A stretch of DNA of 64,000 nucleotides, taken from NCBI GenBank assembly GCA_017631885.1, contig JAGBSH010000017.1, positions 89,044-153,043 on the forward strand. Direction: 5' to 3'. This document shows positions 1 through 64,000 of this stretch, one piece after another. The translations under genes and the position numbers were made by a program. Each line of letters begins with the position of its first letter. Positions within the stretch are counted from its first letter, which is position 1. Under the pieces are notes generated by a model. The model saw only the letters and a list, made by a program, of their open reading frames with translations. It ran no database searches and had not been told where the DNA came from. Source of the DNA: Fibrobacteraceae bacterium. GTDB lineage: Bacteria > Fibrobacterota > Fibrobacteria > Fibrobacterales > Fibrobacteraceae.

Positions 1-326
1 GCCGTAAAGCTCGCGATGGTCAATTTATTGAACAGGTTGGTTTTTATAACCCAAATATGAAAACTCCTGAAGTACATTTTGAACAAGAAAAAGTTTTGAA
101 ATGGCTTTCTACAGGTGCTCAACCTTCTGACACCGTTAAATCTTTGCTCCGCAAATCTGGTATTCTTGATTTGTTCCACGAAATGAAAGCAAAGCGTTCT
201 ATCGAAGGTAAAACAGCTACTCCTCGCGCTTTCAAAGACAAGAAGAAAAAACTTGGTCCTAAAGCTCTTGCTCGTATTGAAGCTGAAAAAGCAGCAAAAG
301 AAGCTCCTGCTGAAGAAAACGCTTAA
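1..326 (+). CDS. rpsP: 30S ribosomal protein S16, 5' end cut by window edge
   Basis: Structural protein of the small ribosomal subunit. The reading frame is open from base 3 (first codon CGT), upstream of the first in-frame ATG at 57. The residues before that ATG (RKARDGQFIEQVGFYNPN) are the conserved S16 core, so the N-terminus lies outside the window and the ATG at 57 is internal. The conserved S16 stretch continues through VLKWLSTGAQPSDTV. After about residue 60 of the visible part there is a Lys/Ala/Glu-rich tail ending in PAEENA, longer than the E. coli protein; such tails are common in other phyla. It is followed by rimM, trmD and rplS in the classic order, and by a strong hairpin at 351-390 that should end or attenuate its transcript. 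Confidence 0.95.
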   Translation, partial: RKARDGQFIEQVGFYNPNMKTPEVHFEQEKVLKWLSTGAQPSDTVKSLLRKSGILDLFHEMKAKRSIEGKTATPRAFKDKKKKLGPKALARIEAEKAAKEAPAEENA

Positions 327-350
327 TTTTTTATCTTTTTTGCTAACCTT

Positions 351-390
351 AAAGTTTCAGAAGTTCATTTACGACTTCTGAAACTTTTTT
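351..390 (+). terminator. Intrinsic terminator/attenuator between rpsP and rimM
   Basis: A perfect 14-bp inverted repeat (351-364 with 374-387) with a 9-nt loop runs into a T tract at 385-390. It sits 25 bases after the rpsP stop. The T tract ends exactly where the first possible rimM ATG begins (391), so it probably acts as an attenuator setting the ratio of S16 to the less abundant RimM and TrmD. Confidence 0.85.
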
Positions 391-963
391 ATGTTTGCCC
401 GTATGGAAATGTCTCCTGAAGAACTTGTATTAGTCGGTATTCTTGGCCGCCCGCACGGAGTGCGGGGGCAAATTCGTTGTTTCCCGCAGACACATGATAT
501 TTCTCGCCATAAACAACTAAAAGAAGTTTATGTCCAGAAGCAAAAGTCTTTGCAAAAATTAATCGTTGAATCTAGTTCTTCAGGGAACGATTTTTGGCTA
601 TTAAAGTTCAAAGAATTTAATACTCCAGAAAGCGTTGCAAGTCTTACCCATGGAGAACTTCTCATTTCTCCAGAAGAACGTTTACCCGTTCCAGACGATC
701 AATATTATTTATCTGATTTTTCTGAATTTTCAGCGTACTCAGAAAACAATGAATTCTTAGGAAATATCGTTGAATGTCTCGAATTGCCTTCTGTCAATGC
801 CTTCTTTATTTCATTTTCTCAAGAAAAACAAAAAGATTTTTCAACAAAAGAAATTCTTGCTCCATGGATAGATGATTGCGTTTTAGACATTGATGAATCA
901 GCCAAAAAAATCATTTTTTCTACACAATTTTTAAAAAGTTTATGCCCCGAAAAGGATTCCTAA
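391..963 (+). CDS. rimM: Ribosome maturation factor RimM
   Basis: RimM binds S19 and assists assembly of the 30S head; family members have an N-terminal RimM barrel and a C-terminal PRC barrel. Visible here: the signature VGILGRPHGVRGQIRC near the N-terminus, the end of the first domain at about residue 100 (EERLPVPDDQYYLSDF), then the PRC-type region with ILAPWIDDCVLDID. The length, 190 aa, is normal. The start is uncertain: ATGs at 391, 403 and 409 are all in frame and none has a clear Shine-Dalgarno. 391 directly abuts the T tract of the upstream hairpin; 409 puts the protein start closest to the family norm. It lies between rpsP and trmD, and its stop touches the trmD start. Confidence 0.93.
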   Translation: MFARMEMSPEELVLVGILGRPHGVRGQIRCFPQTHDISRHKQLKEVYVQKQKSLQKLIVESSSSGNDFWLLKFKEFNTPESVASLTHGELLISPEERLPVPDDQYYLSDFSEFSAYSENNEFLGNIVECLELPSVNAFFISFSQEKQKDFSTKEILAPWIDDCVLDIDESAKKIIFSTQFLKSLCPEKDS

Positions 964-1668
964 ATGAAAATTGATTGCATTACGCTTTTTCCAGAAATGT
1001 TTGCTCCATTAGAACACTCCATTATCGGTCGGGCAAGAAAAAATGGCTTAATTGATTTTAAAACCATTTTTTTACGTGATTTTGCCATTAATGATTACGG
1101 ACAAGTTGATGACGCTCCTTATGGTGGGGAACCAGGAATGGTACTTAGACCAGAACCGCTCGCTCAAGCAATTAGAAGTACTGGAGTCAGAGATAATAAA
1201 GGAACTGTCATTTACTTAACTGCTGACGGGCAACCTTTAACTCACCAAATTGCAAAAGAACTTTCTAAAAAAGAACACCTTGTTTTGGTTTGCGGGCATT
1301 ATAAAGGAATTGATGAACGCATTCGCGAAACAGAAATTGATATGGAAATTTCTATTGGTGATTTTGTCGTCAGTGGGGGCGAACTGCCCGCAATGGTTCT
1401 AACAGATGCAGTTGGCAGATTATTAGAAGGAGCACTAGGAAACAAAGAATCGGGCGAAACAGATTCTTTTGCACAAGGTTTACTAGGCTGGCCTGTCTAT
1501 ACCCGTCCAGAGGTTTTTGAAGGGAAAAAAGTGCCCGAAATCTTACTTTCTGGCCATCATCAGCGAATTTCTGACTGGAAAAAGGCAGAATCTTTAAAAA
1601 GAACGCAAGAAAGACGGCCGGACATCTTTTCAAAATTGAAAATAGATACTAAATTTGGCAGCAACTAA
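964..1668 (+). CDS. trmD: tRNA (guanine37-N1)-methyltransferase TrmD
   Basis: Methylates G37 of tRNAs reading CUN, CCN and CGG codons with S-adenosylmethionine, preventing +1 frameshifts. SPOUT-family motifs are clear: YGGEPGMVLRPEP near residue 55, LVCGHYKGIDERI near 105, and the knot region IGDFVVSGGELPAMVL followed by GNKESGETDSF and LLGWPVYTRPEVFEG. The 234-aa length is typical. The start ATG follows the rimM stop directly and has an AAGGA ribosome site at 953-957. It is followed by rplS 11 bases later, so the operon continues. Confidence 0.97.
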   Translation: MKIDCITLFPEMFAPLEHSIIGRARKNGLIDFKTIFLRDFAINDYGQVDDAPYGGEPGMVLRPEPLAQAIRSTGVRDNKGTVIYLTADGQPLTHQIAKELSKKEHLVLVCGHYKGIDERIRETEIDMEISIGDFVVSGGELPAMVLTDAVGRLLEGALGNKESGETDSFAQGLLGWPVYTRPEVFEGKKVPEILLSGHHQRISDWKKAESLKRTQERRPDIFSKLKIDTKFGSN

Positions 1669-1679
1669 ACGAGGTCATT

Positions 1680-2027
1680 ATGTCCCAGAATATTGAAACC
1701 ATTCATCAAGAAAATAAGAAAGCTGAACAACCAGCTTTCCGTACAGGCGATACCGTCACTGTGAATATTAAGGTTATTGAAGGTACGAAAGAACGTATCC
1801 AGCCATTCAAGGGCGTTATCATTCAACATAAAAATACAGGCATTTCCGAAACTCTTACTGTTCGCAAAATGTCTGGTTCTGTAGCCGTGGAACGCATTTT
1901 CCCAATCCATAGCCCAAGAATTGATTCTATCGTAATCGATCGCCCGGGTAAGGTTCGTCAGGCTCGCATTTATTATATGCGCAACCTCCGCGGAAAAGCA
2001 GCACGTATTCTTGAACGTCAAGATTAA
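1680..2027 (+). CDS. rplS: 50S ribosomal protein L19
   Basis: L19 lies at the 30S-50S interface. The 115-aa product shows the family hallmarks: FRTGDTVTVNIKVIEG, the RIQPFKGVII segment, SGSVAVERIFPIHSPRI, and a C-terminal RQARIYYMRNLRGKAARI. The codons are mostly preferred ones, fitting high expression. It is the fourth gene of the rpsP operon. A GC-rich hairpin with a T tract lies 28 bases after its stop (2056-2090), but inside the coding start of the next gene. Confidence 0.97.
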   Translation: MSQNIETIHQENKKAEQPAFRTGDTVTVNIKVIEGTKERIQPFKGVIIQHKNTGISETLTVRKMSGSVAVERIFPIHSPRIDSIVIDRPGKVRQARIYYMRNLRGKAARILERQD

Positions 2028-2044
2028 TTGTTGGAGTCTTGAGA

Positions 2045-2953
2045 ATGAAACAAATCCCGCCGTTACGTGAAAACGTGCCGGCGGGTTTTTCTGTTTTTAA
2101 AGCAAAAGAAAATCCAGAAACTTTCCTGTATTTAGAAAAGGGCGAACTAGCAGCACTAGTCGTAGCTAATGGCAAAGAATCAGAACTATTTAAAGTCCAT
2201 CCTGGGGAAGTAGTCGGGGTTCAAACTTTATTAGAAAAACAACCTCTCCCCTATACGCTTAAAGCAACAGAAGATAGTTCCTTTTTAAAAATAGACGAAG
2301 AATGTCTTGCAAGTGCATTAAAAAATATTCCAGTTTGGTTACTTGCATCTATTCGCAATATATCTCAACAAATTAAATTACTCTTAAAATCAGACCATTC
2401 AATTAGCCCTAATGGAACAGCAAAAGCATTAGCCGCTTTTCTCTTGCAAAAAACAGAAATCCTTTTAGCCGAAAATAAATCTGCTTTATTTAACGATTAT
2501 CGCCTTTTATTAAAAGAATGTTCTTGGATAACTCGTATTCCATTAAAAATTCTCAAAGAAGAATTAATCTCTTTTGAAAGGCGTCGTTTAGTTTTAATTC
2601 ATGATAAAGAATTAGGCATTCAAAACCCAAAACTTTTACTCATCTTAATAGAATACCTTTCCTCTTTAGAATCGGGCAAAGCATATCCACCATTTCATTT
2701 TAACTTGGTTGAAAAAAGAGCCGTTCATTGCCTATCAAGAGTACCAGAAGGAACATCTCTAACAGCACCTGAATGGTTGACTTGCTTACAGAACAATGAT
2801 AAATTCGCTACAGTCGCCGAAGTTATTTTGCTTGAAAAACTTGGTCTTTTAATTAAAAATGACTTAGACCTTTTAAGCATTTCCGAAGACAACATCCATA
2901 AATTTTTGCTTTGCTTTGAATTTGAAACTGAAATCAAAGGAGCGCTTTTATGA
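2045..2953 (+). CDS. Cyclic-nucleotide-binding-like protein, first of a tandem pair
   Basis: A 302-aa cytoplasmic protein whose N-terminal 110 residues resemble the Crp/Fnr cyclic-nucleotide-binding beta-roll (VPAGFSVFKAKENPETFLYL, then a G-E-L turn and HPGEVVGVQTLL). The phosphate-binding cassette is not recognisable: the usual Gly-Glu plus Arg pair is missing where PLPYTLKA stands, so cAMP binding is doubtful. The rest is helical with no DNA-binding motif that I can identify. The start chosen is the ATG at 2045 with GGAG at 2033-2036; an upstream TTG at 2039 is less well spaced. A terminator hairpin overlaps codons 5-15. It overlaps the next gene by ATGA at 2950, so the two are translationally coupled. 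Function unknown. Confidence 0.75.
   Translation: MKQIPPLRENVPAGFSVFKAKENPETFLYLEKGELAALVVANGKESELFKVHPGEVVGVQTLLEKQPLPYTLKATEDSSFLKIDEECLASALKNIPVWLLASIRNISQQIKLLLKSDHSISPNGTAKALAAFLLQKTEILLAENKSALFNDYRLLLKECSWITRIPLKILKEELISFERRRLVLIHDKELGIQNPKLLLILIEYLSSLESGKAYPPFHFNLVEKRAVHCLSRVPEGTSLTAPEWLTCLQNNDKFATVAEVILLEKLGLLIKNDLDLLSISEDNIHKFLLCFEFETEIKGALL
2056..2090 (+). terminator. Intrinsic terminator inside the start of the downstream CDS
   Basis: CCCGCCG (2056-2062) pairs with CGGCGGG (2079-2085). An inner ACGT/ACGT helix (2065-2068 with 2073-2076) is closed by a GAAA loop, and TTTTT follows at 2086-2090. It lies about 30 bases after the rplS stop, where an operon terminator is expected. It also encodes residues 5-15 of the next protein, so it probably attenuates read-through into that gene. 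Confidence 0.8.
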
Positions 2954-3873
2954 AGATATTATCCGGCGATTTCTTGTTTATGGAAGGAGAAAAAAACACC
3001 GCAATATACATTGTCCAATCTGGTTCTTTTAGTGCTATACAAAAAAGAGGAACTCTTGTTAAAATAGTAGAAACATTTGGGCCCGGTTCTATCATAGGGC
3101 AACTTCCTTCTGAAGAATCTTATCTTTACCCTTATTCTGTAAAAGCAGAAGAAGATTCTATTGTTGAAAAAATCACCGATAAAGAAATTATTACGACACT
3201 TTCAAAAACCCCTATTTGGTTTTCTAAATTCGTTGGATTTTTACAAAAACGCCATTTACTACTGCTTCAAAAAAATCAAAAAAAACAGGCTATTTTAGCA
3301 TTACCAGCACTACTTTCTGTACTTGATCATTTTTTCAGAACCACTAATTTAACGAAAATAGATTTTAATGATATAATAACAGCGCTTGAACCATTAACTT
3401 CAATAAAAGCAGAAATTATTTCAAACCTTTGTAAAGCCCTTTCTGCAATTGGATTTTTTAAATACAACAATTCTTCTATAGAACTTACGCATCCAGCGGT
3501 GCCTTCTTTGCTGCATATGGTATTTACTGAAAAAATTCTTGAAGACAAAATTCCATCTCTCATTTTGTCCGCAACCGACCAAATACTTTTAGAAACATTT
3601 GCCAAAGCGGCTCAACAAAATGGAAGACTCCTAGAAAATCGTTTCATTGAAATTTCCGGGTTAGCTTTTTCACAAGAAGCGCCTGTTTATCTAAAAAAAG
3701 ACCGAAAAATTTTCAATTCTTTAATAGAAAAGAAAATCATCCGTTTAGAAAGTGCAAATTCAGGACTTTTTAATGAAGATAAAATCTATGGGGATTTAGA
3801 ACACATTTCCGATCTTTTAGAATTAAATAGGATATATCCTCTTCTAGACCATGAACTTGCGAAACACCTTTGA
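2950..3873 (+). CDS. Cyclic-nucleotide-binding-like protein, second of a tandem pair
   Basis: A 307-aa protein paralogous in layout to its upstream neighbour. It opens directly with a beta-roll (GDFLFMEGEKNTAIYIVQSG, then TFGPGSIIGQLPSEE) of the cNMP-binding fold, followed by about 190 mostly helical residues. The cassette Glu and Arg that grip cyclic-nucleotide phosphate in CRP are not present in the GPGSIIGQLPSEESYLYPYS segment. No helix-turn-helix is evident. The ATG overlaps the upstream stop (ATGA), implying a stoichiometric pair. yajC follows 40 bases later. A ligand-free scaffold or a sensor for another ligand are both possible; the function is unknown. Confidence 0.75.
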   Translation: MKILSGDFLFMEGEKNTAIYIVQSGSFSAIQKRGTLVKIVETFGPGSIIGQLPSEESYLYPYSVKAEEDSIVEKITDKEIITTLSKTPIWFSKFVGFLQKRHLLLLQKNQKKQAILALPALLSVLDHFFRTTNLTKIDFNDIITALEPLTSIKAEIISNLCKALSAIGFFKYNNSSIELTHPAVPSLLHMVFTEKILEDKIPSLILSATDQILLETFAKAAQQNGRLLENRFIEISGLAFSQEAPVYLKKDRKIFNSLIEKKIIRLESANSGLFNEDKIYGDLEHISDLLELNRIYPLLDHELAKHL

Positions 3874-3913
3874 TTTTGCTAATTTATCGTTCAAACTTAA
3901 AAAAGGAAATATT

Positions 3914-4285
3914 ATGAAATCCATTCTCTTTCTCTTATTAGCAACAGCTTCTCTTTTTGCACAAGAAGCCGCTCCTCAACCAGCTCCACAAGGTGGTATC
4001 GGGGCATTCCTTCCATTTATTCTTTTGTTTGTTGTTATGTACCTTTTCTTTATCCGTCCAAAACAGAAAGAAATGAAAAAAATGGATGAAATGCGTAAAG
4101 CCATGAAAAAAGGTGACGAAGTAATGACTTTTGCTGGCATTATCGGAATAGTTCATCATATTGATGACACAACCGTAACACTCCGTACCGGTTCAAGCAC
4201 AATCAAATTCCAAAAAGCAGCTATTCAAAGCATTACAACTCCAGCTCCAGATGCTCCTGAAGCTGTTAAGGAAGAATCTAAATAA
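3914..4285 (+). CDS. yajC: Preprotein translocase accessory subunit YajC
   Basis: YajC associates with SecDF and stimulates Sec-dependent export. The core is clear: a transmembrane segment FLPFILLFVVMYLFFIRP followed by the hallmark PKQKEMKKMDEMRKAMKKGD and the beta domain VMTFAGIIGIVHHIDD. The start used is the ATG at 3914 with AAAGGA at 3901-3906; the frame is open upstream to 3851 but has no ribosome site there. Unusually, the 123-aa product begins with a signal-peptide-like stretch (MKSILFLLLATASLFAQ) before the normal membrane anchor, whereas typical YajC starts just before the anchor. The stop overlaps the def start as TAATG. Confidence 0.92.
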   Translation: MKSILFLLLATASLFAQEAAPQPAPQGGIGAFLPFILLFVVMYLFFIRPKQKEMKKMDEMRKAMKKGDEVMTFAGIIGIVHHIDDTTVTLRTGSSTIKFQKAAIQSITTPAPDAPEAVKEESK

Positions 4286-4806
4286 TGGCACTTTTAAAAA
4301 TTCTAACCTACGGGAACGAAACTCTTCGTAAACCATGTAAAGCTATCGATAAGATTACGCCTGAACTTATCGAACTTGCTAAAGACATGCTAGAAACTAT
4401 GTATGACGCTCCTGGGTGTGGACTTGCTGCTCCACAAATTGGCAAGAACATTCGCCTTGTTGTAATTGATACAGCAATTCCTGATGAAGAAGACCCAAAT
4501 CCATACATTATGTTTAACCCTGAATGGGAACCAGAACAAGAATCAGAACAAGTTTCTCATGAAGAAGGTTGTTTGTCTTTGCCTGGAATCTGGGGTGAAG
4601 TTACACGAGCAAGCAAAGTCAAAGTCCGTTATATGGACATCAATGGTAATCAGCAAGAAATCTCTGGCTGTGAAGGGCTTTTCGCTCGTTGTATTCAACA
4701 CGAAACAGACCATTTAGATGGCAAACTTTTTGTTGATAAAATTTCTGCAGCTGACCGTGCAATGAACGCGTCAAAATTAAAAAAACTCGCTAAAGAAAAT
4801 TCTTAA
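4285..4806 (+). CDS. def: Peptide deformylase
   Basis: Metalloenzyme that removes the N-formyl group from nascent proteins. All three catalytic motifs are present: GCGLAAPQIG near residue 45, EEGCLSLPG near 93 (metal-binding Cys), and QHETDHLDG near 135 (HExxH metal ligands and catalytic Glu). The length, 173 aa, fits the family. The start overlaps the yajC stop (TAATG at 4283-4287), so it is likely translated by reinitiation. A bidirectional terminator follows. Confidence 0.97.
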   Translation: MALLKILTYGNETLRKPCKAIDKITPELIELAKDMLETMYDAPGCGLAAPQIGKNIRLVVIDTAIPDEEDPNPYIMFNPEWEPEQESEQVSHEEGCLSLPGIWGEVTRASKVKVRYMDINGNQQEISGCEGLFARCIQHETDHLDGKLFVDKISAADRAMNASKLKKLAKENS

Positions 4807-4820
4807 ACAACAAATTTGTC

Positions 4821-4856
4821 AAAAAAGAAGAGGCTTTTCAAAGTCTCTTCTTTTTT
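4821..4856. terminator. Bidirectional intrinsic terminator
   Basis: A 17-bp inverted repeat (4821-4837 with 4840-4856, one G-T pair) is flanked by A and T runs. It lies between the convergent def (+) and the sulfatase gene (-), and can serve both. Confidence 0.85.
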
Positions 4857-4863
4857 ATACTGC

Positions 4864-6858
4864 TTAAATTCCACGTTCAAGAGAATAATCAGCAAGAGTA
4901 ATTAAAGAATCTAGAATTGCTTTTAAATATTTTACTTTTTCAGGGTTTTGTTCAGAAAGATTCTTTTTTTGATGCGTATCTTTTTCTTCAAACAACCATA
5001 ACGAATCAGCTGCTGGCTTTGATATCAAACGATAATTTTCAAAGCCTATCGCACTTAAACCACTATAAGCTCCTAACGAAAGACCTTCTCCATAATTTCT
5101 TAATAAATTATGACCCATAAAAATATTGGGAACAGCAAAACCCAACAATTCCAATAATGTTGGAGCAATATCTATTTGCGCAGCAGTTGTCGTATCTCGC
5201 ATAGGTAAAACACCTTTGCCATGAATCAAGAAAGGAATCCAGGTCGCATTTGAAAACGCATTTCCTTTCATTGTTGAAGCTCCATTTTCCCCTAAAGGAA
5301 AACCATGGTCGGCCATAATAACTACATACGTATTTTTATACCAATCTTTATTTTCTATAGAACGAATAAAACGAGCCACTTGTCTATCTGCGTAATTCAT
5401 TGTATAATTGATTCTTTCTGTTAAAGGTTTTTCCTTTTCAGAATCTGGCATTCCTGCAGCAAAATTAAATGGATAATGATTCGAACGAGTAATAACAGTC
5501 GCTAAGAAAGGTTTGTCCTGTTTTGAAAGGCTATCAGAGACATATTCAATAACGTGATCAAAAAATGTAGAATCGTCTTCTCTTTCACGATTGTAATGTT
5601 GTGCAGTATACCATTTAGACATCCAAACACCTAAATTATCCCAAGCTGGGTCTGCCGCCGAAAAATAATGCGTTACATAACCTGAATCTGTTAAAACAGA
5701 AGCAAAACTTGGTAAAGAAACATGAGCTAAATCTGTAGCCGTTGCAAGAGTAGAATGGTCAGAAATGCCAAAATGCGATGTTAAAACACCACCAGTCGTC
5801 GGTAAACCGCTTGTATGCATCCGAAGCCACAAATGCGAATATTCTGCAATAGAATCAATAAAAGGCGTTGGCGATGGGCGTAATTCAGGGTTTAAGCACC
5901 CCACATTAAGACCTCGTTCTGACTCCATGAAAATAACAATCAAATTTGATTTTTCTGCTCGACGTTTTTTTAAATCTTCATTTTCTAACAAAGTTTGTGT
6001 TGGAATGCGATAAAGTGGAGAATTTGTTTTTAAAGAATTTCCAGGAAATTTCCAAAGTGTATCCCCTTCAACTTTTTGCCACAAGGCCTGGTACATAGAA
6101 GAATACGCTAATAACTCTTGTTCCGATAATGTCTTTTTTTCTGTTTGTTGAAATAATTCTCTATAAACCAAACCAACAATCGGTCTTAATTTTGTCATTC
6201 GCCCATTTCCTGTCCATATATAATGCACAAACAAGAAAGACATTAAATAAAAACAAGCCATTGCTATTACACTGCGCTTAATTTTTAACGGGATTAAAAA
6301 TTTTAAAAATAAACGATAAATAGCATAAGCTACTGGAAGCATTAAAACTAATACAAAAAACTGCAAAAATGGTACCGAAGTATCATGAGCTACATAATCC
6401 CAAAACATCACTAATGAAGAGGTATCTTTATAGGTATCAATCAAGCCAAATGAAAGGTGGCAACCTAAAAAGCGCTGGACTTCATTATCTAAAAGTGTGA
6501 AAAGGAGTATAAATGAATGGAAAATCCCATAAATAAATATCAGAATTTTATCTGTTTTGGTTACTTTATTTGAAGGTTCCTGAGCATTTTTTTTGTTCAA
6601 TACTTTATTTAAAATCACCGAAAGCAACAAAAAGAGAATTAAAGAATTGATAATCCACAAAAAATCAATACAAACTGCATGAAATATAAACCAATCCGGC
6701 TTGCTTACAAAAGGGAATCCATAAGGGTTAGTGCGGAAAAGAAGTAATACACGCAAAACAATATGAACACACCAAACAGCTAATGACACCAAAAGCAAAC
6801 GTTCTAATGCCGTAAAATATTTTGATAAATTTTTTGCAACTACTAATATTTTTCCCAT
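4864..6858 (-). CDS. LTA-synthase-like membrane sulfatase / phosphoglycerol transferase
   Basis: A 664-aa inner-membrane protein with about five N-terminal transmembrane helices (residues ~15-225) and a large periplasmic alkaline-phosphatase-superfamily domain. Catalytic features are visible: a metal-binding Glu in IVIFMESERGLNVG, the nucleophile Thr in SGLPTTGGVLTSHF, an RSNHYPF segment, and the Asp-His pair in VVIMADHGFPLGENG. This is the layout of LtaS, OpgB and EptA-type enzymes, which move phosphoglycerol or phosphoethanolamine onto envelope glycans or lipids. In a Gram-negative cell, modification of periplasmic glucan or lipopolysaccharide is more likely than lipoteichoic acid; the substrate is not decidable from sequence. 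The ATG at 6858 lacks a clear Shine-Dalgarno. It stands alone between terminators. Confidence 0.85.
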   Translation of the reverse strand: MGKILVVAKNLSKYFTALERLLLVSLAVWCVHIVLRVLLLFRTNPYGFPFVSKPDWFIFHAVCIDFLWIINSLILFLLLSVILNKVLNKKNAQEPSNKVTKTDKILIFIYGIFHSFILLFTLLDNEVQRFLGCHLSFGLIDTYKDTSSLVMFWDYVAHDTSVPFLQFFVLVLMLPVAYAIYRLFLKFLIPLKIKRSVIAMACFYLMSFLFVHYIWTGNGRMTKLRPIVGLVYRELFQQTEKKTLSEQELLAYSSMYQALWQKVEGDTLWKFPGNSLKTNSPLYRIPTQTLLENEDLKKRRAEKSNLIVIFMESERGLNVGCLNPELRPSPTPFIDSIAEYSHLWLRMHTSGLPTTGGVLTSHFGISDHSTLATATDLAHVSLPSFASVLTDSGYVTHYFSAADPAWDNLGVWMSKWYTAQHYNREREDDSTFFDHVIEYVSDSLSKQDKPFLATVITRSNHYPFNFAAGMPDSEKEKPLTERINYTMNYADRQVARFIRSIENKDWYKNTYVVIMADHGFPLGENGASTMKGNAFSNATWIPFLIHGKGVLPMRDTTTAAQIDIAPTLLELLGFAVPNIFMGHNLLRNYGEGLSLGAYSGLSAIGFENYRLISKPAADSLWLFEEKDTHQKKNLSEQNPEKVKYLKAILDSLITLADYSLERGI

Positions 6859-6890
6859 AATTATAAAATTTAAAAAATTCTAACAAAAGA

Positions 6891-6917
6891 AAAGCTCGGG
6901 GCTTTGCCCCGAGCTTT
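6891..6917 (-). terminator. Intrinsic terminator of the outer-membrane protein gene
   Basis: A perfect 12-bp GC-containing stem (6891-6902 with 6906-6917) with a TTT loop lies just after the stop of the minus-strand gene at 6934. A T-rich stretch follows in the minus direction. Confidence 0.8.
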
Positions 6918-6933
6918 CAACAATTAAATAAAA

Positions 6934-7632
6934 TTACATGAAGTACCAGGTTGCATAAACCTTTGTTTTCAAGCCAAGATCCAAAACGGAGTATTCAAGT
7001 TCACCAGCTTCCCACCAAGAATAAGAGAAACCAAGACCAATCTGACCAGCAATTTCAAATGACTTTACAACGGTTGCTTTTGCACCCAAGTAGAAATCTA
7101 AGCCAAATGCTGATGCTCCAGAGAATGCATGAGCAATTTCATCTGTTGGTTCTGTAGCAAATGTAATATCACCTTCAAAGAACATTGGCAAGAAAGATGT
7201 TGGCATTGTGTAAATAACACCTAAACCAAGCATAATACCAAAGCCACCATCATCATCAGTTACAGTCATTCCTGCCTGAGAAGCTTCTGCTTCAACAGAA
7301 TAATATTCCATACCAAGAAGACCAACGATACCTAAAGACGCATCTAAGTTATAAACAATACGAATAGCGTCTAAACCTGTAAGTTCTGCACCAATACCAA
7401 TTTTACCGTTAGCGTTTGGAACAGATGGTTTTTTAGGCTTTGGAGCCTTTTTAGGTGCTGGAGCGGCTTCCTCTTCTTCTACTTCTTCGTAGACGACTTC
7501 TTCCTCTTCAGCAGCAGCTGGAGCTTCTTCAGCTACTTCTTCATAAACGACTTCTTCTTCGTATTCATCTTGAGCAAAACCAAAGCCTGCCAAAGACAAG
7601 GCGGTTACTACAGCGAAAAATGATTTTTTCAT
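6934..7632 (-). CDS. Secreted outer-membrane-type protein with acidic Glu/Ala/Pro linker
   Basis: A 232-aa protein with a clear signal peptide (MKKSFFAVVTALSLAGFGFA, cleaved before QDE). Next comes a highly acidic low-complexity linker (residues ~22-60, VVYEEVAEE repeated as VVYEEVEEE), a Pro/Lys hinge (APAPKKAPKPKKPSVP), and about 160 residues of alternating hydrophobic Gly-rich strands ending in an aromatic residue plus Met (ATWYFM), as in small beta-barrels. The linker could span the periplasm or bind cations; this is inference. AAGGAG lies 8 bases before the ATG, and a good promoter is seen at 7663-7690. No enzymatic motif. I do not recognise a named family. Confidence 0.75.
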   Translation of the reverse strand: MKKSFFAVVTALSLAGFGFAQDEYEEEVVYEEVAEEAPAAAEEEEVVYEEVEEEEAAPAPKKAPKPKKPSVPNANGKIGIGAELTGLDAIRIVYNLDASLGIVGLLGMEYYSVEAEASQAGMTVTDDDGGFGIMLGLGVIYTMPTSFLPMFFEGDITFATEPTDEIAHAFSGASAFGLDFYLGAKATVVKSFEIAGQIGLGFSYSWWEAGELEYSVLDLGLKTKVYATWYFM

Positions 7633-7662
7633 ACAAAACTCCTTAAAAATATTGTTTTCTTG

Positions 7663-7690
7663 AATATAGTTTATTTATTTCCTTTTTCAA
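7663..7690 (-). promoter_or_regulatory. Sigma-70-type promoter for the outer-membrane protein gene
   Basis: Read on the minus strand: TTGAAA (7690-7685), a 16-bp spacer, TATATT (7668-7663). Transcription would start near 7656, giving a leader of about 24 nt that contains the AAGGAG ribosome site. The -35 overlaps the end of the radical SAM gene. Confidence 0.6.
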
Positions 7691-10260
7691 TAATTCATTG
7701 CAAGTTTTCTGATTAAAAAACGCCTAGCAGTTTCATTCAAGTGACAAGCATCATATTCTACATCAAGAAGTGCTGCATAAACATTGTATGGACTAACAGT
7801 CGCCCCTTGTCCATTACAACGTAAGCAAATTAAAAGTTCTCCTTGTTCGTATGCAATATCTAAAATTTGAGCATTCAAATCTATTTCTTGTCCACGATGG
7901 TTCACTATTTTAGGAAGTGTTTTAGAAGCTAAAGCTTCTGGCAATCCATTTGGGACATTATCTACTTTGTAAGCAAAAAGCATTGACTTTGGCGGCGTTT
8001 TAGACAATTTTTCTGCTAAAGGTTCAATATTTACAATTTCCATTCCCTGTGGGAATATTTTATTCAACTTTTCTAAAAGAATCGGTAAAGCTTTTTCAGA
8101 AAGGTCTAATTTTTCTAAAAGTTCAATACTAACTACATCGCAATAAGTTTCTAAACCTAGAGGAAGAGCTCCTAAATTCACAATCCTTGGTTTAGGGCTA
8201 AAGCCTTCACTAAATTTTATGGGGATTCCTGCGCAGAAAAACGCTCTTTCAAAAAATCCCATCGTATTATGGTGAGGTAAAAAACGGCTAATTCCCGTTT
8301 TCTTAAATGTAAGTTTATACAAATACGAATCACCTTGCTTTGGTCTACGAGAAGCCACCAATTCAACAATTTCTTCTGGTGTACGACTCACTGCGGCATA
8401 ACGTTTTGGAGCTTCTGCTAAACGTATTTCACCACCAAAACCAGGAATTCCACATTTTTGACAATCCCCCCATTTACAATTTGGAACTGGTAAAGAATTC
8501 GGGTCAAAAGCTTTTTCCCATTCTCTTTGCAAATAAGCTTTTGTCGTTCCTGCATGAATAAAATCCCAAGGGAAAACGGCATCTAAAGAACGAGTTGCAT
8601 AAATCCAGGAAACATCATAATTTGCTTCTGCAAAAACTTCTTGCCAAATTTCTGGTTTAATACGATACGCATCACTTTCAAAAATAAGGCCTTTTTTATA
8701 AGCCGCATAAATCAAAGATGAAAGACTTCTATCGCCACGACTATAAAAAGCTTCTAGCATAGAAGTTTCCCAAGAAGACCAAGTAATACGCACATTAGGG
8801 TGTTTAAAAAAACGCTCTCTAACAAACCGAATATGTTCAAGCGCTTTTTCTTTTTCCATAAAAGGAGCCCATTGTAAACCAGTAAATGCTTTTGGGATTA
8901 AAATCCCTATGCTGACAGCAATCTGGAAATTTTTTCTATGCTTTTTCCCAATACGGACAAGATTTTCAATTAGGCTACAAAAAGCCTCCATGTCTTCTAG
9001 ATTTTCTGTCGGGAAACCAACCATTGTATAAAGTTTTATCTTATTAAAGTCAGCAGCAAAAGCATGTTCTGCTGCATTATACATATCTTGGTCAGTAATT
9101 GTTTTATTTATCATTTTTCGGATTCTTTCTGACCCCGTTTCAGGAGCAAATGTTGCACTTCGCCCACCTTTCAATGCAGCCACTTTCCCTGCTAACGTTT
9201 GCCCAAAAGAATTTACTCGGATACTTGGCAAAGAAACATCTACTTTATCAAAGAAAGGATCATCAATAATTGAATCGGTCAATGCTTCAACTGGTTTATA
9301 ATCTGCTGTAGAAAGACTAAGAAGTCCTAGTTCTCTTTCTCCCGTTTCACAAATCCCTTTTTTCGCAATATCTAAAACATCATCTGCATCTAACTCTCTA
9401 CAAGGTCTGTACCAGATACCGGCCTGACAAAATCTACAACCTTGTGCACAACCTCGCATCACTTCAACGCTAAATCGATTATGAACAAGCGGCATATTAG
9501 CAATCAAATTCTTTGTCGGGTAATCCGCTGGGTTCATTTTAGGGATAAACAAACGCCGAACACCATTTGTCTTTTCATAAGACCCCTTGGCTTCTTCTTT
9601 TGGAATCCATTGTTCAAACTCACCTTTTTTCACTTCCCGTAATGATGGAACATAAACACCATCAATAAAAGACAACCTTTTTAAAATTTCTTTTTTTGAA
9701 ACATTTTCTTTTCTTGCTTGCCCAATACAATGTAATACCTTAACAATAACCTCTTCACCATCGCCAATCATAAACGCATCAAAAAAATCAGCCACAGGCT
9801 CTGGATTGGCCATTGCAGGGCCACCGCCTAACACAATCGGATCTTCCTCTTTACGATTTAAAGAAAATGCTTCTAACCCAGCTAATTCAAGCACATAAGG
9901 AACATTTGTAAAATTCAATTCTGTCTGTAAAGACATTCCTATTGCATCAAAATCTTTTACTGGTGTATAAGTAGCATGAGTGTAAAGCGGAATGTCTAAA
10001 CGACGCATTTCTTTTGCCATATCATCCCAAGGAGCAAAAGCCACTTCACAAAGTAAATCGGGTTCTCGATTAATAACATGGTAAAGGATCCGCATCCCGT
10101 TATTAGACATCCCGATTTCATAAATATCAGGGAAAACAAAAGCCATTTTGGCAAGCATTTGTGAATGTTTTTTTACAACACTATTCGCTTCACCGCCAAT
10201 ATAACGTGCAGGATTTTCTACACCAGGAAGAACTAAACCTAATTTTTCAAAAATATTCAT
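7687..10260 (-). CDS. Radical SAM protein (TIGR03960-type) fused to DUF2344
   Basis: An 857-aa two-part protein. The N-terminal ~190 residues look like a B12-binding-type lead domain (FVFPDIYEIGMSNNGMRILY). The radical SAM core follows with its [4Fe-4S] cysteines in VMRGCAQGCRFCQAG (~residue 270) and a SAM-binding region around TFAPETGSERIR. After a Cys cluster (CKWGDCQKCGIPGFGG, ~residue 600), the last ~210 residues match the style of DUF2344 (FKKTGISRFLPHHNTMGFFE, SEGFSPKPR). In many bacteria these two parts are adjacent genes or a fusion; a role in RNA modification has been suggested but the substrate is unknown. The ATG at 10260 has no strong Shine-Dalgarno. The gene stands alone. Confidence 0.85.
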   Translation of the reverse strand: MNIFEKLGLVLPGVENPARYIGGEANSVVKKHSQMLAKMAFVFPDIYEIGMSNNGMRILYHVINREPDLLCEVAFAPWDDMAKEMRRLDIPLYTHATYTPVKDFDAIGMSLQTELNFTNVPYVLELAGLEAFSLNRKEEDPIVLGGGPAMANPEPVADFFDAFMIGDGEEVIVKVLHCIGQARKENVSKKEILKRLSFIDGVYVPSLREVKKGEFEQWIPKEEAKGSYEKTNGVRRLFIPKMNPADYPTKNLIANMPLVHNRFSVEVMRGCAQGCRFCQAGIWYRPCRELDADDVLDIAKKGICETGERELGLLSLSTADYKPVEALTDSIIDDPFFDKVDVSLPSIRVNSFGQTLAGKVAALKGGRSATFAPETGSERIRKMINKTITDQDMYNAAEHAFAADFNKIKLYTMVGFPTENLEDMEAFCSLIENLVRIGKKHRKNFQIAVSIGILIPKAFTGLQWAPFMEKEKALEHIRFVRERFFKHPNVRITWSSWETSMLEAFYSRGDRSLSSLIYAAYKKGLIFESDAYRIKPEIWQEVFAEANYDVSWIYATRSLDAVFPWDFIHAGTTKAYLQREWEKAFDPNSLPVPNCKWGDCQKCGIPGFGGEIRLAEAPKRYAAVSRTPEEIVELVASRRPKQGDSYLYKLTFKKTGISRFLPHHNTMGFFERAFFCAGIPIKFSEGFSPKPRIVNLGALPLGLETYCDVVSIELLEKLDLSEKALPILLEKLNKIFPQGMEIVNIEPLAEKLSKTPPKSMLFAYKVDNVPNGLPEALASKTLPKIVNHRGQEIDLNAQILDIAYEQGELLICLRCNGQGATVSPYNVYAALLDVEYDACHLNETARRFLIRKLAMNY

Positions 10261-10313
10261 ATTACAAAGATAGCAAGGCTACTTTTCAAAAAGGAATAAA
10301 GTAAATTTAAAAT

Positions 10314-11636
10314 ATGAATAGAAAATGGCTTATTTTTTGGATTATCTTTTTCTGGTGCGGATTTTTCATTTTAATGGCAATCCCCGAAAGTTCTTTAACT
10401 GATTCCCTTAAACTTATTTTGTTAGGTTCCTGGGGAACTTTAGTTTCTCTCTTTACGCTCTTACTTGTATCTTTATCATACAAACATAAGCTTGAAGAAA
10501 CTCTCGCTCAAAAAGAATTAGAACTTGAACAGGAACGTTTAAAGTTCACTTCTAATGCTACAGAAGCTGAAACTTCAATCCTTGAACAAAAAAAAGAAAC
10601 AGAATCTATACCAGAAGAAGTTCCTGCAAAAACAGTCGAACCAGTATTCCCTGTTGAACCATGGAATGCTTTTTTACGCAAAATTTTAAAGAATCGTCCA
10701 TTTGAAGAAACTATTACAAGCTACCAACAATTCTTACAAGAAATGTTTCCAGATTCTTCGGGCGTTCTTTACATGTATAATGGAAACGAATCTGAAATGG
10801 GAATCATTTTTAATTATGGTGAAATACTCCCAACAGAAAATATTATTCGTCCGTCAGCTTGTGCAAGTTTCACTCAGGGCGATTTAATCATTCATGATTT
10901 TGCTAATCCAGAAAATTCTTGCGGATGTACTCATTTAGAAAATCATTCTAATGGCGTTTCTTTCTGCGTGCCCATTGAAGGACTTGACGAACATTTTGGT
11001 CTATTATCTGTTTATGTACCAAACCCTACTGCCGAAGAAGTCAATTTCTTAAAATTATATCTCAAACTTTCAAGCAGTCTCCTTGGCCTGTTTTCAGCAA
11101 ACCAGCATTTGAACATTCTTTTTGAAAAACACAATATCCGCGACATGTCTACAGGTCTTTTTAATGCGCGCCATATGGAAGAATCTCTCAATAGAGAAAT
11201 TGCTTCAGCAAGACGCCATAAACAACCTATTGGCATCATTATGATTTATCCTGATTCTTTTGAATTTTTCCAAGGAACTTATGGCCAAAAAGTTTCTGAC
11301 CAATTACTTTGGGAAATTGGACAAAGATTGCCTCGTTATATCCGTACAGAAGACATTCCTTGTCGTTATAAAGATGATTTGTTCTGTATTATATTACCTG
11401 GTGCAGACTTTTCCATTACTAAAGAACGTGCTGAAAAAATCCGAAAAGAAATTGATGGTTTAGAAATTGTTTATGGTGATTTGATTTTAAAATCAACTTT
11501 AAGCATTGGCGTTTCTGTATTCCCTCAATTCGCTCATGATGCAAACGAACTTTTAGACAATGCTTTTATTGCTCTTCAAGAAGCGTTCCATAACGGCAAA
11601 AACCAAGTTATCACGTCAGCAGACATTCGTTCTTAA
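10314..11636 (+). CDS. Membrane GAF-like protein with degenerate GGDEF domain
   Basis: A 440-aa protein: two N-terminal transmembrane helices (residues ~4-23 and 33-55), a coiled coil (~57-100), a GAF-like sensor region (~115-260), and a GGDEF-fold domain (~275-438, DMSTGLFNARHMEESL to ASIALQEAFHNGKN-like end). The diguanylate-cyclase A-site should read GGDEF or GGEEF but is KDDLF (residues 353-357), so GTP cyclisation is unlikely. The RxxD inhibitory-site motif is kept just upstream (RTED, 344-347), which suggests a c-di-GMP receptor rather than a synthase. The sensor region has clustered Cys/His (C183, C203, C205, H207, C218). An HD-GYP phosphodiesterase homologue lies at 36-37 kb. No clear ribosome site near the ATG. 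Confidence 0.85.
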   Translation: MNRKWLIFWIIFFWCGFFILMAIPESSLTDSLKLILLGSWGTLVSLFTLLLVSLSYKHKLEETLAQKELELEQERLKFTSNATEAETSILEQKKETESIPEEVPAKTVEPVFPVEPWNAFLRKILKNRPFEETITSYQQFLQEMFPDSSGVLYMYNGNESEMGIIFNYGEILPTENIIRPSACASFTQGDLIIHDFANPENSCGCTHLENHSNGVSFCVPIEGLDEHFGLLSVYVPNPTAEEVNFLKLYLKLSSSLLGLFSANQHLNILFEKHNIRDMSTGLFNARHMEESLNREIASARRHKQPIGIIMIYPDSFEFFQGTYGQKVSDQLLWEIGQRLPRYIRTEDIPCRYKDDLFCIILPGADFSITKERAEKIRKEIDGLEIVYGDLILKSTLSIGVSVFPQFAHDANELLDNAFIALQEAFHNGKNQVITSADIRS

Positions 11637-11660
11637 AAATTATTTGGCGAGAAAGTTCTT

Positions 11661-12674
11661 TTGAACCTTTTAACAAAAATCGAAATACCAAAAGCAAGTT
11701 CTAAAATTGATTATTCAAAGAAACTTGCTTTTTTCGGTTCTTGCTTTGCCGATAACATTTCAAGGCTTTTTGCAAATAGAAAATTTCAAGTTTTAGCAAA
11801 CCCTTTTGGAACTGTTTACAACCCATTATCTCTAAGTGATTTTTTCAAAAACATACAAGCTAGAACCTCTTTCAACGATACTCATGTTTTCCAAGATTTA
11901 AAAGACAATTCTTGGCATTCTTTTTATGCTCATAGTATTCTTTCTGCTAAAACAGAAAAAGAATGCATGGACAATTTAAATTTAGCCGCTCTCAAAACTT
12001 TAAATTTCTTAGAAAAAGCCGATTTTATTTTCATCACTTTAGGCACTGCATTTGTTTACTTTTTAAAAAGTTCGAATAGCCCCGTTTTTAATTGTCACAA
12101 ACAAAACCCAGAACTTTTTTCACGAGAATTAATTTCTGTTGAACAAGCAACAAATGCTTTAGAAAATATCGTACGCTATTTAATTCAAATCAAACAAAAC
12201 AAAGAGAAATTGAATATCGTTTTTACCGTTTCTCCATTAAGGCATTTAGCAGACGGCTTTCATGAAAACACACTTTCAAAATCAACACTCCATTTAGCCA
12301 TTCAAAAAGTCATTCAAAATTTTTCAGATAAAAATGTTTCTTTAGAATATTTCCCAAGCTATGAAATTGTTATGGATGAATTACGCGATTATCGCTTTTA
12401 TGATAGCGATATGATTCACTTATCCGAAACGGCAGAAGAATACATTTTTGAAAAAATGATTACAACTTATTGTAGCGAAGATTTTCAAAATAGCATTGCT
12501 GAAGTGGAAAAATTTTTAAAATCCGCTCAACATAATATTAAAGACATTCATTCTCTTTCTACAAAAAAATTTGCCACCATGAACTTACAAAAAGCAAAAG
12601 AATTAGAAGCAAAAATCAATAGTTTAAATTTAACTGAAGAAAAAAATTATTTTAAAAAACTCAGTAGCATTTAA
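11661..12674 (+). CDS. GSCFA-family protein
   Basis: A 337-aa protein beginning with the family signature (LAFFGSCFADNISRLF, residues ~27-42) and NPFGTVYNPLSL shortly after. GSCFA proteins belong to the SGNH/GDSL hydrolase-like group; the conserved Ser of GSCFA and a late DMIHLSE-type His segment (~residue 250) would fit a hydrolase or acyltransferase, but no substrate is established. No signal peptide, so probably cytoplasmic. The start is a TTG at 11661 after a GGCGAG; no ATG lies near the conserved N-terminus. It begins 24 bases after the degenerate GGDEF gene and may be cotranscribed with it. A terminator follows at 12787. Confidence 0.8.
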   Translation: MNLLTKIEIPKASSKIDYSKKLAFFGSCFADNISRLFANRKFQVLANPFGTVYNPLSLSDFFKNIQARTSFNDTHVFQDLKDNSWHSFYAHSILSAKTEKECMDNLNLAALKTLNFLEKADFIFITLGTAFVYFLKSSNSPVFNCHKQNPELFSRELISVEQATNALENIVRYLIQIKQNKEKLNIVFTVSPLRHLADGFHENTLSKSTLHLAIQKVIQNFSDKNVSLEYFPSYEIVMDELRDYRFYDSDMIHLSETAEEYIFEKMITTYCSEDFQNSIAEVEKFLKSAQHNIKDIHSLSTKKFATMNLQKAKELEAKINSLNLTEEKNYFKKLSSI

Positions 12675-12786
12675 CATATTCAAATACATTTTGCTTTTTC
12701 ATTTATAAAAACAATTTATGGCCATTTGACAATACAAATTCTATGTAATTTGCTTTTAGCTTTTTAGGCAAAAATTATAAAAGTAT

Positions 12787-12818
12787 AAAAAGGAACCATA
12801 TTGATATGATTCCTTTTT
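12787..12818. terminator. Bidirectional intrinsic terminator
   Basis: AAAAAGGAA/TTCCTTTTT arms plus an inner CATA/TATG helix (one mismatch) with a 4-nt loop, flanked by A and T runs. It sits between the convergent GSCFA gene (+) and alaS (-). Confidence 0.8.
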
Positions 12819-12853
12819 TCATTAGTAAATCAGCAAGTTTATTTTATAAAATA

Positions 12854-15502
12854 TTACCCGCCAAGTTTTGCTCGGAGCCAATTGTTCGCATTTGAAATCG
12901 CAACAGAAATTTTTTCTGGTTCGCGAGTTCCTGCTTGCGCTCTGTCTGGACGACCACCGCCCTTGCCGCCGCACGCGGCGGCAAGATCTTTAACCATATC
13001 GCCAGCCTTAATCCCTTTAGCCTGAACTTCTTTACCAACCATCACAGCAATGCTACCATTACTTTCACCCTTGTTTGCAATAACCGCAATAGAATCTGGA
13101 GAAAGCTTATTCTGCACGCCATCTAACAAATCTTTAAATTTATCTTCTGCCATCGTGAATTCACGAACGAAAAGTTGAACACCAAGAACATCTAATGCAC
13201 CACGCAAAATATCGGCAGCCGCTAGAGTAGCGAGTTCAAGTTTAACAGATTGCAATGCTTTTTCAAGGCTCAAAGTCTTTTCAAAATTCTGAACAATACG
13301 TGCCAACAAGTCTGCATCTTTACAACGGAGTTGTTCACGAAGAGCAGAAAGAATCTTTGTTCCAGTGCGCAAAAGAAGCATTGCATTACGGCCAGAAACC
13401 GCTTCAATACGACGAACGCCAGCAGACACACTAGATTCGCTCACAATCTTCACAAGGCCGATTTCGCCAGTACAACTTACGTGTAAGCCACCGCAAAGTT
13501 CCTTAGAAAATTCTTCGCAATCAGCGCCCATTTTCACAACACGAACATCTTCGCCATACTTTTCACCAAAGAGCGCCATAGCTCCGCTTGCTTTTGCTTC
13601 ATCTACATTCATTACTTGAGTAGAAACATTCAAGCAAGCCATCACCTTTTCGTTGACAATATCTTCAACCTTTTGAATTTCTTCTTCGGTCATTGCATTA
13701 AAATGACTAAAGTCAAAACGCAAAACTTCAGAGGAAACAAAACTACCCTGCTGTTGCACATGGCTTCCAAGAACTTCACGAAGAGCAGCCTGCAACAAGT
13801 GAGTCGCTGAATGATTTTTACGAATATCTTTACGGCGTTCATCATCTACAGTTGCCACAAAAACCTGCACCATAGATTCTTCAGTAGCTTCACCTTTAAG
13901 TACTTTTCCGCGGCACACAGCCGTGTCATTTACCTTAACGGTATCAAACACAGAAATTTCAAGCCCAGAAGCAACAAGCGTTCCCTTATCACCAACCTGA
14001 CCGCCCATTTCAGCGTAGAATGGAGATTTTTCAAGCACAATAGAAAGAACACCTTTATCTTCACGGAAACGAGCAATTTTTGTTTCGCAAGTTGCAAGTT
14101 CATAACCCACGAATTCTGTACTTACTTCACTATATTGCGTCCAACCTTCCGTTCCCATAGTGTTAATGCCCTGCTTCATATTAGCGCGAGCGCGAGCCTT
14201 CTGTTCTTCCATGCACTTTTCAAAACCAGCTTCATCAATAGACAAGCCTTTTTCTTCAGCAAGAATTCCAGTCAAATCAGGAGGGAATCCGTAAGTATCG
14301 TAAAGTTGGAACACCTTATCGCCAGAAATAACTTTAGCACCATTCAATTCTTGCACAATATTTTCAAAGCGTTCAAGGCCAGCGTCAAGAGTTTTAATAA
14401 AACGTTCTTCTTCACTCTTAATCACTTCAGTCACGAAATCTTTTCTTTCACGAATTTCTGGGAACGCTTCTCCCATCGTATCGGCAAGCACTTGCACTAG
14501 CTTACAAATAAAAGCTTCCTTTTGACCAAGCAGGCGAGCAAATCGACTAGCACGGCGAAGAATACGACGAAGCACATAACCACGACCTTCATTACTTGGA
14601 AGCGCGCCATCTGCAATCGCAAAAGAAACCGCACGCAAATGGTCTGCAATCACGCGGTGAGGCGTTCCATCTACACCATCAGAATAAGGCACTTTAGAAA
14701 GTTCTGCCACCTTTGCAATAATCGGGCTAAACACATCAGTATCATAATTACTAGTCTTTCCTTGCAAAATAGAGCAAATACGTTCAAAACCCATTCCAGT
14801 ATCCACGTTCTTTGCTTTCAAAGGAATCAAACTACCATCGCTTACACGTTCATACTGCATGAACACATTATTCCAAATTTCAATGTAGCGATCATTTTCA
14901 CCATTCACGCCAAGAATAGGATCTTTAAAAGTTTCAGCTTGAGTCGCTAAATCGCCTCTGTCATAATGAATTTCTGAACAAGGGCCGCACGGACCAGTAT
15001 CGCCCATTTCCCAGAAATTACTCTTTGCATCAAAACGCATAATGCGATCATCTGGAAGTCCTGAAACATCCTTCCAAATTTGCCAGGCTTCATCATCGTC
15101 TTCATAAACAGTCGCAAACAAGCGTTCTTTTGGAAGTTTCCAAACTTCAGTCAAAAGTTCCCAAGCCCAAGCAATCGCTTCCTTCTTATAATAATCACCA
15201 AAACTCCAGTTCCCAAGCATTTCAAAAAAAGTATGGTGATAATTATCGCGACCAACTACATCCAAATCATTATGCTTCCCAGACACGCGAATACACTTCT
15301 GGCTATTACAAGCTCGTTTCCAGCCCTTCGGATTATCGCCCAAAAAAATTGCCTTAAACTGATTCATCCCAGCATTCGTAAACATAAGTGTTGGGTCGTC
15401 ATGAGGCACAACAGGCGAAGAACGAACAAACAAATGTTCCTTAGATTCAAAGAACTTAATAAAAGATTCACGCACTTGCGCAGAAGTCATAAATTCAGAC
15501 AT
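12854..15502 (-). CDS. alaS: Alanine--tRNA ligase
   Basis: Class II aminoacyl-tRNA synthetase that charges and proofreads tRNA-Ala. The 882-aa product has the N-terminal signature MTSAQVRESFIKFFESKEH, class II motifs (MFTNAGMNQFK, FFEMLGNWSFGDYYKKEA), the editing-domain zinc ligands HSATHLLQAALREVLG and CGGLHVSCTG, and the C-terminal Gly-rich GGKGGGRPDRAQAG of the C-Ala region. The frame is open up to 15586, but the ATG at 15502 has GAGGAAA at good distance and starts at the family N-terminus. The gene is more GC-rich and better codon-adapted than its neighbours. The leader region upstream merges with a repeat stretch. Confidence 0.97.
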   Translation of the reverse strand: MSEFMTSAQVRESFIKFFESKEHLFVRSSPVVPHDDPTLMFTNAGMNQFKAIFLGDNPKGWKRACNSQKCIRVSGKHNDLDVVGRDNYHHTFFEMLGNWSFGDYYKKEAIAWAWELLTEVWKLPKERLFATVYEDDDEAWQIWKDVSGLPDDRIMRFDAKSNFWEMGDTGPCGPCSEIHYDRGDLATQAETFKDPILGVNGENDRYIEIWNNVFMQYERVSDGSLIPLKAKNVDTGMGFERICSILQGKTSNYDTDVFSPIIAKVAELSKVPYSDGVDGTPHRVIADHLRAVSFAIADGALPSNEGRGYVLRRILRRASRFARLLGQKEAFICKLVQVLADTMGEAFPEIRERKDFVTEVIKSEEERFIKTLDAGLERFENIVQELNGAKVISGDKVFQLYDTYGFPPDLTGILAEEKGLSIDEAGFEKCMEEQKARARANMKQGINTMGTEGWTQYSEVSTEFVGYELATCETKIARFREDKGVLSIVLEKSPFYAEMGGQVGDKGTLVASGLEISVFDTVKVNDTAVCRGKVLKGEATEESMVQVFVATVDDERRKDIRKNHSATHLLQAALREVLGSHVQQQGSFVSSEVLRFDFSHFNAMTEEEIQKVEDIVNEKVMACLNVSTQVMNVDEAKASGAMALFGEKYGEDVRVVKMGADCEEFSKELCGGLHVSCTGEIGLVKIVSESSVSAGVRRIEAVSGRNAMLLLRTGTKILSALREQLRCKDADLLARIVQNFEKTLSLEKALQSVKLELATLAAADILRGALDVLGVQLFVREFTMAEDKFKDLLDGVQNKLSPDSIAVIANKGESNGSIAVMVGKEVQAKGIKAGDMVKDLAAACGGKGGGRPDRAQAGTREPEKISVAISNANNWLRAKLGG

Positions 15503-16003
15503 AATATTTCCTCTATTTTCCGTCGGAAATTTAGCAAAATTTTTTCCATGAAAATCTTTTACTACAATGGGAGAAGTCTCTCCCACGCTTCAACTTGCGT
15601 TCCGCAATTTTCCGCTACCCACTCGGGTACTCAAGGCTCACACCGCTTCACTTAGCGCAACTTGCCTCGCGGTTCTTGTCCGAGAACCTTGTCATTGCGA
15701 GCCGTGCTGAATACACGGCGCGGCAATCTACTTGCCAACAGATGGCCACGTCGTCTTAAAAGACTCCTCGCCATGACAACCCTAAACTTGCCACTCGCGA
15801 TGGAACGTAGTGACAGAAGCAATCCCATTGCAAGCAACACTTGTTTTTGGATTACTTCGCTACGCTCGTAATGACAAAAACCAAGATCGCCACGAGGCAC
15901 AAGGCCTCTCGCCATGACAAGCCTTTTTGCTCTTGCTCGCGATTTGTAAATCACGATGAAGTGGAATGACGGAAGCAATCTATTGGCGTCAATATTTTCA
16001 AAA
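15503..16003. repeat. Noncoding stretch with dispersed TCATTGCGAG-type palindromic repeats
   Basis: About 500 bases without a credible gene between alaS and the lipoprotein gene. From about 15690 to 15992 it is markedly more GC-rich than its surroundings and carries several degenerate copies, in both orientations, of a unit of the form TCATTGCGAG...GCAATC: 15690-15731 (+), 15763-15778 (-, CTCGCCATGAC), 15804-15830 (+), 15835-15873 (-, GGATTACTTCGC...CGTAATGAC), 15908-15922 (-), 15952-15983 (+). Similar imperfect palindromes are dispersed between genes in many bacterial genomes. The open frames here translate to the well-known spurious peptides of such repeats (CHYERSEVIQK). Whether these units are mobile, structural RNA or decayed remnants cannot be told from one locus. 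Confidence 0.7.
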
Positions 16004-16030
16004 AAAAGAACTCCTCAAAGGAGTTCTTTT
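16004..16030 (-). terminator. Intrinsic terminator of the lipoprotein gene
   Basis: A perfect 12-bp stem (16004-16015 with 16019-16030) with a CAA loop lies 22 bases after the minus-strand stop and continues into a T run on the minus strand. Confidence 0.88.
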
Positions 16031-16051
16031 AGAATTAACTTTATGGAGATA

Positions 16052-16933
16052 TTACCAAGTTGTAATGACAAAATTTCCATCAGTTGCACCGGTGATTGTT
16101 AAGCACACTTCATCACCTGCTGCCACACTAAAAGGAGTTCCAGGACTTGCATTACAATTACTTATGTCATATGCCGGTTGAGCAGTTCCGTTAATAGTAA
16201 TTGTAACTGTACAAGATTCTACTTGCCAACCATGAGTAAAGCGTACGTTACCAGCCATGCTTGCTGTGCCACATTCTCCATTAGCAAAAGAAACTGCTGT
16301 CCCTGAAATTTCCTTTGCCCCGCCAGATTCACCACCTCCTACAGCTACACTACTTGAACTTGGTGTAGGAGTAACAGCCACACTACTTGAGCTTGGTGTT
16401 GGCGTAGGTGTAACAGCCACACTACTTGAACTCGGAGTTGGTGTAGGATTAACAACGGCACTGCTTGAACTTGGAGTTGGTGTAGGTGTAACAGCTACAC
16501 TACTTGAACTCACAACAGGACTAACTGCTCCAGGAGGAATATCTACAGAAGAACTAGACTGTGGAACTGCTCCAGGAGGAACATCTACAACGCTACTAGA
16601 AAGTGGAGTTGGAAGAGGGGCTTCTGCAGAACTGGATTCTACCGGAGTTTCTACAGAGCTAGAAGATTCTGGTTTTTCATCTTCTTTTTCATCTTCTTTA
16701 TCATCGTTACTACTGCCACCATTTACACTAGGTAAAGAAGAAGCACACATTGGATCATTTTCACAAGCATCAATTGCCTTATCAACTTCGCCATTGATAT
16801 TTTCAACGAATGTATCCACATACATTTCGTCTAAATCACCAGGTGCTTCAACAGAACCAGAACCACAAGCAACAAGACCTGCGCCTATAAGTGTTCCGGC
16901 TGTCAAAATTCCTAAAAGCCATTTCTTTTTCAT
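16052..16933 (-). CDS. Surface lipoprotein with Ser/Thr-Pro repeat linker
   Basis: A 293-aa predicted lipoprotein. The signal peptide starts MKKKWLLGILTAGTLIGAG and ends in a lipobox LVAC, so Cys near residue 22 is lipidated. Then come a short acidic domain with a Cys pair (ACENDPMC), a long low-complexity linker of SSSS and TPTPT units (residues ~85-200), and a ~85-residue C-terminal beta-type domain with five cysteines (GECGT, ESCTV, SNCNA, EVCLT) ending NFVITTW. Such Ser/Pro linkers join binding or catalytic modules in Fibrobacter surface proteins; the C-terminal domain could be a carbohydrate-binding-type module, but I cannot name it. The start ATG at 16933 has CGAGG upstream; the frame extends further without a ribosome site. 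Confidence 0.8.
   Translation of the reverse strand: MKKKWLLGILTAGTLIGAGLVACGSGSVEAPGDLDEMYVDTFVENINGEVDKAIDACENDPMCASSLPSVNGGSSNDDKEDEKEDEKPESSSSVETPVESSSAEAPLPTPLSSSVVDVPPGAVPQSSSSVDIPPGAVSPVVSSSSVAVTPTPTPSSSSAVVNPTPTPSSSSVAVTPTPTPSSSSVAVTPTPSSSSVAVGGGESGGAKEISGTAVSFANGECGTASMAGNVRFTHGWQVESCTVTITINGTAQPAYDISNCNASPGTPFSVAAGDEVCLTITGATDGNFVITTW
16341..16515 (-). repeat. Tandem coding repeat of the lipoprotein linker
   Basis: About four imperfect tandem units of 36-42 bases, each encoding SSSSVAVTPTPTP or a variant. Copies differ by small in-frame length steps (TPTP versus TPTPTP) and a few substitutions, as expected for a slippage-prone linker whose length can change between strains. Confidence 0.8.
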
Positions 16934-17109
16934 AACAATACCTCGTATTGGAAGAAATCTAAAAAAATATACGATTTTTCGCAACGATTTCTAGCACTAT
17001 TTCACATCTAAAACGCTAAAAATCACGAAATTACGTTTTTTTTCAAATCTTTTAACCCTTTTTAATGACTTACATTTAAAATTAACGTTAAAAGACAGAA
17101 CTAAACTCC

Positions 17110-17901
17110 TTAATTTTGTTCTTCTTCAACTGAAATTTTACGTTGCCCTGTAATAAATTGGTGAACAAATGGGTTCGTTGTATTCTTAATTTCTTCAACA
17201 GTCCCGACTTCAATAATACGCCCTTTGTAAAGCATCGCAATGCGGTCAGCCACTTTGAAAGCACTAACCATATCGTGCGTTACTACAACAGATGTCACAC
17301 CGAGTTTGCTTTGCATATCGAGAATCAAATCATTGATAACATCACTTGTAATTGGGTCAAGACCTGTTGTTGGTTCGTCGTAAAGGAGAATTTCTGGGTT
17401 AAGTGCTATAGCTCTTGCAAGGGCTACGCGTTTACGCATACCGCCAGAAAGTTCTGAAGGCATTTTAGTTCTAAACTCAGGAACAAGGTTAATCATTTTA
17501 AGTTTTTCTGTTACCGTTTCCTGAATTTGTTTTTCACTGAGTTCTGGGTGGTGTTCGCGTAAAGCAAAGGCAATATTTTCGCCTGTATCCATAGAGTCAA
17601 AAAGTGCCCCCATTTGAAAAAGCATTCCCATTTTACGCCGAATAGTATGCGTATCAAAAAAATCTGGGGAACTAATGGTAACTCCATCTACAGTAACCGT
17701 TCCATGATCTGGTTGAAGAAGTCCAATCATGTGTTTTAAAATAACTGATTTACCGCCACCGGACTGCCCAATAATCACCATTGTTTCACCACGACGAATA
17801 TCAAGATTTACATCTAAAAGAACATCTTGACGGCCAAAACTTTTTTTAAGACCGCGAAGTTCAATCATTACGTCATCAGGATTAATTTTAACATTTGGCA
17901 T
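17110..17901 (-). CDS. mlaF: ABC transporter ATPase MlaF-type
   Basis: ATP-binding subunit of a MlaFE-type transporter that moves phospholipids between the membranes. Walker A (GQSGGGKSVILKHMIG), Q-loop region (GMLFQMGALFDSM), signature LSGGMRKRVALARAIA, Walker B (EILLYDEPTTGLDP) and the switch His (VVVTHDM) are all present in 263 aa. The start chosen is the ATG at 17901 with TAGGT upstream, 7 bases after the mlaE stop; the open frame to 17946 would overlap mlaE. It is the last gene of the run that begins upstream of coaBC. No MCE-domain gene (mlaD) is next to it. Confidence 0.93.
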   Translation of the reverse strand: MPNVKINPDDVMIELRGLKKSFGRQDVLLDVNLDIRRGETMVIIGQSGGGKSVILKHMIGLLQPDHGTVTVDGVTISSPDFFDTHTIRRKMGMLFQMGALFDSMDTGENIAFALREHHPELSEKQIQETVTEKLKMINLVPEFRTKMPSELSGGMRKRVALARAIALNPEILLYDEPTTGLDPITSDVINDLILDMQSKLGVTSVVVTHDMVSAFKVADRIAMLYKGRIIEVGTVEEIKNTTNPFVHQFITGQRKISVEEEQN

Positions 17902-17908
17902 AAGATAC

Positions 17909-18688
17909 CTACTGGAAAAGAAGGGCGGCCATAAAGAAATCCGCAATTAAAATCATTAAGCAACTAGCAACAACAACATTCATTGTAGCAACACCAACGC
18001 CACGAGCCCCAGCTCCTGCATTAAGACCATGATAAAAACCAAGAACAAAAATAATGGCTCCAAAAATAAAAGACTTTATAACGCCGGCAAATAAATCCAT
18101 CGTCTGGAAAAGATACTGCATGCCAGTGTAATATGTATAAGTTGTTATATCAAGTGCAAGAACACAAACAATCCAACCACCAATTAAAGCAAGACAATTA
18201 GAAATAATCGTCAAACAAGGAACCATGGTCATAAAAGCTAAAAACCTTGGCATCGCTAAATAGCGGTATGGGTCAAGGCCTAAAACAGTATAAGCGTCTA
18301 GTTCTTCTTTTTCTCGCATTGAACCAATTTCTGCAGCAAGAGCACTCCCGACTCGCCCCGCAAGAACAAGGGCTGAAAGAATTGGCCCTAGTTCAATTAA
18401 AATCATTTTACATGCTGCAGTCCCCACAAATTTATCTGCAACTAAATCCCTGAACTGGAATTCGGCTTGAATGGTTGCCACCATGCCTGTAAAAATAGAA
18501 GTCACAAACAAGAGCGGAATAGAAGACACACCTATTTCAACCATTTGCTTGACAATTAAATTAGGGTGTTTATAAGCATGCGGAACATAGCGTAAAGTTC
18601 TTATAAATATCATTACCACTTCGCCGACATTTTCAATGCCAGTGATAATCAATTTACCAATCCACGCTATAAAATTCCGTAAAATCAA
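17909..18688 (-). CDS. mlaE: ABC transporter permease MlaE-type
   Basis: Integral membrane permease of a MlaFE/TrgB-type lipid transporter. The 259-aa product has the family pattern: an N-terminal amphipathic segment, then about five to six transmembrane helices, the loop ELGPILSALVLAGRVGSALAAEIGSM-like (split here as ILSALVLAGRVGSALAAEIG), the motif KEELDAYTVLGLDPYRYLAM, and GARGVGVATMNVVVAS near the end. The start is a TTG at 18688 that overlaps the dnaB stop (TTGA), with TTGGAGA at a good distance, so it is coupled to dnaB. Partner of the mlaF gene downstream. Confidence 0.92.
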   Translation of the reverse strand: MILRNFIAWIGKLIITGIENVGEVVMIFIRTLRYVPHAYKHPNLIVKQMVEIGVSSIPLLFVTSIFTGMVATIQAEFQFRDLVADKFVGTAACKMILIELGPILSALVLAGRVGSALAAEIGSMREKEELDAYTVLGLDPYRYLAMPRFLAFMTMVPCLTIISNCLALIGGWIVCVLALDITTYTYYTGMQYLFQTMDLFAGVIKSFIFGAIIFVLGFYHGLNAGAGARGVGVATMNVVVASCLMILIADFFMAALLFQ

Positions 18689-20094
18689 AATCCGTCTCCA
18701 ACATCATAAGGGTCTGTATTCATATAGCCATCGGCCATATTAAATGTTTCTTCTTCTGCTTGATTGTAAAACGCAGTACATTCTTTAATAAATGTCAAGT
18801 TAATATCATCTGTAGAACCATTACGATGCTTAGCCACCAAAAGTTGAGCGGAATTATCGCTACGTTCTTCATCGTTTTTAGCTCGATATGATTTTCTATC
18901 GACAAACCAAACCATATCAGCATCTTGTTCAATAGAACCAGACTCGCGCAAGTCAGAAAGTAATGGTCTATCTCTGCCTTTTTCTTCGGCTTTACGACTT
19001 AACTGGGCAAGAGCAATGATTGGAACTCCAACATCTTTTGCTAAGATTTTTAACCCACGAGAAATAGCACCTATAGCAACGGCGCGGTTTTCTTCTTTAC
19101 CGGTGCGCATCAACTGGAGATAATCCACAATCAACAAATCTAAACCAATTGTAGATTTTAATTTTCTTGCTTTTGACATCAATTCAGAAAGGCCTAAATC
19201 CGAATTATCATCTATGTAAAGTGGAGCATCATTTAATCGTTCGCAAGCATGCCCTATTTTACCGATATATTCTTGATTCAATTTTCCCGTTCTTAAGTTG
19301 TACAAAGGGACTTCTGACTGTATTGAGAGCACTCTCTGTACCAATTGTTCGGCACTCATTTCTAAACTGAAGAACGCTACTTTTTGATTATACTTTACAG
19401 CTGCATTGGCAGCAAGAGTTAAAGCAAAAGCCGTTTTACCCATACCAGGTCTTCCAGCTAAAATAATCAAATCTGACTTTTGCAAACCATTTGTCAATTC
19501 ATCAAGTTTATCAAAGCCAGTTCTAATTCCTGAAATACCTTCTTTTCTTGTTTGGATTTTTTCTAAAAGCGGAAGCAATACATTCTTAAGGGGTTTAAGA
19601 CTATCACGCGTTCCCTTTTCTGCTAAAGCAAAAATTTCCGCCTGCGTTTTCTGTAAAACATCTGAATGATCGGCTGCGGGGTCAAGCGCTGCCTTAATTG
19701 TATGATTCGATGATTCTATTAACTTTCGTAAAATTGCTTTTTTAGCCACCAATTCTGCATGGTATTCGGCATTTGCTGCAGATGGCACAGAATCCATGAC
19801 TTGAAGAATATATTCTTTGCCACCGACTTGAGAAAGCTTACCTTCTTGTTCAAGAAAATTGGTGAGCGTTACAAAATCAATGGGAGAACTAGCTTCATAA
19901 AGTTTACGCAAAGCGCCCCAAATAAATTGATGACGTTTTTGAAAGAAACTGTCTTCTTCCAAAAGAGGCATTATTTCAGAAAGTGTATCCGGATCCTGAA
20001 TTAAACCGCCTAGCAAATAAACTTCGGCATCCGGGGCTTGTGGCATAGCCCGTCCGGCATATTGCTGCGTTTCATTATTTTCCATATTTTCCAA
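18685..20094 (-). CDS. dnaB: Replicative DNA helicase
   Basis: Hexameric 5'-3' helicase of the replication fork. The N-terminal domain (PDAEVYLLGGLIQDPD to about residue 115) is followed by the RecA-like ATPase: Walker A LIILAGRPGMGKTAFAL (~residue 210), Walker B LDLLIVDYLQLM, and the conserved LSDLRESGSIEQDADMV. At 469 aa the length is normal and no intein is present. The first codon is probably the TTG at 20094, six bases after GGAG (20101-20105); the in-frame ATG at 20085 is too far from it. The order coaBC, UDG-like, dnaB, mlaE, mlaF suggests one transcript. Confidence 0.95.
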   Translation of the reverse strand: MENMENNETQQYAGRAMPQAPDAEVYLLGGLIQDPDTLSEIMPLLEEDSFFQKRHQFIWGALRKLYEASSPIDFVTLTNFLEQEGKLSQVGGKEYILQVMDSVPSAANAEYHAELVAKKAILRKLIESSNHTIKAALDPAADHSDVLQKTQAEIFALAEKGTRDSLKPLKNVLLPLLEKIQTRKEGISGIRTGFDKLDELTNGLQKSDLIILAGRPGMGKTAFALTLAANAAVKYNQKVAFFSLEMSAEQLVQRVLSIQSEVPLYNLRTGKLNQEYIGKIGHACERLNDAPLYIDDNSDLGLSELMSKARKLKSTIGLDLLIVDYLQLMRTGKEENRAVAIGAISRGLKILAKDVGVPIIALAQLSRKAEEKGRDRPLLSDLRESGSIEQDADMVWFVDRKSYRAKNDEERSDNSAQLLVAKHRNGSTDDINLTFIKECTAFYNQAEEETFNMADGYMNTDPYDVGDGF

Positions 20095-20148
20095 AATAAA
20101 CTCCTAAACTCTAAATTTACTTTTCATTTATCACTATGGGACTCTTCT

Positions 20149-20976
20149 TTAATTTTTATTCTCAAAAAAACCGCATTTAGGGATAAAAATATTCCAAGTT
20201 TCTTTTTTTAGAGCCACATTAGAAAGCATTTCTTTAGCGCTATGCAAAACAACCGTTCGAGTTGAGGCAAATTCTAACGGAAGGCCTGCTAATTGTCGTA
20301 AAGATTTATCACGACCAAAAACTTGTCGCATTGCTAATTCACCAAAGACCACTAAAATTTCAGGTTTTATAAAAAAGAGTTCTTTTTCTAAAATATTTCG
20401 CAAAGTTGTATCTAACAAAGGAGAAGGAACTCTATCCGTTAATGATTTATACATATAGCTGAAATAACATTCTTCTGAAGGAATAGACAATGCTTTAAAC
20501 ATACGTTCAAGCATTTGTCCAACAGGAGTATTTTGCCAAGTTCCTGAAAAATCTTCTGGCAACGGAAAATCTAAAAGGATAAATACTTTAGGAGAAAATT
20601 TGCCACACCCTCTGAAAATCTTTTTGCCTTGATACATGGGGTGGTGCTCTATACGCACATAAAGTTCTTCTAAAGAATTTACACTAGCAAAATCATTTTG
20701 CACATTCAATGGTTTTGTCTGTAATGCAGAAAACGAAAGAGGTTCTTGTGTAGAATTTGGCTTTTGAATTGATGGCTTTTCTGGAATTCTTCTTACAGAA
20801 GAAGGAACCTGTAAAACACGTTCTTGAACGACAGGCTTTTCTTCGATAGTTCGTGCAATAGAAACATTTGGAATGGTTTTCTTTTTAGGTAAACTCCAAG
20901 GCTCGTCAAAAAATATTTCTGCCGTTCCTAATTCTATTTGCGCTTCAAGATAATCCCTAAGTTCTTCTACATTCAT
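20149..20976 (-). CDS. Degenerate uracil-DNA glycosylase-superfamily protein
   Basis: A 275-aa protein. Residues 1-100 are a low-complexity Pro/Glu/Lys region; residues ~105-270 fit the fold of family 4 uracil-DNA glycosylases: KVFILLDFPLPED (motif 1 position), TPVGQMLERMFKALSI, YFSYMYKSL (usually NVVKCRP-like), PEILVVFGELAMRQVFG, and a late LHSAKEML (His of the usual HPS). The cysteines that hold the [4Fe-4S] cluster in family 4 enzymes are not present as a set and motif 1 lacks the usual GEAPG, so activity is uncertain. The ATG overlaps the coaBC stop (ATGA). It may be a structural relative with another role. Confidence 0.6.
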   Translation of the reverse strand: MNVEELRDYLEAQIELGTAEIFFDEPWSLPKKKTIPNVSIARTIEEKPVVQERVLQVPSSVRRIPEKPSIQKPNSTQEPLSFSALQTKPLNVQNDFASVNSLEELYVRIEHHPMYQGKKIFRGCGKFSPKVFILLDFPLPEDFSGTWQNTPVGQMLERMFKALSIPSEECYFSYMYKSLTDRVPSPLLDTTLRNILEKELFFIKPEILVVFGELAMRQVFGRDKSLRQLAGLPLEFASTRTVVLHSAKEMLSNVALKKETWNIFIPKCGFFENKN

Positions 20977-22181
20977 TTAGTTTTTTCCAATTCTAAAAGA
21001 GTAAAACGCAAAATACCAAGAGCTAAATCTCGTTTTGAAGCCATTTGCAATTCAGGGACAGTCCCACCTTTTTCTACTAAAGAAAAAGCCACATTATCTT
21101 TACCAAAGCCACTTTCTTTTGCCACTGGCATATTTAAAACCAAAAGGTCTGCCCCACTTTTCTCTAATTTTTCTTTAGCATGTAATTCCGGTTTTTCTGT
21201 TTCTAAAGCAAAGCCAACAACAACTTGTCCTTTTCTTTTTTGTGCAACCGAATCCCTTAAAATATTGGGGTTTGGGATTAAATCTAAATGAAGTTGACTT
21301 CTGCTATCTTTTATTTTTTCATTTGCTACTTCTGCCGGGCGATAATCAGCAACAGCTGCACAATGAACCAAAACATCATAGTCTTTTGCTTGGCTTAACA
21401 CGGCTTCATGCATTTCAATAGCACTTCTTACATTAACCACTTTTGAAAAACTAGGGGCCGCCACATCCATTGGACCACAAACCATAGTAACATCAAAACC
21501 AGCTTCATAAAAAACGTTTGCAATCGCCGTTGCTGTTTTACCGCTAGAACGATTAGAAATATAACGAACCGGATCAATTAATTCTTCTGTTCTGCCTGCT
21601 GTAATTAGAACTCGTTTTCCATTTTTACAAACATTCTTAACTTCTTTTGCATTTTTTAAGGCATTAAGAATTTCTTCTGGCTCTGCCATACGGCCTTCAC
21701 CAGTTTCGCCACAAGCTAATTCTCCTTTAGGAGATTCTAAAACATGCACACCATTTGCTTTCAAGCGTTCTAAATTTTGTTGAACAGCAAAAGAAGAATA
21801 CATAGTCACATTCATTGCCGGAGCAATCCATTTTTCGCCTGCACAAGACATAAAACAAAGCGAAACAGGGTCATCAGCAATTCCATTTGCAATTTTACCA
21901 ATTGTATTTGCGGAACAAGGAGCAATTAAATAAAGGTCAGCCCAACGTGGAAAATCAATATGTTGAAATGGTCTTGCTTCTAAAGTTCCATTTTCCAAGT
22001 AAACAGGACATTTAGAAAGCGAAGCAAACGTCAATGGGGCTACAAATTTTGTGGCAGCAGAAGTCATCGAGACACGTACTTCAGCACCTTCCTTTTGTAA
22101 CAACCTCAACAATGTGCAAGTTTTATAGGCAGCTATTCCACCTGTCACACCTAACAATATCTTTTTTCCGCATAAATTCAT
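20973..22181 (-). CDS. coaBC: Bifunctional phosphopantothenoylcysteine decarboxylase / phosphopantothenate-cysteine ligase
   Basis: Makes 4'-phosphopantetheine for coenzyme A in two steps. The N-terminal CoaC flavodecarboxylase (KILLGVTGGIAAYKTC, the PCSANTIGKIANGIADD loop, the catalytic APAMNVTMY segment) joins at ~residue 190 the CoaB ligase (VLITAGRTEELIDPVRYISN, SSGKTATAIAN, HCAAVADYRP, KIKDSRSQLHLDLIPNPNIL). 402 aa is typical. The start used is the ATG at 22181, which begins right at the conserved N-terminus; an upstream TTG at 22208 would add nine hydrophobic residues. Its end overlaps the next gene by ATGA. Confidence 0.95.
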   Translation of the reverse strand: MNLCGKKILLGVTGGIAAYKTCTLLRLLQKEGAEVRVSMTSAATKFVAPLTFASLSKCPVYLENGTLEARPFQHIDFPRWADLYLIAPCSANTIGKIANGIADDPVSLCFMSCAGEKWIAPAMNVTMYSSFAVQQNLERLKANGVHVLESPKGELACGETGEGRMAEPEEILNALKNAKEVKNVCKNGKRVLITAGRTEELIDPVRYISNRSSGKTATAIANVFYEAGFDVTMVCGPMDVAAPSFSKVVNVRSAIEMHEAVLSQAKDYDVLVHCAAVADYRPAEVANEKIKDSRSQLHLDLIPNPNILRDSVAQKRKGQVVVGFALETEKPELHAKEKLEKSGADLLVLNMPVAKESGFGKDNVAFSLVEKGGTVPELQMASKRDLALGILRFTLLELEKTK

Positions 22182-22213
22182 AAGGACAAAAATAAAAAAT
22201 AATGACAACTCAT

Positions 22214-22252
22214 AAAAAAAAGGAACCCGGTCCTTGGCCGGATTTCCTTTTT
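22214..22252 (-). terminator. Intrinsic terminator after the NrdD-tail-like gene
   Basis: AAAAAGGAA with CCGG pairs with CCGG and TTCCTTTTT across a short loop, with a small internal bulge. T runs flank both sides. It separates the small gene at 22274-22453 from coaBC, so coaBC probably has its own promoter or depends on read-through. Confidence 0.78.
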
Positions 22253-22273
22253 ATGTTACTAATTCTTTAGTAA

Positions 22274-22453
22274 TTAAGCTGCTTTTTCGTTAGCAACACT
22301 GCAACATTCAGAATGTTGGTGTTTCACGCGGTCACGAACTTCAGCCTTTTTACCATCGTTAAAACGATCTAATGTGCCTACCAAATAACCAGTAATGCGG
22401 CGAATCCTTTCAAAGCGGATTCCTTCACCAATAAGAGTTTCTTGTTTTTCCAT
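22274..22453 (-). CDS. 59-aa protein resembling the NrdD C-terminal tail
   Basis: A 59-aa protein (MEKQETLIGEGIRFERIRRI start) whose core RITGYLVGTLDRFNDGKKAE followed by VRDRVKH closely resembles the C-terminal tail of anaerobic ribonucleotide reductase NrdD (the G-Y-phi-V...FN..K..E..DRV segment that precedes the glycyl radical). It ends with HSECCSVANEKAA, which contains adjacent cysteines. No NrdD catalytic domain is present nearby. Small stand-alone proteins of this type are often auto-annotated as anaerobic reductases, but a protein this short cannot be the enzyme. The start at 22453 has AAGGATG upstream. A strong terminator follows. Possible roles include a partner or repair peptide for NrdD, which is inference. 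Confidence 0.65.
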   Translation of the reverse strand: MEKQETLIGEGIRFERIRRITGYLVGTLDRFNDGKKAEVRDRVKHQHSECCSVANEKAA

Positions 22454-22639
22454 AACACCATCCTTAAAATGTATAACTACAATATATATTGTTTTTTTAA
22501 TCTTGGACACCCCAATATATAGAAAAATTTGTTTTTTACAAAAAAATGTATTTTTCTATATATTCAACTGTAAAACATTTTTTACTTTTCAAAAATATCC
22601 TTGACAAGTTGCAGCAAAAGATTTTTCTAAAAAAGAACA

Positions 22640-24499
22640 TTAACGCCTTCCAAAGCGTCGCGTTTTACGAAAAGGAGTATCTCCATGGCTTTCACGAAAA
22701 GGCTTTTCTTTTTTACGAGAAACAGGCCTTTCTTCACGACGAGTTTTTGATTTTCCTCTTCTAGAAACTAAAGAATCTTGGCTAAAAGACCTTCTAACCA
22801 CAAAATCTTTAATGCCTTTTGGGGCCTCTTCTGTCATCAGGCGGAATTTTGAAGGGTTTCCACGAATGGACATTTGTTCTAGAATCTGCAATAAAGCTTC
22901 TGGAACTGTTTCTGGTAATTCTACTGTACTGAATTTATCAAAGAGTTTAATACGCCCTATTTCGGCAGAAGAAATTCCCGATTCCCCAGCAATCGCACCA
23001 ACAATATCTCTTGGCGAAACATGGTGTTTGCGACCAACCCCTAAATAATAGCGTAAAAAACCTTCTTCAATTCCATCTAAACCTTCTTTACGTTCTTTTC
23101 TAAGGCGTTTATTTTCTTCGGCACCAAGGCCAAATGTTTTTTCGGCTTTAAATTGTTTGCCACGTTCTTCTGCTGGTGGCAATTCTTGCATTTCTGGGAA
23201 AAGGGGCTGAGATTCTTGAGCAAGAGAAGTCAGAGTTGCTGCTAATTCAATCAAAGGCACTCCTGCTTCTTCTGCTAAATCCTGCACAAGTTCTTTAAAC
23301 TTTTCGCCAGAACCATTTGAAAGATTTTCTAAAACTTTTTTCTTAAACGATTCTACTCTTTTTTCACTTATCTGCAAGCCCGTTGGCATATCCATGGAAG
23401 CGATTGGTTGCCTTGTTGCCTTTTCTATCATTTTTAACAAACGCCTTTCTCTTGGCGTTACAAAAAGAATTGCATTTCCTGTTCTGCCAGCTCTTCCTGT
23501 TCTTCCAATACGATGCACGTAAGATTCTGTATCATAAGGAACATCATAATTAACAACTAGCGAAATTCTATCTACATCTATTCCTCTTGCGGCCACATCT
23601 GTGGCTACAACAATATCAAGTTTTCCAAGTTTCAAACGATTTATGGTACGTTCTCTTAGAGTCTGCGCTAAATCGCCTGAAAGTGGAGCGGCATTAAAGC
23701 CCCGGGCTTCTAATTTTTCTGCCACTTCCGCTGTTTCTTGTTTTGTTCTAACAAAAATTAAAATTCCATCGGCAGTTTCACTTTCTAATACTCGAGTCAA
23801 CGCTTCTAACTTGTGTTGCGGGCGCACCATTATATAGCGTTGGTTAATATTTTCAACGGTTGCTGTTTTACCTTCTATCCGAACTTCTTCATACTCTCCA
23901 AGATAACGTTCTACAATTTGTCGAACCGCTTCTGGCATTGTTGCACTAAACAAAGCTCGTTGTGCTGTTTTTGGAATTTCTTTTAAAATAGATTCAACAT
24001 CTTCCATAAATCCCATATCAAGCATTTCATCAGCTTCATCTAACACAACGGCCTGAACACGAGCTAAAGAAACAGAACCTCGGCGGATATGATCTAAAAG
24101 GCGCCCTGGAGTAGCAATCACTACAGAGATATTTCTCTTTAAAGCCTTTAATTGTACGCCAATATCTTGCCCACCATAAACGGCGAGCGTTCTAACTTTT
24201 GGAATTGCAACAGCAAATGATTGTATGGCTTCTGCCACTTGAATAGAAAGTTCTCTCGTTGGCGTTAAAACAAGCATTGCCGGAGTTGAATGAGAAAAGT
24301 CAAGCTTTGAAAGTAATGGCAAAGAAAATGCAGCGGTTTTTCCTGTTCCAGTTTGTGCTGTTCCTAAAAGATTTTTGCCTTTTAATAAAACAGGTATTGC
24401 TTTTTGCTGAATTGGTGAAGGGACTTCATAGCCTGCTTTTTGAACGGCTTCTAAAACTTGTGGAGATAAACCCAAGTCTGAAAAATTCATTTCTTCCAT
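22640..24499 (-). CDS. deaD: DEAD-box RNA helicase with DbpA-type RNA-binding domain
   Basis: ATP-dependent RNA helicase of the DeaD/CsdA group, active in ribosome assembly and mRNA turnover, often cold-induced. Motifs in order: Q motif (PSPIQQKAIP), Walker A AQTGTGKTAAF, PTREL, TPGRLLDHI, VLDEADEMLDMGF, SAT, ARGIDVDRI and HRIGRTGRAGRTG. Residues ~480-560 match the DbpA RNA-binding RRM (GVGRKHHVSPRDIVGAIAGE), and the last ~50 residues are a basic Arg/Lys tail. 619 aa. AGAGGAGT precedes the ATG. A leader of about 70 nt is predicted from the promoter at 24576-24603, as in cold-shock helicase mRNAs. Confidence 0.94.
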   Translation of the reverse strand: MEEMNFSDLGLSPQVLEAVQKAGYEVPSPIQQKAIPVLLKGKNLLGTAQTGTGKTAAFSLPLLSKLDFSHSTPAMLVLTPTRELSIQVAEAIQSFAVAIPKVRTLAVYGGQDIGVQLKALKRNISVVIATPGRLLDHIRRGSVSLARVQAVVLDEADEMLDMGFMEDVESILKEIPKTAQRALFSATMPEAVRQIVERYLGEYEEVRIEGKTATVENINQRYIMVRPQHKLEALTRVLESETADGILIFVRTKQETAEVAEKLEARGFNAAPLSGDLAQTLRERTINRLKLGKLDIVVATDVAARGIDVDRISLVVNYDVPYDTESYVHRIGRTGRAGRTGNAILFVTPRERRLLKMIEKATRQPIASMDMPTGLQISEKRVESFKKKVLENLSNGSGEKFKELVQDLAEEAGVPLIELAATLTSLAQESQPLFPEMQELPPAEERGKQFKAEKTFGLGAEENKRLRKERKEGLDGIEEGFLRYYLGVGRKHHVSPRDIVGAIAGESGISSAEIGRIKLFDKFSTVELPETVPEALLQILEQMSIRGNPSKFRLMTEEAPKGIKDFVVRRSFSQDSLVSRRGKSKTRREERPVSRKKEKPFRESHGDTPFRKTRRFGRR

Positions 24500-24575
24500 A
24501 CATAACTCCTCTGAGAACTGCGACTAACACCTGCACATTTCTCAAGAGTCGCTCGTTCAAATCTATGAGTGGTGC

Positions 24576-24603
24576 AATATAGAAACTTTCTTTCATAAAC
24601 AAA
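24576..24603 (-). promoter_or_regulatory. Putative promoter of the DEAD-box helicase gene
   Basis: Minus strand: TTTGTT (24603-24598), a 16-bp spacer, TATATT (24581-24576). Transcription from about 24569 gives a leader of roughly 70 nt before the ATG at 24499. Confidence 0.4.
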
Positions 24604-24632
24604 TGAATACGCTTTCTTCTTTTGTTAAAGTC

Positions 24633-24661
24633 TTGTCAATAAAAAAAACATTTACTAAATT
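24633..24661 (+). promoter_or_regulatory. Putative promoter of tRNA-Ser
   Basis: TTGTCA (24633-24638, five of six to consensus), a 17-bp spacer, TAAATT (24656-24661). The start site would fall 3-5 bases before the tRNA. Confidence 0.5.
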
Positions 24662-24671
24662 CCTTCCCATC

Positions 24672-24759
24672 GGAGAGATGCCAGAGTTGGTCGATTGGGA
24701 CGGACTCGAAATCCGTAGACTCCGCAAGGGGTCCGAGGGTTCGAATCCCTCTCTCTCCT
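24672..24759 (+). tRNA. tRNA-Ser (anticodon CGA)
   Basis: An 88-nt type II tRNA: acceptor GGAGAGA (24672-24678) pairs with TCTCTCC (24752-24758); the anticodon loop is CTCGAAA, giving anticodon CGA for UCG codons; a long variable arm (GACTCC/GGGGTC) and a GGTTCGAATCC T-arm are present. CCA is not encoded. The discriminator base is T (24759), whereas bacterial tRNA-Ser usually has G. A terminator follows immediately. Confidence 0.95.
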
Positions 24760-24761
24760 TT

Positions 24762-24788
24762 AAAGCTTCGCTTCGCGAGGCTTTTTTT
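24762..24788 (+). terminator. Intrinsic terminator of tRNA-Ser
   Basis: AAAGC.TCGC pairs with GCGA.GCTTT around a TTC loop, followed by a T run to 24788. It starts 3 bases after the tRNA. Confidence 0.85.
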
Positions 24789-24890
24789 ATTTTAATATTC
24801 ATTTTAAAATAGAGTTTAATCTTTTGAATCTTTTTATATTTGAGAAGAAGTTTCAAGGCCGTTTCTGGCATTCATTTTTATTTTTAGACT

Positions 24891-25664
24891 ATGCTTACAA
24901 AACGTTTAATTATCTGTTTAGATGTCCGCGACAAAAAAGTCACTAAAGGTGTAAAGTTTAAAGGCAACATTGATATAGGCGACCCTGTTGAAATGGGTGC
25001 TCGTTACAGCGCAGAAGGCGTTGATGAACTTGTATTTTACGATATTACCGCTAGTGCCGAAAATAGGCCTTGCGATATTGAAATGGTTCGTGAAATCGCA
25101 AAAAATGTTTTTATCCCTTTTGCTGTTGGTGGAGGCATTCGCAACTTAGAAGATATGCGAGCCGTTCTTTTAGCCGGGGCTGAAAAAGTAAGCATCAATA
25201 GCCTTGCCGTTTTACACCCAGAAATAATTGAAGAAGGCGCTAAAGCTTTTGGCAACCAATGTATGGTTCTTGGAATGGACGTAAAAGCCGTTGAAAAAAC
25301 AGAACAGATTCCAAGTGGTTATGAAGTTTACATACAAGGTGGCAGAAAACCAATGGGGCTCGATGCCGTTGAATGGGCTAAAAAAGCAGTAGCTCTTGGT
25401 ATTGGAGAAATTTGCGTTAATTCTATTGATGCCGATGGCACAAAAGAAGGCTATGAATTAAACATTACCCAACAAATCGCCAAAGCTGTTCCGGTCCCTG
25501 TGATTGCTAGTGGTGGTGCTGGGATTCCTGAACACATTTCTGATTTATTTGCCAAAACCGATGCCGATGCAGCTTTGGTTGCTTCTATGGTTCATTTCGG
25601 AGAATACACTGTAGAAGGAATTAAAGAAGCTATGCAAAATGCAAACATTCCTGTTCGTCATTAG
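24891..25664 (+). CDS. hisF: Imidazole glycerol phosphate synthase, cyclase subunit
   Basis: With HisH, converts PRFAR and ammonia to imidazole glycerol phosphate and AICAR in histidine synthesis. TIM-barrel protein of 257 aa with the catalytic Asp in IICLDVRD (residue ~11) and the second in [14 protein letters not shown] (~residue 181 region). Phosphate-binding loops [13 protein letters not shown] and [13 protein letters not shown] are clear, as is VFYDITAS. No other his genes are in the window, so the pathway is scattered. There is no good Shine-Dalgarno before the ATG; a TATTTT at 24879-24884 lies just upstream, so a very short leader is possible. tldD follows 9 bases later. Confidence 0.96.
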
Positions 25665-25673
25665 AGAAATTTT

Positions 25674-27056
25674 ATGGAAAAGAATCTTGCAGAAGAAATC
25701 ATCAATGCTGGCTTAGATGCCGGAGCTACATTTGTAGAAATTTTTGAAGAAGAATCTAGACATTCCTCTTTAACATTAAAAGACAAAGCTATTGAAAGCG
25801 CAACCGCCGGAACAAATTACGGCATTGGACTGCGATTACTTTTTGGAACCGAAGTTCTTTACGCTTTTACAAGCGACAATTCTGCAAGTTCTCTGCACCA
25901 AATGGTAAAGGCTTTAACCTTTGGAAGAGTTCCTGGAAAAATTGTAAAACCTCTTGCTTTTTTACCCCAAAAAAATATCTGCGATTATTCCCAGAACCAT
26001 TTTAAAGACCCAAGAATATTAGGCCAAACCACTAAAATCAATTATTTAAAAATTGCCGATGCTACTGCACGAAGTATTTCGCCAAGCATTGTTCAAGTAA
26101 GCACATCTATCATAGATTCTTGTTCTGACATTTCTATAATAAATAGCGAAGGTTTAAATATTGAAACTAAAAGAGCAAGGTGCCGCGCTAATATTTTTGT
26201 GACTGCTGAAAAAGGCAACGAACGCCAAACGGCTCACGAAGCTCCTGGAGCTCTTGGTGGTTATGAATTTTTAGAAACTATTTCTTTTGAAGAACTTGCA
26301 AAAGAATCAGCAGAAAGAGCTCTTCGCGTTTTAGATGCAGGCTACATTAACGGTGGAAAAATGCCTGTTATTATGGGAAACGCTTTTGGTGGCGTCATTT
26401 TCCATGAAGCATGTGGTCACCCTCTTGAAACAGAATCCATTCGAAAAAATGCAAGTCCATTCTGTGGAAAATTAGGCGAACAAATTGCTCACCCTTGTTT
26501 AACAGCCATTGACGATGGAACACTTCAAGGTGTTTGGGGAAGTCTTGAAATAGATGATGAAGGAACTCCAACCGAACGCACCGTTTTAATTGAAAACGGC
26601 ATTTTAAAATCTTATCTAAGTGATAGAATCGGAGCTGAACAAGTTGGAGTAAAAAGAACCGGAAGTGCTAGGCGCGAATCTTACCAATACGCTCCTGTTA
26701 GTCGCATGCGAAACACTTTTATCGCACAAGGCAACTCTTCTACAGAAGAAATGCTTGCAAGCGTTGATAACGGACTTTACGCAATAAAAATGGCTGGAGG
26801 TTCAGTAAACCCAGCCACAGGAGAATTCAACTTTGCAGTAGAAGAAGGCTATGCTATCCGTAATGGAAAACTAGCAGAGCCAGTTCGAGGAGCAACGCTC
26901 ATTGGAAAAGGACACGAGATTCTTCCAAAAATCAGCATGGTAGGTAATGACCTTGAACTTGCTGCAGGAATGTGTGGAGCCTCTTCCGGAGCGGTTCCTG
27001 TTACGGTAGGCCAACCGACTTTGAAAGTAGATGAAATCTTAGTCGGCGGCCGTTAG
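25674..27056 (+). CDS. tldD: Metalloprotease TldD
   Basis: Subunit of the TldD/TldE (PmbA) zinc protease that degrades unfolded peptides and matures microcins in enterobacteria. The 460-aa protein carries the TldD zinc motif HEACGHPLETE (residue ~243) and the C-terminal ligand region around AAGMCGASSGAVPV. Conserved GTEVLYAFTSDNS and KRTGSARRESYQYAP-like segments support TldD over PmbA, which lacks the HExxxH. No PmbA gene is adjacent. Starts 9 bases after hisF. Its stop is 3 bases from the stop of the convergent transporter gene, with no terminator between. Confidence 0.93.
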   Translation: MEKNLAEEIINAGLDAGATFVEIFEEESRHSSLTLKDKAIESATAGTNYGIGLRLLFGTEVLYAFTSDNSASSLHQMVKALTFGRVPGKIVKPLAFLPQKNICDYSQNHFKDPRILGQTTKINYLKIADATARSISPSIVQVSTSIIDSCSDISIINSEGLNIETKRARCRANIFVTAEKGNERQTAHEAPGALGGYEFLETISFEELAKESAERALRVLDAGYINGGKMPVIMGNAFGGVIFHEACGHPLETESIRKNASPFCGKLGEQIAHPCLTAIDDGTLQGVWGSLEIDDEGTPTERTVLIENGILKSYLSDRIGAEQVGVKRTGSARRESYQYAPVSRMRNTFIAQGNSSTEEMLASVDNGLYAIKMAGGSVNPATGEFNFAVEEGYAIRNGKLAEPVRGATLIGKGHEILPKISMVGNDLELAAGMCGASSGAVPVTVGQPTLKVDEILVGGR

Positions 27057-27059
27057 AAA

Positions 27060-28466
27060 TTAGCCAGTAATTCCTTTCACAAGGTCTGGTGCAAATTTCT
27101 GCAAGTAACCAATAGCAAGAATTACAATAACGATAGTAGGCAAAACCCACTTCAAGTAGAAACGGAATGCTTTAGCAGCAGGGAGTTTCCAACCCTTTCC
27201 AGTATTCACTTCGTTATAGAAATTTTCTTGTCCCCAACCATAGCGATGGTTACAGAACAAAATAAAGATTAAAGAACCAATTGGTAAAATAGTATTAGAA
27301 ACCAAGAAGTCTTCTAAATCTAGCACGCCAGAACCAGCGCCAAAAGGTTCAAATCCAGAAAGCACGTTAAAGCCAAATGCACATGGCAAAGAAAGAATAA
27401 TGATAGCGATGATATTGTACTTCACAGCCTTTGCACGAGAACAATCTTTCAAATCCATCCAGAAAGCGACAATATTTTCAAACACCGCAATCAGAGTTGA
27501 AAGAGCTGCAAATGCTAAGAACAAGAAGAATAAGCTACCAAAGAAACGCCCGGCAGGCATAGCTTCAAAAACTTTAGGAAGCGTTACAAAAATAAGACCT
27601 GGACCTTGACCTGGTTCTAAATTAAAAGCAAAGCAAGCTGGAATAATAATCATACCAGCCATTAAAGCCACGAAAGTATCCAACAAGCAAATATTAGCAG
27701 CTTCTTTAGTCAAAGAATGGGTTTTATCAATGTAGCTACCAAAAATACTCATTGAACCGATACCGATACTCAAAGTAAAGAAAGATTGACCAACAGCCGC
27801 AAATAGAACTTCTGCCAAATTATTATCGCCACCTAAGCGAGAAAAATCAGGAATCAAATAGAACTTAATCCCTTCCATAGCCCCAGGAAGAGTTACGGCA
27901 CGAATCACCAAAAATACGAGTAAAACCAAAAGGCAAATCATCATTTTCTTCGTGATTTTTTCAACGCCTTTCTGTAATCCAAGCGAAACGGTTCCAAGCC
28001 CAAGAATCACAGCAACGACCATCCAGAAAATCATCAAAGAAGGGTTTGCAAGCATATCGCCAAAAGCTTTACCGCTACCGCCTTCATAATTCAGCAAATC
28101 GCCCATTGTCACAAGACGATAGAAATAATAAATCATCCAACCAGTAACCGTTGTGTAAAACATCATCAGCAAATAGTTACCAGCAATCATCATATACTTT
28201 GCCACATGCCATTTTGTCCCTGGTTTTTCAAGAACTTCAAAACTCTTCGCTAAACCACGGCGAGAAGCACGACCAACCGAAAATTCAGCAATCAAAATGG
28301 GAAGGCCAAAAACAAGCAAGAAGAACAGGTAAATTAAAACGAAAATACCGCCACCATATTCACCTGTAATGTAAGGAAAGCGCCAAACGTTACCAAGTCC
28401 GATAGCGCAGCCCGCAGAAATCAGCAAAAACCCTAAACGGGAACTAAATTTTTCTCTGGAATCCAT
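27060..28466 (-). CDS. Neurotransmitter:sodium symporter (LeuT-type)
   Basis: Inner-membrane Na+-coupled transporter of about 468 aa and 11-12 helices. TM1 has the LeuT-family unwound-helix signature CAIGLGNVWRFPYITGEYGG; TM6 contains AAVGQSFFTLSIGIGSM; and FVALMAGMIIIPACFAF is also typical. Substrates of bacterial members are mostly amino acids; the specificity is not readable here. The start is the ATG at 28466 with AAGGAAA; the frame continues upstream without a ribosome site. Upstream lies a long intergenic region with palindromes. Confidence 0.93.
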   Translation of the reverse strand: MDSREKFSSRLGFLLISAGCAIGLGNVWRFPYITGEYGGGIFVLIYLFFLLVFGLPILIAEFSVGRASRRGLAKSFEVLEKPGTKWHVAKYMMIAGNYLLMMFYTTVTGWMIYYFYRLVTMGDLLNYEGGSGKAFGDMLANPSLMIFWMVVAVILGLGTVSLGLQKGVEKITKKMMICLLVLLVFLVIRAVTLPGAMEGIKFYLIPDFSRLGGDNNLAEVLFAAVGQSFFTLSIGIGSMSIFGSYIDKTHSLTKEAANICLLDTFVALMAGMIIIPACFAFNLEPGQGPGLIFVTLPKVFEAMPAGRFFGSLFFLFLAFAALSTLIAVFENIVAFWMDLKDCSRAKAVKYNIIAIIILSLPCAFGFNVLSGFEPFGAGSGVLDLEDFLVSNTILPIGSLIFILFCNHRYGWGQENFYNEVNTGKGWKLPAAKAFRFYLKWVLPTIVIVILAIGYLQKFAPDLVKGITG

Positions 28467-28788
28467 AATTTTCCTTTTGGTTAAATCAATAAAGTAAAGA
28501 TAATTTGTATTTTCCAATTTTTGATTTTCATTTTCAAAACACGAGCGTTAATCCGAGTTTATTAACAATTCATCGTCTTTTTTAGGGCGTTCCCCAGCAA
28601 AAATTCAAAAAAAAACACAACTGGGGCCGGGCCCTTGCGTTATCACGCGGCAAAAACAAAAAAACATCACACTGCCGCGTGTCCGTTCAGCCGCGGAAAA
28701 ATAAAAACAAGAATTTCCGCGTCCGAATGGCAAAGCCACTACGGTCCCTAACGCAAAAAAAGCCTCGGCGGGTACCGAGACTTTTAAA
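28467..28788. other. Intergenic region with a GC-rich palindrome cluster
   Basis: About 320 bases between the transporter and tRNA-Val hold no gene. From 28622 to 28757 there are nested perfect inverted repeats: TTGCGTTA (28635-28642) with TAACGCAA (28749-28756); inside it CACGCGGCA (28644-28652) with TGCCGCGTG (28673-28681), CGCGGAAA (28692-28699) with TTTCCGCG (28714-28721), and TGGC/GCCA (28728-28738). The G+C is far above the surrounding sequence. It could be a structured RNA, a REP-like element or a remnant. The first ~95 bases (28467-28560) are AT-rich and should contain the transporter promoter. Confidence 0.65.
28755..28785 (-). terminator. Intrinsic terminator of tRNA-Val
   Basis: Stem AAAAG.CTCGG with CCGAG.CTTTT (one mismatch) and a 6-nt loop, followed on the minus strand by a run of seven T. 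Begins 4 bases after the tRNA 3' end. Its distal edge overlaps one arm of the palindrome cluster. Confidence 0.8.
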
Positions 28789-28862
28789 TGGACGATATTG
28801 GACTCGAACCAATGACCCCTACCATGTCAAGGTAGTACTCTAACCAGCTGAGCTAATCGTCC
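28789..28862 (-). tRNA. tRNA-Val (anticodon GAC)
   Basis: A 74-nt cloverleaf on the minus strand: acceptor GGACGAT pairs with ATCGTCC with discriminator A; the D-arm begins TAGCTCAGCTGGTTAGAG; the anticodon stem CTACC/GGTAG encloses a loop with GAC; the T-arm is TTGGTTCGAGTCCAA. CCA is not encoded. It has a strong promoter and a terminator of its own. Confidence 0.96.
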
Positions 28863-28875
28863 GAAATGTAACCCA

Positions 28876-28904
28876 ATGATAGAAAGAGTTATACTGAATG
28901 TCAA
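28876..28904 (-). promoter_or_regulatory. Consensus-like promoter of tRNA-Val
   Basis: Minus strand: TTGACA (28904-28899, perfect -35), a 17-bp spacer, TATCAT (28881-28876). The start would be near 28869, seven bases before the mature tRNA. Confidence 0.75.
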
Positions 28905-28934
28905 GGGCAGACAATAAAAATTAGACGCACCACG

Positions 28935-29870
28935 CTAAGCCTTTTGGCTAGCTAAAGACGAAAGGTAACGTTCACCAGTATCTGGTAAAAGAACGACAAT
29001 ATTTTTACCTTCATTTTCTTCTTCTTTTGCTAAAGCAAGAGCTGCAACAAGAGCGGCTCCTGACGAAATTCCAGCGAGAACACCTTCTGTTTTTGCTAAT
29101 TCTTGAAGCATAGCAAAAGCATCTTCATCATCTACCGCTACAATTTGGTCAAAAATATCAACATCCAAAACATCCGGAACAAAACCAGCCCCAATACCTT
29201 GAATCTTATGAGGGCCAGGTTCTCCTCCAGAAAGCACTGCCGAAGAAGATGGTTCAACAGCAACTACTCGGATATCTGGATTTTGCATTTTCAAATAAGC
29301 ACCAGTTCCACTCAATGTTCCACCAGTCCCAACACAAGCCACAAAAATATCAACATTACCTTCTAAAGCATCAAAAATTTCTGGGCCAGTCGTTGCCAAA
29401 TGCGCCGCCGGGTTTGCTGGATTTACAAATTGTCCTGGAACAAAACTATTAGGGATTTCCGCAGCGAGATTTTTTGCTTTTTCTATTGCCCCAGCCATAC
29501 CTTTAGCGCCTTCTGTCAAAACCACTTCGGCGCCATAAAGACTCATAAGCATTCTGCGCTCTATACTCATAGTTTCTGGCATCACAATTATTGCCTTATA
29601 ACCTCTTGCCGCACAAAGCGCACAAAGTCCTATCCCGGTGTTACCAGATGTAGGTTCAATAATTACAGCACCTGGCTTGATTTTACCAGAACGTTCCGCT
29701 TCATCAAGCATTGATTTAGCCACTCTATCTTTTACAGAGCCAGCCGGATTATTCATTTCAAGTTTTGCAAAAACATTGGCTTTTAAAGCTTTTTTCTGTT
29801 TTAATTGCAAAAGTTCTAAAAGAGGAGTATTCCCAATCAATTCATCAATCGATTTAAAAATTTTAGACAT
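28935..29870 (-). CDS. cysK: Cysteine synthase (O-acetylserine sulfhydrylase)
   Basis: PLP enzyme that makes cysteine from O-acetylserine and sulfide. The 311-aa product has the PLP-lysine motif NNPAGSVKDRVAKSML, the substrate loop PTSGNTGIG, the phosphate-binding GTGGTLSGTGAYLK, and GIGAGFVPDVLD typical of CysK. TAGGAT lies 8 bases before the ATG at 29870. Neither cysE nor sulfur transport genes are adjacent; sufS, which consumes cysteine, is elsewhere in the window. Confidence 0.96.
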   Translation of the reverse strand: MSKIFKSIDELIGNTPLLELLQLKQKKALKANVFAKLEMNNPAGSVKDRVAKSMLDEAERSGKIKPGAVIIEPTSGNTGIGLCALCAARGYKAIIVMPETMSIERRMLMSLYGAEVVLTEGAKGMAGAIEKAKNLAAEIPNSFVPGQFVNPANPAAHLATTGPEIFDALEGNVDIFVACVGTGGTLSGTGAYLKMQNPDIRVVAVEPSSSAVLSGGEPGPHKIQGIGAGFVPDVLDVDIFDQIVAVDDEDAFAMLQELAKTEGVLAGISSGAALVAALALAKEEENEGKNIVVLLPDTGERYLSSLASQKA

Positions 29871-30024
29871 ATCTTATATCCTAAAAATTTTATCCCACAA
29901 AAACAAGATGCCATTAAAAATAGATAAAATCTTAAAATTACCAAATATCCCTATTATTTTTCAACTTATCCGAAACACAAAAAATCATCTGTGGCTCTTT
30001 GTAAAAAAAAAGCATATTTGGAAT

Positions 30025-31494
30025 ATGAAAAAGACGTTTTGGTTTCTTTTGTTTTTAGGAGCATTATCTGCTTTTGCAAAAGCCGACTCTTTGGAAACAT
30101 TAAAAAATATTGAATTAAAAGAACCAACACTTAATTCCATTTCTACAGAAATTCAGACTATTCCTTCTAGAGAACTTCGCCCCAAACTCCCAGGACTCGT
30201 TCCTTTTTTAGAAATTCTTGGACAAAATGTGTTAGTCTGGGGCTGGGATTACTTTATTTTAGAAAAAGATTATGCCAAAATTTCTCTTGATGTCTGGGAA
30301 AGAAACTTAAATGAAGGCTGGACTTGGGATGACAACCATTGGGCTATAAACTTTTTTGGCCACCCTTACCAGGGCTCTTTTTACCATGTCGCGGCTCGGT
30401 CTTCTGGTTTTGACTTTTACCCGAGCCTTTTATTTAGTGCATTTGGCTCATGGACTTGGGAATATTTTGCCGAACAAGAATACCCTTCTTTCAATGATTT
30501 CGTAGTTACAAGTGTCGGCGGTTCTCTTTATGGTGAAATGCTCTTTCGACTTTCTCAACGTTTACTTACAAAACCAGACCCAACATGGTTTGAACAAAGC
30601 CAATCTTTTGTATTACACCCTTTGAGTTTTCTCCATTGGAAAGTGGCTGGCCCTCGTTCAAACAACCCTGGTTATTTTCCTATTGCATATTCTCTTGCAC
30701 TTGGTGGTGGTTATCGTTTTGGAAGTGATTATCGTTATGATAAAATGCCCGCAGAAAGGCTCGATGACGATTGGGAAGAAATCAATGCTTCTGCTACTTT
30801 TATGTTGACTTATGGATACCCTGACAGAAAAATCAAAAAACCTGTTGATTACTTTACTGTATACGCCCGCTATGAATATGGACAAGAAAACCAACTTTTT
30901 GCAATGAACACATCGGCCAAACTTTTAAATTATAATCAAAGTAATTACAAGGATTCTTGGTTTGATATTGGCATGTATCTCAATTTTGATTCTTATTATG
31001 GTGATTTAGCCAAAATGGGCAATCTCTCTTTAGGAATTGGACTTGATTTAAATATTCCCCTAACACAAAATATTCAAATGCGTTATAAAGCAGAACCTGG
31101 TTTTATATTTTTAGGTTCTGCAGATTTCAATTATGATGAATTATTAGAAGAAATTATTCCTGATTATGAAGTCACAAGAGAATACCAATACAACTATGGT
31201 GCTAGGTATTTTACTTCTATACATTTTAAGTTCTTTGAAAAAATAAATGTAAACGACCGCTTTAATATAAATCTAATGAAAACCATGCCTAATTCAGAAC
31301 CTCATTATGGCGCTCACGGCTATGATATTATTGGCACAAACGAACTTTTTGCAGAATACCTTTTTACCAAAAATGTCGCTCTTGGCATTCGATTAGACTC
31401 TTACTTCAAAATAGCGGCTTACACCGGAGAATACTTCGAACCAATGTCCAGGACATTTCATTCCGTGGGCTTTTACAACCGCCTTAAATTTTAA
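30025..31494 (+). CDS. DUF3943-family outer-membrane-type protein
   Basis: A 489-aa exported protein with a signal peptide (MKKTFWFLLFLGALSAFAKA). Residues ~105-190 match DUF3943: NHWAINFFGHPYQGSFYHVA, RSSGFDFYPSLLFSAFGSW, TWEYFAEQEYPSFNDFVVT and GGSLYGEMLFRLSQRLL. The remaining ~280 residues are alternating Tyr/Phe-rich strands ending in FHSVGFYNRLKF, as in outer-membrane beta-barrels. The function of DUF3943 is unknown. The frame is open from 29638, but that part is antisense to cysK; the ATG at 30025 starts the signal peptide. A CATATT (30013-30018) six bases before the ATG would predict a leaderless or very short-leader transcript. Confidence 0.85.
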   Translation: MKKTFWFLLFLGALSAFAKADSLETLKNIELKEPTLNSISTEIQTIPSRELRPKLPGLVPFLEILGQNVLVWGWDYFILEKDYAKISLDVWERNLNEGWTWDDNHWAINFFGHPYQGSFYHVAARSSGFDFYPSLLFSAFGSWTWEYFAEQEYPSFNDFVVTSVGGSLYGEMLFRLSQRLLTKPDPTWFEQSQSFVLHPLSFLHWKVAGPRSNNPGYFPIAYSLALGGGYRFGSDYRYDKMPAERLDDDWEEINASATFMLTYGYPDRKIKKPVDYFTVYARYEYGQENQLFAMNTSAKLLNYNQSNYKDSWFDIGMYLNFDSYYGDLAKMGNLSLGIGLDLNIPLTQNIQMRYKAEPGFIFLGSADFNYDELLEEIIPDYEVTREYQYNYGARYFTSIHFKFFEKINVNDRFNINLMKTMPNSEPHYGAHGYDIIGTNELFAEYLFTKNVALGIRLDSYFKIAAYTGEYFEPMSRTFHSVGFYNRLKF

Positions 31495-31507
31495 ACTTTT
31501 TAAAATA

Positions 31508-32626
31508 TTAAAGGCTGCCTAAATTTTCTGGATTCAATGGAAGCAATTCTTCAACAACAAAAACGCCGTCTTTACGAATCAAGACATCATCAAACCAGAT
31601 TTCGCCACCACCCTGTTCTTTGGCCATCATTAAAACCATATCCCAATGAATAGCGGAATTATTTCCATTAGGAGCTTCTTCATAACACTGGCCTGGGGTA
31701 AAATGGATACTGCCTGCAATTTTTTCATCAAAAAGAATATCACACATTGGCTTTGTAATAAACGGATTAAACCCAATAGCAAATTCGCCTACATAACGAG
31801 CGCCTTCATCAGTATTTAAAATTTTATTCAAGCCTTCTGTATCAGAAGATGTGGCTTCTACAATTTTTCCGTTTTCAAAAACAAGGCGAACATTTTCAAA
31901 ACGCTTGCCTTCGTAAACTGTTGGAGCATTGTAATGGATAACGCCATTAATACTATCACGAACAGGTGCTGTATAAACTTCGCCATCTGGAATATTCATG
32001 TTGCCGCAGCAAGGTACAGCAGGGATATCACGAATACTAAATGAAATGTCTGTATCCTTTGCAATTAAACGCACTTTATCAGTTCGGTTCATTAATTGCA
32101 CTAAAGCATCAGCAGCTTTTGACATTGCAGGATAATCAGCAAGGCAAGCTTTGAAATAGAAATTTTCAAACGCTTCTGTACTCATCCCAGCGCTTTGCGC
32201 CATAGATGGATTTGGCCAGCGTAAAATGCACCAACGGGTTTTATTCACTCGCCAATTCAAAACTTCTTTGCGGATTTTTCTATACACAGCCATTTTTTCT
32301 GCAGGGACATCACTCATTTCTAAAGAGTTTTCTGAACCGCGAATCGCAATATATGCCTGCATTTGTTTCATTTGTATCAAATCCAAATCAGCTTCTTCTT
32401 GCAAAGCTTTTTCACTGACTCCAAGCAAGCGTTCTCTTTGAACTCTAGAATCAGTGTGTTTCAAGAAAGGATTCCCTTTAGCCGCATAAACTGCTTTTAT
32501 CAATTCTACAGCAAGAGCACTTGGTGTGTCAATTGTTTCAATTAAAATATTATCGCCTTCTTTTAATTGAACGGCATTTTGAATTAACATTTCTGCAAGC
32601 TTTGTAATTCTTGGATCGGTAAACAT
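31508..32626 (-). CDS. M29-family metallo-aminopeptidase (AmpS/PepS type)
   Basis: A 372-aa cytoplasmic aminopeptidase of the thermophilic-aminopeptidase family M29, which uses two metal ions. Supporting segments: MFTDPRITKLAEMLIQNAVQ at the N-terminus, the central NIPDGEVYTAPVRDSINGVI, VRLVFENGKIVEA, YVGEFAIGFNP, and NGNNSAIHWDMVLMM, which carries His and Asp metal ligands. The start chosen is the ATG at 32626 with AATAGGAGT; the frame extends to 32719 but overlaps the upstream TPR gene and has no ribosome site. Lies downstream of the TPR gene by 14 bases, possibly in the gatB transcript. Confidence 0.9.
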   Translation of the reverse strand: MFTDPRITKLAEMLIQNAVQLKEGDNILIETIDTPSALAVELIKAVYAAKGNPFLKHTDSRVQRERLLGVSEKALQEEADLDLIQMKQMQAYIAIRGSENSLEMSDVPAEKMAVYRKIRKEVLNWRVNKTRWCILRWPNPSMAQSAGMSTEAFENFYFKACLADYPAMSKAADALVQLMNRTDKVRLIAKDTDISFSIRDIPAVPCCGNMNIPDGEVYTAPVRDSINGVIHYNAPTVYEGKRFENVRLVFENGKIVEATSSDTEGLNKILNTDEGARYVGEFAIGFNPFITKPMCDILFDEKIAGSIHFTPGQCYEEAPNGNNSAIHWDMVLMMAKEQGGGEIWFDDVLIRKDGVFVVEELLPLNPENLGSL

Positions 32627-32640
32627 ACTTACTCCTATTT

Positions 32641-34056
32641 TTACTTTCTTGGGATTTCTGAGATATGCGTTTCTAACCAAACAGCATCTTTCCAGGCACG
32701 TTCGGCTTCTGCAGCCCAAAATGATTCAGAAAAACTTTCAACTATTTCACGATATTTAGAAACCGCTAAACGAAAATCTCTACGTTCACGATAAATATTA
32801 CCCATTTGCAAAAGAACAAATGCTCGGTCTTCATCTTGCAAACCTTTTTCTAAAAGTTCTTTGTAAAAAGAAAGGGCTTCAGAAAGTTTCTTTTGTTTAA
32901 ACAAAGCATTTGCAGATTCTATGCTTAAAGGTAATTCAGCAACTTCTTCTTTTTCCTTTTGTTCTTTTACAACTTCTACTTTTTCAACACTTTCGGTAAG
33001 GACTTTTTCTTCTTTTGGGGTTTCTGCTTTTACTGCTTCTACAACAGGTTCCGCTACTTTTTCGGGTTCTTTAACAACTTGTTTTTCTTCTGCCTTTTTT
33101 TCTTCTACTTTCACTTCTGGTTTAGCTAGCGATTTCCCTTCTAATTCATCTAAACGAATCTTGGCCTTTTCTTTAGCAGAAACATTTGGAGTCAAACGAA
33201 TATATTCTTTTAATTGTTCAATTTCTGCTGATTTTTTTCCTTGTTTTTTATAAATCAAACTCAAGTAATAATGGGCATTATAACCAAGTTCCGGGTAATC
33301 AAAAGCTCTTTTAAGATTAAATTCAGCCTTATCAAGTTCTCCTAATTCATAGCGACCAGCGCCAGCAAAATAGTAAGCCCCAGGGTTTCCTGGTTGTTGG
33401 CGTAAAACTTCTCTCCATAAAGCAGCTGCTTCAGAATACTTTTTACTTTCAAATAATTGGCGACCTTTAGTAAAAGACGGACCATCATAAGTAAATCCTG
33501 TTTCTTTTACCTGGTGTTCTTCTACTTTAGCCGTTTCCTTTACTGTGGGTTTGGATTCTATTTTTTCTTCTTTTACTTTTTCTTCAGTTACTGCTTTAGC
33601 AGCAACCACTTTTTCTTCTTTATGTTCTTCAATCTTTTGCGCTTCTACGACAGGTTCTTCTGCTGGTGTTTCTATTGCTGGAGCCTCTATAACTTTATTT
33701 TTAGGATCTTTGGCTCGTTCCGCTTCGGCAGCCGCTTTATCCCCTAGTAATTCATAAATGCCTGCAACACCTTCATAAGCAGCACTCATTGAAGGTTGCT
33801 TTTGATAAGCCAAACGGTAATTCGCCATAGCTCGGCCATAATCTGTTTTCTTTACATAAACTTCAGCAGCCGCAAAATAAGCTTCTGCTGCTAAAGCATT
33901 ATCAGGATTACTAGCAAGAACAGCGCGAAACTCAGCTATTGCTTTGTCATATTCACCGGCCTTGGCAAAAATTTTTCCTTGTTCTATACGAGGGTCACTC
34001 GCAAAAAGAAGACCCGTTAAAGAAAGAACGCCTAGAATCCAATTTATTTTTTTCAT
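32641..34056 (-). CDS. Exported TPR-repeat protein with Lys/Glu-rich linkers
   Basis: A 471-aa protein with a signal peptide (MKKINWILGVLSLTGLLFAS). Three TPR blocks (residues ~22-115, ~200-300, ~385-465; for example AKAGEYDKAIAEFRAVLASN, SKKYSEAAALWREVLRQQPG and FKQKKLSEALSFYKELLEKG) are separated by two long charged linkers (KIEEHKEEKVVAAKAV and EEKVLTESVEKVEVVKEQ). TPRs are protein-interaction scaffolds; in the periplasm they often organise envelope complexes. The start at 34056 is preferred because GGGA lies 7-10 bases upstream; an ATG six bases earlier is too close to it. Follows the small membrane gene by 38 bases. Confidence 0.85.
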   Translation of the reverse strand: MKKINWILGVLSLTGLLFASDPRIEQGKIFAKAGEYDKAIAEFRAVLASNPDNALAAEAYFAAAEVYVKKTDYGRAMANYRLAYQKQPSMSAAYEGVAGIYELLGDKAAAEAERAKDPKNKVIEAPAIETPAEEPVVEAQKIEEHKEEKVVAAKAVTEEKVKEEKIESKPTVKETAKVEEHQVKETGFTYDGPSFTKGRQLFESKKYSEAAALWREVLRQQPGNPGAYYFAGAGRYELGELDKAEFNLKRAFDYPELGYNAHYYLSLIYKKQGKKSAEIEQLKEYIRLTPNVSAKEKAKIRLDELEGKSLAKPEVKVEEKKAEEKQVVKEPEKVAEPVVEAVKAETPKEEKVLTESVEKVEVVKEQKEKEEVAELPLSIESANALFKQKKLSEALSFYKELLEKGLQDEDRAFVLLQMGNIYRERRDFRLAVSKYREIVESFSESFWAAEAERAWKDAVWLETHISEIPRK

Positions 34057-34094
34057 GCTCATTTCCCTAAAATAATAATTCCTCTCGTAGAAAA

Positions 34095-34409
34095 TCACCT
34101 TGTCGGATTATAGTTATTCATTAGTACCATAGCAAGAGCAACACACAACATGACAACACCACCAACAATCACTTGTTCTCTATGGTCATATTCTCGTTTC
34201 ACATAACTAGGGTTCTCTTCATTTTGTTCCTCTAATGTTGGCGGTGTAATTTTAACTGAATCTACGTTTCCATAAACATCAGCAATTTCAGCTTCCGTCA
34301 TATTCAAAGTACTGATATAAAGAGAATCATAAACATCTGCAGAAAATCCTTTACAAGGTAAAGCTAAAAAACTCACTAACAAAACACCTAGAAAAAGGAA
34401 ATTCCGCAA
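34095..34409 (-). CDS. Small exported protein with C-terminal membrane helix
   Basis: A 104-aa protein: signal-peptide-like N-terminus (MRNFLFLGVLLVSFLALPCKG), about 50 polar acidic residues (LYISTLNMTEAEIADVYGNV, then a Pro/Glu stretch), and a terminal hydrophobic helix VIVGGVVMLCVALAMVLM followed by NNYNPTR. The start is a TTG at 34409 with GGAG of the gatB tail nine bases upstream; it begins 6 bases after the gatB stop. The topology would place the polar part in the periplasm with the C-terminus cytoplasmic. No recognised family. Its position between gatB and the TPR gene suggests a partner of the TPR protein. Confidence 0.65.
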   Translation of the reverse strand: MRNFLFLGVLLVSFLALPCKGFSADVYDSLYISTLNMTEAEIADVYGNVDSVKITPPTLEEQNEENPSYVKREYDHREQVIVGGVVMLCVALAMVLMNNYNPTR

Positions 34410-34415
34410 AACAGA

Positions 34416-35873
34416 TTACTCCGCAGCCAATTTATCAAGAATTTGGTTTACTAGCCCTGGGTTAGCCTTACCGCCAGATTTTTTCATAACCTGACCCACA
34501 AAGAACCCTTTCATTTTAGGATTATTACCACTCTTGAATTCAGCAAATTGCTTTTCATTTGCAGCAATCACTTCTCGGACAATCGGCTCAATTGCTGAAA
34601 CATCTGTAACTTGAACAAGCCCTTTTTCCTTAATAATCTTTTCTGGATCTTCGCCGGTTTCAAACATTTCTGCAAAAACCTGCTTTGCAATTTTTCCACT
34701 AATCGTATTATCGGCAATCAAGTTTACTAAAGTAGCTAATTGCTCTGGTGTAATTTTTACAGCAGCAAGACCGCCTTCCAATTCCTTAACTTCACGAAGC
34801 AATTCAGAAATCACCCAGTTCGCTAAAATCTTTGGCGTTTTACAATTTTTCGCAGCCGAATCAAACCATTCGCTCACTTCTCGTTCAATAGTTAAAACTT
34901 GAGCATCATAAGCAGTCACACCATATTCATTCACAAAACGTTCACGGCGAGCATCCGGAAGTTCGGGCAAAGTCTTTCTAATATTTTCTACAAATTCTGG
35001 AGAAGTGACCAAGCGAACCATATCTGGTTCTGGGAAATACTTGTAATCGTGAGCATCTTCTTTTGAACGAATAACTATCGTTTTATTAGCATTTGGGTCA
35101 AAGCGTTTTGTGCATTGTTCTACTTCTCGACCAGCATCTAAAGTCACAGTCTGAAGCATAATTTCTGCATACAATGCTTTTTCCAAATTAGTGAAACTAT
35201 TCAAGTTCTTAATTTCACAACGAGTTCCAAATGGAGCATCTTCAGAAGCGCGTAACGAAATGTTTCCATCACAACGCATATTCCCGTTTTCCATATTCGC
35301 ATTTGAAACCTGAGTGTATTCAAGAATCTGTTTAATTTTTTGAAGAGCAAGAACCGCTTCTTCTGGACTGCGAATATCTGGTTCTGTAACAATTTCACAA
35401 AGCGGCGTTCCGCAACGATTAGCGTCAAAATGACTAGAGGTTGGGCTCATATCGTGCACAAGTTTTCCAGCATCTTCTTCCATGTGAATGCGAGTGATTC
35501 CGATACGCTTTACAGTTCCATCTTCAAGAGTTACTTCGATCCAACCATTTTTACAAATTGGGTGATCATAAACAGGAAGGCCGCCTGTCTGGGTAATTTG
35601 ATACCCCTTTGGCAAATCAGGGTAAAAATAATTTTTACGCGTCCACATCGCGTTTAAATCTATTTCACAGTTTAAAGCTAAACCAAGACGAATCGCATAT
35701 TCAACAGCCTTACGGTTAGGAACAGGCATTGCACCCGGCATCCCAAGACAAACTGGGCAAACATGTTTATTCGCTGTTGTATTCACTTCTATTTCGCACC
35801 CACAAAACATTTTGGTACGAGTAGAAAGCTGACAATGAATTTCAAGACCAATTACAGGAAAATATTTAGCCAT
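34416..35873 (-). CDS. gatB: Aspartyl/glutamyl-tRNA amidotransferase subunit B
   Basis: Part of the GatCAB complex that converts mischarged Glu-tRNA-Gln (and Asp-tRNA-Asn) to the amide form. The 485-aa product has the N-terminal FPVIGLEIHCQLSTRTKMFC, zinc-type Cys pairs (CGCEI, CPVCLGMPG), YPDLPKGYQITQ, and HMEEDAGKLVHD, and ends with the GatB/YqeY tail domain (KMKGFFVGQVMKKSGGKANP). The start is the ATG at 35873 with TTGGAGT upstream. gatA and gatC are not in the window. Confidence 0.96.
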   Translation of the reverse strand: MAKYFPVIGLEIHCQLSTRTKMFCGCEIEVNTTANKHVCPVCLGMPGAMPVPNRKAVEYAIRLGLALNCEIDLNAMWTRKNYFYPDLPKGYQITQTGGLPVYDHPICKNGWIEVTLEDGTVKRIGITRIHMEEDAGKLVHDMSPTSSHFDANRCGTPLCEIVTEPDIRSPEEAVLALQKIKQILEYTQVSNANMENGNMRCDGNISLRASEDAPFGTRCEIKNLNSFTNLEKALYAEIMLQTVTLDAGREVEQCTKRFDPNANKTIVIRSKEDAHDYKYFPEPDMVRLVTSPEFVENIRKTLPELPDARRERFVNEYGVTAYDAQVLTIEREVSEWFDSAAKNCKTPKILANWVISELLREVKELEGGLAAVKITPEQLATLVNLIADNTISGKIAKQVFAEMFETGEDPEKIIKEKGLVQVTDVSAIEPIVREVIAANEKQFAEFKSGNNPKMKGFFVGQVMKKSGGKANPGLVNQILDKLAAE

Positions 35874-35982
35874 AGGGACTCCAAAATTATTCACACAAAA
35901 TATAGAAAAAGTATTCCCCCCTCCACTAAAGAATAGGCGCTTTTCAAAAGAAATAAAACAATATTTAAATAAACTCTCCGCA

Positions 35983-36019
35983 CGCGGCTACGTCAACTCG
36001 CACAAGTGCAGTTACCGCG
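35983..36019. repeat. Palindromic element between gatB and the HD-GYP gene
   Basis: CGCGG (35983-35987) pairs with CCGCG (36015-36019), enclosing an inner AACT.GCAC/GTGC.GTT helix. It is GC-rich in an AT-rich gap, lies downstream of the HD-GYP gene and lacks an adjacent T run on the minus strand, so it is not a clear terminator. It may be related to the palindrome cluster near 28.7 kb. Confidence 0.45.
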
Positions 36020-36059
36020 ACTCTCGCTTGTAGCGTTTTAAACAAAACAACCCAAACTT

Positions 36060-37178
36060 TTAATCCGGCATTGAATCATTTATCGCATAGAACTCATCTA
36101 GATGTTCTAGCAAAATATCAACTAAACGAGCTTCAAATTGACGGCCCCGTTCTTCTTGATAAAGAGCGATTACCTGTTCTCTACTCCAAGGGCGCTTATA
36201 ACAACGCACATTAATCAAGGCGTCAAAGACATCTGCCACAGCACAAATTCTGCCAGCAAGTGGAATTTCATCGCCAGAAAGCCCTAACGGGTAACCTTTC
36301 CCATCTATCCGTTCATGGTGAGAAAAGGCTATTTCTGCCGCTAATCGCAACAGTTCGCAATTTGAATGGCTAAGCATTTCATACCCTAACCGGGAATGAT
36401 TTTTCATAACGGCATATTCTTCTGGCAAGAATTTTCCATTTTTATTCAAAATTTCATCAGGAATACCAATTTTTCCTAAATCATGCATCGAAGAAGCCAA
36501 ACGAATTTTTTGCGCCATACCCTCAGAGAGCCCGGCATATTTTGAAAGCGTATAGCACATTTCTGCGACACGTTTTACATGGTTTCCAGTCTCAACGCTA
36601 CGGCATTCTGCTGCCGCACCAAGAATCAAAGTAATTTCTTCTTGTGTTCTTTCTAATTCTTGGAAAAGCATTGCAGATTCCAAAGACTTTGCGGAATACA
36701 CTGCTGTCAACTGAAGAAAATTCAAATCATCTTTTGAAAACTGTGTTCCACCCACTTTATTTATGGCTTGAAAAACACCCATCACTTCGCCAACAGAATT
36801 CTTAAACGGAACAGTCAAAACAGCTTTTGTTCTATAACCACTATTTTTATCCACACTAGAATCAAAGCGAGAATCATTATAAGCATCTTCGATTAAAAGA
36901 GGCTCATTATTTGCATAGGAATAACCCACAAAACCAGCTGTAATAGGTATTCTTATTTCATCACAGCCATGAGCTACTTTAGTCCACAATTCTTTTTTAT
37001 CAGAAGAAACAAGCCACAACGAGCAACGTTCTGCAAGAACTAATTCGCGCCCAAGGTCAGCAATAAGTACAAGTAAAGAATCTAACTGTTTGGATTCAGC
37101 TATTTTAGGAACGTAAGAAAACAAGATACCCAACAATTCAGCATCAGAACGGTTTACATTCGTTTTTTCTAAACTCAT
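36060..37178 (-). CDS. GAF-HD-GYP protein (cyclic-di-GMP phosphodiesterase type)
   Basis: A 372-aa cytoplasmic signalling protein. Residues ~20-170 form a GAF sensor domain (CSLWLVSSDKKELWTKVAHG, GVFQAINKVGG). Residues ~180-365 form an HD-GYP domain with the metal-binding SMHDLGKIGIPDEIL, the HHERIDGKGYPLGLSGDEIP segment that contains the GYP signature, and ADVFDALINVRCYKRPWS. All key residues are present, so hydrolysis of c-di-GMP is expected. The ATG at 37178 has GGATAAG upstream. Together with the degenerate GGDEF protein at 10-12 kb it shows c-di-GMP signalling; no intact cyclase is in the window. Confidence 0.93.
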   Translation of the reverse strand: MSLEKTNVNRSDAELLGILFSYVPKIAESKQLDSLLVLIADLGRELVLAERCSLWLVSSDKKELWTKVAHGCDEIRIPITAGFVGYSYANNEPLLIEDAYNDSRFDSSVDKNSGYRTKAVLTVPFKNSVGEVMGVFQAINKVGGTQFSKDDLNFLQLTAVYSAKSLESAMLFQELERTQEEITLILGAAAECRSVETGNHVKRVAEMCYTLSKYAGLSEGMAQKIRLASSMHDLGKIGIPDEILNKNGKFLPEEYAVMKNHSRLGYEMLSHSNCELLRLAAEIAFSHHERIDGKGYPLGLSGDEIPLAGRICAVADVFDALINVRCYKRPWSREQVIALYQEERGRQFEARLVDILLEHLDEFYAINDSMPD

Positions 37179-37358
37179 ACTTATCCATTACACCTGAAAT
37201 TTCAAAACATTCTTTCCCAAAACATTGAAACTATTTTTTTAATGAACTTTCTAAAAATAAAATCTTTTAAAGAAAAAACATACTACTAATTCTAGTTTAA
37301 TCTCTTTTTTTAAAAGAAAAACAAAAACTTTGAGTACAAACAAAACTTTTTGCAAAAA

Positions 37359-38126
37359 TCATATTTCTAAATCGCCAAAAAAAACATTTTTGACACCTTC
37401 AGGTGTTTTTAACGCAAGGCTCCCGTTTTCATTTATTCCTAAAAGAATTCCTTCTAATTTCTTTTCACCTTCTACAATGCGAACCTTATTTCCTAAAAAC
37501 AAGTCCATTTTTTCCCATTTTTCAAGCCAAGGTTTAATACCTTCTTTTTGAAAACTTTCAAATGCATTTTCTAAAGTCAAAACTATTTTTTGTAACAAAA
37601 TTTCTCTATTCCAATTTTTTCCTGATAAAATAGAAAGGCTTGTGGTCGGTCTATCAATTAACATCAATTCTTCTCTAGAAACATTCACATTAAGACCAAC
37701 ACCAACAGATAATTTGTAAGAAGAATTTACAGATAAAACTTCTGCTATAATCCCACCTAATTTTTCCCTATTTACCCAAATATCATTTGGCCACTTTACA
37801 TTGACTCCCATAACACCAAAATCTTTTAACAATTCCGCTATTGCTATAGCCGTTACTTGCATAAAAAGAGGAGCTTGTGACAAAGAAACTCCATTTAACG
37901 GCAATAAAAAATTAAAATAAAGATTTTTATTATATGGTGAAATCCAATTCCGTAAATGCCGGCCCTTGCCTTTTTTTTGTTCATTGGCAATTATTAAAGT
38001 TCCATCTTTCAATAAATGCACACTTCGTTTCATTTCAGCATGCGTGCTATCTAAAGATTCCGACAAAATCGCCGGGGCTGAAAATAAACCTTTGACATTC
38101 CACAAATCAAATGAAGTTTCTATCAT
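37359..38126 (-). CDS. birA: Biotin--[acetyl-CoA-carboxylase] ligase, monofunctional
   Basis: Attaches biotin to carboxylase carrier proteins. The 255-aa protein has the biotinyl-AMP loop in QKKGKGRHLRNWISP, VKWPNDIWVNREKLGGIIAE, and LSVGVGLNVN, then a small C-terminal SH3-like domain. It lacks the N-terminal helix-turn-helix of E. coli BirA, so it should not act as a repressor. The start overlaps the stop of the upstream gene as ATGA at 38123-38126. Last gene of the YbbR-tsaD chain. Confidence 0.92.
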   Translation of the reverse strand: MIETSFDLWNVKGLFSAPAILSESLDSTHAEMKRSVHLLKDGTLIIANEQKKGKGRHLRNWISPYNKNLYFNFLLPLNGVSLSQAPLFMQVTAIAIAELLKDFGVMGVNVKWPNDIWVNREKLGGIIAEVLSVNSSYKLSVGVGLNVNVSREELMLIDRPTTSLSILSGKNWNREILLQKIVLTLENAFESFQKEGIKPWLEKWEKMDLFLGNKVRIVEGEKKLEGILLGINENGSLALKTPEGVKNVFFGDLEI

Positions 38127-38527
38127 TGATCCGCTTTTTCCTCTTCGAGTTCCTTTAAAGCTTCTTCAGGGTACAAACGAAAAAATTCTCGTTTTCTATC
38201 TTCAAATAATAAAAGCATTCTTTCTTGTTCAAATTCTTCTCTGTCAATATTTTGCATAAAGAATTCATCACGAGCAAAATCACGCGTTGTCATAAGCTTT
38301 TTCATTTCATCGCTTACATCAACATCAGTCCAAAGAATGTAATAAGAGCCTACTGGAATATCACCGAAGATATCCACATTCAACTTAATATCATCTGATT
38401 TTGTTGAATCAACCACTTCTACTTTTGTAGCTCTTTTTTCTGGCCTAAAAATAGCAGGTTCCTGAGCCCAAAGCGCACTACAAGCAAATGCAATGGTAAT
38501 CCATAAAATTGGTTTTAAAATCTGCAT
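38123..38527 (-). CDS. Exported acidic protein of unknown function
   Basis: A 134-aa protein with a signal peptide (MQILKPILWITIAFACSALW, cleaved after AQ). The mature part is charged: KRATKVEVVDSTKSDDIKLN, a GDIPVGSYYILWTDVD segment, then a helical Glu/Arg-rich end (REEFEQERMLLLFEDRKREF). No recognised domain. The start at 38527 has GAGAGGT; the open frame upstream overlaps tsaD. The gene starts 32 bases after the tsaD stop and is coupled to birA by an ATGA overlap. Confidence 0.7.
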   Translation of the reverse strand: MQILKPILWITIAFACSALWAQEPAIFRPEKRATKVEVVDSTKSDDIKLNVDIFGDIPVGSYYILWTDVDVSDEMKKLMTTRDFARDEFFMQNIDREEFEQERMLLLFEDRKREFFRLYPEEALKELEEEKADQ

Positions 38528-38559
38528 AAATACCTCTCTGCCACAATATACGGAATTCT

Positions 38560-39570
38560 TTATAGCGCAAGAGGCATCCAAGGCTTAACATTTTCAATAT
38601 TCAAAAGTGCGTGTTCTTTTTCACGCCGAATAGCCGCAGCAGCAATCATAGCACCATTATCTGTACTCAACGAACGTTCTGGAAAACAAAGACGAATCCC
38701 ACGCGGAAGACAATATTTTTCTAAAAGTTCCCGCAAACGCATATTAGCACTCACTCCACCACCAACAACAAGTGTTTTCATCCCTGTCTTTTTTAAAGCC
38801 CAAACAGTTTTTGAAACAAGAATATCAACAATTGATTCTTCAAGAGAAGCACAAATATCGCCTAAATTTTCCTGTATGTATTCTGTAGAATGGGATTCCA
38901 CATACCGCAAAACAGCTGTTTTAAGCCCGCTAAAAGAAAATTCTGCATCTGCTTTACCTTTTAACGCTCTGGGGAAATGGTGAAATTTTCTGTTTTTTCC
39001 AACAGCTAATTTGCCAATCGTAGCACCCGCTGGGTAACCTAATCCAAGAAGTTTTCCACATTTATCAAAAGCTTCACCTGCGGCATCGTCTCTTGTTCGC
39101 CCAATAGCAGTGTATTTAAAGCCAGGTTCTTCTAATATGAGTTCTGTATGTCCGCCAGAAACAGTCAAAGTTAAAAAAGGAGGTTTTAAATCTTGAGCAG
39201 AAAGCCAAGCCGCAGCTAAATGTCCTTCTAAATGATTAATTCCATAAGCCGGCACGCCTAAATCTAAAGCTAAGCCTCGAGCAAAACTAGCCCCCACTAA
39301 AAGAGGTCCCATTAAACCAGGGCCTGCAGTAAACGCAATGGCATCAATATCTGAAAATGCAACCCCAGCCATTTTAATTGCTTCAGATGCTATTCCATAA
39401 ATTTTCTTTAAATGCTCGCGGGCAGCCACTTCAGGAACAACTCCGCCAAAAACTGCATGCTCTTGAATCTGACTATATAGCGGATTTGATAAAACCCGCA
39501 CTTTATCTCCTTGCTCTAAAACAGCACATGCTGTTTCATCACAACTAGATTCTATCCCAAGCCAAATCAC
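38560..39570 (-). CDS. tsaD: tRNA N6-adenosine threonylcarbamoyltransferase
   Basis: Catalytic subunit that, with TsaB/TsaE, installs the threonylcarbamoyl group of t6A37 in ANN-decoding tRNAs. The 336-aa product has the ASKHA-fold start LGIESSCDETACAV, the metal-binding INHLEGHLAAAWL, LTVSGGHTELIL, and GGGVSANMRLRELL. The start is a GTG at 39570 that overlaps the upstream YbbR stop as GTGA, with CGGAGG five bases before it; a GTG is the only start that fits the family N-terminus. Confidence 0.96.
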   Translation of the reverse strand: MIWLGIESSCDETACAVLEQGDKVRVLSNPLYSQIQEHAVFGGVVPEVAAREHLKKIYGIASEAIKMAGVAFSDIDAIAFTAGPGLMGPLLVGASFARGLALDLGVPAYGINHLEGHLAAAWLSAQDLKPPFLTLTVSGGHTELILEEPGFKYTAIGRTRDDAAGEAFDKCGKLLGLGYPAGATIGKLAVGKNRKFHHFPRALKGKADAEFSFSGLKTAVLRYVESHSTEYIQENLGDICASLEESIVDILVSKTVWALKKTGMKTLVVGGGVSANMRLRELLEKYCLPRGIRLCFPERSLSTDNGAMIAAAAIRREKEHALLNIENVKPWMPLAL

Positions 39571-40529
39571 GGAGCCTCCGAAACACTTTCACCTTGAACT
39601 GCCAACGAATCTTTTCTTTCTAATAAACTGAAGTTTTCAGGCCGAATCTGAAGACCTTTTATATTTTTAGAAAAGCGAACTGAAGCCGGCAAAGATTCAG
39701 TATTTTCGATAGCAAAACGACTAAATTCAATAAACAAATCAAGTTCTTCAAAACGAATTTCTTTTAAAACTTCTTTTCCGCCTACAATTTCTACTTCTGC
39801 AAATGCTGGTTCTAAAGAATATTTCGTTTTATCATAAACGCCTATCAAATGAACAGGAACCTTTTCAAAAGTTTTTGTTGCGATTTCTTGAACAAATAAT
39901 TCTACTTGAACAATAGAATCTTTAAGTTGTACATAAGCAGGCAAGCTATCTGATTGTATTTCTAAATCAAACTTTGAATTTTTCGTTAAATCCTTATGGT
40001 TTGATGTTTTTGTATAAAGATACTCTAACGCCATTAAAGTGGCTCTAGCACCAGAAACTTCTATTTCTTGCGGGTTAATTTTTGGAGTTTCAACAAATGT
40101 AAAACCAGAAGCACATTCAAAATCCGCCTGCAAACGAACTGGTATTTTCCGAACCACTTTAGTATCAAATTCCACATCTAACGAACGAATTCTGTCGCCT
40201 TCAACATATTGCACATTTGGGTGATCCGGGGCATAAAAATTTTCTTGTGAAATCGTAAAATGAGTCCAACCTTGTTCAACATCCTGAGCATTAACCACCA
40301 CAGAAATTCCATCTTTATCGGCACGCACTCGCAACAAATCTAAAACATAACCAGAAACTTGAATAGAAATCATTTTTGGAGGAGTTGAAACAATCGCTAA
40401 AACTTCTGGAACGCGAGAAACCACAAGTGGCACTTCCATAGTCAAAAGGAATTTCTGCTGAGAAAGCACAAAAAACCAAAAACCAATGGCAAAAAGTAAT
40501 GCGACTATTTTTAATTTGAAATTTCTCAT
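39567..40529 (-). CDS. YbbR-domain protein
   Basis: A 320-aa protein with one N-terminal transmembrane helix (LKIVALLFAIGFWFFVLSQ) and a periplasmic part made of YbbR-like beta repeats (VPLVVSRVPEVLAI, KIPVRLQADFECASGFTFVE, EVSGARATLMALEYLYTK, KVPVHLIGVYDKTKYSLEP). YbbR proteins often sit with the di-adenylate cyclase gene cdaA and regulate it; no cdaA is adjacent here, and the gene is instead coupled to tsaD. Start ATG at 40529, with no strong ribosome site. It is divergent from ftsX, with a ~100-base shared promoter region. Confidence 0.85.
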   Translation of the reverse strand: MRNFKLKIVALLFAIGFWFFVLSQQKFLLTMEVPLVVSRVPEVLAIVSTPPKMISIQVSGYVLDLLRVRADKDGISVVVNAQDVEQGWTHFTISQENFYAPDHPNVQYVEGDRIRSLDVEFDTKVVRKIPVRLQADFECASGFTFVETPKINPQEIEVSGARATLMALEYLYTKTSNHKDLTKNSKFDLEIQSDSLPAYVQLKDSIVQVELFVQEIATKTFEKVPVHLIGVYDKTKYSLEPAFAEVEIVGGKEVLKEIRFEELDLFIEFSRFAIENTESLPASVRFSKNIKGLQIRPENFSLLERKDSLAVQGESVSEAP

Positions 40530-40594
40530 AATAGGTTAAAACAAAAATCCTTTTCTAAAGACTCTTAAAATGTAAAAAAGATACAGATAAATTC

Positions 40595-40622
40595 TTCACA
40601 AAATCCCAAGAATTTATATATT
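40595..40622 (+). promoter_or_regulatory. Promoter of ftsX predicting a leaderless mRNA
   Basis: TTCACA (40595-40600), a 16-bp spacer, TATATT (40617-40622). Eight bases separate the -10 from the GTG start at 40631, so transcription should begin at or within a base or two of the start codon. No Shine-Dalgarno is present. Confidence 0.6.
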
Positions 40623-40630
40623 CTCCATTC

Positions 40631-41515
40631 GTGAGCCAATTATTCTACTTAATTTCTGAATCTTTTTCAGGTTGGAAAGAACACCGTATGGTTGTATTTC
40701 CAGCTCTTGTAACCATTTTCCTTTGTTCTGTTCTATTATGCGTAGCACTCTTTACCTTAAGAGCAAGCAACAGAATTCTCCAAACTGAAGGTTCTTTTTA
40801 CACTATTGATGTTTTTTTAAAAGATTCTGTTCCACAAGAAGAAATCAAACTCATCGAAAAAAAATTAAAAACAGAAAAATGGCTTGATTCGCTTTCTTTC
40901 ATAAGTAAAGAAGATGCACTCAAAATATTTCAGAGAAATTTTTCTGCCGAAATGCTAGAAATGGTAGATGAAAATCCTTTACCTGCTTCTTTTAAACTCA
41001 CGATGAAGAAACGTTACTGGAGTCCTGGAATTTTAGAAGAATGGATTGGAATTCTAGAACGTGATGAACATTTTGAAGCTGTACAAGCACCTCTCACTTG
41101 GGCAAAATTGTTAGCTGATTGGAAAGGGAAAATTTACTTTTTCCCTATCCTTGGGATTTTCCTTTTGCTATTCACTCTAGTTCTCATTATCGGAAACGCC
41201 ATTCGTCTTTCGCTATATTCTCGAAAGAATCTCGTTGAAAATATGAAATACACCGGAGCTAGTCGCTTTTTTATAGAGTTTCCGTTTGTATTAGAAGGTT
41301 TATCTTTAGGGTTTCTTGGAAGCTTAGTTGCCGCATTTTTAAGCATTATTTCTTTAGAAACTATTAGCAGACATTTTCCAATTGTTCATGGAATATTTGA
41401 AGGCTATCTTTTGCCTGTCGGAGTTACTATTGTTTCCGTATCCTTTCTTTCTGCTTTAGTCAGTTTATTTTCTGTAAGGCGTTTTCTTTTAAAAGATAAA
41501 GGAGCTAATAATTGA
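40631..41515 (+). CDS. ftsX: Cell-division protein FtsX
   Basis: Permease-like subunit of the FtsEX complex, which activates peptidoglycan hydrolases at the septum. The 294-aa product has TM1 (MVVFPALVTIFLCSVLLCVA), the extracytoplasmic domain (FYTIDVFLKDSVPQEEIKLI, SFISKEDALKIFQRNF, LPASFKLTMKKRYW), and three C-terminal helices with the FtsX coupling segment (SRKNLVENMKYTGASRFFI). The start codon is GTG at 40631. ftsE, normally directly upstream and overlapping, is absent; the upstream gene is divergent. The next gene encodes an EnvC-like activator and overlaps by TTGA. Confidence 0.93.
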   Translation: MSQLFYLISESFSGWKEHRMVVFPALVTIFLCSVLLCVALFTLRASNRILQTEGSFYTIDVFLKDSVPQEEIKLIEKKLKTEKWLDSLSFISKEDALKIFQRNFSAEMLEMVDENPLPASFKLTMKKRYWSPGILEEWIGILERDEHFEAVQAPLTWAKLLADWKGKIYFFPILGIFLLLFTLVLIIGNAIRLSLYSRKNLVENMKYTGASRFFIEFPFVLEGLSLGFLGSLVAAFLSIISLETISRHFPIVHGIFEGYLLPVGVTIVSVSFLSALVSLFSVRRFLLKDKGANN

Positions 41516-42720
41516 AACGCCTTTGTTTTCTTTTACTGCTAGCTCTTTCTATAAACTTATTTTCGGCGCCACCGAAAACAGAAGTCCAGTTGAAAAAACA
41601 ACGCAGTGAACTTAAAAAGTTAGAAGCCGATTTAGCTAAACGTAGAAAGCAACTTGAATTACTGAAATCAGAAGAAAAAAGTGTTCTTTCTACAATTTCT
41701 CTCTTAGACCAAAACCTGAACCGGACCCAAGAATACCTTAATGCCTTAGTGACTAACGAACAAAATATTAAAGAAGAAATCCATCGTTTAGGCAATGAAC
41801 TAGAACTGCTAGCTTCTGAAATACATACTTTACAAACCGCAATGCTTCAAAGGATAAGAATACTTTATATCAAAGGCGAATATGGAAAAGCAGAAACTCT
41901 CTACAAACTTCTTATCCAAAAAGAAAATCCAAGTCATCTAGCTTATATGGTGCATCGCTTACTCACTGCAGACAAAATCAAAATCGAAACTCTAAAAAAA
42001 GCATTAGAAGAGTATGACATCAAAAAGAAACAAGAAATGTCTCATTTAAACGAGTTAAAAAAAATACATACCAAAAAAGAAATCGAACAAAAAAGTCTTG
42101 AGCAACAAATCAGTGGCCAACAGACTATGTTGCAAAGTTTAAAAAACGACCAGGAATTACAACAAAAAGCTTTAAAAGAATTTGAACGAAATCAAAAAAC
42201 TATGCTTTCTCTTATCAAGAAACTTGAAGAAAAAAGAAAACGTGAATTAGAACAAGCCAAAAAGAAGAAAAAAGAGCCACAAAAAATCCCTGACAAAAAA
42301 ACACCCAAACCAACTATTACTCCTGAAGTCGCTTTCCCTAAATGCTTACCTCTTGAAGGGGAAATCATCAGCCAATATGGTTTTCAGGAACACCCTGTTC
42401 TCCACATTCGAACCAAAAATCTCGGTGTTGAAATCCGGGCCAAAAAAGGCGCTAAAGTCAAAGCCGCTGCTCATGGAACAGTTGCTTTAGTTTCAGAAAT
42501 TGATGGTCGAGGTCCTTCTGTCATCATAGAACACCCAAATGGCATTTTTTCTGTTTATGGGCATCTTGTAGAAACAAAAGTAAAAGAAGGCGATCAAGTA
42601 AACAACTGTCAGGAAATAGGAATTGCCGGAGACATCGCTTCTTTAAATGGGATAAAACTATATTTTCAGGTAAGCGCAGGGACAGAACCTCTGGACCCGC
42701 TTGAATGGGTAAAAAACTAA
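41512..42720 (+). CDS. envC: EnvC-like murein hydrolase activator (degenerate LytM domain)
   Basis: A 402-aa exported protein: signal peptide (MKRLCFLLLLALSINLFSA), a long coiled coil (~residues 24-255; KKQRSELKKLEADLAKRRKQ), a basic Lys/Pro hinge, and a C-terminal LytM/M23-fold domain (~285-402; GEIISQYGFQEHPVLHIR, GTVALVSEIDGRGPSVIIEH, FSVYGHLVETKVKEGDQV). The zinc ligands are replaced: the HxGxD position reads NLGVE and the HLHFE position reads KLYFQ, so it should not cut peptidoglycan. That loss is characteristic of E. coli EnvC, which binds FtsX and activates amidases. The start is a TTG overlapping the ftsX stop, with GGAG at 41501. Confidence 0.88.
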   Translation: MKRLCFLLLLALSINLFSAPPKTEVQLKKQRSELKKLEADLAKRRKQLELLKSEEKSVLSTISLLDQNLNRTQEYLNALVTNEQNIKEEIHRLGNELELLASEIHTLQTAMLQRIRILYIKGEYGKAETLYKLLIQKENPSHLAYMVHRLLTADKIKIETLKKALEEYDIKKKQEMSHLNELKKIHTKKEIEQKSLEQQISGQQTMLQSLKNDQELQQKALKEFERNQKTMLSLIKKLEEKRKRELEQAKKKKKEPQKIPDKKTPKPTITPEVAFPKCLPLEGEIISQYGFQEHPVLHIRTKNLGVEIRAKKGAKVKAAAHGTVALVSEIDGRGPSVIIEHPNGIFSVYGHLVETKVKEGDQVNNCQEIGIAGDIASLNGIKLYFQVSAGTEPLDPLEWVKN

Positions 42721-43847
42721 TGATTGCATACGACATACAAAGCTCGGATTCTCAAAAAACTTCCACTCAGAAGCTTATCGCCGCTTTATGTGAAGAACGA
42801 TTCCCTCAAGCATTATTGATTGATGGACCTAAAGGGATTGGAAAAAAGAAACTCGCTATGCAAATTATGCAAGCACTTATGTGCACGCACCCCGAAAAAA
42901 GACCTTGTGGAAATTGTTTTGGTTGTAAACTAGCCCTAACCCCTGGAGCTTCAGAAAATTGGCTTATACCATTAACAACCGAAGAAACCAACAAAAAAAC
43001 TGCTATAGAAATTTCGTCTAAAAGCAAAGCCGAAACGAGAGAATCTATTACTGTTTCTTACATAGAAAAAATTTTTCAAAACCCTTATGACATAAATTAT
43101 TTAGCTTCTGGCGCAATTATCAATGTAGAATTAATCCGCTCTTTAAATGCTCGTTTTTCATTAAAAGAAAATGCAGTCCGTTGTGTGATAATTCCTGAAG
43201 CTGAAAAAATGAATATTCAGGCCGCCAATGCTTTTTTAAAAACTCTTGAAGAAGTTCCTAAAAATACTTACTTCATTCTAACGACTATTTCAAGAGATTT
43301 ATTATTAGCCACAATCCGCTCTCGTTGTTCAGCAATTCGTTTAGAACATCTAGAAAATGATGAACTCAAAAAAGAATTTTTTAACGCTACACAAAAAGAA
43401 ATATCCCCTGATGTTTTAGGTTTTGCTTTAGGTTCTCTAGGCCGCGCACTTTTCTTTGATGAATTAGAAGAAACATTAACGCCTGTTGCGTTGAATATGA
43501 TTACTGATTCTTTTCAGAAAAATTTTTCAAATATTATTTTAAAGCTTCAAGATACGTTTTTAAAATCTCAAAAAGACAGTGCAGGTCTTGAAACTATTTT
43601 AATCTTTTTAGACGTTTTAAATTTCATTCTTACCGACATCACTCGCTATCAGACTGGTGTAAATTTAAGAATGCCGATAGTTTCTTCTAAATTGCCAAAA
43701 GAAATTCTTGAACAAATGACTCCCCCTCTTATTCAAAATGCTTTATTAAAAGTTCAAGATACTGCAAAAAAAATTGCTGATAAAATAACAAGCCCGCAAA
43801 TAGCTTTGGCTGCTCTTGCCATAAGACTTTTTGATGGAGAACGTTAA
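42720..43847 (+). CDS. holB: DNA polymerase III subunit delta-prime-type AAA+ protein
   Basis: Clamp-loader subunit that helps load the sliding clamp. The 375-aa product has Walker A (LLIDGPKGIGKKKLAMQIMQ), a zinc module (CTHPEKRPCGNCFGC), a Walker B-like VRCVIIPEAEKMNIQAANAF with the typical LKTLEEVPKNTYFILTT, and the SRC motif IRSRCSAIRLEH. A ~35-residue insertion follows the zinc module. In many delta-prime proteins the P-loop is degraded; here GxGKK is nearly intact. The start chosen is the ATG at 42720 overlapping the envC-like stop (TAATG); an in-frame ATG at 42705 is possible. Confidence 0.9.
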   Translation: MIAYDIQSSDSQKTSTQKLIAALCEERFPQALLIDGPKGIGKKKLAMQIMQALMCTHPEKRPCGNCFGCKLALTPGASENWLIPLTTEETNKKTAIEISSKSKAETRESITVSYIEKIFQNPYDINYLASGAIINVELIRSLNARFSLKENAVRCVIIPEAEKMNIQAANAFLKTLEEVPKNTYFILTTISRDLLLATIRSRCSAIRLEHLENDELKKEFFNATQKEISPDVLGFALGSLGRALFFDELEETLTPVALNMITDSFQKNFSNIILKLQDTFLKSQKDSAGLETILIFLDVLNFILTDITRYQTGVNLRMPIVSSKLPKEILEQMTPPLIQNALLKVQDTAKKIADKITSPQIALAALAIRLFDGER

Positions 43848-45511
43848 TGTTAGATTTAACGGCTTCTTCACTTGCAAATTCTCTTAATGTGCCACACCTA
43901 GTTGCACGTATTGCTGTATCAAGAGGAATAAAAACCGTTTCCGAATTCCATGCTCTCCTTTATGGCAAAGCAAGTAGCGTATTAGATCCATTCAGCATGT
44001 TTGGAATGAAAGAAGCTGTTGAATGGATTTTAAAAGTTAAAGAAAGCAATGAGTCCCTTTTTATTTTTGGTGATTACGATTTAGATGGATTAAGCAGTGT
44101 CGCCCTTTTAGTACGCGGTTTATCCTCTTTAGGCATTCCTGTCAAATGGCGGCTTCCCAATCGTTTCGGCGCTGGCTATGGTCTTTCTATTGACGCTATT
44201 GACGAAATGCTTTCTGCAGGAGCGCAAAAACTCATCACTGTTGACACAGGCATAACAGCCAATGCAGAAATTGCTTACGCAAAAGAAAAAGGCCTTTGTA
44301 CAATGGTTATCGATCACCACCAACCTTCTGGCGAAGGACTCCCTTGCTGTGATGTTCTTTTAGACCCACACCAAGAACAAGATTCCTATAAAAACAAAGA
44401 CCTCTGTGGAGTTGGCGTTGCGTATAAATTTTTATGCGCTCTTTATTCTACATTGAATTTAACACTTCCAGAAAATTTTTTAGAACTAGTTGCATTAGGA
44501 ACTTTAGCCGATCTAGTTCCAATGACTCCAGAAAACCGTTTTTTCACCCGAACGGGCTTACTAAAAATGTGGGAAAGTCCTTTTCCTGGGATAAAAGAAA
44601 TTTGCCATTCTCAACTACAATTCCCTCAATTTATGGGAGCACAAGGAATCATTTTTAAAGTGGCGCCCCTTTTAAATGCACCAGGAAGAATGGAAAAACC
44701 TGACCCAGCTCTTGATTTATTGCTCTGCAATAACAAAGAATCCGCGCCGTTGCTTGTAAAAAATTTATCCTCGTGGAATGCCAAAAGAAAAAACAAAGAA
44801 AATGAAATTTCAAAAATGGCCATTCAAAGAGTAAAAGAACTCTATGGTAACGACTTACCACCAGTTCTCGTTATTGATGGTTATGATTGGCATTTAGGAG
44901 TTATCGGTATTGTTGCGGCTAAAATGACTCAAGAATTTAATCGCCCTTCAGCCGTTTTATCAATACAGCCCGACGGCGTTGCTAGTGCTTCTGCAAGAGC
45001 AATTCCTGGTTTTAATTGGCACAAAGCTTTATTTGAATGCCGCGATTTATTTTCTCGTTGGGGTGGCCACGCCAATGCGGCTGGTTTTTCTATTGCTAAA
45101 GAAAATATTGATTTATTGCGAAACAAATTAAATGAAAACGTTTCAGCATTTCAAGATACAACAATCCAAACTAATACATTACCACCAATTGATGTTGCTT
45201 TTTCAGAACTAGATGATTCTTTAATGCTTTGGCTTTCACGTATGGAACCTCTTGTCGGTAAATTTGCTTCGCCGATTTTTAGAGCGTCCCAAGTTTCAAT
45301 TTCCAGTTTGCGTGAATTACGAGGCGGACATCTCTATTTAGAGCTATCTCAAAACACCAGCGCACGCTTTTCGGCAATTGCTTTTGGTATGGGCAAAAAG
45401 AAAAAAGAAATCGTTTCTCTTGGTAAATACGTTTCCGTTGATTTTGAAATAGCCTGGAATGTTTTTAATGGCAGACGTTCTTTACAACTACAAGTCAAAA
45501 ATATTTTCTAA
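43847..45511 (+). CDS. recJ: Single-stranded-DNA-specific exonuclease RecJ
   Basis: 5'-3' ssDNA exonuclease of the DHH family used in recombination and mismatch repair. Motifs: FIFGDYDLDGLSSVALL (motif I, residue ~72), ITVDTGITANAEI, the DHH motif MVIDHHQPSGEGLP, and the DHHA1 region RWGGHANAAGFSIAKE, followed by the RecJ OB-fold. 554 aa is normal. The ATG overlaps the holB stop (TAATG). Coupled with holB, it makes a replication/repair unit placed behind two division genes. Confidence 0.95.
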   Translation: MLDLTASSLANSLNVPHLVARIAVSRGIKTVSEFHALLYGKASSVLDPFSMFGMKEAVEWILKVKESNESLFIFGDYDLDGLSSVALLVRGLSSLGIPVKWRLPNRFGAGYGLSIDAIDEMLSAGAQKLITVDTGITANAEIAYAKEKGLCTMVIDHHQPSGEGLPCCDVLLDPHQEQDSYKNKDLCGVGVAYKFLCALYSTLNLTLPENFLELVALGTLADLVPMTPENRFFTRTGLLKMWESPFPGIKEICHSQLQFPQFMGAQGIIFKVAPLLNAPGRMEKPDPALDLLLCNNKESAPLLVKNLSSWNAKRKNKENEISKMAIQRVKELYGNDLPPVLVIDGYDWHLGVIGIVAAKMTQEFNRPSAVLSIQPDGVASASARAIPGFNWHKALFECRDLFSRWGGHANAAGFSIAKENIDLLRNKLNENVSAFQDTTIQTNTLPPIDVAFSELDDSLMLWLSRMEPLVGKFASPIFRASQVSISSLRELRGGHLYLELSQNTSARFSAIAFGMGKKKKEIVSLGKYVSVDFEIAWNVFNGRRSLQLQVKNIF

Positions 45512-45514
45512 GCC

Positions 45515-46042
45515 ATGTGGTCAAAAATCAAAAAAGAATTTCCGCTTATTATTTTTAGCCTTTGTTTTTTAGGGTTACTTATATTTTTACTTCATATCTC
45601 TCCAACTAACCAAATTAAAGAAGAAATCCCTATTCCGCAAAAAACTTCTTATTTTCATGGTTATACTCGTATTTTCCAAGCAAAGGATTTGTGGTGGCTT
45701 TCCACTAAAAAATGGCGTGATCCCAATAATGTTTTGCAATTCCTACAAAATCGCTCTTTGAGCTTACATTACATTTTCAAAAAACATAATCGCACACACA
45801 AAAGAAAAGCTAAAAATGAATTTCTTGGTATTTATATGGAAATTTCAGAAAGTGGAAAATTTGAAAATGTGATGCCTGCTTTTACCAATACAAAAAATGC
45901 CCTTTTAGCAAAGGACATCGCAAAACATATTCAAGAATATTGGCATTACACCAAAGCAAAAGGCCGAGATAAACTTATTTTGCTGATTCGTTTTGACGTA
46001 AAACAGCCACTAATTCTTTGGCACAATGTTCAATCAAAATAA
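45515..46042 (+). CDS. Membrane-anchored protein with AgmX/TonB-C-like end
   Basis: A 175-aa protein: N-terminal transmembrane anchor (FPLIIFSLCFLGLLIFLLHI, residues ~9-28), a basic middle part (HYIFKKHNRTHKRKAKNEFL), and an end of about 70 residues (FLGIYMEISESGKFENVMPA, then a helix and a final strand LILLIRFDVKQ). The strand-helix-strand pattern with Gly/Ser at the turn and a Trp before the last strand resembles the AgmX/PglI or TonB C-terminal fold, but the identity is weak. It starts 3 bases after recJ. The last 68 bases overlap the convergent gene at 45975. Function unknown. Confidence 0.6.
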   Translation: MWSKIKKEFPLIIFSLCFLGLLIFLLHISPTNQIKEEIPIPQKTSYFHGYTRIFQAKDLWWLSTKKWRDPNNVLQFLQNRSLSLHYIFKKHNRTHKRKAKNEFLGIYMEISESGKFENVMPAFTNTKNALLAKDIAKHIQEYWHYTKAKGRDKLILLIRFDVKQPLILWHNVQSK

Positions 46043-46415
46043 ACGATTCAAAAATTCTAGCTTCTCGCCACTTAGCAGCATACATTTCTTTCCATTCTTC
46101 TGTAACTTGCTTTGGCGAAATTTCTTTTTTCTCGTTCTGAAACCAAACTTCGTTAGATATTTCTCTAAGCATATTCCCCATATCAGCAGCAGGGTTTAAA
46201 GACCCCATAGAAAGGATATAAGCTCTTAAATTATCTAATAAAGTTTCATCACTTGGATTTGATTCATCTTCTTTAGCTAAAGCTTCAATTTCTTCACGAT
46301 GTCGGAGAGCAAAACCAAACAATTGTTTTTCGGTTGATTGCAATTCGCCCTTAGCTAGTTTTTCTTCAACCGCCTCTCTTGGATAATAAATAGTCTTAGG
46401 GTAAAATTCAATCAT
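45975..46415 (-). CDS. Helical protein of unknown function
   Basis: A 146-aa soluble, acidic, largely helical protein (EEKLAKGELQSTEKQLFGFA, LRAYILSMGSLNPAADMGNM, FESFILIEHCAKELVAVLRQ). No signal peptide and no motif that I recognise. The ATG at 46415 has no Shine-Dalgarno. It overlaps the end of the recJ-linked gene tail-to-tail by 68 bases; both frames look protein-like (balanced amphipathic composition, no low-complexity shadow pattern), so I keep both. Downstream of tRNA-Leu on the same strand. Confidence 0.6.
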   Translation of the reverse strand: MIEFYPKTIYYPREAVEEKLAKGELQSTEKQLFGFALRHREEIEALAKEDESNPSDETLLDNLRAYILSMGSLNPAADMGNMLREISNEVWFQNEKKEISPKQVTEEWKEMYAAKWREARIFESFILIEHCAKELVAVLRQNESAK

Positions 46416-46429
46416 AGCTTTTAAAAAGA

Positions 46430-46512
<83 letters not shown>

Positions 46513-46550
46513 TCGGATGGTTTAGGCGTAATATAGTAAAAAAACGCAAA

Positions 46551-46592
46551 AAAGTGTTGTTTTTTTTAAACTTATTAAAAAAAACACCTTTA
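46551..46592 (-). terminator. A/U-rich hairpin after hemG
   Basis: On the minus strand GTG plus eight T pairs with eight A plus CA.CAC across a ~9-nt loop, then six T follow. The stem is weak because it is nearly all A-T, but it sits just after the hemG stop and before the tRNA-Leu promoter. Confidence 0.45.
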
Positions 46593-46603
46593 ATTGCCTC
46601 CTT

Positions 46604-47956
46604 TTAAGATAAAATCCGCAAAGCTAATTCTTTTCCTTGCCGAATTCTATCAGCCATTCCTATTCCTCCGATTCCATTTCCGCCAAGCAACAAGCCTGGA
46701 TACATAGATTCAGCTTTTGCAAAAGCAGCTATTCTTGCTGGAGTATTTTTATCATATTGTGGAATTGCCATTGAATGTCTTGTTATTTCAAACAATTCTG
46801 GAGAGAAATCTTTTTGCCCAAGAGTTTCTTGAATTTCTTTTTTTACAATTTCATAAACTTCAGAATCTGTAAAATTCAAATACTCTGGGTGTCTAATTCC
46901 CCCCATAAATACAGAAAGCATAGCCCCACCTTCTGGAGCTCTACCTGTAAATAAAGACGACAAGAAAAGAACTCCTAAAATTTTTCTATTCTCTTTTGAA
47001 GGCATTAATGCACCAAAGCCATCAAGAGGCATTCCTTGCCACTTTTTAAAGCCAACGGCAACTTCCATAACAGGAGTATAACTGACATTAAAAGCGGCAT
47101 CTAATCCATTTTCTTTCAAAAATGGAAATGCTTCTGGTAAACGTCTTGCACTACCCGTAAAAACAACTTTAGAAAACTCTGTTGAAGTTCCATTTGCATT
47201 AACGATAAATGAATTTCCATTTAAACTAACACAAAAATCTTTTACTCCTAAAACCATATTTTCTAAGCCTATTTTTTCTGTCAATTTTTCAATCAAACGA
47301 GAAAGCCCACCTTTGGCAGAAAAAACTTTTTTTGTCGCTTTTTTATCTCTTTCTGTTTTAGGTTCTTTCATTTTATGAATGCTTCCTCGGATAAAGCTTC
47401 CATAATTTTCTTCTAGCGCATAAAGTTTAGGTAATGCATATTTAGGAATTATTGTTTCTGGAGACCCCGCATAAACACCTGAAACAAACGGATCTACGGC
47501 ATAATTCAAAATAGAAGTCCCAAGACGACGTTTAACAAAAGAAGCTAAAGTTTCTTCTGGGTCAGAGCCTTTCGCTCTAAACGGTTCTAACAAAATTCCA
47601 AATTTATCTTTCCATGAAAAAAGTGGAGTCAACAAGCCAGAAATAGGTGAAGAAGGTAATGGGTGTAATTTTTTCCCTTTCCAAATATAACGATTCCCTG
47701 CTATACTAGGTGCAGTTTCTAAAAGTTCTAAATCTAAGTCTTCAAAAAGTTCCATCGCTTCTGGTTTTCCAAGCGTTCCTGTACTTGGACCAGTTTCCCA
47801 GACAAAGTCATCATTTCTTTTAGATTGAATCACTCCGCCTGGTTTTAAAGACGTATCAAAAATTTTAAATGGAATATTATTTTGTTTTAAATAAAATGCG
47901 GCTGTAAGCCCTGTAATTCCAGCTCCTACAATAGCAACATACTTTTCGTTTCCCAT
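46604..47956 (-). CDS. hemG: Protoporphyrinogen/coproporphyrinogen oxidase, HemY type
   Basis: FAD enzyme that oxidises porphyrinogen to porphyrin late in heme synthesis. The 450-aa product has the N-terminal dinucleotide fold VAIVGAGITGLTAAFYLK, the substrate-domain start PGGVIQSKRNDDFVWETGPS, FVKRRLGTSILNYAVDPFVSGVYAG, and the C-terminal FAD segment LLLGGNGIGGIGMADRIRQG. These are family hallmarks of the oxygen-dependent HemY/PgoX type; the gene is named hemG or hemY in different schemes. CGGAG lies ahead of the ATG at 47956. It is the last gene of the ubiE-ubiX-ubiA cluster. No other heme genes are in the window. Confidence 0.92.
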   Translation of the reverse strand: MGNEKYVAIVGAGITGLTAAFYLKQNNIPFKIFDTSLKPGGVIQSKRNDDFVWETGPSTGTLGKPEAMELFEDLDLELLETAPSIAGNRYIWKGKKLHPLPSSPISGLLTPLFSWKDKFGILLEPFRAKGSDPEETLASFVKRRLGTSILNYAVDPFVSGVYAGSPETIIPKYALPKLYALEENYGSFIRGSIHKMKEPKTERDKKATKKVFSAKGGLSRLIEKLTEKIGLENMVLGVKDFCVSLNGNSFIVNANGTSTEFSKVVFTGSARRLPEAFPFLKENGLDAAFNVSYTPVMEVAVGFKKWQGMPLDGFGALMPSKENRKILGVLFLSSLFTGRAPEGGAMLSVFMGGIRHPEYLNFTDSEVYEIVKKEIQETLGQKDFSPELFEITRHSMAIPQYDKNTPARIAAFAKAESMYPGLLLGGNGIGGIGMADRIRQGKELALRILS

Positions 47957-47977
47957 ATAAACACAACTCCGTTTCTG

Positions 47978-48157
47978 TTATTTTTCTTTAAAATAAAAAC
48001 TTCCTAAAAGAGCTATCGCTAAAAGAACAATAAGCCCCGTCAAAGCATAATCAGCAAAAGGCATTGGCGCAACATTCAGTTCAATTAACACTACGTCTAA
48101 CACCGCTAATAATGCAAAAAACGTCCCGACCCTTTGGCAAAAATTCCTTTTATCCAA
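47978..48157 (-). CDS. 59-aa two-helix membrane protein in the quinone/heme cluster
   Basis: A short frame on the minus strand between ubiA and hemG. Start TTG at 48157 overlaps the last codon and stop of ubiA. A perfect AGGAGG sits eight bases upstream, inside the ubiA 3' end. The 59-aa product reads (M)DKRNFCQRVGTFFALLAVLD at the start, a loop ELNVAPMPFADYALT, a second helix GLIVLLAIALLGSFYF, and ends KEK. That is two hydrophobic helices with positive ends and almost no charged residues inside, unlike a random antisense frame. hemG starts 21 bases later. No family recognised. A small accessory subunit of the prenyltransferase or oxidase is possible but unproven. Confidence 0.65.
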   Translation of the reverse strand: MDKRNFCQRVGTFFALLAVLDVVLIELNVAPMPFADYALTGLIVLLAIALLGSFYFKEK

Positions 48158-49037
48158 AAGCAGTTCCTCCTGTTAAAATCCAAACAAAAAGACCAACCAT
48201 TACCAAAAAACTAATACCGACATTGGCTAAAAAGAAATCTCTGTTCAACGAATCTAAATCATCTGATTTGCGAAACAAATGAATGTAGGCAATAGCTAGA
48301 GTCATTAAAGAAAAAACAAGCCACCAAGCGATTCCCATTTTCCAATAAATACCAAAAACCAGGCAAAGCCCTAACATAGCTAAATGACTTCCAAGTGCTA
48401 TTTTCAAAGCTTTATTTCGCCCAAATCGTGCAGGCACAGAATGTAATCCCATTTGTCTGTCGATTTCTTCATCTTGAGTTGCATAAATAATATCAAACCC
48501 ACCCATCCAAAGCATTAAAATCAACATCAAAAAAATTGGAAACAAAGCAAATTCACCTCGAACTGCAATCCAAGCACCTAATGGGCTCATTCCTATCGCC
48601 AATCCAAGATACCAATGGCACAAAAAAGAAAATCGTTTCCAATAAGAATAAAATAAAAGCGCTAAAAAAACAGGTACCGAACAAATTCCTGCTAAAGGAT
48701 TTAATAAAAACGCAAAAAAGACAAAAAGCAAACCATTTAAAATAAGAAACGCGACAACACTCTTTTTGCTCAATTTTCCTGCAGGCAAGTGCCTTGATGC
48801 AGTACGCGGATTTTGTTCATCTATTTTTGCATCTGCCAAACGATTAAATGACATAGCCCCATTTCTAGCAACAACCATGCACCCCACAATTAACAAAACT
48901 AATCGAATAATTTCTGACGCCGATTTTCCGGCAAAACCATCTGCTGCAACCCACATAGAACCTAAAGCAAAAGGCATTGCAAAAAGTGTGTGACTAAAAC
49001 GCACTAAATGACCAAATTCCAATATTTTTTTAATCAC
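48150..49037 (-). CDS. ubiA: UbiA-family prenyltransferase (menaquinone synthesis)
   Basis: Integral membrane enzyme that attaches the polyprenyl chain to an aromatic acid. The 295-aa protein has about eight helices and both Asp-rich motifs: MSFNRLADAKIDEQNPRTAS (the NRxxDxxxD motif) and GFDIIYATQDEEIDRQMGLH. With UbiX and a UbiE methyltransferase beside it and no ubiquinone genes, the product is probably menaquinone; the form with UbiX fits the futalosine route (MqnP role), which is an inference. The start is the GTG at 49037 overlapping the ubiX end, with GGGGAAG upstream; the longer frame to 49076 has no ribosome site. Confidence 0.9.
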   Translation of the reverse strand: MIKKILEFGHLVRFSHTLFAMPFALGSMWVAADGFAGKSASEIIRLVLLIVGCMVVARNGAMSFNRLADAKIDEQNPRTASRHLPAGKLSKKSVVAFLILNGLLFVFFAFLLNPLAGICSVPVFLALLFYSYWKRFSFLCHWYLGLAIGMSPLGAWIAVRGEFALFPIFLMLILMLWMGGFDIIYATQDEEIDRQMGLHSVPARFGRNKALKIALGSHLAMLGLCLVFGIYWKMGIAWWLVFSLMTLAIAYIHLFRKSDDLDSLNRDFFLANVGISFLVMVGLFVWILTGGTAFG

Positions 49038-49587
49038 AAGAACTTCCCCAAGAAGGTACAATATTATTTTCAACACCCAAATGCGTTAAAACTTTTGCAA
49101 CAACTGTGTCTACTAAATCTTCTATCGTTTCAGGATTCGTATAAAAATGCGGAGCCGCAGGTATTATTGTCGCACCTGTTTTAGACAACTTAAGCATGTT
49201 TTCTAAATGTATTGCATGCAAAGGCATTTCTCTTGGAACTAAAACCAATGCCCGTTTTTCTTTTAGACAAACATCTGCAGCACGCACTAAAAGATTATCC
49301 GTTATACCTGAAGCCAATTTTCCAAGTGTTCCCATTGAACAAGGCAGTATTGCCATACCTTTAAAAGAAGCACTGCCACTTGCTGCAAAAGAGAAAAAAT
49401 CATTTATTTCTAAAATTTCATCAGCAAGATCAAAAGCCTTTCCTTGTTTTTCAAAAGCAACAACTTCTTTTGCTGCATCAGAAAAAATGACCGAAACCCT
49501 ATGCCCTAAATTTTTCAAATGTAATAGCAATCGTGAAGCATAAATAGTTCCAGAAGCACCTGTGATTCCAACAATAAAATGACTCAT
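49030..49587 (-). CDS. ubiX: UbiX-family flavin prenyltransferase
   Basis: Makes prenylated FMN, the cofactor of UbiD-type decarboxylases. The 185-aa product has IVGITGASGTIYASRLLLHL at the N-terminus, the ASGSASFKGMAILPCSMGTL loop, the Ser/Asn-rich ITDNLLVRAADVCLKEKR, and the active-site VPREMPLHAIHLENMLKL. The overlap of 8 bases with ubiA and the 1-base gap to ubiE show strict operon organisation. Its partner UbiD gene is not in the window. Confidence 0.95.
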   Translation of the reverse strand: MSHFIVGITGASGTIYASRLLLHLKNLGHRVSVIFSDAAKEVVAFEKQGKAFDLADEILEINDFFSFAASGSASFKGMAILPCSMGTLGKLASGITDNLLVRAADVCLKEKRALVLVPREMPLHAIHLENMLKLSKTGATIIPAAPHFYTNPETIEDLVDTVVAKVLTHLGVENNIVPSWGSSCD

Positions 49588-49588
49588 A

Positions 49589-50272
49589 TCAAAGTTCCTT
49601 CTGCAAAATAATGCGGTAAGCTATTCCAAAGTCACAAGGTTTTTCTAATACAACCTTAAATCCATTATTTTCAGCTAAATCCAAGAAGTTTTTAACCGTT
49701 AAAAAATTTTGAATGGAACTCAATAAATATTCATACGCAGAACGTTTTTTACTAAAAAACGCTCCCAAAAACGGAATAAACAACGGAGCCAAGCGCTTGT
49801 AGAAAAATGTATTGAATTTGTTCCTTGGAGAAAAGAAATCAAGAACAACTAAAAAACCACCCGGCGAAAGGACTCGATAAGCTTCTTTAAGTCCAATTTC
49901 AGTATCTGGTAAATTACGCATTCCAAAGCCATTCAAAACGACATCAAATATATTTTCACCAAAAGGCATTTTCATGGCATCTAACTGAATCGGCGTTGTC
50001 TGAATATTTTTTTTCTTTGCACAAGAAAGCATTCCAAATGAAAAATCGCCTAAAATAGATTTTTCTGTTTGTCCAATATGTTTATGATATGTATTGATAA
50101 AATCTCCTGTTCCACCGCATAAATCTAGAACGCGTTTTCCAGGGTTTAATTGTTTTAGTTCTTTACAACAAGAATTTCTCCAAGAAATATCTCTAAAACA
50201 ACTCAAGGTATGATTTAAAAAATCATAGCGAAGAGATATATCATCAAACATTTTTCTTATTGGACTTACCAT
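49589..50272 (-). CDS. ubiE: Demethylmenaquinone/2-polyprenyl benzoquinol methyltransferase
   Basis: SAM-dependent C-methyltransferase of the last step of menaquinone synthesis (also called menG). The 227-aa protein has the family start IRKMFDDISLRYDFLNHTLS, motif I RVLDLCGGTGDFI, PFGENIFDVVLNGFGMRNLP, and VLSPGGFLVVLDFFSP. The ATG at 50272 begins right at the conserved N-terminus. First gene of the cluster; the upstream neighbour is separated by a terminator. Confidence 0.94.
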   Translation of the reverse strand: MVSPIRKMFDDISLRYDFLNHTLSCFRDISWRNSCCKELKQLNPGKRVLDLCGGTGDFINTYHKHIGQTEKSILGDFSFGMLSCAKKKNIQTTPIQLDAMKMPFGENIFDVVLNGFGMRNLPDTEIGLKEAYRVLSPGGFLVVLDFFSPRNKFNTFFYKRLAPLFIPFLGAFFSKKRSAYEYLLSSIQNFLTVKNFLDLAENNGFKVVLEKPCDFGIAYRIILQKEL

Positions 50273-50287
50273 GCCTTAAATGTAGAA

Positions 50288-50314
50288 ATTCGCCGCTTCA
50301 AAGAAGCGGCGAAT
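50288..50314 (-). terminator. Intrinsic terminator of the CotH lipoprotein gene
   Basis: A perfect 12-bp stem (50288-50299 with 50303-50314), GC-rich, with an AAA loop, 26 bases after the stop of the minus-strand gene. A short T-rich stretch follows. It separates the lipoprotein from the quinone cluster. Confidence 0.8.
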
Positions 50315-50339
50315 GAGTTCAATAACATTAAAATATCAT

Positions 50340-52742
50340 TTATTTAAACACAGCGCTATAAGAAGCAGTAGCTGTCGGGATAACCATTCTCGGGTTTTGT
50401 GTAGAACCATCTTCCCAAGCAGAGAACACTCCAGAACCTGTTGGAACAGCTGTTAACTGAATGGGGTGATTACTAAAGAACTTTCCTGAATAAGCTCCAC
50501 CATTAACCACATTCATTCCTTCAACCAAAACAGTACCACTTCCTTGTACTGCGATAGAAACATTTACAAGGTTACCAACATTAAATCTATCTTGGTAATC
50601 TTCAAGAACCCATGAATCTCTATTTGCAGCCCATTCTTTAATAGATGAACCACTCTTACTAAACCCATAGCCTCTGTTTTCTCTATTGAAACGTTCCATA
50701 TCGCGTTCAATTTCATCGGCATCAATTGTTGCAACCATTGATTCAATAACTGAAGACAATCTCTTTGAATTCAAATATTTATCAAGCATAATAGCAGAGC
50801 GGTTCACAAAAAGTCGTTCAAAATCTGGGTTTTCAATCAACTTATTGAAAATCATAGCAAAGCAACCTTTACCAGAACAAGAACCGCTACCTCCGCCACC
50901 TTGTTTAATCCAATTAAACATGTTTGTAGAATTTTCACTAAATCCAGAAACGGTCCATTTCCAATCAAAGCCATGATCCAAATCGTAAATCATAAACTTC
51001 CATGGTTGTTCTGGAGAGCGCCAAGCACGAACGTTGTTATTTGGCCAATCACCATTATGGATATAAATTTCAGCAGCCATATAATCTGCAAAATTACCGA
51101 CATCCATCATAGCCTGAATTGTAGTGTAATAAGTATTATTAGCGCCAGAGAAATCATTGTTATAAGCAAATTCCAACAATTCTTCATAACCAATAGAACT
51201 ACCACCGCTTACAGAAATATCATGTCCTAAATGTTTAATCATATCAACAGTTTTAGCATCTATCCCGTAATTCGTTTCAACATAATGTTCATTAAAACGT
51301 TCACGCATATCATGAATGCCATAATATTCACCATTATAGAACACCACGACTTGACGACTACGTTGGTAATCCACTCCAGAACCTTCAAGTATAGCACCGC
51401 CTGCAGCATCAGCAATATAATCTGAAACAAAACGGTTGCCGTTATTACGTAAATTAAAAGCCTTAAATTTCTGAGCTTCTGGGCGAGTAGTAAACAATGG
51501 GTAATGCAAGCGGCCATCTTGGTATTGTTCACGCATAACAACTGCCACTGATTTTTTCTTTTCCATTCGACTCCAGTTTCCCATCAAAGAAATACCGGCA
51601 TCTATTTCCCAACTTTTTCCATTTGTTGAACTACCATTTTCAAAGAATTCAACATGAACAGGGAATTCGATATCTTCATACAAGCCTTCTGGACAACAAG
51701 CAGGATCGCCGCAACCACAATCAATATAATGTTGATTAAAGAACGTTGGAGAAACACTAATTGCCACAACAGGCATTTTAATAGTTTCTTCAACAAAATA
51801 AGTTTCAGTCACTACTTTGTTTGTAATTTTGCCTTCTTCAAACAAAGCACAACGAACAACTGTTGTTTCATTAATTTCTTTAGAACTACTGAATTCTTGA
51901 GAATGTTCAGTTGGCTCAGCACCACCAAATTCACAGCGAACTACACCACCAGCTACTTGTGGTGGACTAAGTGTCAAACCATTTGCATAAAATCCGCCAG
52001 CAGGAGTCAAAGTAAAATCTCCGGCAAAGCCATCAAAACCACTAGAAACAGTATTTTTTTGTTCTGGGGTTGGTTCATCAAAATAGCGCCATTCTCCGCC
52101 ATTGATAATACCCCAAGAAAGTCCTGGATCCAAAGCTGGGTAAGCCACAGAATCACGGATAGCCCAATTCTTATCAATTAAATAAATAGAGCCACCTTCT
52201 TTTTCTAATTTCCAATTTGTATGAGTTCTAAAATGTTTCCCTTTAGAATCAAGCCCGACTAAAGGAGCTGCTAAATCTTTTCCTGAACAAAATACAGTTC
52301 TGAGTTCTCCAGGAGGAATAATTAATTTATCAATAATCCATTTTCTTGGGTTATCCAGTTTTTCAACTAAAGAATAACCTCGGAGGTCAGCGGTGTCTTG
52401 GCCTGCATTATAAATTTCAACCCAACCTGGATCTTCAGCATCGTGGTCTAACCAAGAAATATTTTGGGCTGCTATTTCGGTAATTCTCAATGTAGAATGA
52501 CCTAAGTAATGCAATTCTTTTCCTGTGGTATCATCAATAAAAACAGATACGGTATCATAGAAAACCGAAGTATCTCCCGGAACAGGTGGGGTTACAGGGA
52601 CCGAAGATGAAGAACCATTACTTAAAGAAGATGACGATGCCTCTGGTAAAAGCATTAAAGAGTCACCTTCAGGAGAATCGCTACAAGCAACTATAGCGGA
52701 TAAGCAGGATGCCCAAAAAAAGACTTTATACGTTTTTTGCAT
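50340..52742 (-). CDS. CotH-family lipoprotein with lamin-tail domain
   Basis: An 800-aa surface lipoprotein. The signal peptide (MQKTYKVFFWASCLSAIVAC) ends in a lipobox with Cys ~20, followed by SSSS-rich linkers. Residues ~75-190 form a lamin-tail domain (ITEIAAQNISWLDHDAEDPG, WVEIYNAGQDTADLRGYSLV). A chitobiase-C-terminal-like beta domain comes next (~225-300), then a CotH kinase-like domain (~310-690) with FKAFNLRNNGNRFVSDYIAD, VVFYNGEYYGIHDMRERFNE and the Asp-rich PWKFMIYDLDHGFDWKW. A ~75-residue Gly/Val repeat domain follows (GSGTVLVEGMNVVNGGAYSG, FSAWEDGSTQNPRMVI). CotH proteins are protein kinases in Bacillus spores; in this setting a surface or cellulosome-like role is a guess. The start at 52742 has TAGGT. 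Confidence 0.88.
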   Translation of the reverse strand: MQKTYKVFFWASCLSAIVACSDSPEGDSLMLLPEASSSSLSNGSSSSVPVTPPVPGDTSVFYDTVSVFIDDTTGKELHYLGHSTLRITEIAAQNISWLDHDAEDPGWVEIYNAGQDTADLRGYSLVEKLDNPRKWIIDKLIIPPGELRTVFCSGKDLAAPLVGLDSKGKHFRTHTNWKLEKEGGSIYLIDKNWAIRDSVAYPALDPGLSWGIINGGEWRYFDEPTPEQKNTVSSGFDGFAGDFTLTPAGGFYANGLTLSPPQVAGGVVRCEFGGAEPTEHSQEFSSSKEINETTVVRCALFEEGKITNKVVTETYFVEETIKMPVVAISVSPTFFNQHYIDCGCGDPACCPEGLYEDIEFPVHVEFFENGSSTNGKSWEIDAGISLMGNWSRMEKKKSVAVVMREQYQDGRLHYPLFTTRPEAQKFKAFNLRNNGNRFVSDYIADAAGGAILEGSGVDYQRSRQVVVFYNGEYYGIHDMRERFNEHYVETNYGIDAKTVDMIKHLGHDISVSGGSSIGYEELLEFAYNNDFSGANNTYYTTIQAMMDVGNFADYMAAEIYIHNGDWPNNNVRAWRSPEQPWKFMIYDLDHGFDWKWTVSGFSENSTNMFNWIKQGGGGSGSCSGKGCFAMIFNKLIENPDFERLFVNRSAIMLDKYLNSKRLSSVIESMVATIDADEIERDMERFNRENRGYGFSKSGSSIKEWAANRDSWVLEDYQDRFNVGNLVNVSIAVQGSGTVLVEGMNVVNGGAYSGKFFSNHPIQLTAVPTGSGVFSAWEDGSTQNPRMVIPTATASYSAVFK

Positions 52743-53051
52743 AAATAAATACCTAAAATTCACCTAGCAACCACACCCATTAAATGAAAATTTTCCATTT
52801 TTCTAAAAATAAAGAAAAAAAGCCTAAATCATTTTTAAAGCCTTAATTCTCATTCCATTTTTAAATAAAAAAAATCCACTTGCCTCTTATTATATATCTT
52901 TTTTCATCATTTATCCGTAATAATTTTTTTTACGCTAAAATATTTGCACTCTATCACAACAAAGTTCTTTTGTTTACTGAGAATGTTTAAAATAATTTAC
53001 CTTAATGAACGCTTTTTCCATTTTCATTAAAATTTTCTATAATACCGCGTT
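52743..53051. other. AT-rich divergent promoter region
   Basis: A 309-base gap between the CotH gene (-) and sufS (+). It contains many A/T runs and no open frame of interest, repeat or strong hairpin. The only element I can support is a -10 for sufS (TATAAT, 53038-53043). Confidence 0.6.
53015..53043 (+). promoter_or_regulatory. sufS promoter predicting a leaderless mRNA
   Basis: A perfect TATAAT (53038-53043) lies eight bases before the ATG at 53052, with a weak -35 (TTTCCA, 53015-53020) at 17 bp. No Shine-Dalgarno lies between, so transcription would begin at or next to the start codon. Confidence 0.5.
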
Positions 53052-54281
53052 ATGAACCATTCTCTTGAAAATATCCGGGCAGAGTTCCCTGTTTTAGCAC
53101 AAAATATTAAAAACGCAAAACCTTTTGCATTTCTTGATAGTACAGCAACAACTCAAAAACCCATGACCGTTATTCAGGTCATGCATGATTTTTATACAAA
53201 ACACTACAGCTCTGTTAAACGCGGTGTTTATCAAAGCAGTGAAAAAACAACACAAGCTTTTGAAAAAGCCAGAAAAGAAATAGCTTCTTTTATAAATGCA
53301 ACTTCAGAAAACGAAATCGTTTTTACAAGCGGAACAACTGCAAGTATAAATCTTGTTGCTTGGAGTTATGGCCGTAAATTTTTACAAGCCGGTGATGAAA
53401 TTTTAATCAGCGCTTTAGAACACCACGCTAATATTGTGCCATGGCAACTCATTGCCGAAGAAAAAGGGGCTCTTTTACGCGTTATTCCTGTTGACGACCA
53501 AGCCAATTTAGTTCTTGAAAAAATACCAGAACTTTTGACAGAAAAAACAAAAATTGTTGCCATAACGCATATAAGCAATGTCACAGGAACAGTTAATCCA
53601 ATAAAAGAAATCATTCAAACCGTCAGAAATTTTTCAAAAAATGCAAAAATCCTTATCGATGCCGCACAAAGTATTGCTCATCAAAAAATAGATGTTCAAG
53701 AATTAGACTGCGACTTTTTAGCTTTTTCCGGACATAAAATGTATGGTCCAACAGGAATTGGTGTTTTATTTGGCAAATACGAACTCCTTGAATCAATGCC
53801 TCCTCTTTTTGGTGGGGGCGAAATGATAAAAAGCGTTTCTTTTGAAAAAACAACTTTTGCCCCTCCCCCCGCCAGATTTGAAGCCGGCACTCCACCAATC
53901 GCTGAAGTCATTGGCCTAGGCGAAGCCGTAAAATGGTTAAAAGAAACCGGACTTGATAATATTCATCGTAAGGAATCCGGAATTCTTGAATACGCTATTA
54001 GCCAGTTTTCTGAAATTCCCGAAATTCACATTTTAGGCAATCCTAAGGAACGCGGGGCTCTATTAAGCATTACTTTAGAGGGAATCCATGCTCATGATGC
54101 AGCCATGATTCTTGATGAAGAAAATATTGCCGTCAGAAGTGGGCACCATTGTGCAGAACCCGTAATGAAGCGATTTAATATCCCGGCTACTTTACGTTTT
54201 AGCTTTGGTGTTTATTCTGAAAAGTGGGAAATTGACCGTGCTTTAATAGCCTTGAAACGAGTGATTCGCCTTTTCAAATAA
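53052..54281 (+). CDS. sufS: Cysteine desulfurase SufS
   Basis: PLP enzyme that takes sulfur from cysteine for Fe-S cluster assembly. Type II features: the N-terminal IRAEFPVLAQNIKNAKPFAF and FLDSTATTQKP, HYSSVKRGVYQSSEKTTQAF, the PLP-lysine segment DFLAFSGHKMYGPTGIGVLF, and the active-site Cys in VRSGHHCAEPVMKRF. 409 aa, as expected for SufS rather than IscS. No sufBCD, sufE or sufU gene is adjacent. The ATG has no ribosome site; see the promoter entry. Confidence 0.95.
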   Translation: MNHSLENIRAEFPVLAQNIKNAKPFAFLDSTATTQKPMTVIQVMHDFYTKHYSSVKRGVYQSSEKTTQAFEKARKEIASFINATSENEIVFTSGTTASINLVAWSYGRKFLQAGDEILISALEHHANIVPWQLIAEEKGALLRVIPVDDQANLVLEKIPELLTEKTKIVAITHISNVTGTVNPIKEIIQTVRNFSKNAKILIDAAQSIAHQKIDVQELDCDFLAFSGHKMYGPTGIGVLFGKYELLESMPPLFGGGEMIKSVSFEKTTFAPPPARFEAGTPPIAEVIGLGEAVKWLKETGLDNIHRKESGILEYAISQFSEIPEIHILGNPKERGALLSITLEGIHAHDAAMILDEENIAVRSGHHCAEPVMKRFNIPATLRFSFGVYSEKWEIDRALIALKRVIRLFK

Positions 54282-54335
54282 AAACTTCATTTTTTACTTA
54301 CTATATTTACACCAAATTTATACAAGAGGCTTTTT

Positions 54336-55604
54336 ATGCTTGACATTCGTAAAATTCGCGAGAACCCTGAATTCTACAAAGAAGAAACCCGTAAAAAAGG
54401 GACAACTATTGAAATAGAAGAAATCCTTTCACTTGATGAAAAGCGTCGTTCTATTTTAGCTGAAGTTGAAAAATTGAAAGCAGAACGCAATGCTGAATCT
54501 AAACGCATTGGTGAATTGAAAAAGAAAGGCGAAAATGCTGATGACGCCGTTTTAGCTATGCGTGCTCTTGGTGATAAAATTGCTGAATTAGATTCTGCTG
54601 CTAAAGCTGTTGAATTTGAACAAACTGAGAAATTGATGCATATTCCAAATATTGCACCAAACGCTCCTGAAGGTGAGTCTAGTGAAGATAACGTAGTTAG
54701 AGCTACTTGGGGAACTCCTAGAGAAATTGATTTTGAAGCCGTTGACCACAAAACTTTAGGCGAACGCTTAGGATTATTTGATTTTGAACGTGGCGCAAAA
54801 ATTTCCGGAAGTGGATTCCCGGTTTATCGCGGTCTTGGTGCAAGACTTGAACGAGCTTTGATTCAATTTTTCTTAGACATGCATAGAGAAGCAGGCTTTG
54901 AAGAAATCATTCCTCCATACCTTGTACTACGCAAAACAATGAGAGGCACAGGTCAACTTCCAAAATTTGAAGAAGACATGTATCGTTGTGACAAAGACGA
55001 CGATCTTTTCCTCATTCCAACAGCAGAAGTTCCTGTTACAAATCTCTACGCCGAAGAATTTATTCCTGAATCAGAACTTCCAAAAAGACTTTGTGCTTAT
55101 TCCGCTTGTTTCCGCCGCGAAGCAGGGAGCTATGGAAAAGACACTAGAGGTCTTTTACGCTTACATCAATTCAACAAAGTGGAAATGGTTTATTTTGCTC
55201 ACCCAGAAAAAAGCTATGAAGCTCACGAAGAATTAACTCGCTTTGGTGAAATCCTTTTAGAAAAGCTCGGACTCCCTTACAGACGTTTAGAACTTTGCAA
55301 AGGGGACTTAGGTTTTGGGGCTGCAAAATGCTACGACCTTGAAATATATGCTCCTGTTGAAAAGAAATGGCTTGAAGTCAGCTCTTGTTCTAATTTCGAA
55401 GATTTCCAGGCAAGACGTGCAGGAATCCGCACAAAACTTAATGGAAAGAACACTTTTGTTCATACATTGAATGGTTCTGGACTTGCCACACCTCGTGTTA
55501 TGGTTGGTATTTGTGACAATTACCAACAAGCTGATGGGTCTTTAGTAATTCCAGAAATTTTACGCCCTTATATGGGTGGTTTGGAAAAGATCGAAGCCAA
55601 ATAA
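54336..55604 (+). CDS. serS: Serine--tRNA ligase
   Basis: Class II synthetase charging tRNA-Ser (and tRNA-Sec where present). The N-terminal two-helix coiled coil (residues ~27-105) binds the long variable arm; the catalytic core has RGTGQLPKFEEDMYR, the TAEVPVTNLYAEE loop, motif 2 FRREAGSYGKDTRGLLRLHQ, and motif 3 near NGSGLATPRVMVGICDNYQQ. 422 aa. GAGGC lies ahead of the ATG. Codon use is strongly biased, as in other translation genes. A terminator follows. The tRNA-Ser at 24.67 kb, with its unusual discriminator, is one of its substrates. Confidence 0.97.
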   Translation: MLDIRKIRENPEFYKEETRKKGTTIEIEEILSLDEKRRSILAEVEKLKAERNAESKRIGELKKKGENADDAVLAMRALGDKIAELDSAAKAVEFEQTEKLMHIPNIAPNAPEGESSEDNVVRATWGTPREIDFEAVDHKTLGERLGLFDFERGAKISGSGFPVYRGLGARLERALIQFFLDMHREAGFEEIIPPYLVLRKTMRGTGQLPKFEEDMYRCDKDDDLFLIPTAEVPVTNLYAEEFIPESELPKRLCAYSACFRREAGSYGKDTRGLLRLHQFNKVEMVYFAHPEKSYEAHEELTRFGEILLEKLGLPYRRLELCKGDLGFGAAKCYDLEIYAPVEKKWLEVSSCSNFEDFQARRAGIRTKLNGKNTFVHTLNGSGLATPRVMVGICDNYQQADGSLVIPEILRPYMGGLEKIEAK

Positions 55605-55620
55605 AACAAATTACACAAAG

Positions 55621-55646
55621 AGAGAGGCTTTCAAAGCCTCTTTTTT
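55621..55646. terminator. Bidirectional intrinsic terminator
   Basis: AGAGAGGCT pairs with AGCCTCTTT around a short loop, with six T at 55641-55646 and an A-rich 5' flank. It lies between serS (+) and the small conserved gene (-). Confidence 0.82.
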
Positions 55647-55667
55647 ATGCGCCAGAGAATAAAAAAT

Positions 55668-55880
55668 TTATTCTGCTGGTAAAATAATTTCAATATGCCG
55701 CGTACTCACATTAAGAAAGTGAGTGTGGAATAAGTCTTTTTCTTCTTTATTCGCCACTTTTACCTGAGTTACGGCAATAAATTCTTTATTTTCACGAATA
55801 TAGTCTGTTAAGCGTTCATCGCGCAACATATCTATTTCGCCGGTAATTACAAAGTTATCTGTCCAAATTTTTACTAGCAT
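55668..55880 (-). CDS. Conserved 70-aa beta-rich protein
   Basis: A 70-aa protein: MLVKIWTDNFVITGEIDMLR, then DERLTDYIRENKEFIAVTQV, a linker, and a last strand NVSTRHIEIILPAE. The pattern (short beta strands, a conserved D-E-R-L-T/S-D-Y/F segment followed by an F-I-A-V-T-x-V strand) recurs in small uncharacterised proteins of many phyla. No catalytic residues. The start used is the ATG at 55880; the frame extends to 55955 but its ATG there lies in the promoter region of the divergent gene. Function unknown. Confidence 0.7.
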   Translation of the reverse strand: MLVKIWTDNFVITGEIDMLRDERLTDYIRENKEFIAVTQVKVANKEEKDLFHTHFLNVSTRHIEIILPAE

Positions 55881-55995
55881 AATGTAAATATAAAGATTTT
55901 TTTTGCTTCTGTTCAAATAATAAGTGTATTTTAAGAAAAGAATGGATTGTATCACAAAAACATTCCTAAACAGAATTTTTCTTGGAGATTTTCAA

Positions 55996-56847
55996 ATGGC
56001 TATAGTTAAAAAGAGTTCAACCCAAAAAGTAGCTTCCAAAAAAGCAAAAGAACCTCAAATTGCTTATTTAGACAAACAATTCCTAGAAGGGGACGCAGGA
56101 CGACAAGTTCGTATCCTTTCTGAATTTTTAGCTCCTGGCGAGCGTTTTGCTAATGAAAAGATCCAGAATTCTATTGTATTCTTTGGTTCTGCCCGCACTC
56201 TTCCTATGGAAGAAATCAAAAAAAGAAAAAAATCTGTTAAAGGAAAAGAGCTTAAAAAATTACATGCTTTAGAAAACGTTGCTCAGTATTACAACGCGGC
56301 AAGAGATTTAGCAAGACAACTCGGTAAATGGTGTAATTCTCAACAAAATGGTTTTACTATTTGCACTGGAGGCGGACCTGGTATTATGGAAGCTGGCAAC
56401 CGTGGAGCAAATGACGTTGGGACACCTTCTACTGGATTAAACATCAAGTTACCTTTTGAGCAACACCCAAACCCTTATATTTCAGACGCATTGAATATGC
56501 AATTCAGATATTTCTTTATCCGTAAATTCTGGTTTTTGCATATTGCTCGCGCTCTTATTGTATTCCCTGGTGGCTTTGGGACATTAGATGAAATGTTTGA
56601 AGCGTTGACACTTATCCAAACAAGACGCTATTCAGAAAAAGTGCCTGTTGTTATTTTTGGAACCGAATTCTGGAAAAAACTGATTAACTGGGAATACCTT
56701 GTAGAAACAGGCATGATAAATAAAGAAGATTTGAACCTTTTCTTATTTACCGATTCTGTTGAAGAAGCTTATGAATACATCACAAATATTCTTGGTGAAC
56801 AAGAAAACCAATTAGAACGCGACCGGCGCTCATTTGGAGTGATTTAG
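55996..56847 (+). CDS. LOG-family (lysine-decarboxylase-like) protein
   Basis: A 283-aa Rossmann-fold protein of the LOG family, whose characterised members are cytokinin-activating or nucleotide 5'-monophosphate phosphoribohydrolases (also PpnN). Key motifs: NSIVFFGSARTLP, FTICTGGGPGIMEAGNRGAN, and the catalytic VFPGGFGTLDEMFEALTLIQ. A basic N-terminal ~25 residues (KKSSTQKVASKKAKE) precede the fold. The start is the ATG at 55996 with GGAG at 55984-55987; the longer frame to 55924 lacks a ribosome site. Nucleotide salvage is the best guess. Confidence 0.87.
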   Translation: MAIVKKSSTQKVASKKAKEPQIAYLDKQFLEGDAGRQVRILSEFLAPGERFANEKIQNSIVFFGSARTLPMEEIKKRKKSVKGKELKKLHALENVAQYYNAARDLARQLGKWCNSQQNGFTICTGGGPGIMEAGNRGANDVGTPSTGLNIKLPFEQHPNPYISDALNMQFRYFFIRKFWFLHIARALIVFPGGFGTLDEMFEALTLIQTRRYSEKVPVVIFGTEFWKKLINWEYLVETGMINKEDLNLFLFTDSVEEAYEYITNILGEQENQLERDRRSFGVI

Positions 56848-56919
56848 CTTTATCAAGAAAACATCTTACTTTTTTTATATAATCTATCTTCTTATTTTTT
56901 CTTTAATTAAATTTGAAGA

Positions 56920-58023
56920 GTGATTAGGACATGGCTTTCAAATAAAATCGATCTTCTTTCTCGCAAGCTTGCCTTGCGAGAACATTGTTCATTAGAAGAG
57001 TACCAATATCTTTTTGATCAGAATCCAGAATTCTTACATAGTGGAGCTATAGAGCGCATCAAACTGCTCGAGCCAATTTCTATTGAAGGGACTAATGATT
57101 TGTTTAAAGCAAGGTATTGGATTGAACGACCTTCTGACGAAGCTAAATACAATGAAAAAGACATCGTTTTAAAAATCTGCAAATATTATGCTCCATCTGG
57201 AAAGAACAGAGTACATCGTCTAAATATGTTACTCAGTGCATTTCAAGACGAAATCAGAATAAACAACTTAATACGAGCCACCAATATTGAAGGCGTTGTA
57301 CAAAGTTTTGGTGGCGGTTTTGCTGGGCGTCATCCTTATTTTAAAATGGAATTTATTCGTGGCTGTTCTTTAGACCAAATGTTTAAAAAAGAACTGTCAG
57401 ACGAAGAAGTTTTTCAACGACTAGCCCAAATGGCTTATTTAGCCAATACAATCAGCCAGTTGCATTATTACCAGATAATTCATAAAGATTTAAAACCTAA
57501 AAATTTATTGCTTTGCCAAAACCCAGAGCACATCAACAACCATAAAATTTTAATCTGTGACTTTGGTTATGCACAAGCCAAATTAAGAGAAAGCGTAACA
57601 GAATACGGAGGAAAACTGACTCCTTGTTATAGCGCCCCAGAACAAGCTGTTATGGGAGAAAACCTTTCTCAATCTGTTGATTACTTTAGCTTTGGAATTA
57701 TTTTGCATGAATATTTAACTGGCGAGCAACTTTTCCCTAATGCGATGAAAATTTTTGTTGAAGATGGTTACCGCATTACAGAACGCTATTTAGAACATTT
57801 AAAAACAGGGAAACGCAACGTTTTTGAAAATGCTAATTTCCCAGAAGTCCGAAAGTGGATTGATGATTTAACCATTTTTGACAGCTTTGAAAGAATGCAA
57901 AAATGCGATAACTTGTTCAACATCGCTCACAAATTAAGAGAACGTATTAATTCTCTTGGATATAGAGATGTAAACACTGATTTCTTATGGAATCAATTAA
58001 GCGAATACCATTCAAAAAGTTGA
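56920..58023 (+). CDS. Hanks-type Ser/Thr protein kinase
   Basis: A 367-aa cytoplasmic kinase with no transmembrane helix of its own. Catalytic residues are complete: VLKICKYY (Lys85), AFQDEIRI (Glu111, helix C), IIHKDLKPKNLLL (Asp190, Asn195), ILICDFGYAQA (DFG, 214-216), and YSAPEQAV (APE, 239-241), followed by QSVDYFSFGIILHEYLTGEQ. The Gly-rich loop (EPISIEGTNDLFKARYW) is degenerate. The N-terminal ~45 residues precede the fold and may bind a partner. The start is a GTG at 56920; the ATG at 56931 is in another frame. A TATAAT at 56878-56883 is a likely -10. The next gene starts 2 bases after its stop, so they form a pair. Confidence 0.88.
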   Translation: MIRTWLSNKIDLLSRKLALREHCSLEEYQYLFDQNPEFLHSGAIERIKLLEPISIEGTNDLFKARYWIERPSDEAKYNEKDIVLKICKYYAPSGKNRVHRLNMLLSAFQDEIRINNLIRATNIEGVVQSFGGGFAGRHPYFKMEFIRGCSLDQMFKKELSDEEVFQRLAQMAYLANTISQLHYYQIIHKDLKPKNLLLCQNPEHINNHKILICDFGYAQAKLRESVTEYGGKLTPCYSAPEQAVMGENLSQSVDYFSFGIILHEYLTGEQLFPNAMKIFVEDGYRITERYLEHLKTGKRNVFENANFPEVRKWIDDLTIFDSFERMQKCDNLFNIAHKLRERINSLGYRDVNTDFLWNQLSEYHSKS

Positions 58024-58025
58024 TT

Positions 58026-59483
58026 ATGAAAATTTTAAATATCTTGCGACATTTTTTTAGTAATAGAGGATTTTCATTTTCGGCAATCCTTTGTCTTGCT
58101 TTAATTGTTTTAATAACACAATGCGTATTAGAATACGGGCCTTCCTGGAAAGAATCAAACCGCATTTCTAAACAAATATCGCTATTTAAAGATTATTGGG
58201 AAAAAGAAGGCGCACAAAAATTTCAATCCGTTGGTTTAGCACCAACTGAAGAACTTTATCAAGAAGAACTAAATGAATATTTAAAAAAATACAATGAAAA
58301 GACCCCAACTCTTGTTCCGGACAAACGCGTCCAAGAAATGAAACAAGAATTTCAAAAATGGTGGGAAACTGGTGGGAGTAGAAGTTTTGCTGTAAAAAAC
58401 ATAGTCCCAGACCAAAGACTTTATAAAAAAGAAGAAGCTAAACTACTTAAATCCTATACTGATACAAAAAATGTTTACCGCATTCGTTTAAATACTCAAG
58501 CCCCGGAGCCATCTCAAGTCTTTTTACATTGGTTACTTTTTCCAAATATTTGGATGTTCTTGATACAATTTGCCAGTTTACTTTTTATAGCCAAACTTAC
58601 TGAAGAACGTTTTGGAAAGTGGATCAATTTAGGGCTTCTTTTTTTAGCCACAATCCTTGGAGCAGTGTTATTACTTATTTTAAGTGGAACTTCTTTTTTT
58701 GCAAACAACACCTCATTCTACACAGGTTTCATGATTGGAGTTGCCCTTTTACTAGGTTCTATTTGCCAAAATAAAAATGGCTTTATCTCAGAGAAAAAAG
58801 TTATTGTTTTTGCTTCTTTGCTTTTATTTTTAAACCTTTTAATTACTTGGCTAACTTGTTCTCAAATTTATGTTGCCGCTATAATTCTTTCTCTTGTTTT
58901 CTTTGTAGGCGGTTCTTTCTTAGGGAAATATATGCCTCTTCCTAAAAAAAGTAAAAAGGAAATAGAAAAAGAAAAACGTTTACAAAAAGCTAAAGAACCT
59001 AAACAAAACTTTCAAGAAGTCCGGAAAAAGAAAACGCGCGCCATGCTTGATGAAGGCTTTTCTTGCGCTATGCGCGGCGATTTCGCTTTAGCTGGAAAAT
59101 TTTTAACTGATGCAATGCATGCTCTTTTACTAGAATCCGATGTCGATTCTGAAACGTTGAACGATATTGCTAAAAAAATCACCAACCCTTCGCTTTATAT
59201 TGAAGTTACTAATACCCAATGGCAAGAATGGGGAACAAGCGCTTATCAAAAAAAGCATTACGAAGCAGCTTTGTTGTTACTTGAAAAATCTCTCATTTCT
59301 GAAAAAGATGAAAAAATGGCTCGCAAAGCGCTTTTCACCATTGGGGAAATTCGCGTTTCTCAGAACTTGAATCCAGAAGAAGGGATTAAACGCCTTCAAA
59401 AAGTTTTAGAATTAAATGATTCAGATATTTTTGCCTTGCAAGCGAAAAAACTATTACAAAAATTTTCTAACCATTCACCCTAG
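58026..59483 (+). CDS. Pseudo-rhomboid membrane protein with TPR tail, kinase partner
   Basis: A 485-aa inner-membrane protein. TM1 (residues ~17-36) leads to an ectodomain with two copies of a ~38-residue unit: 52-90 (FKDYWEKEGAQKFQSVGLAP, then LYQEELNEYLKKY) and 109-146 (FQKWWETGGSRSFAVKNIVP, then LYKKEEAKLLKSY). Residues ~168-320 form six helices with a rhomboid-like pattern (FLHWLLFPNIWMFLIQ, KLTEERFGKW), but the catalytic GxSG is replaced by NTSFYTGFMIG, so proteolysis is unlikely. The cytoplasmic end (~345-480) is helical TPR-like (GFSCAMRGDFALAGKFL, QKKHYEAALLLLEKSLI). The ATG follows the kinase stop by 2 bases. Its TPRs are candidate kinase docking or substrate sites. Confidence 0.75.
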   Translation: MKILNILRHFFSNRGFSFSAILCLALIVLITQCVLEYGPSWKESNRISKQISLFKDYWEKEGAQKFQSVGLAPTEELYQEELNEYLKKYNEKTPTLVPDKRVQEMKQEFQKWWETGGSRSFAVKNIVPDQRLYKKEEAKLLKSYTDTKNVYRIRLNTQAPEPSQVFLHWLLFPNIWMFLIQFASLLFIAKLTEERFGKWINLGLLFLATILGAVLLLILSGTSFFANNTSFYTGFMIGVALLLGSICQNKNGFISEKKVIVFASLLLFLNLLITWLTCSQIYVAAIILSLVFFVGGSFLGKYMPLPKKSKKEIEKEKRLQKAKEPKQNFQEVRKKKTRAMLDEGFSCAMRGDFALAGKFLTDAMHALLLESDVDSETLNDIAKKITNPSLYIEVTNTQWQEWGTSAYQKKHYEAALLLLEKSLISEKDEKMARKALFTIGEIRVSQNLNPEEGIKRLQKVLELNDSDIFALQAKKLLQKFSNHSP

Positions 59484-60545
59484 TGAAATAACATCATCTG
59501 GTGAAAATGGTAAATCGTCAACTTGTGGCGTAGCCACAAATACTTGACATTTCTTTTCACGAATTAATTCAGAAACCGCTATGCGTCGATTAGAATCTAG
59601 TTCAGCTAAAATATCATCTAACAATAAAATCGGTAAAAGATTTGTTGAATTCGCAATATCAATTGCAGAAAGGCGCATAGCTATGGCGGCTGATCGACAT
59701 TGACCTTGAGAACCAATGGGCCGCATTTCATAATCAGAAAGCCAAAGGATAAAATCATCTTTATGCGGGCCAACAAGAGTTATCCCTAAACGGCGTTCCG
59801 ATTCTTCATTTTTTTCAAGTAATTCAAAAAATTTTTCTTCTATTGAATCTATTTCTGAAACTGCCGAACGATAAGAACAATGTACTTTATCTTGACCATT
59901 TGAAAGTCTATCATAATATTCGGGAATAAGTTCTGATAACCTTTTAGCCAACAAAAAACGTTCTTTCCAAAGAGCAGCCCCTAAAGAAACCAATTGTTGA
60001 GAAAGCACAACAAAAACATCTTCCCCACCAATCGCTTTACCTTGTTTAAAACCATGTAACCATTCATTTCTTTGTGAAAGAACCCTTCGATAACGGCGCA
60101 AAAGGTTTGCATTTTTATCTGATTGGAAACAAAGAATTTCATCTAGCCAACGGCGACGTATTTCTGGTGCGCCTCGCACAAGTTCAATATCTGATGGTTG
60201 CATCATCACTGCAGGAAACGTTCCAAAAAATGACGCTAACGAGCGACAAAGTTCTCCATCTTTTTTTATTGTCAACGAATCTTTTGCGATACGTAATGCA
60301 CGCGTTGAAGATGTTGTTAGTCCTGACAATTCTGCTCGTAAAATGCTTTCTTGTTTTTCCCAAGAAATCAAACTTTTCAAATCCCTTGTTCTGAAAGAAA
60401 ATCCCTGACTCATCAAAAAAATAGATTCTAGCAAAGAAGTTTTTCCACACCCATTATGCCCGCAAAAAACGGTTATCCCAGGAGAAAAATTTCTCTCCTG
60501 TAAAGGTAATGCTCTAACGCCATCTAGAAAAATTTTTTCTATCAA
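59475..60545 (-). CDS. recF: DNA replication and repair protein RecF
   Basis: SMC-like ATPase that helps load RecA on gapped DNA. The 356-aa product has Walker A (TVFCGHNGCGKTSLLESIF), GTFPAVMMQPSDIELVRGAPEIRRRWLD-type segment (~residue 100-125), the signature GSQGQCRSAAIAMRLS, and Walker B PILLLDDILAELDSNRR. The start is the TTG at 60545, which overlaps the upstream stop (TTGA) with GAGAGG nine bases before it; the open frame continues to 60584 over the PorV-like gene. It is far from dnaA/dnaN, its usual neighbours. Its 3' end overlaps the convergent gene by 9 bases. Confidence 0.93.
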   Translation of the reverse strand: MIEKIFLDGVRALPLQERNFSPGITVFCGHNGCGKTSLLESIFLMSQGFSFRTRDLKSLISWEKQESILRAELSGLTTSSTRALRIAKDSLTIKKDGELCRSLASFFGTFPAVMMQPSDIELVRGAPEIRRRWLDEILCFQSDKNANLLRRYRRVLSQRNEWLHGFKQGKAIGGEDVFVVLSQQLVSLGAALWKERFLLAKRLSELIPEYYDRLSNGQDKVHCSYRSAVSEIDSIEEKFFELLEKNEESERRLGITLVGPHKDDFILWLSDYEMRPIGSQGQCRSAAIAMRLSAIDIANSTNLLPILLLDDILAELDSNRRIAVSELIREKKCQVFVATPQVDDLPFSPDDVISLG

Positions 60546-61564
60546 GGAATATAACCTCTCAAGGCAAAGCTCAATGGATTCCAAAGGTCAGCTTCGGATT
60601 CATAGACTAATGCGTAATTCACTTCAAATGGCCATTTCTTTTTTCCTATCCGAATATCGAATGCATAACCTAAGCCAGCCGTAAAATTTTCTCCATCTAT
60701 GCCCACACGCAACATACCTTTTGGAATCACTTCATATTCAGCACCTAAACGAGCTGTCCAATAATGCGCATCTGGGTCAAATGCTAAAAATACTTCTGAT
60801 AGTTGATAATCTAAAGCTTCAAGCCAAAGAGCTGCTGAACGGCCAAATAAAACAGAACGATACCCTAAACCAACTTGTAATGTTTTAGGCCTTACTCCTT
60901 CTGTCGACTCAAGAGAATTATCACCACTTGTCGTTTTTGTCCAACGCGCTGTTAAATTTTCATCAAAACTCAAATTGCGCACAACAACTGAAAAAGACCA
61001 TTTAGCATTTAATTGCCTGACAAAACCTATGTTAAATGTTAATGGACTACGATAACCATCTTCTACATCAATATCATCATAATATTTTGAAATGCCTAGA
61101 TTATCATAACTCATTGATAACGAAATCCCAAGAGCATCTCGGCGAGTTAAACGATACGAAAAACCAAGATACATCATTGAGAAAAATGGGGCCGCGTTTC
61201 CTAATGTTTTATCATCTTCATCAATCACTTCAAAATCCCAATCACCGCGATACAAAACGGCAGCGCCTATCCCCATTCGCGAACCAATTTTCCCTTCTAT
61301 GCCTAAAGAACCACCCGCTCTATCTAAATCTCGTTTTTCAGCATGCAATGAATAAGCAATGTTTTTTCTAAAAGCTAGTAATGCAGGGTTCCAATAAGCT
61401 CCTGGCATAGCTAAAGTATCAGCAGAACCAGTATTTCCTCGCCCAAGTTCCCGGGCTGAAGCCCCCATGCGTTCCACAAAGCCATCAAAGCCACCAAGAC
61501 GCGCTTCTTTAGAAGCTTGGACAAAACTTAAAAGCAAGAGCACTAAGAGAATAATCTTTTGCAT
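60542..61564 (-). CDS. PorV/PorQ-like outer-membrane beta-barrel protein
   Basis: A 340-aa outer-membrane protein with a signal peptide (MQKIILLVLLLLSFVQAS). The mature N-terminus ERMGASARELGRGNTGSADT and PGAYWNPALLAF is the typical PorV/PorQ (UPF0164) start, followed by about 14 alternating amphipathic strands (GIGAAVLYRGDWDFEVID, MYLGFSYRLTRRDALGISLS, TLQVGLGYRSVLFGRSAA) to the final LSFALRGYIP. PorV is the shuttle of the type IX secretion system in Bacteroidetes. It starts at the stop of the FlgD-Ig gene (TAATG) and is coupled to recF downstream. Confidence 0.83.
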   Translation of the reverse strand: MQKIILLVLLLLSFVQASKEARLGGFDGFVERMGASARELGRGNTGSADTLAMPGAYWNPALLAFRKNIAYSLHAEKRDLDRAGGSLGIEGKIGSRMGIGAAVLYRGDWDFEVIDEDDKTLGNAAPFFSMMYLGFSYRLTRRDALGISLSMSYDNLGISKYYDDIDVEDGYRSPLTFNIGFVRQLNAKWSFSVVVRNLSFDENLTARWTKTTSGDNSLESTEGVRPKTLQVGLGYRSVLFGRSAALWLEALDYQLSEVFLAFDPDAHYWTARLGAEYEVIPKGMLRVGIDGENFTAGLGYAFDIRIGKKKWPFEVNYALVYESEADLWNPLSFALRGYIP

Positions 61565-63153
61565 TAGCGGCCTCCTAGAGTCATAACTTTTCCCCAGCCC
61601 ACATGCCCATGATTATCTTTCACGCGCACATAATAAATTCCCATAGTAACGGCACGCCCCATATCATCTCGACCATCCCATAAATCTTCAGCAGCATTAG
61701 TGCTGCGCCCAGCAGATGCTGGGCGCAAAGCATCTTTTACAATTGTACGCACTTTACGCATATCATAGCTAAAAATTTCAATGGTTACTTTTGATTCTTT
61801 AGAAAGATTATACGCGATAAGCGATTCGCCATCGGCTGCAATCACAGAAGGCACCATTCTAATAGAAGAAAGATTTTTACCAACAGCCGCTTGATTTAAA
61901 ACAGGTTGCCAAGTTTTTCCAGAGTCTGCAGAAACGGAAATTCCATTCCCGTAAGTGGTCACAGCAAGTCCTGTTCCTCCATTAGGCAAAAACCAATCAT
62001 TAACAGAAAGGATAATGGTATTTCTATCAACAACTCCTGCTTCAAAACCATAAAGCCATTGATTTTCTTCTGCTTCCCAAGGAATCGCGCCTAGCGAATC
62101 TAATTTCAAAAGTCCACTTTCTGCGCCCCCAACCGTTCGCACTGCTACAAAAACTTGCTTACCAACAAAAGCAACATCGCTTACACTATAATCTGTACCA
62201 TCATAAACACCTTTTATCTTTTTTCCTGTCGTATCTCTGAAAACAACTTCTGAAAAATTTTTCCCATCCAAAGAACGCCACAATTTATTTTCTAAATGGC
62301 CACTTTTATATTCCGATGTTTCTGCAATGATTTGTGTTGGAGTTCCGCCTAACCAAACTCCGGTCACACGAGATTTTTCTAAACCTGAAATAAGTTTCAA
62401 TTTAGCCGATTGAGCATCTTCTTGAACCCAAAGACCAGTTGATGTCGCTAACCAAAGTACATTTTTTTCTGGCTCTAAAGCTAATCCCAAAATGGATGGC
62501 GTATTTGAAAATTTTAATTCCATTCCATACGTCAATGTATCTAATCGTTGTTCTTTTTTATTTAACACCAATGTTTTTTCTTGAACATTTCCAAAACCTT
62601 TTGACACGTCATAGCGTAAAAGTCCAGAAGCCCCCATTGCACTCCATAAGACATTAGATAAAGAATCATACGCAAATGCAGACAACGCATTATCCATTAA
62701 AGAAAACGATGTGTCCAGATAAGAGATTCTCGGCAATTCTAATGGAATGTAAGATAAACCACCTTCTTCTACACCACGCATAGAAATAAAACCTGCTGGT
62801 TTCCGGAATAAGCCTGTTGAATCCAATTCATACATAGGAAGAACGCTTCCTAATTTCCCAGCTTTCACAAAAGGAACTCTACGAAGCTCCGCTTTCGTAT
62901 CACTCAATATCCCATCATGAACAGCAGTATATTCTACATCATTTTCAAAAATGGAAAATTCACTTGAAAGGATTCGTAAAGGTGCCCCGGTCCCAAATTC
63001 TAAAAGAGAGAACCCTCCATTTGCATCACCACGAGAAAAAACTAAAACTTTACCTTTTCCAAAAGAGGTTGCTGCAAAAGAATAATTGCTAACTAATAAT
63101 TCTCCTGCGGCAAAAAGATAACTTACACAAAAAAACAACACTATTCGAAACAT
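61564..63153 (-). CDS. Exported beta-propeller-like protein with FlgD-type Ig tail
   Basis: A 529-aa exported protein with a short signal peptide (MFRIVLFFCVSYLFAAG). The central ~400 residues look like propeller repeats (LSNVLWSAMGASGLLRYDVS, EPEKNVLWLATSTGLWVQED, DYSVSDVAFVGKQVFVAVRT, AVTTYGNGISVSADSGKTWQ, the last an Asp-box type SADSGKTW). The C-terminal ~85 residues match the FlgD Ig-like fold (YNLSKESKVTIEIFSYDMRK, WDGRDDMGRAVTMGIYYVRV), a common C-terminal cargo domain that resembles type IX sorting signals. It directly precedes the PorV-like gene, which suggests cargo and transporter. AGAGGT precedes the ATG at 63153. Confidence 0.8.
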   Translation of the reverse strand: MFRIVLFFCVSYLFAAGELLVSNYSFAATSFGKGKVLVFSRGDANGGFSLLEFGTGAPLRILSSEFSIFENDVEYTAVHDGILSDTKAELRRVPFVKAGKLGSVLPMYELDSTGLFRKPAGFISMRGVEEGGLSYIPLELPRISYLDTSFSLMDNALSAFAYDSLSNVLWSAMGASGLLRYDVSKGFGNVQEKTLVLNKKEQRLDTLTYGMELKFSNTPSILGLALEPEKNVLWLATSTGLWVQEDAQSAKLKLISGLEKSRVTGVWLGGTPTQIIAETSEYKSGHLENKLWRSLDGKNFSEVVFRDTTGKKIKGVYDGTDYSVSDVAFVGKQVFVAVRTVGGAESGLLKLDSLGAIPWEAEENQWLYGFEAGVVDRNTIILSVNDWFLPNGGTGLAVTTYGNGISVSADSGKTWQPVLNQAAVGKNLSSIRMVPSVIAADGESLIAYNLSKESKVTIEIFSYDMRKVRTIVKDALRPASAGRSTNAAEDLWDGRDDMGRAVTMGIYYVRVKDNHGHVGWGKVMTLGGR

Positions 63154-63164
63154 AAAACCTCTAA

Positions 63165-63782
63165 CTACCGCATATCAATTTCATCTACACCAGGAGACGA
63201 TTTGAATTTGAATTTTTCTTTATCCACATTTTTTAATGTTTTCCATTCAGACACATCATACCATGTAGAATTGCCCATTACATCTACTGTATAAAGTCGA
63301 ACTGGAGAAAAGTCCTTATCAGAAAGCCAAACTTCCATTTCTGCAAACTGATCTGCATATTGTTCTGGAGAAAGTTTTAACACATAACTTTTTTTGCCTT
63401 TCCAAGATTCTTCTTTTAAAGATAATGCTTTGCAATTTAAATACTTAAACAATAGTTCTGATGGATGAAGAGACGATTCTAAATCCGCAACAGCCTTTAT
63501 TAAAACTTGCTTTTGTTCTATATTCCATTGCCAAAGGCTTTCACCATCACTAATAAATGTTATTCCTGGAATACTTAAACGAAAGCGATTAGCATCTCCG
63601 ACAAGCAAATCTCCTTTTTGAATATTTGAAGATGGTTCGCCAGCCAAAAAAGATTCTGCTCGAAATTTAAACGACCAAGCTTTTGAAGATTTAAACCAGG
63701 CTTTTGATTTTTCCATAGCTTCACTAGCAGACAAAGCAAAAGCCGCTTGCACACACAAAAAAAGTATTGCCAATCGTTTCAT
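63165..63782 (-). CDS. lolA: LolA-like outer-membrane lipoprotein carrier
   Basis: Periplasmic chaperone that carries lipoproteins from LolCDE to the outer membrane. The 205-aa product has a signal peptide (MKRLAILFLCVQAAFALS), AWSFKFRAESFLAGEPSSNI, GDANRFRLSIPGITFISDGE, SLWQWNIEQKQVLIKAV, and MEVWLSDKDFSPVRLYTVDV, which follow the LolA half-barrel order. Identity to E. coli LolA is low, as usual outside proteobacteria. It lies 11 bases before the FlgD-Ig gene. It would serve the lipoproteins seen at 16 and 50-52 kb. Confidence 0.8.
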   Translation of the reverse strand: MKRLAILFLCVQAAFALSASEAMEKSKAWFKSSKAWSFKFRAESFLAGEPSSNIQKGDLLVGDANRFRLSIPGITFISDGESLWQWNIEQKQVLIKAVADLESSLHPSELLFKYLNCKALSLKEESWKGKKSYVLKLSPEQYADQFAEMEVWLSDKDFSPVRLYTVDVMGNSTWYDVSEWKTLKNVDKEKFKFKSSPGVDEIDMR

Positions 63783-63934
63783 AAAAACTCCAGATACCCC
63801 AATTTAAAAAATCCTACCGCATCTAACTAGTTATTCTGCAGATTCAAGCGTTTAAGAATATGGAAAATACGTTTTTTAATGTAAAAATCCTGACATAGTC
63901 TTGAAAAAAAATGAAATTTACTATCTTTGTTCTC

Positions 63935-64000
63935 GGAGCTTTAGCTCAATCGGTTAGAGCTACGGACTCATAACCCGTCGGTTCCCGGTTCAAGTCCGGG
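63935..64000 (+). tRNA. tRNA with CAU anticodon (tRNA-Met type), 3' end cut by window
   Basis: The cloverleaf is visible from acceptor 5' arm GGAGCTT (63935-63941) through TAGCTCAATCGGTTAGAGC, the anticodon loop CTCATAA and the T-arm CCCGGTTCAAGTCCGGG, and stops at the window end before the 3' acceptor strand. The CAU anticodon with a non-initiator D-arm and stem fits elongator tRNA-Met; a tRNA-Ile with lysidine-modified CAU cannot be excluded without the full sequence. One mismatch (A-C) closes the anticodon stem. TTGAAA (63901) with TATCTT (63922-63927) may be its promoter. Confidence 0.85.

Follow-up and report, generated by a model that had tools for sequence, protein, structure and literature searches.

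A probable ribosomal-protein operon terminator within the first codons of a CRP-like gene in Fibrobacteraceae

Can a ribosomal-protein operon have its terminator within the opening codons of the gene that follows, and, if so, what would this mean for the expression of that gene? Terminators predicted in coding regions are usually dismissed as noise or as being suppressed by ribosomes. The question is raised by the window, which is the whole 64,000-nucleotide stretch of Fibrobacteraceae DNA analysed here, in which the gene order is rpsP-rimM-trmD-rplS, a 302-codon cNMP-binding gene, a second cNMP-binding gene, yajC and def. The rplS stop codon is at 2027 and the first cNMP-binding gene starts 17 nt later, with a terminator-like element embedded in its first codons. 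The features under discussion, all located on the forward strand, are the following:

1680..2027 (+): rplS, encoding ribosomal protein L19 (Pfam Ribosomal_L19, E 2e-43), the last gene ahead of the putative terminator.
2033..2036 (+): GGAG, a Shine-Dalgarno-like motif 8 nt before the ATG at 2045, identified from the sequence.
2040..2100 (+): a weak A/U outer stem, an extension on either flank of the hairpin in the minimum-energy RNA fold of 2028-2100.
2045..2953 (+): the cNMP-binding, CRP-like gene (c1), carrying the putative terminator within codons 4-15 (Pfam PF00027 at residues 9-93, E 1.6e-12; AlphaFold pLDDT 89.5; Foldseek matches to CRP/FNR structures).
2054..2089 (+): the 12-codon block IPPLRENVPAGF, ungapped in all 94 family members.
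2056..2085 (+): the predicted terminator hairpin, with a 7-bp GC stem, an upper ACGT/ACGT stem and a GAAA loop (RNA fold, synonymous shuffle, covariation).
2086..2090 (+): the U tract TTTTT, made up of the third base of Gly14, the TTT codon of Phe15 and the next base, identified from the sequence.
2950..3873 (+): a second, diverged cNMP-binding paralogue in the same gene run (Pfam PF00027, E 2.2e-9), overlapping the first by 4 nt.

The hairpin, which reads CCCGCCG-TT-ACGT-GAAA-ACGT-GC-CGGCGGG, folds with -20.6 kcal/mol; read in frame, it opens on the third base of codon 4 (Ile) and closes on the second base of codon 14 (Gly), the TTTTT tract following directly 3' of the stem as in intrinsic terminators. 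The GC-rich structure is more stable than expected, since the 43-nt stretch containing it folds with -21.7 kcal/mol (z -4.5) and none of 200 dinucleotide shuffles was as good. Pairings similar to those of its outer stem are found in relatives (CAACAA..TTGTTG and CAAGC..GCTTG). When the 271-kb contig was scanned in full, no other sense-strand hairpin followed by a T tract within any open reading frame was as stable. A terminator scanner missed it because its rule admits loops of 3-8 nt only and no internal mismatch, and annotation tools that bar terminators from coding sequence, or accept short loops only, will likewise miss this element. A search against Rfam returned nothing above the gathering score. 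The preliminary description had reported this hairpin and T tract at the expected end of the rpsP operon, and the sequence is exactly as it described, with a terminator-like element following rpsP-rimM-trmD-rplS; its assignment of residues 5-15 to the element is correct to within one codon, the hairpin spanning codons 4-14 and the T tract reaching past Phe15.

The protein encoded by the host gene carries a cNMP-binding domain, and in its AlphaFold model the first strand is formed by residues 7-11, which are encoded by the hairpin, and is followed by a PAGF turn. The earlier proposal that the hairpin-encoded residues fit the first strand of the beta-roll thus agrees with both the Pfam match and the model. 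As to a possible C-terminal winged helix for DNA binding, the model has helix-helix-beta-hairpin segments and matches to CRP extend over about 200 residues; no Pfam HTH match was obtained. The best fold match (Foldseek) is the CRP-like factor Bd2879 (PDB 9sfa), with 13% identity and a low global TM-score. The product is comparable to CRP/FNR regulators such as Bd2879 in having a cNMP-binding beta-roll, with putative ligand and DNA binding. The second cNMP-like frame beside the first also has matches in many family genomes.

Considering that the cNMP fold has a PAG-F motif which reads as GGCGGGTTTT, the hairpin could be a coincidence in which the other arm matches by chance, and the residues Pro-Ala-Gly-Phe do favour GGCGGGTTT on the 3' side. 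Synonymous recoding was performed on 54 distinct versions of the block, each at the codon usage of its own gene, and in 54/54 the observed stability was matched by at most 1.6% of recodings (all p<0.02), and by less than 1% in 48, with a median z of -4.2. For the window hairpin, synonymous shuffling of its 14 codons gave -2.6 +/- 2.0 kcal/mol versus the observed -20.6, a value reached by 0/1000 recodings. The hairpin is not forced by the protein sequence. In 16 diverse genomes the block was ranked against the other windows of rplS plus the gene; it took rank 1-4 of about 195 windows in 14 of these, and ranks 8 and 11 in the other two.

The codons themselves are frozen. For the 13-codon block in Fibrobacter, same-codon conservation is 0.85 vs 0.51 (rank 1 of 281 windows in the gene), and the Phe codon is TTT, the Ala codon GCG and the first Pro codon CCG in 77/77 sequences each, the loop codons being variable. 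Elsewhere in the same genes TTT accounts for 245 of 899 Phe codons (27%; TTC 654), and GCG for 310 of 1457 Ala codons, GCC being preferred. A chance origin from the protein sequence is ruled out by the synonymous shuffles together with the covariation described below, and we consider coincidence hardly tenable. The same contig shows what a chance case looks like: its scan gave a single comparable hairpin on the sense strand at the start of a gene, rsmD, where a strong hairpin with a T run lies in the first codons, 2 nt after the upstream gene (L145, 4511-4549, minus strand). This hairpin is not conserved in 27 other genomes and is specific to this one; start-embedded terminators as a general habit of the genome were rejected, as rsmD alone was recovered.

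The hairpin after rplS is, by comparison, family-wide. Searches covered 111 Fibrobacteraceae genomes, of which 107 yielded rplS, and the downstream sequence was read in 105 of these; the cNMP-binding gene is next after rplS in 94 of them, and the hairpin occurs at the identical codon register in 94/94, within an ungapped 12-codon pattern I-P-P-x4-V-x-A-G-F or a variant thereof. At least nine genera keep the embedded hairpin, among them genus g2, the named close relatives of which are Fibrobacter succinogenes and Fibrobacter sp.; these counts do not represent independent events, as one genus supplies 77 of the 92 distinct gene sequences of full length. Neither the cNMP-binding gene nor the hairpin was found after rplS in the 11 genomes of genus g5 (L099-L109), in which rplS is more divergent and the neighbouring genes are different; in those of them that were tested separately the gene was again absent.

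In a 54-row alignment of the block, 90.7% of cells pair. The C5-G30 pair is replaced by A-U in two lineages; genus g10 has U-A for C8-G27, and in the upper stem, too, both partners of pairs have changed. Covariation scored 0.181, a value which 0/500 shuffles reached, and sliding the register always brought the score down to at most 0.09. The result points to a selected RNA structure. Relatedness inflates covariation counts; we argue that the covariation is nevertheless real, given the slid-register control and its spread over different genera. On this comparative evidence, the element is best described as family-wide and under selection at two levels, namely the protein and the RNA hairpin. 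The double duty of one sequence postulated in the preliminary description is accordingly backed by synonymous constraint, covariation and conservation, and the comparison which it had proposed, of the hairpin and the protein N-terminus in related genomes, found both kept in all 94 genomes that have the gene.

The same alignment bears on the nature of the selected structure. A long palindrome inside the gene of a CRP/FNR-like product might be a DNA site bound by that product for autoregulation, yet relatives change the letters and keep the pairing, which one expects of an RNA but not of an operator recognised by its sequence, and the T tract marks one strand only; we regard such an operator as very improbable. 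Covariation and synonymous constraint prove only that a structure is selected, so that an RNA other than a terminator would also be compatible with them, for instance a hairpin which protects a 3' end, is processed by RNase, or tunes translation of the second gene. The U tracts are imperfect in some lineages, being interrupted as in TTCTCTTG and CTCTTTGT, and the hairpin of L028 is weak (-10.9 kcal/mol), both of which count against a terminator. In favour of one, the lineages with Ser or Leu in place of Phe (g9 and part of g10) have an outer stem that extends the hairpin to a second, later U tract. Against a non-terminator function stand the conservation of the U tract as well (the invariant Phe TTT codon) and the presence of terminator-like elements at the equivalent outgroup site, and we judge it improbable.

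We consider it likely, with good support from the sequence evidence, that rpsP-rimM-trmD-rplS has its intrinsic terminator, which in practice would act as an attenuator, in this hairpin and U tract, the bases of which also encode the first beta-strand of the protein that follows. The Fibrobacteraceae would thereby hold their operon terminator within codons 4-15 of a gene for a CRP-like regulator. RNA polymerase would stop at 2086-2092 in most rounds, and only the minority of transcripts that read through would yield the regulator, whose level would be low compared with that of L19. Each terminated transcript would be a non-stop message for a short open reading frame, as has been described for termination within the start of a gene (PMC4824070), so that initiation on it should be limited or rescued by tmRNA. 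Both tmRNA and Rho are present in the genome; Rho could terminate the operon elsewhere, which counts against the reading of the element as an intrinsic terminator. The distance from the rplS stop codon to the hairpin is 25-93 nt across all genomes. For E. coli, interference of a stop-codon ribosome with a terminator has been found to cease at separations of more than about 27 nt (PMC4824070), and the minimum gap of 25 nt would by analogy be near this published limit.

Whether the element is translated depends on the position of the start codon. The reading frame is open from the start in 94/94 genomes and the hairpin is always downstream of it, at a distance of 11 nt in the window and from 11 to >40 nt between genera. 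In the Fibrobacter stretch ahead of the hairpin the residues SRQQ are kept and the Arg codon varies (CGA 36, CGG 12, CGT 12, CGC 4). Because of this synonymous variation upstream, and because the hairpin encodes predicted strand 1, we argue that translation begins before the hairpin. A start codon downstream of the hairpin, which the preliminary description had named as incompatible with its reading, is ruled out on the same grounds.

In Fibrobacter, another predicted hairpin often encloses the start codon in its loop (median z -1.6, with weak covariation). Examples at L004:1451-1510 and other Fibrobacter loci include TTCCCG-ATGAA-CGGGAA and CGAGG-AACATGA-CCTCG, with the Shine-Dalgarno region in outer pairing and arms that differ between species. 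Such a start-codon hairpin might reduce unproductive starts on messages that have been terminated, but support for it is modest, and the genus of the window gives no clear sign of it (z about 0 to -1.6). A possible antiterminator pairing of a GGCGG Shine-Dalgarno sequence with the 5' arm was seen by eye only in some Fibrobacter and g10 genomes.

Given translation from 2045, a ribosome could cover or melt the 5' arm and relieve termination, much as in pyrBI attenuation, except that the translated gene would itself be the one affected. The geometry is suggestive, as the AUG of the window is close enough to the hairpin for an initiating ribosome to overlap the lower 5' arm, the start precedes the hairpin in every genome with the gene, and a start codon in a predicted loop, as in Fibrobacter, could make initiation a control point. 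The variable start-to-hairpin distance is, however, unlike a precise ribosome footprint, and in an E. coli operon with a terminator 30 bp after the AUG, use of that AUG lowered efficiency by only about 10%, a small effect explained by ribosomes not catching RNA polymerase within the first ~100 bp (PMC4824070). Based on these E. coli data, strong licensing by the gene's own translation appears unlikely unless a pause site couples both processes, as in pyrBI. A family-wide switch is doubtful too, in which the first codons of the regulator would be a conditional terminator and the arrival of a ribosome, set by the start-codon hairpin (Fibrobacter) or by coupling to rplS translation, would decide transcription of the gene; if true, a CRP-like regulator would be tied to ribosomal-protein synthesis without a leader peptide. 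Under the terminator explanation, translation of the regulator would affect termination only modestly.

As to the origin of the overlap, an ordinary intergenic hairpin with a U tract often follows rplS in other families of the phylum, and outgroup loci with an intergenic terminator shortly after rplS are L111, L112, L113, L121, L123, L124 and L127-L129. In genome G056 (L127), this terminator precedes a homologous cNMP gene whose start is 194 nt from rplS, whereas in G051 (L122) rplS is followed by a cNMP gene and no terminator was found. As many outgroups carry a terminator in intergenic sequence, the presence of one at this position is probably ancestral. The embedded arrangement looks derived, the outgroups mostly having an ordinary intergenic one, with gene start and terminator apparently fused in the ancestor of those Fibrobacteraceae that have it, an order of events which we infer.

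The element resembles the intrinsic terminators and intercistronic attenuators of ribosomal-protein operons in its GC-rich stem, its U tract, its position at the end of a transcription unit and the weaker expression expected of the downstream gene. It differs from ordinary attenuators of this kind in its place within the part of the downstream gene that is translated first, where selection at both levels holds it family-wide. In common with E. coli pyrBI, the terminator is located in a translated reading frame and its efficiency could depend on the proximity of a ribosome; unlike pyrBI, there is no separate leader peptide with its own stop, as the frame runs into a 302-aa protein whose gene would itself be the regulated one. 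Near-identical geometry is found in construct W48 (PMC4824070), in which the tR2 terminator lies 30 bp after the AUG, with an upstream gene, a short gap, a start codon and a terminator in the first codons; W48 is artificial, whereas the Fibrobacteraceae arrangement is natural and conserved. No paper on this locus was found in the open-access literature searched, which is not proof of absence.

The locus offers a clean natural case for how a strong operon terminates inside the coding sequence of the next gene, for the fate of non-stop messages and for translational tuning, since codon choice, covariation and the protein motif agree at a preserved terminator. The motif Pro-Ala-Gly-Phe would show how a protein sequence can be pre-adapted as half a terminator. 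The operon seems to contain a second, intergenic attenuator at 351-387, where a 15-bp hairpin with a T run lies between rpsP and rimM and ends 3 nt before the rimM ATG (391). A very stable hairpin (-23.1 kcal/mol) with a T run is also present at 61701-61732 of the window, antisense within an open reading frame.

Follow-up and report, generated by a model that had tools for sequence, protein, structure and literature searches.

A predicted rhomboid pseudoprotease with a duplicated ectodomain, grouped with a Hanks-type kinase gene and a LOG-family gene in Fibrobacteraceae

Most of the rhomboid pseudoproteases known so far are eukaryotic. Excerpts of three papers are in line with this picture (PMC7231995, PMC6451368, PMC12615303), and the one bacterial pseudoprotease role met in the literature belongs, according to an excerpt of PMC7231995, to an active enzyme. 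This is YqgP (GluP) of Bacillus subtilis, a rhomboid with TPRs that has an adaptor (pseudoprotease) role besides its role as a protease. It is an active protease (S288) with an extracellular TPR domain and a metal-binding domain at the cytosolic N-terminus (PMC7231995, same excerpt). In animals, iRhom1 and iRhom2 carry GPx in place of GxS and have an IRHD of about 230 aa with 16 conserved cysteines (PMC6451368, excerpt). Among the matches listed by literature searches on Fibrobacter rhomboids and kinases, bacterial inactive rhomboids and rhomboid-kinase pairs, no title was recognised as the system described here.

The DNA analysed, called the window, is a stretch of 64,000 nt from a Fibrobacteraceae bacterium. 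Coordinates are positions in this window and all features lie on the + strand.

55996..56847, + strand: protein of the LOG family (TIGR00730 / PF03641), third gene of the block, by PF03641 and TIGR00730 matches
56920..58023, + strand: Hanks-type Ser/Thr protein kinase, 367 aa, by PF00069 match and invariant catalytic residues
57958..58008, + strand: C-terminal kinase tail, residues 347-363, almost invariant, by alignment of 32 rows
58026..59483, + strand: predicted pseudo-rhomboid, 485 aa, carrying an L1 ectodomain and a TPR tail, by AlphaFold model, GlpG match and family alignment
58029..58229, + strand: single long helix, residues 2-68, TM1 continuing into the first helix of repeat 1, by DSSP of the AlphaFold model
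58185..58295, + strand: ectodomain repeat 1, residues 54-90, helix-turn-helix, by family alignment, hhalign and model
58350..58466, + strand: ectodomain repeat 2, residues 109-147, helix-turn-helix, by family alignment, hhalign and model
58503..58940, + strand: TM2 to TM6 of the predicted rhomboid core, residues 160-305, by GlpG match and sub-threshold PF01694 in relatives
58731..58733, + strand: residue 236, where TM4 starts, presumed position of the catalytic serine, Met in the window, by alignment and model
58866..58931, + strand: TM6, residues 281-302, with G296 and G300, by model and alignment, no His at 281-301 in 47 rows
58941..59009, + strand: Lys-rich linker behind TM6, residues 306-328, by charge count
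59010..59474, + strand: TPR-like tail, residues 329-483, eight modelled helices, by AlphaFold model and structure matches

Occurrence and adjacency were counted in 111 Fibrobacteraceae genomes. The membrane-protein alignment A2 (47 rows) holds the window protein and 46 of 57 loci; dropped were L148 (frameshift), L131 (contig start), L138 (match begins at residue 75) and, by the author's choice, L110, L111, L114, L117, L119, L121, L136 and L144. A kinase match was present at 49 loci, 29 of which make up the kinase alignment A4 (32 rows) together with the window, L055 and L056, and A5 and A6 are chosen subsets of 26 and 32 rows.

The kinase stop and the membrane-protein start are separated by a gap of 2 bases. 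An original prediction, made from the letters and their open reading frames, had drawn the two genes with coordinates, lengths and gap that are all correct, and it had called the kinase complete. The PF00069 match (E 1e-24, 87.8 bits vs a cut-off of 31.7) bears this out, as do the catalytic residues: K85, E111, H188-K-D190, N195, D214-F-G216, P240-E241 and D254 are invariant in 32 of 32 aligned rows. The window kinase has the full Hanks-type set (Lys, Glu, HxD, DFG, PE of APE and the F-helix Asp), and inspection of its sequence by eye reveals no evident transmembrane helix. The best PDB sequence matches are human RSK2 (1.3e-16) and ULK1 (3e-14), followed by the bacterial StkP (3e-12) and PknB (5.5e-12). 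The catalytic motifs are common to the window kinase and Hanks-type kinases of known structure; unlike the solved kinases, it adds a conserved N-terminal stretch and a C-terminal tail outside the matched region 107-284. In this tail G347, D350, N352 to L360, E362 and Y363 are unchanged across the 32 rows, and it may serve as a docking segment. Orthologues share 63-89% identity and all fall within Fibrobacteraceae (60 relatives searched). The AlphaFold model of the kinase is poor (pLDDT 60.4) and was left uninterpreted.

Upstream lies a member of the LOG family, whose open frame starts at 55924; the ATG at 55996 is the author's choice of start. It matches PF03641 (E 6e-29), passes the TIGR00730 cut-off (99.1 vs 96.35 bits) and matches solved LOG proteins (5wq3, 1.3e-44). 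Compared with the LOG / TIGR00730 phosphoribohydrolases, it scores far under the cut-off of the equivalog CtkRMPhLog (37.6 vs 300 bits). Its first 95 or so residues are unmatched in genera that have neither the kinase nor the membrane protein.

The assignment of the membrane protein to the rhomboids rests mainly on a predicted model; a structure match carries it and weak Pfam matches agree. The AlphaFold model has a pLDDT of 87.8, with a pTM of 0.57 that makes the arrangement of domains uncertain. E. coli GlpG aligns to model range 13-305 over 170 of 179 residues (Z 15.2, rmsd 3.4) and ranks first among 984 re-aligned chains. A GlpG-like six-helix core is thus predicted, in agreement with the rhomboid-like helix pattern originally described. 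Plain Foldseek does not place GlpG among its best 50 matches, which are filled by TPR and other helical entries (best E 3.3e-3). No Pfam family, PF01694 included, matches the window membrane protein above cut-off. PF01694 matches 8 of the 47 members weakly (best E 0.023). In the orthologue from genome G021 it reaches 21.7 bits vs a cut-off of 22.6, and one region of that orthologue matches both PF01694 (1e-3) and PF08551 (TMEM115, a family related to rhomboids; 9e-4), each under its cut-off. Other weak Pfam matches in these members point away from rhomboids, PF20990 being one example (19 of the 47, best E 9e-4, under cut-off). Profile comparison of canonical Fibrobacteraceae rhomboids with the family, as whole protein or core, finds nothing, and the core profile retrieves from PDB sequences no GlpG, GABA receptor chains alone being matched (E about 0.9). 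The rhomboid relation is therefore not established by sequence alone.

Residue 236 is taken to occupy the position of the catalytic serine of GlpG. The window protein replaces GxSG by G234-F-M-I. G234 is kept in all 47 rows and Ser236 in 43 of them, whereas none of the three rows from the window's genus has the serine; GxSG occurs in 0 of 47 and no row has Gly after position 236. No histidine is present at 281-301 in TM6 in any of the 47 rows, and the position of the catalytic His holds Phe or Ser, varying with how TM6 is aligned. The membrane protein is, as judged from this modelled core, probably a catalytically dead rhomboid in which the dyad is absent. The original prediction had found the GxSG unrecognisable, which extends from the window protein to the whole alignment, and no intact Ser-His dyad was found in the helices. 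The kept serine and G234, together with a His227 in loop L3 in 30 of 47 rows, could mean that most relatives still cut with an unusual dyad of Ser236 and another base such as His227, and that only the window's genus is truly dead. This is very improbable: the serine is followed by Gly in none of the rows, region 281-301 is free of His throughout, and His227 is missing in 17 of 47 and is located before TM4, not in TM6.

About 105 residues (48-153) between TM1 and TM2 hold two ectodomain repeats, placed originally at 52-90 and 109-146, boundaries with which the family alignment agrees. The repeats are a genuine duplication. Compared with each other by hhalign they give E 4e-11 and a score of 49.5, vs 19.1 for the highest of 200 column shuffles. 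Across 60 genomes the repeat profile has 49 matches in 25 genomes (E up to 0.01), all in the membrane-protein gene, and its best E against the PDB is 0.87, no meaningful relative. It has no match in genomes G007 and G012, where the single repeat seen in the two homologues comes from one alignment.

By analogy with GlpG topology the TM1-TM2 loop would lie on the periplasmic side. The first 17 residues carry 3 positive and 0 negative charges, and region 302-330 has 10 Lys/Arg vs 4 Asp/Glu. The six-helix GlpG topology and the Lys-rich linker suggest that the TPR tail (residues 329-485), which structure matches of the model back as originally described, is inside, in the cytoplasm, although charges are plentiful in the outer loop too (23 positive, 19 negative). 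Relative to GlpG, with which it would have the six-helix core in common, the window protein is without GxSG and the TM6 His and adds an L1 domain and a TPR tail. With iRhom1 and iRhom2 it would share a dead rhomboid core, an additional outer domain placed between TM1 and TM2, and a regulatory part in the cytoplasm (PMC6451368, excerpt). It differs from them in the motif (GP in 0 of 47 rows), in the outer domain (two alpha-hairpin repeats with no Cys in residues 41-170, vs the Cys-rich IRHD) and in the predicted cytoplasmic domain, a C-terminal TPR tail vs the long N-terminus of iRhoms. It differs from YqgP in the predicted placement of the TPRs inside and in the absence of the dyad.

The kinase is present in 89 of 111 genomes and the membrane protein accompanies it in every one (89/89, in a divergent form in G007 and G012). 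The two genes are adjacent in 83 of the 89 and apart in 5 more. The membrane protein is found in 97 genomes (104 matches minus 8 that hit the TPR end only, G007 being added separately), 8 of which have no kinase orthologue; two of these are taken to be G126 and G140, neither of which has a kinase row, and in G140 the gene is in three pieces. In 86 of 89 genomes the kinase has the LOG gene immediately upstream, the remaining 3 being at or near contig ends, and among the 8 genomes without a kinase orthologue 7 have the LOG gene immediately upstream of the membrane gene; this count excludes 11 short LOG matches in genera without the kinase and a second copy in G019. The conserved unit is LOG-kinase-pseudorhomboid, with the kinase the member that gets lost, and the block is lineage-restricted. 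The pairing of kinase and membrane gene seen in the original prediction is regular, their separation being occasional rather than frequent; the prediction omitted the LOG gene, the most constant neighbour of the kinase. Scans for promoters and terminators show no excess over shuffles, so that gene order is the sole ground for a putative operon.

It is unlikely that the three genes are together by history only, with no shared function. The loss of the kinase in 8 genomes with the membrane protein and the splitting of the pair in 5 would fit such a history, as would the fate of three cytoplasmic Ser/Thr positions that 70% or more of the kinase-bearing rows retain: two persist in all 6 kinase-less rows and T337 persists in 4 of these, so none is lost in all of them. 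The kinase is, however, never found without the membrane protein and the LOG gene stays upstream, although neighbours beyond the block differ between genera.

The original prediction went further and proposed an envelope sensor, with a ligand bound by the repeats, transmission through the pseudo-rhomboid, and TPRs that hold the kinase or its substrates. In a dedicated sensor of this kind the tail would hold the kinase and also switch it. The charges of the N-terminus and linker fit the topology that this demands, TM1 and repeat 1 form one helix in the model, kinase and membrane gene adjoin, and the near-invariant kinase tail could fit a TPR groove. The kinase-less rows bear on it in both directions. 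The TPR tail has 33 conserved columns; 1 is lost in clade 1 (4 rows) and 6 in clade 2 (2 rows), K459 being the sole column lost in both. For the eight kinase-less pairs that span the two clades, TPR distances are 0.47-0.49 vs 0.38-0.43 for matched kinase-bearing pairs (0.5-1.2 sd above; the pairs are not independent), and distances in close kinase-less pairs are not raised. This slight excess of change is no more than a weak hint of a trace of kinase docking. Against dedication to the kinase stand the 8 genomes that lack it, and the six aligned kinase-less rows lose none of the 25 conserved ectodomain columns and keep the TPR columns mostly. Such a sensor is rather unlikely; its dead core (by model), ectorepeats, TPR tail and pairing stand, and its dedication to the kinase is weakened.

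The reading preferred here, held at slightly less than even confidence, is a three-gene block of a LOG-type enzyme, a soluble kinase and a dead rhomboid, the last acting as a membrane scaffold and the kinase as an added regulator. The protein would work as a scaffold much as iRhoms and Derlins do, and as YqgP does in its role as an adaptor. The dead core would bind a transmembrane client, and the ectorepeats, joined to TM1 by one continuous modelled helix, would read an envelope ligand or the outer part of the client. The TPR tail would recruit cytosolic partners. On top of this the kinase would phosphorylate the LOG enzyme, the client or the cytoplasmic side of the pseudo-rhomboid. The membrane protein does not exist for the kinase alone, because some lineages have the former without the latter. 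The sensing and docking roles are putative. Counting against the scaffold proposal, the slight extra TPR loss and distance in kinase-less rows fits a tail that did serve the kinase, and a looser link would likewise agree with the separation of the pair in five genomes. A bolder and quite unlikely version makes the protein a bacterial signalling hub of the iRhom kind. Independently of eukaryotes, a dead rhomboid would have turned into a scaffold that binds clients and carries a TPR tail and, in L1, a new ectodomain; a dedicated soluble kinase would switch it, linking the state of the envelope to a nucleotide enzyme of the LOG type.

A bacterial family in which 47 of 47 rows lack the dyad, with a loop domain placed as in iRhoms and a linked kinase, would offer an independent case for asking what a dead rhomboid core does, and the natural kinase-less lineages are a ready-made comparison. 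Long open frames in L011 and L125 and antisense ORFs look like frame artefacts. The retention of the serine of GxS in most rows (43 of 47) had been overlooked in the original prediction.

The membrane protein encoded beside the Hanks-type kinase may be classed among the rhomboid pseudoproteases, with an insertion in loop L1. The window belongs to an assembly of 2.37 Mb, and the original coordinates of the two genes and the 2-base gap between them are confirmed. The genes concerned are as follows.

55996-56847, LOG-family gene (TIGR00730 / PF03641)
56920-58023, kinase, 367 aa
58026-59483, membrane protein, 485 aa
within 59475-61564, minus strand, recF (TIGR00611, 281.7 bits, over the cut-off), convergent to the block
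within 59475-61564, minus strand, PorV/PorQ-like gene (score under its cut-off), convergent to the block

An AlphaFold model of the membrane protein was built from 47 sequences (mean pLDDT 87.8, pTM 0.57). GlpG ranks first of 984 re-aligned chains (Z 15.2, rmsd 3.4), with 170 of 179 residues superposed and model residues 13 to 305 covered. It is absent among the 50 plain Foldseek matches listed, which are TPR and other helical entries. Sub-threshold PF01694 matches occur in 8 of 47 family members. The orthologue in genome G021 reaches 21.7 bits (cut-off 22.6) and also matches PF08551 over the same region, again under the cut-off. PF08551 is the TMEM115 type, a rhomboid relative. The sequence evidence for a rhomboid relation is weak, and part of it agrees with the model; direct profile comparisons, with canonical rhomboids and of the core profile with PDB sequences, give no rhomboid link. 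The rhomboid core is well supported by the model, if not proven.

Across the alignment of 46 loci and the window, G234 is invariant (47/47), and residue 236, at the serine place of GxSG, is Ser in 43 rows. In the other four rows it is Thr (L104) or one of Met, Ala and Phe (window, L095 and L096, the only three rows from the window's genus). Gly at 237 is found in none of the 47 rows, nor is His anywhere in residues 281-301. The motif F293-x-x-G296-x-x-x-G300 puts Phe at the histidine place in 45 of 47 rows, and the end-points of the structure alignment place it at residue 289, which is Ser in 39. The Ser-His dyad is absent under either placement. Given that most rows retain the serine, the histidine was probably lost first; the original description of GxSG as not recognisable is correct, although most relatives still carry GxS. 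Residue 227, nine residues ahead of 236, is His in 30 of 47 rows and Asn in the window, and His227 might conceivably serve as an alternative base for the serine in those 30. The pseudoprotease does not come out as an active rhomboid protease, nor by its sequence as an iRhom. Its L1 insertion lies at the same site as in iRhoms.

The two ectodomain repeats are a true duplication (hhalign score 49.5, E 4e-11, against a highest score of 19.1 in 200 column shuffles). In the model they occupy residues 54-90 and 109-147, each as a helix-turn-helix; TM1 continues without a break into the opening helix of repeat 1, as a single helix (residues 2-68). A profile of the repeat matches this gene alone among 60 genomes (49 matches in 25) and finds no meaningful relative in the PDB. 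The TPR-like tail is likewise seen in the model and its structure matches (residues 329-485). Charges in the first 17 residues (3 positive, 0 negative), after TM6 (10 positive, 4 negative) and in the outer loop (23 positive, 19 negative), together with the GlpG topology, suggest a cytoplasmic location for both termini. The L004 gene (L096 in the alignment) has an additional C-terminal stretch of some 80-90 residues beyond the TPR tail. The L148 gene (224-1569) is frameshifted about two thirds along, by a real break or a sequencing error.

All 57 loci of relatives carrying the membrane gene are named as Fibrobacter or its higher groups. The protein is present in 97 of 111 Fibrobacteraceae genomes, the window's own counted. 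The match is at E 4e-118 or better in 95 of them and at 1.7e-37 in G012; G007 is added from separate searches, and 8 matches to the TPR end only are excluded. Every one of the 89 genomes with the kinase also has the membrane protein. Neither was found in the 12 genomes of genus g5, in G009 or in G094 (65% complete). Among 23 genomes outside the family there is no kinase orthologue (best match 34% over 167 residues), and the sole membrane-protein match is to the TPR end (G059). The two genes are adjacent in 83 of the 89; they lie apart in five (G007, G012, G070, G092, G120), and in G010 they are on different contigs, the membrane gene starting at the first base of its own. Eight genomes, 71-99% complete, have the membrane gene without a kinase orthologue (G076, G081, G096, G103, G118, G125, G126, G140), G126 and G140 being so counted from the absence of kinase rows; in G140 the gene is in three pieces. 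The named loci agree with this survey on pairing. In 48 of 57 the kinase gene immediately precedes the membrane gene; L131 starts at a contig start, and of the genomes of L105, L106, L107, L112, L118, L124, L128 and L147, those of L105 and L107 carry the orthologue elsewhere (in L107 about 9.6 kb off, on the opposite strand), the best match in the other six being a distant kinase (33-34% identity).

The membrane-protein homologues in G007 and G012 (L027 1492-2751, minus strand; L028 1390-2640, plus strand) are divergent. They adjoin an rsmA/ksgA-like gene, named from its sequence, and the LOG-kinase pair is 14-17 kb away. By alignment they apparently have one ectorepeat, and the repeat profile finds no match in them. 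A single repeat, if real, would mean that the duplication arose with the main form of the protein.

The kinase is complete, as first described (PF00069, 87.8 bits, cut-off 31.7), with all catalytic residues present. All 32 aligned rows share K85, E111, H188-K-D190, N195, D214-F-G216, P240-E241 and D254, and the C-terminal tail is almost invariant. Judged by mean column identity (82% versus 54% for the membrane protein, over differing row sets), the kinase is unusually well kept. Its N-terminus (56920-56976) is a conserved stretch, with residues 2-18 helical in a poor-quality model. The stretch is somewhat amphipathic (moment 0.38-0.58 in eight rows), the window copy ranking just 35 of 349 segments.

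The six aligned kinase-less rows form two clades, and the kinase may have been lost once or twice. All 25 conserved ectodomain columns are kept in these rows. The conserved TPR columns number 33, of which 1 is lost in clade 1 and 6 in clade 2, K459 alone being lost in both; of 23 conserved columns in TM2-6 the losses are 1 and 3, with 1 in both. From this retention the membrane protein seems functional without the kinase. Gln in place of K459 and Tyr in place of N278, common to both clades, would reflect either a common ancestor or the trace of the lost partner. Between-clade TPR distance is 0.5-1.2 sd over matched kinase-bearing pairs, at best a weak hint of relaxation. Kinase docking by the TPRs, as originally proposed, would be one possibility among several.

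A scaffold role is favoured for the membrane protein. The dead rhomboid core would bind a transmembrane client, with the ectorepeats reading the envelope side and the TPR tail recruiting cytosolic partners; the kinase would add regulation on top. Beyond the anatomy, these steps draw on analogy to the animal iRhoms (PMC6451368) and to YqgP in its adaptor role (PMC7231995). Among the titles listed in literature searches on Fibrobacter rhomboids and kinases, bacterial inactive rhomboids and rhomboids linked to kinases, none was recognised as a description of the system.

The LOG-family gene immediately precedes the kinase gene in 86 of 89 genomes; the exceptions are G004, G019 and G117, where the kinase lies at the end of a contig or close to it. 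No contig was seen to carry LOG and kinase at separate sites. Among the kinase-less genomes LOG is directly upstream of the membrane gene in 7 of 8, and was not found in G140. Its presence in 106 of 111 genomes makes it broader than the pair. Where a genome has the membrane protein, its LOG protein is matched from residue 4-22 onwards (cut short in G010); in genus g5 and G009 the match starts only at about residue 96. The N-terminal part of LOG may be tied to this block.
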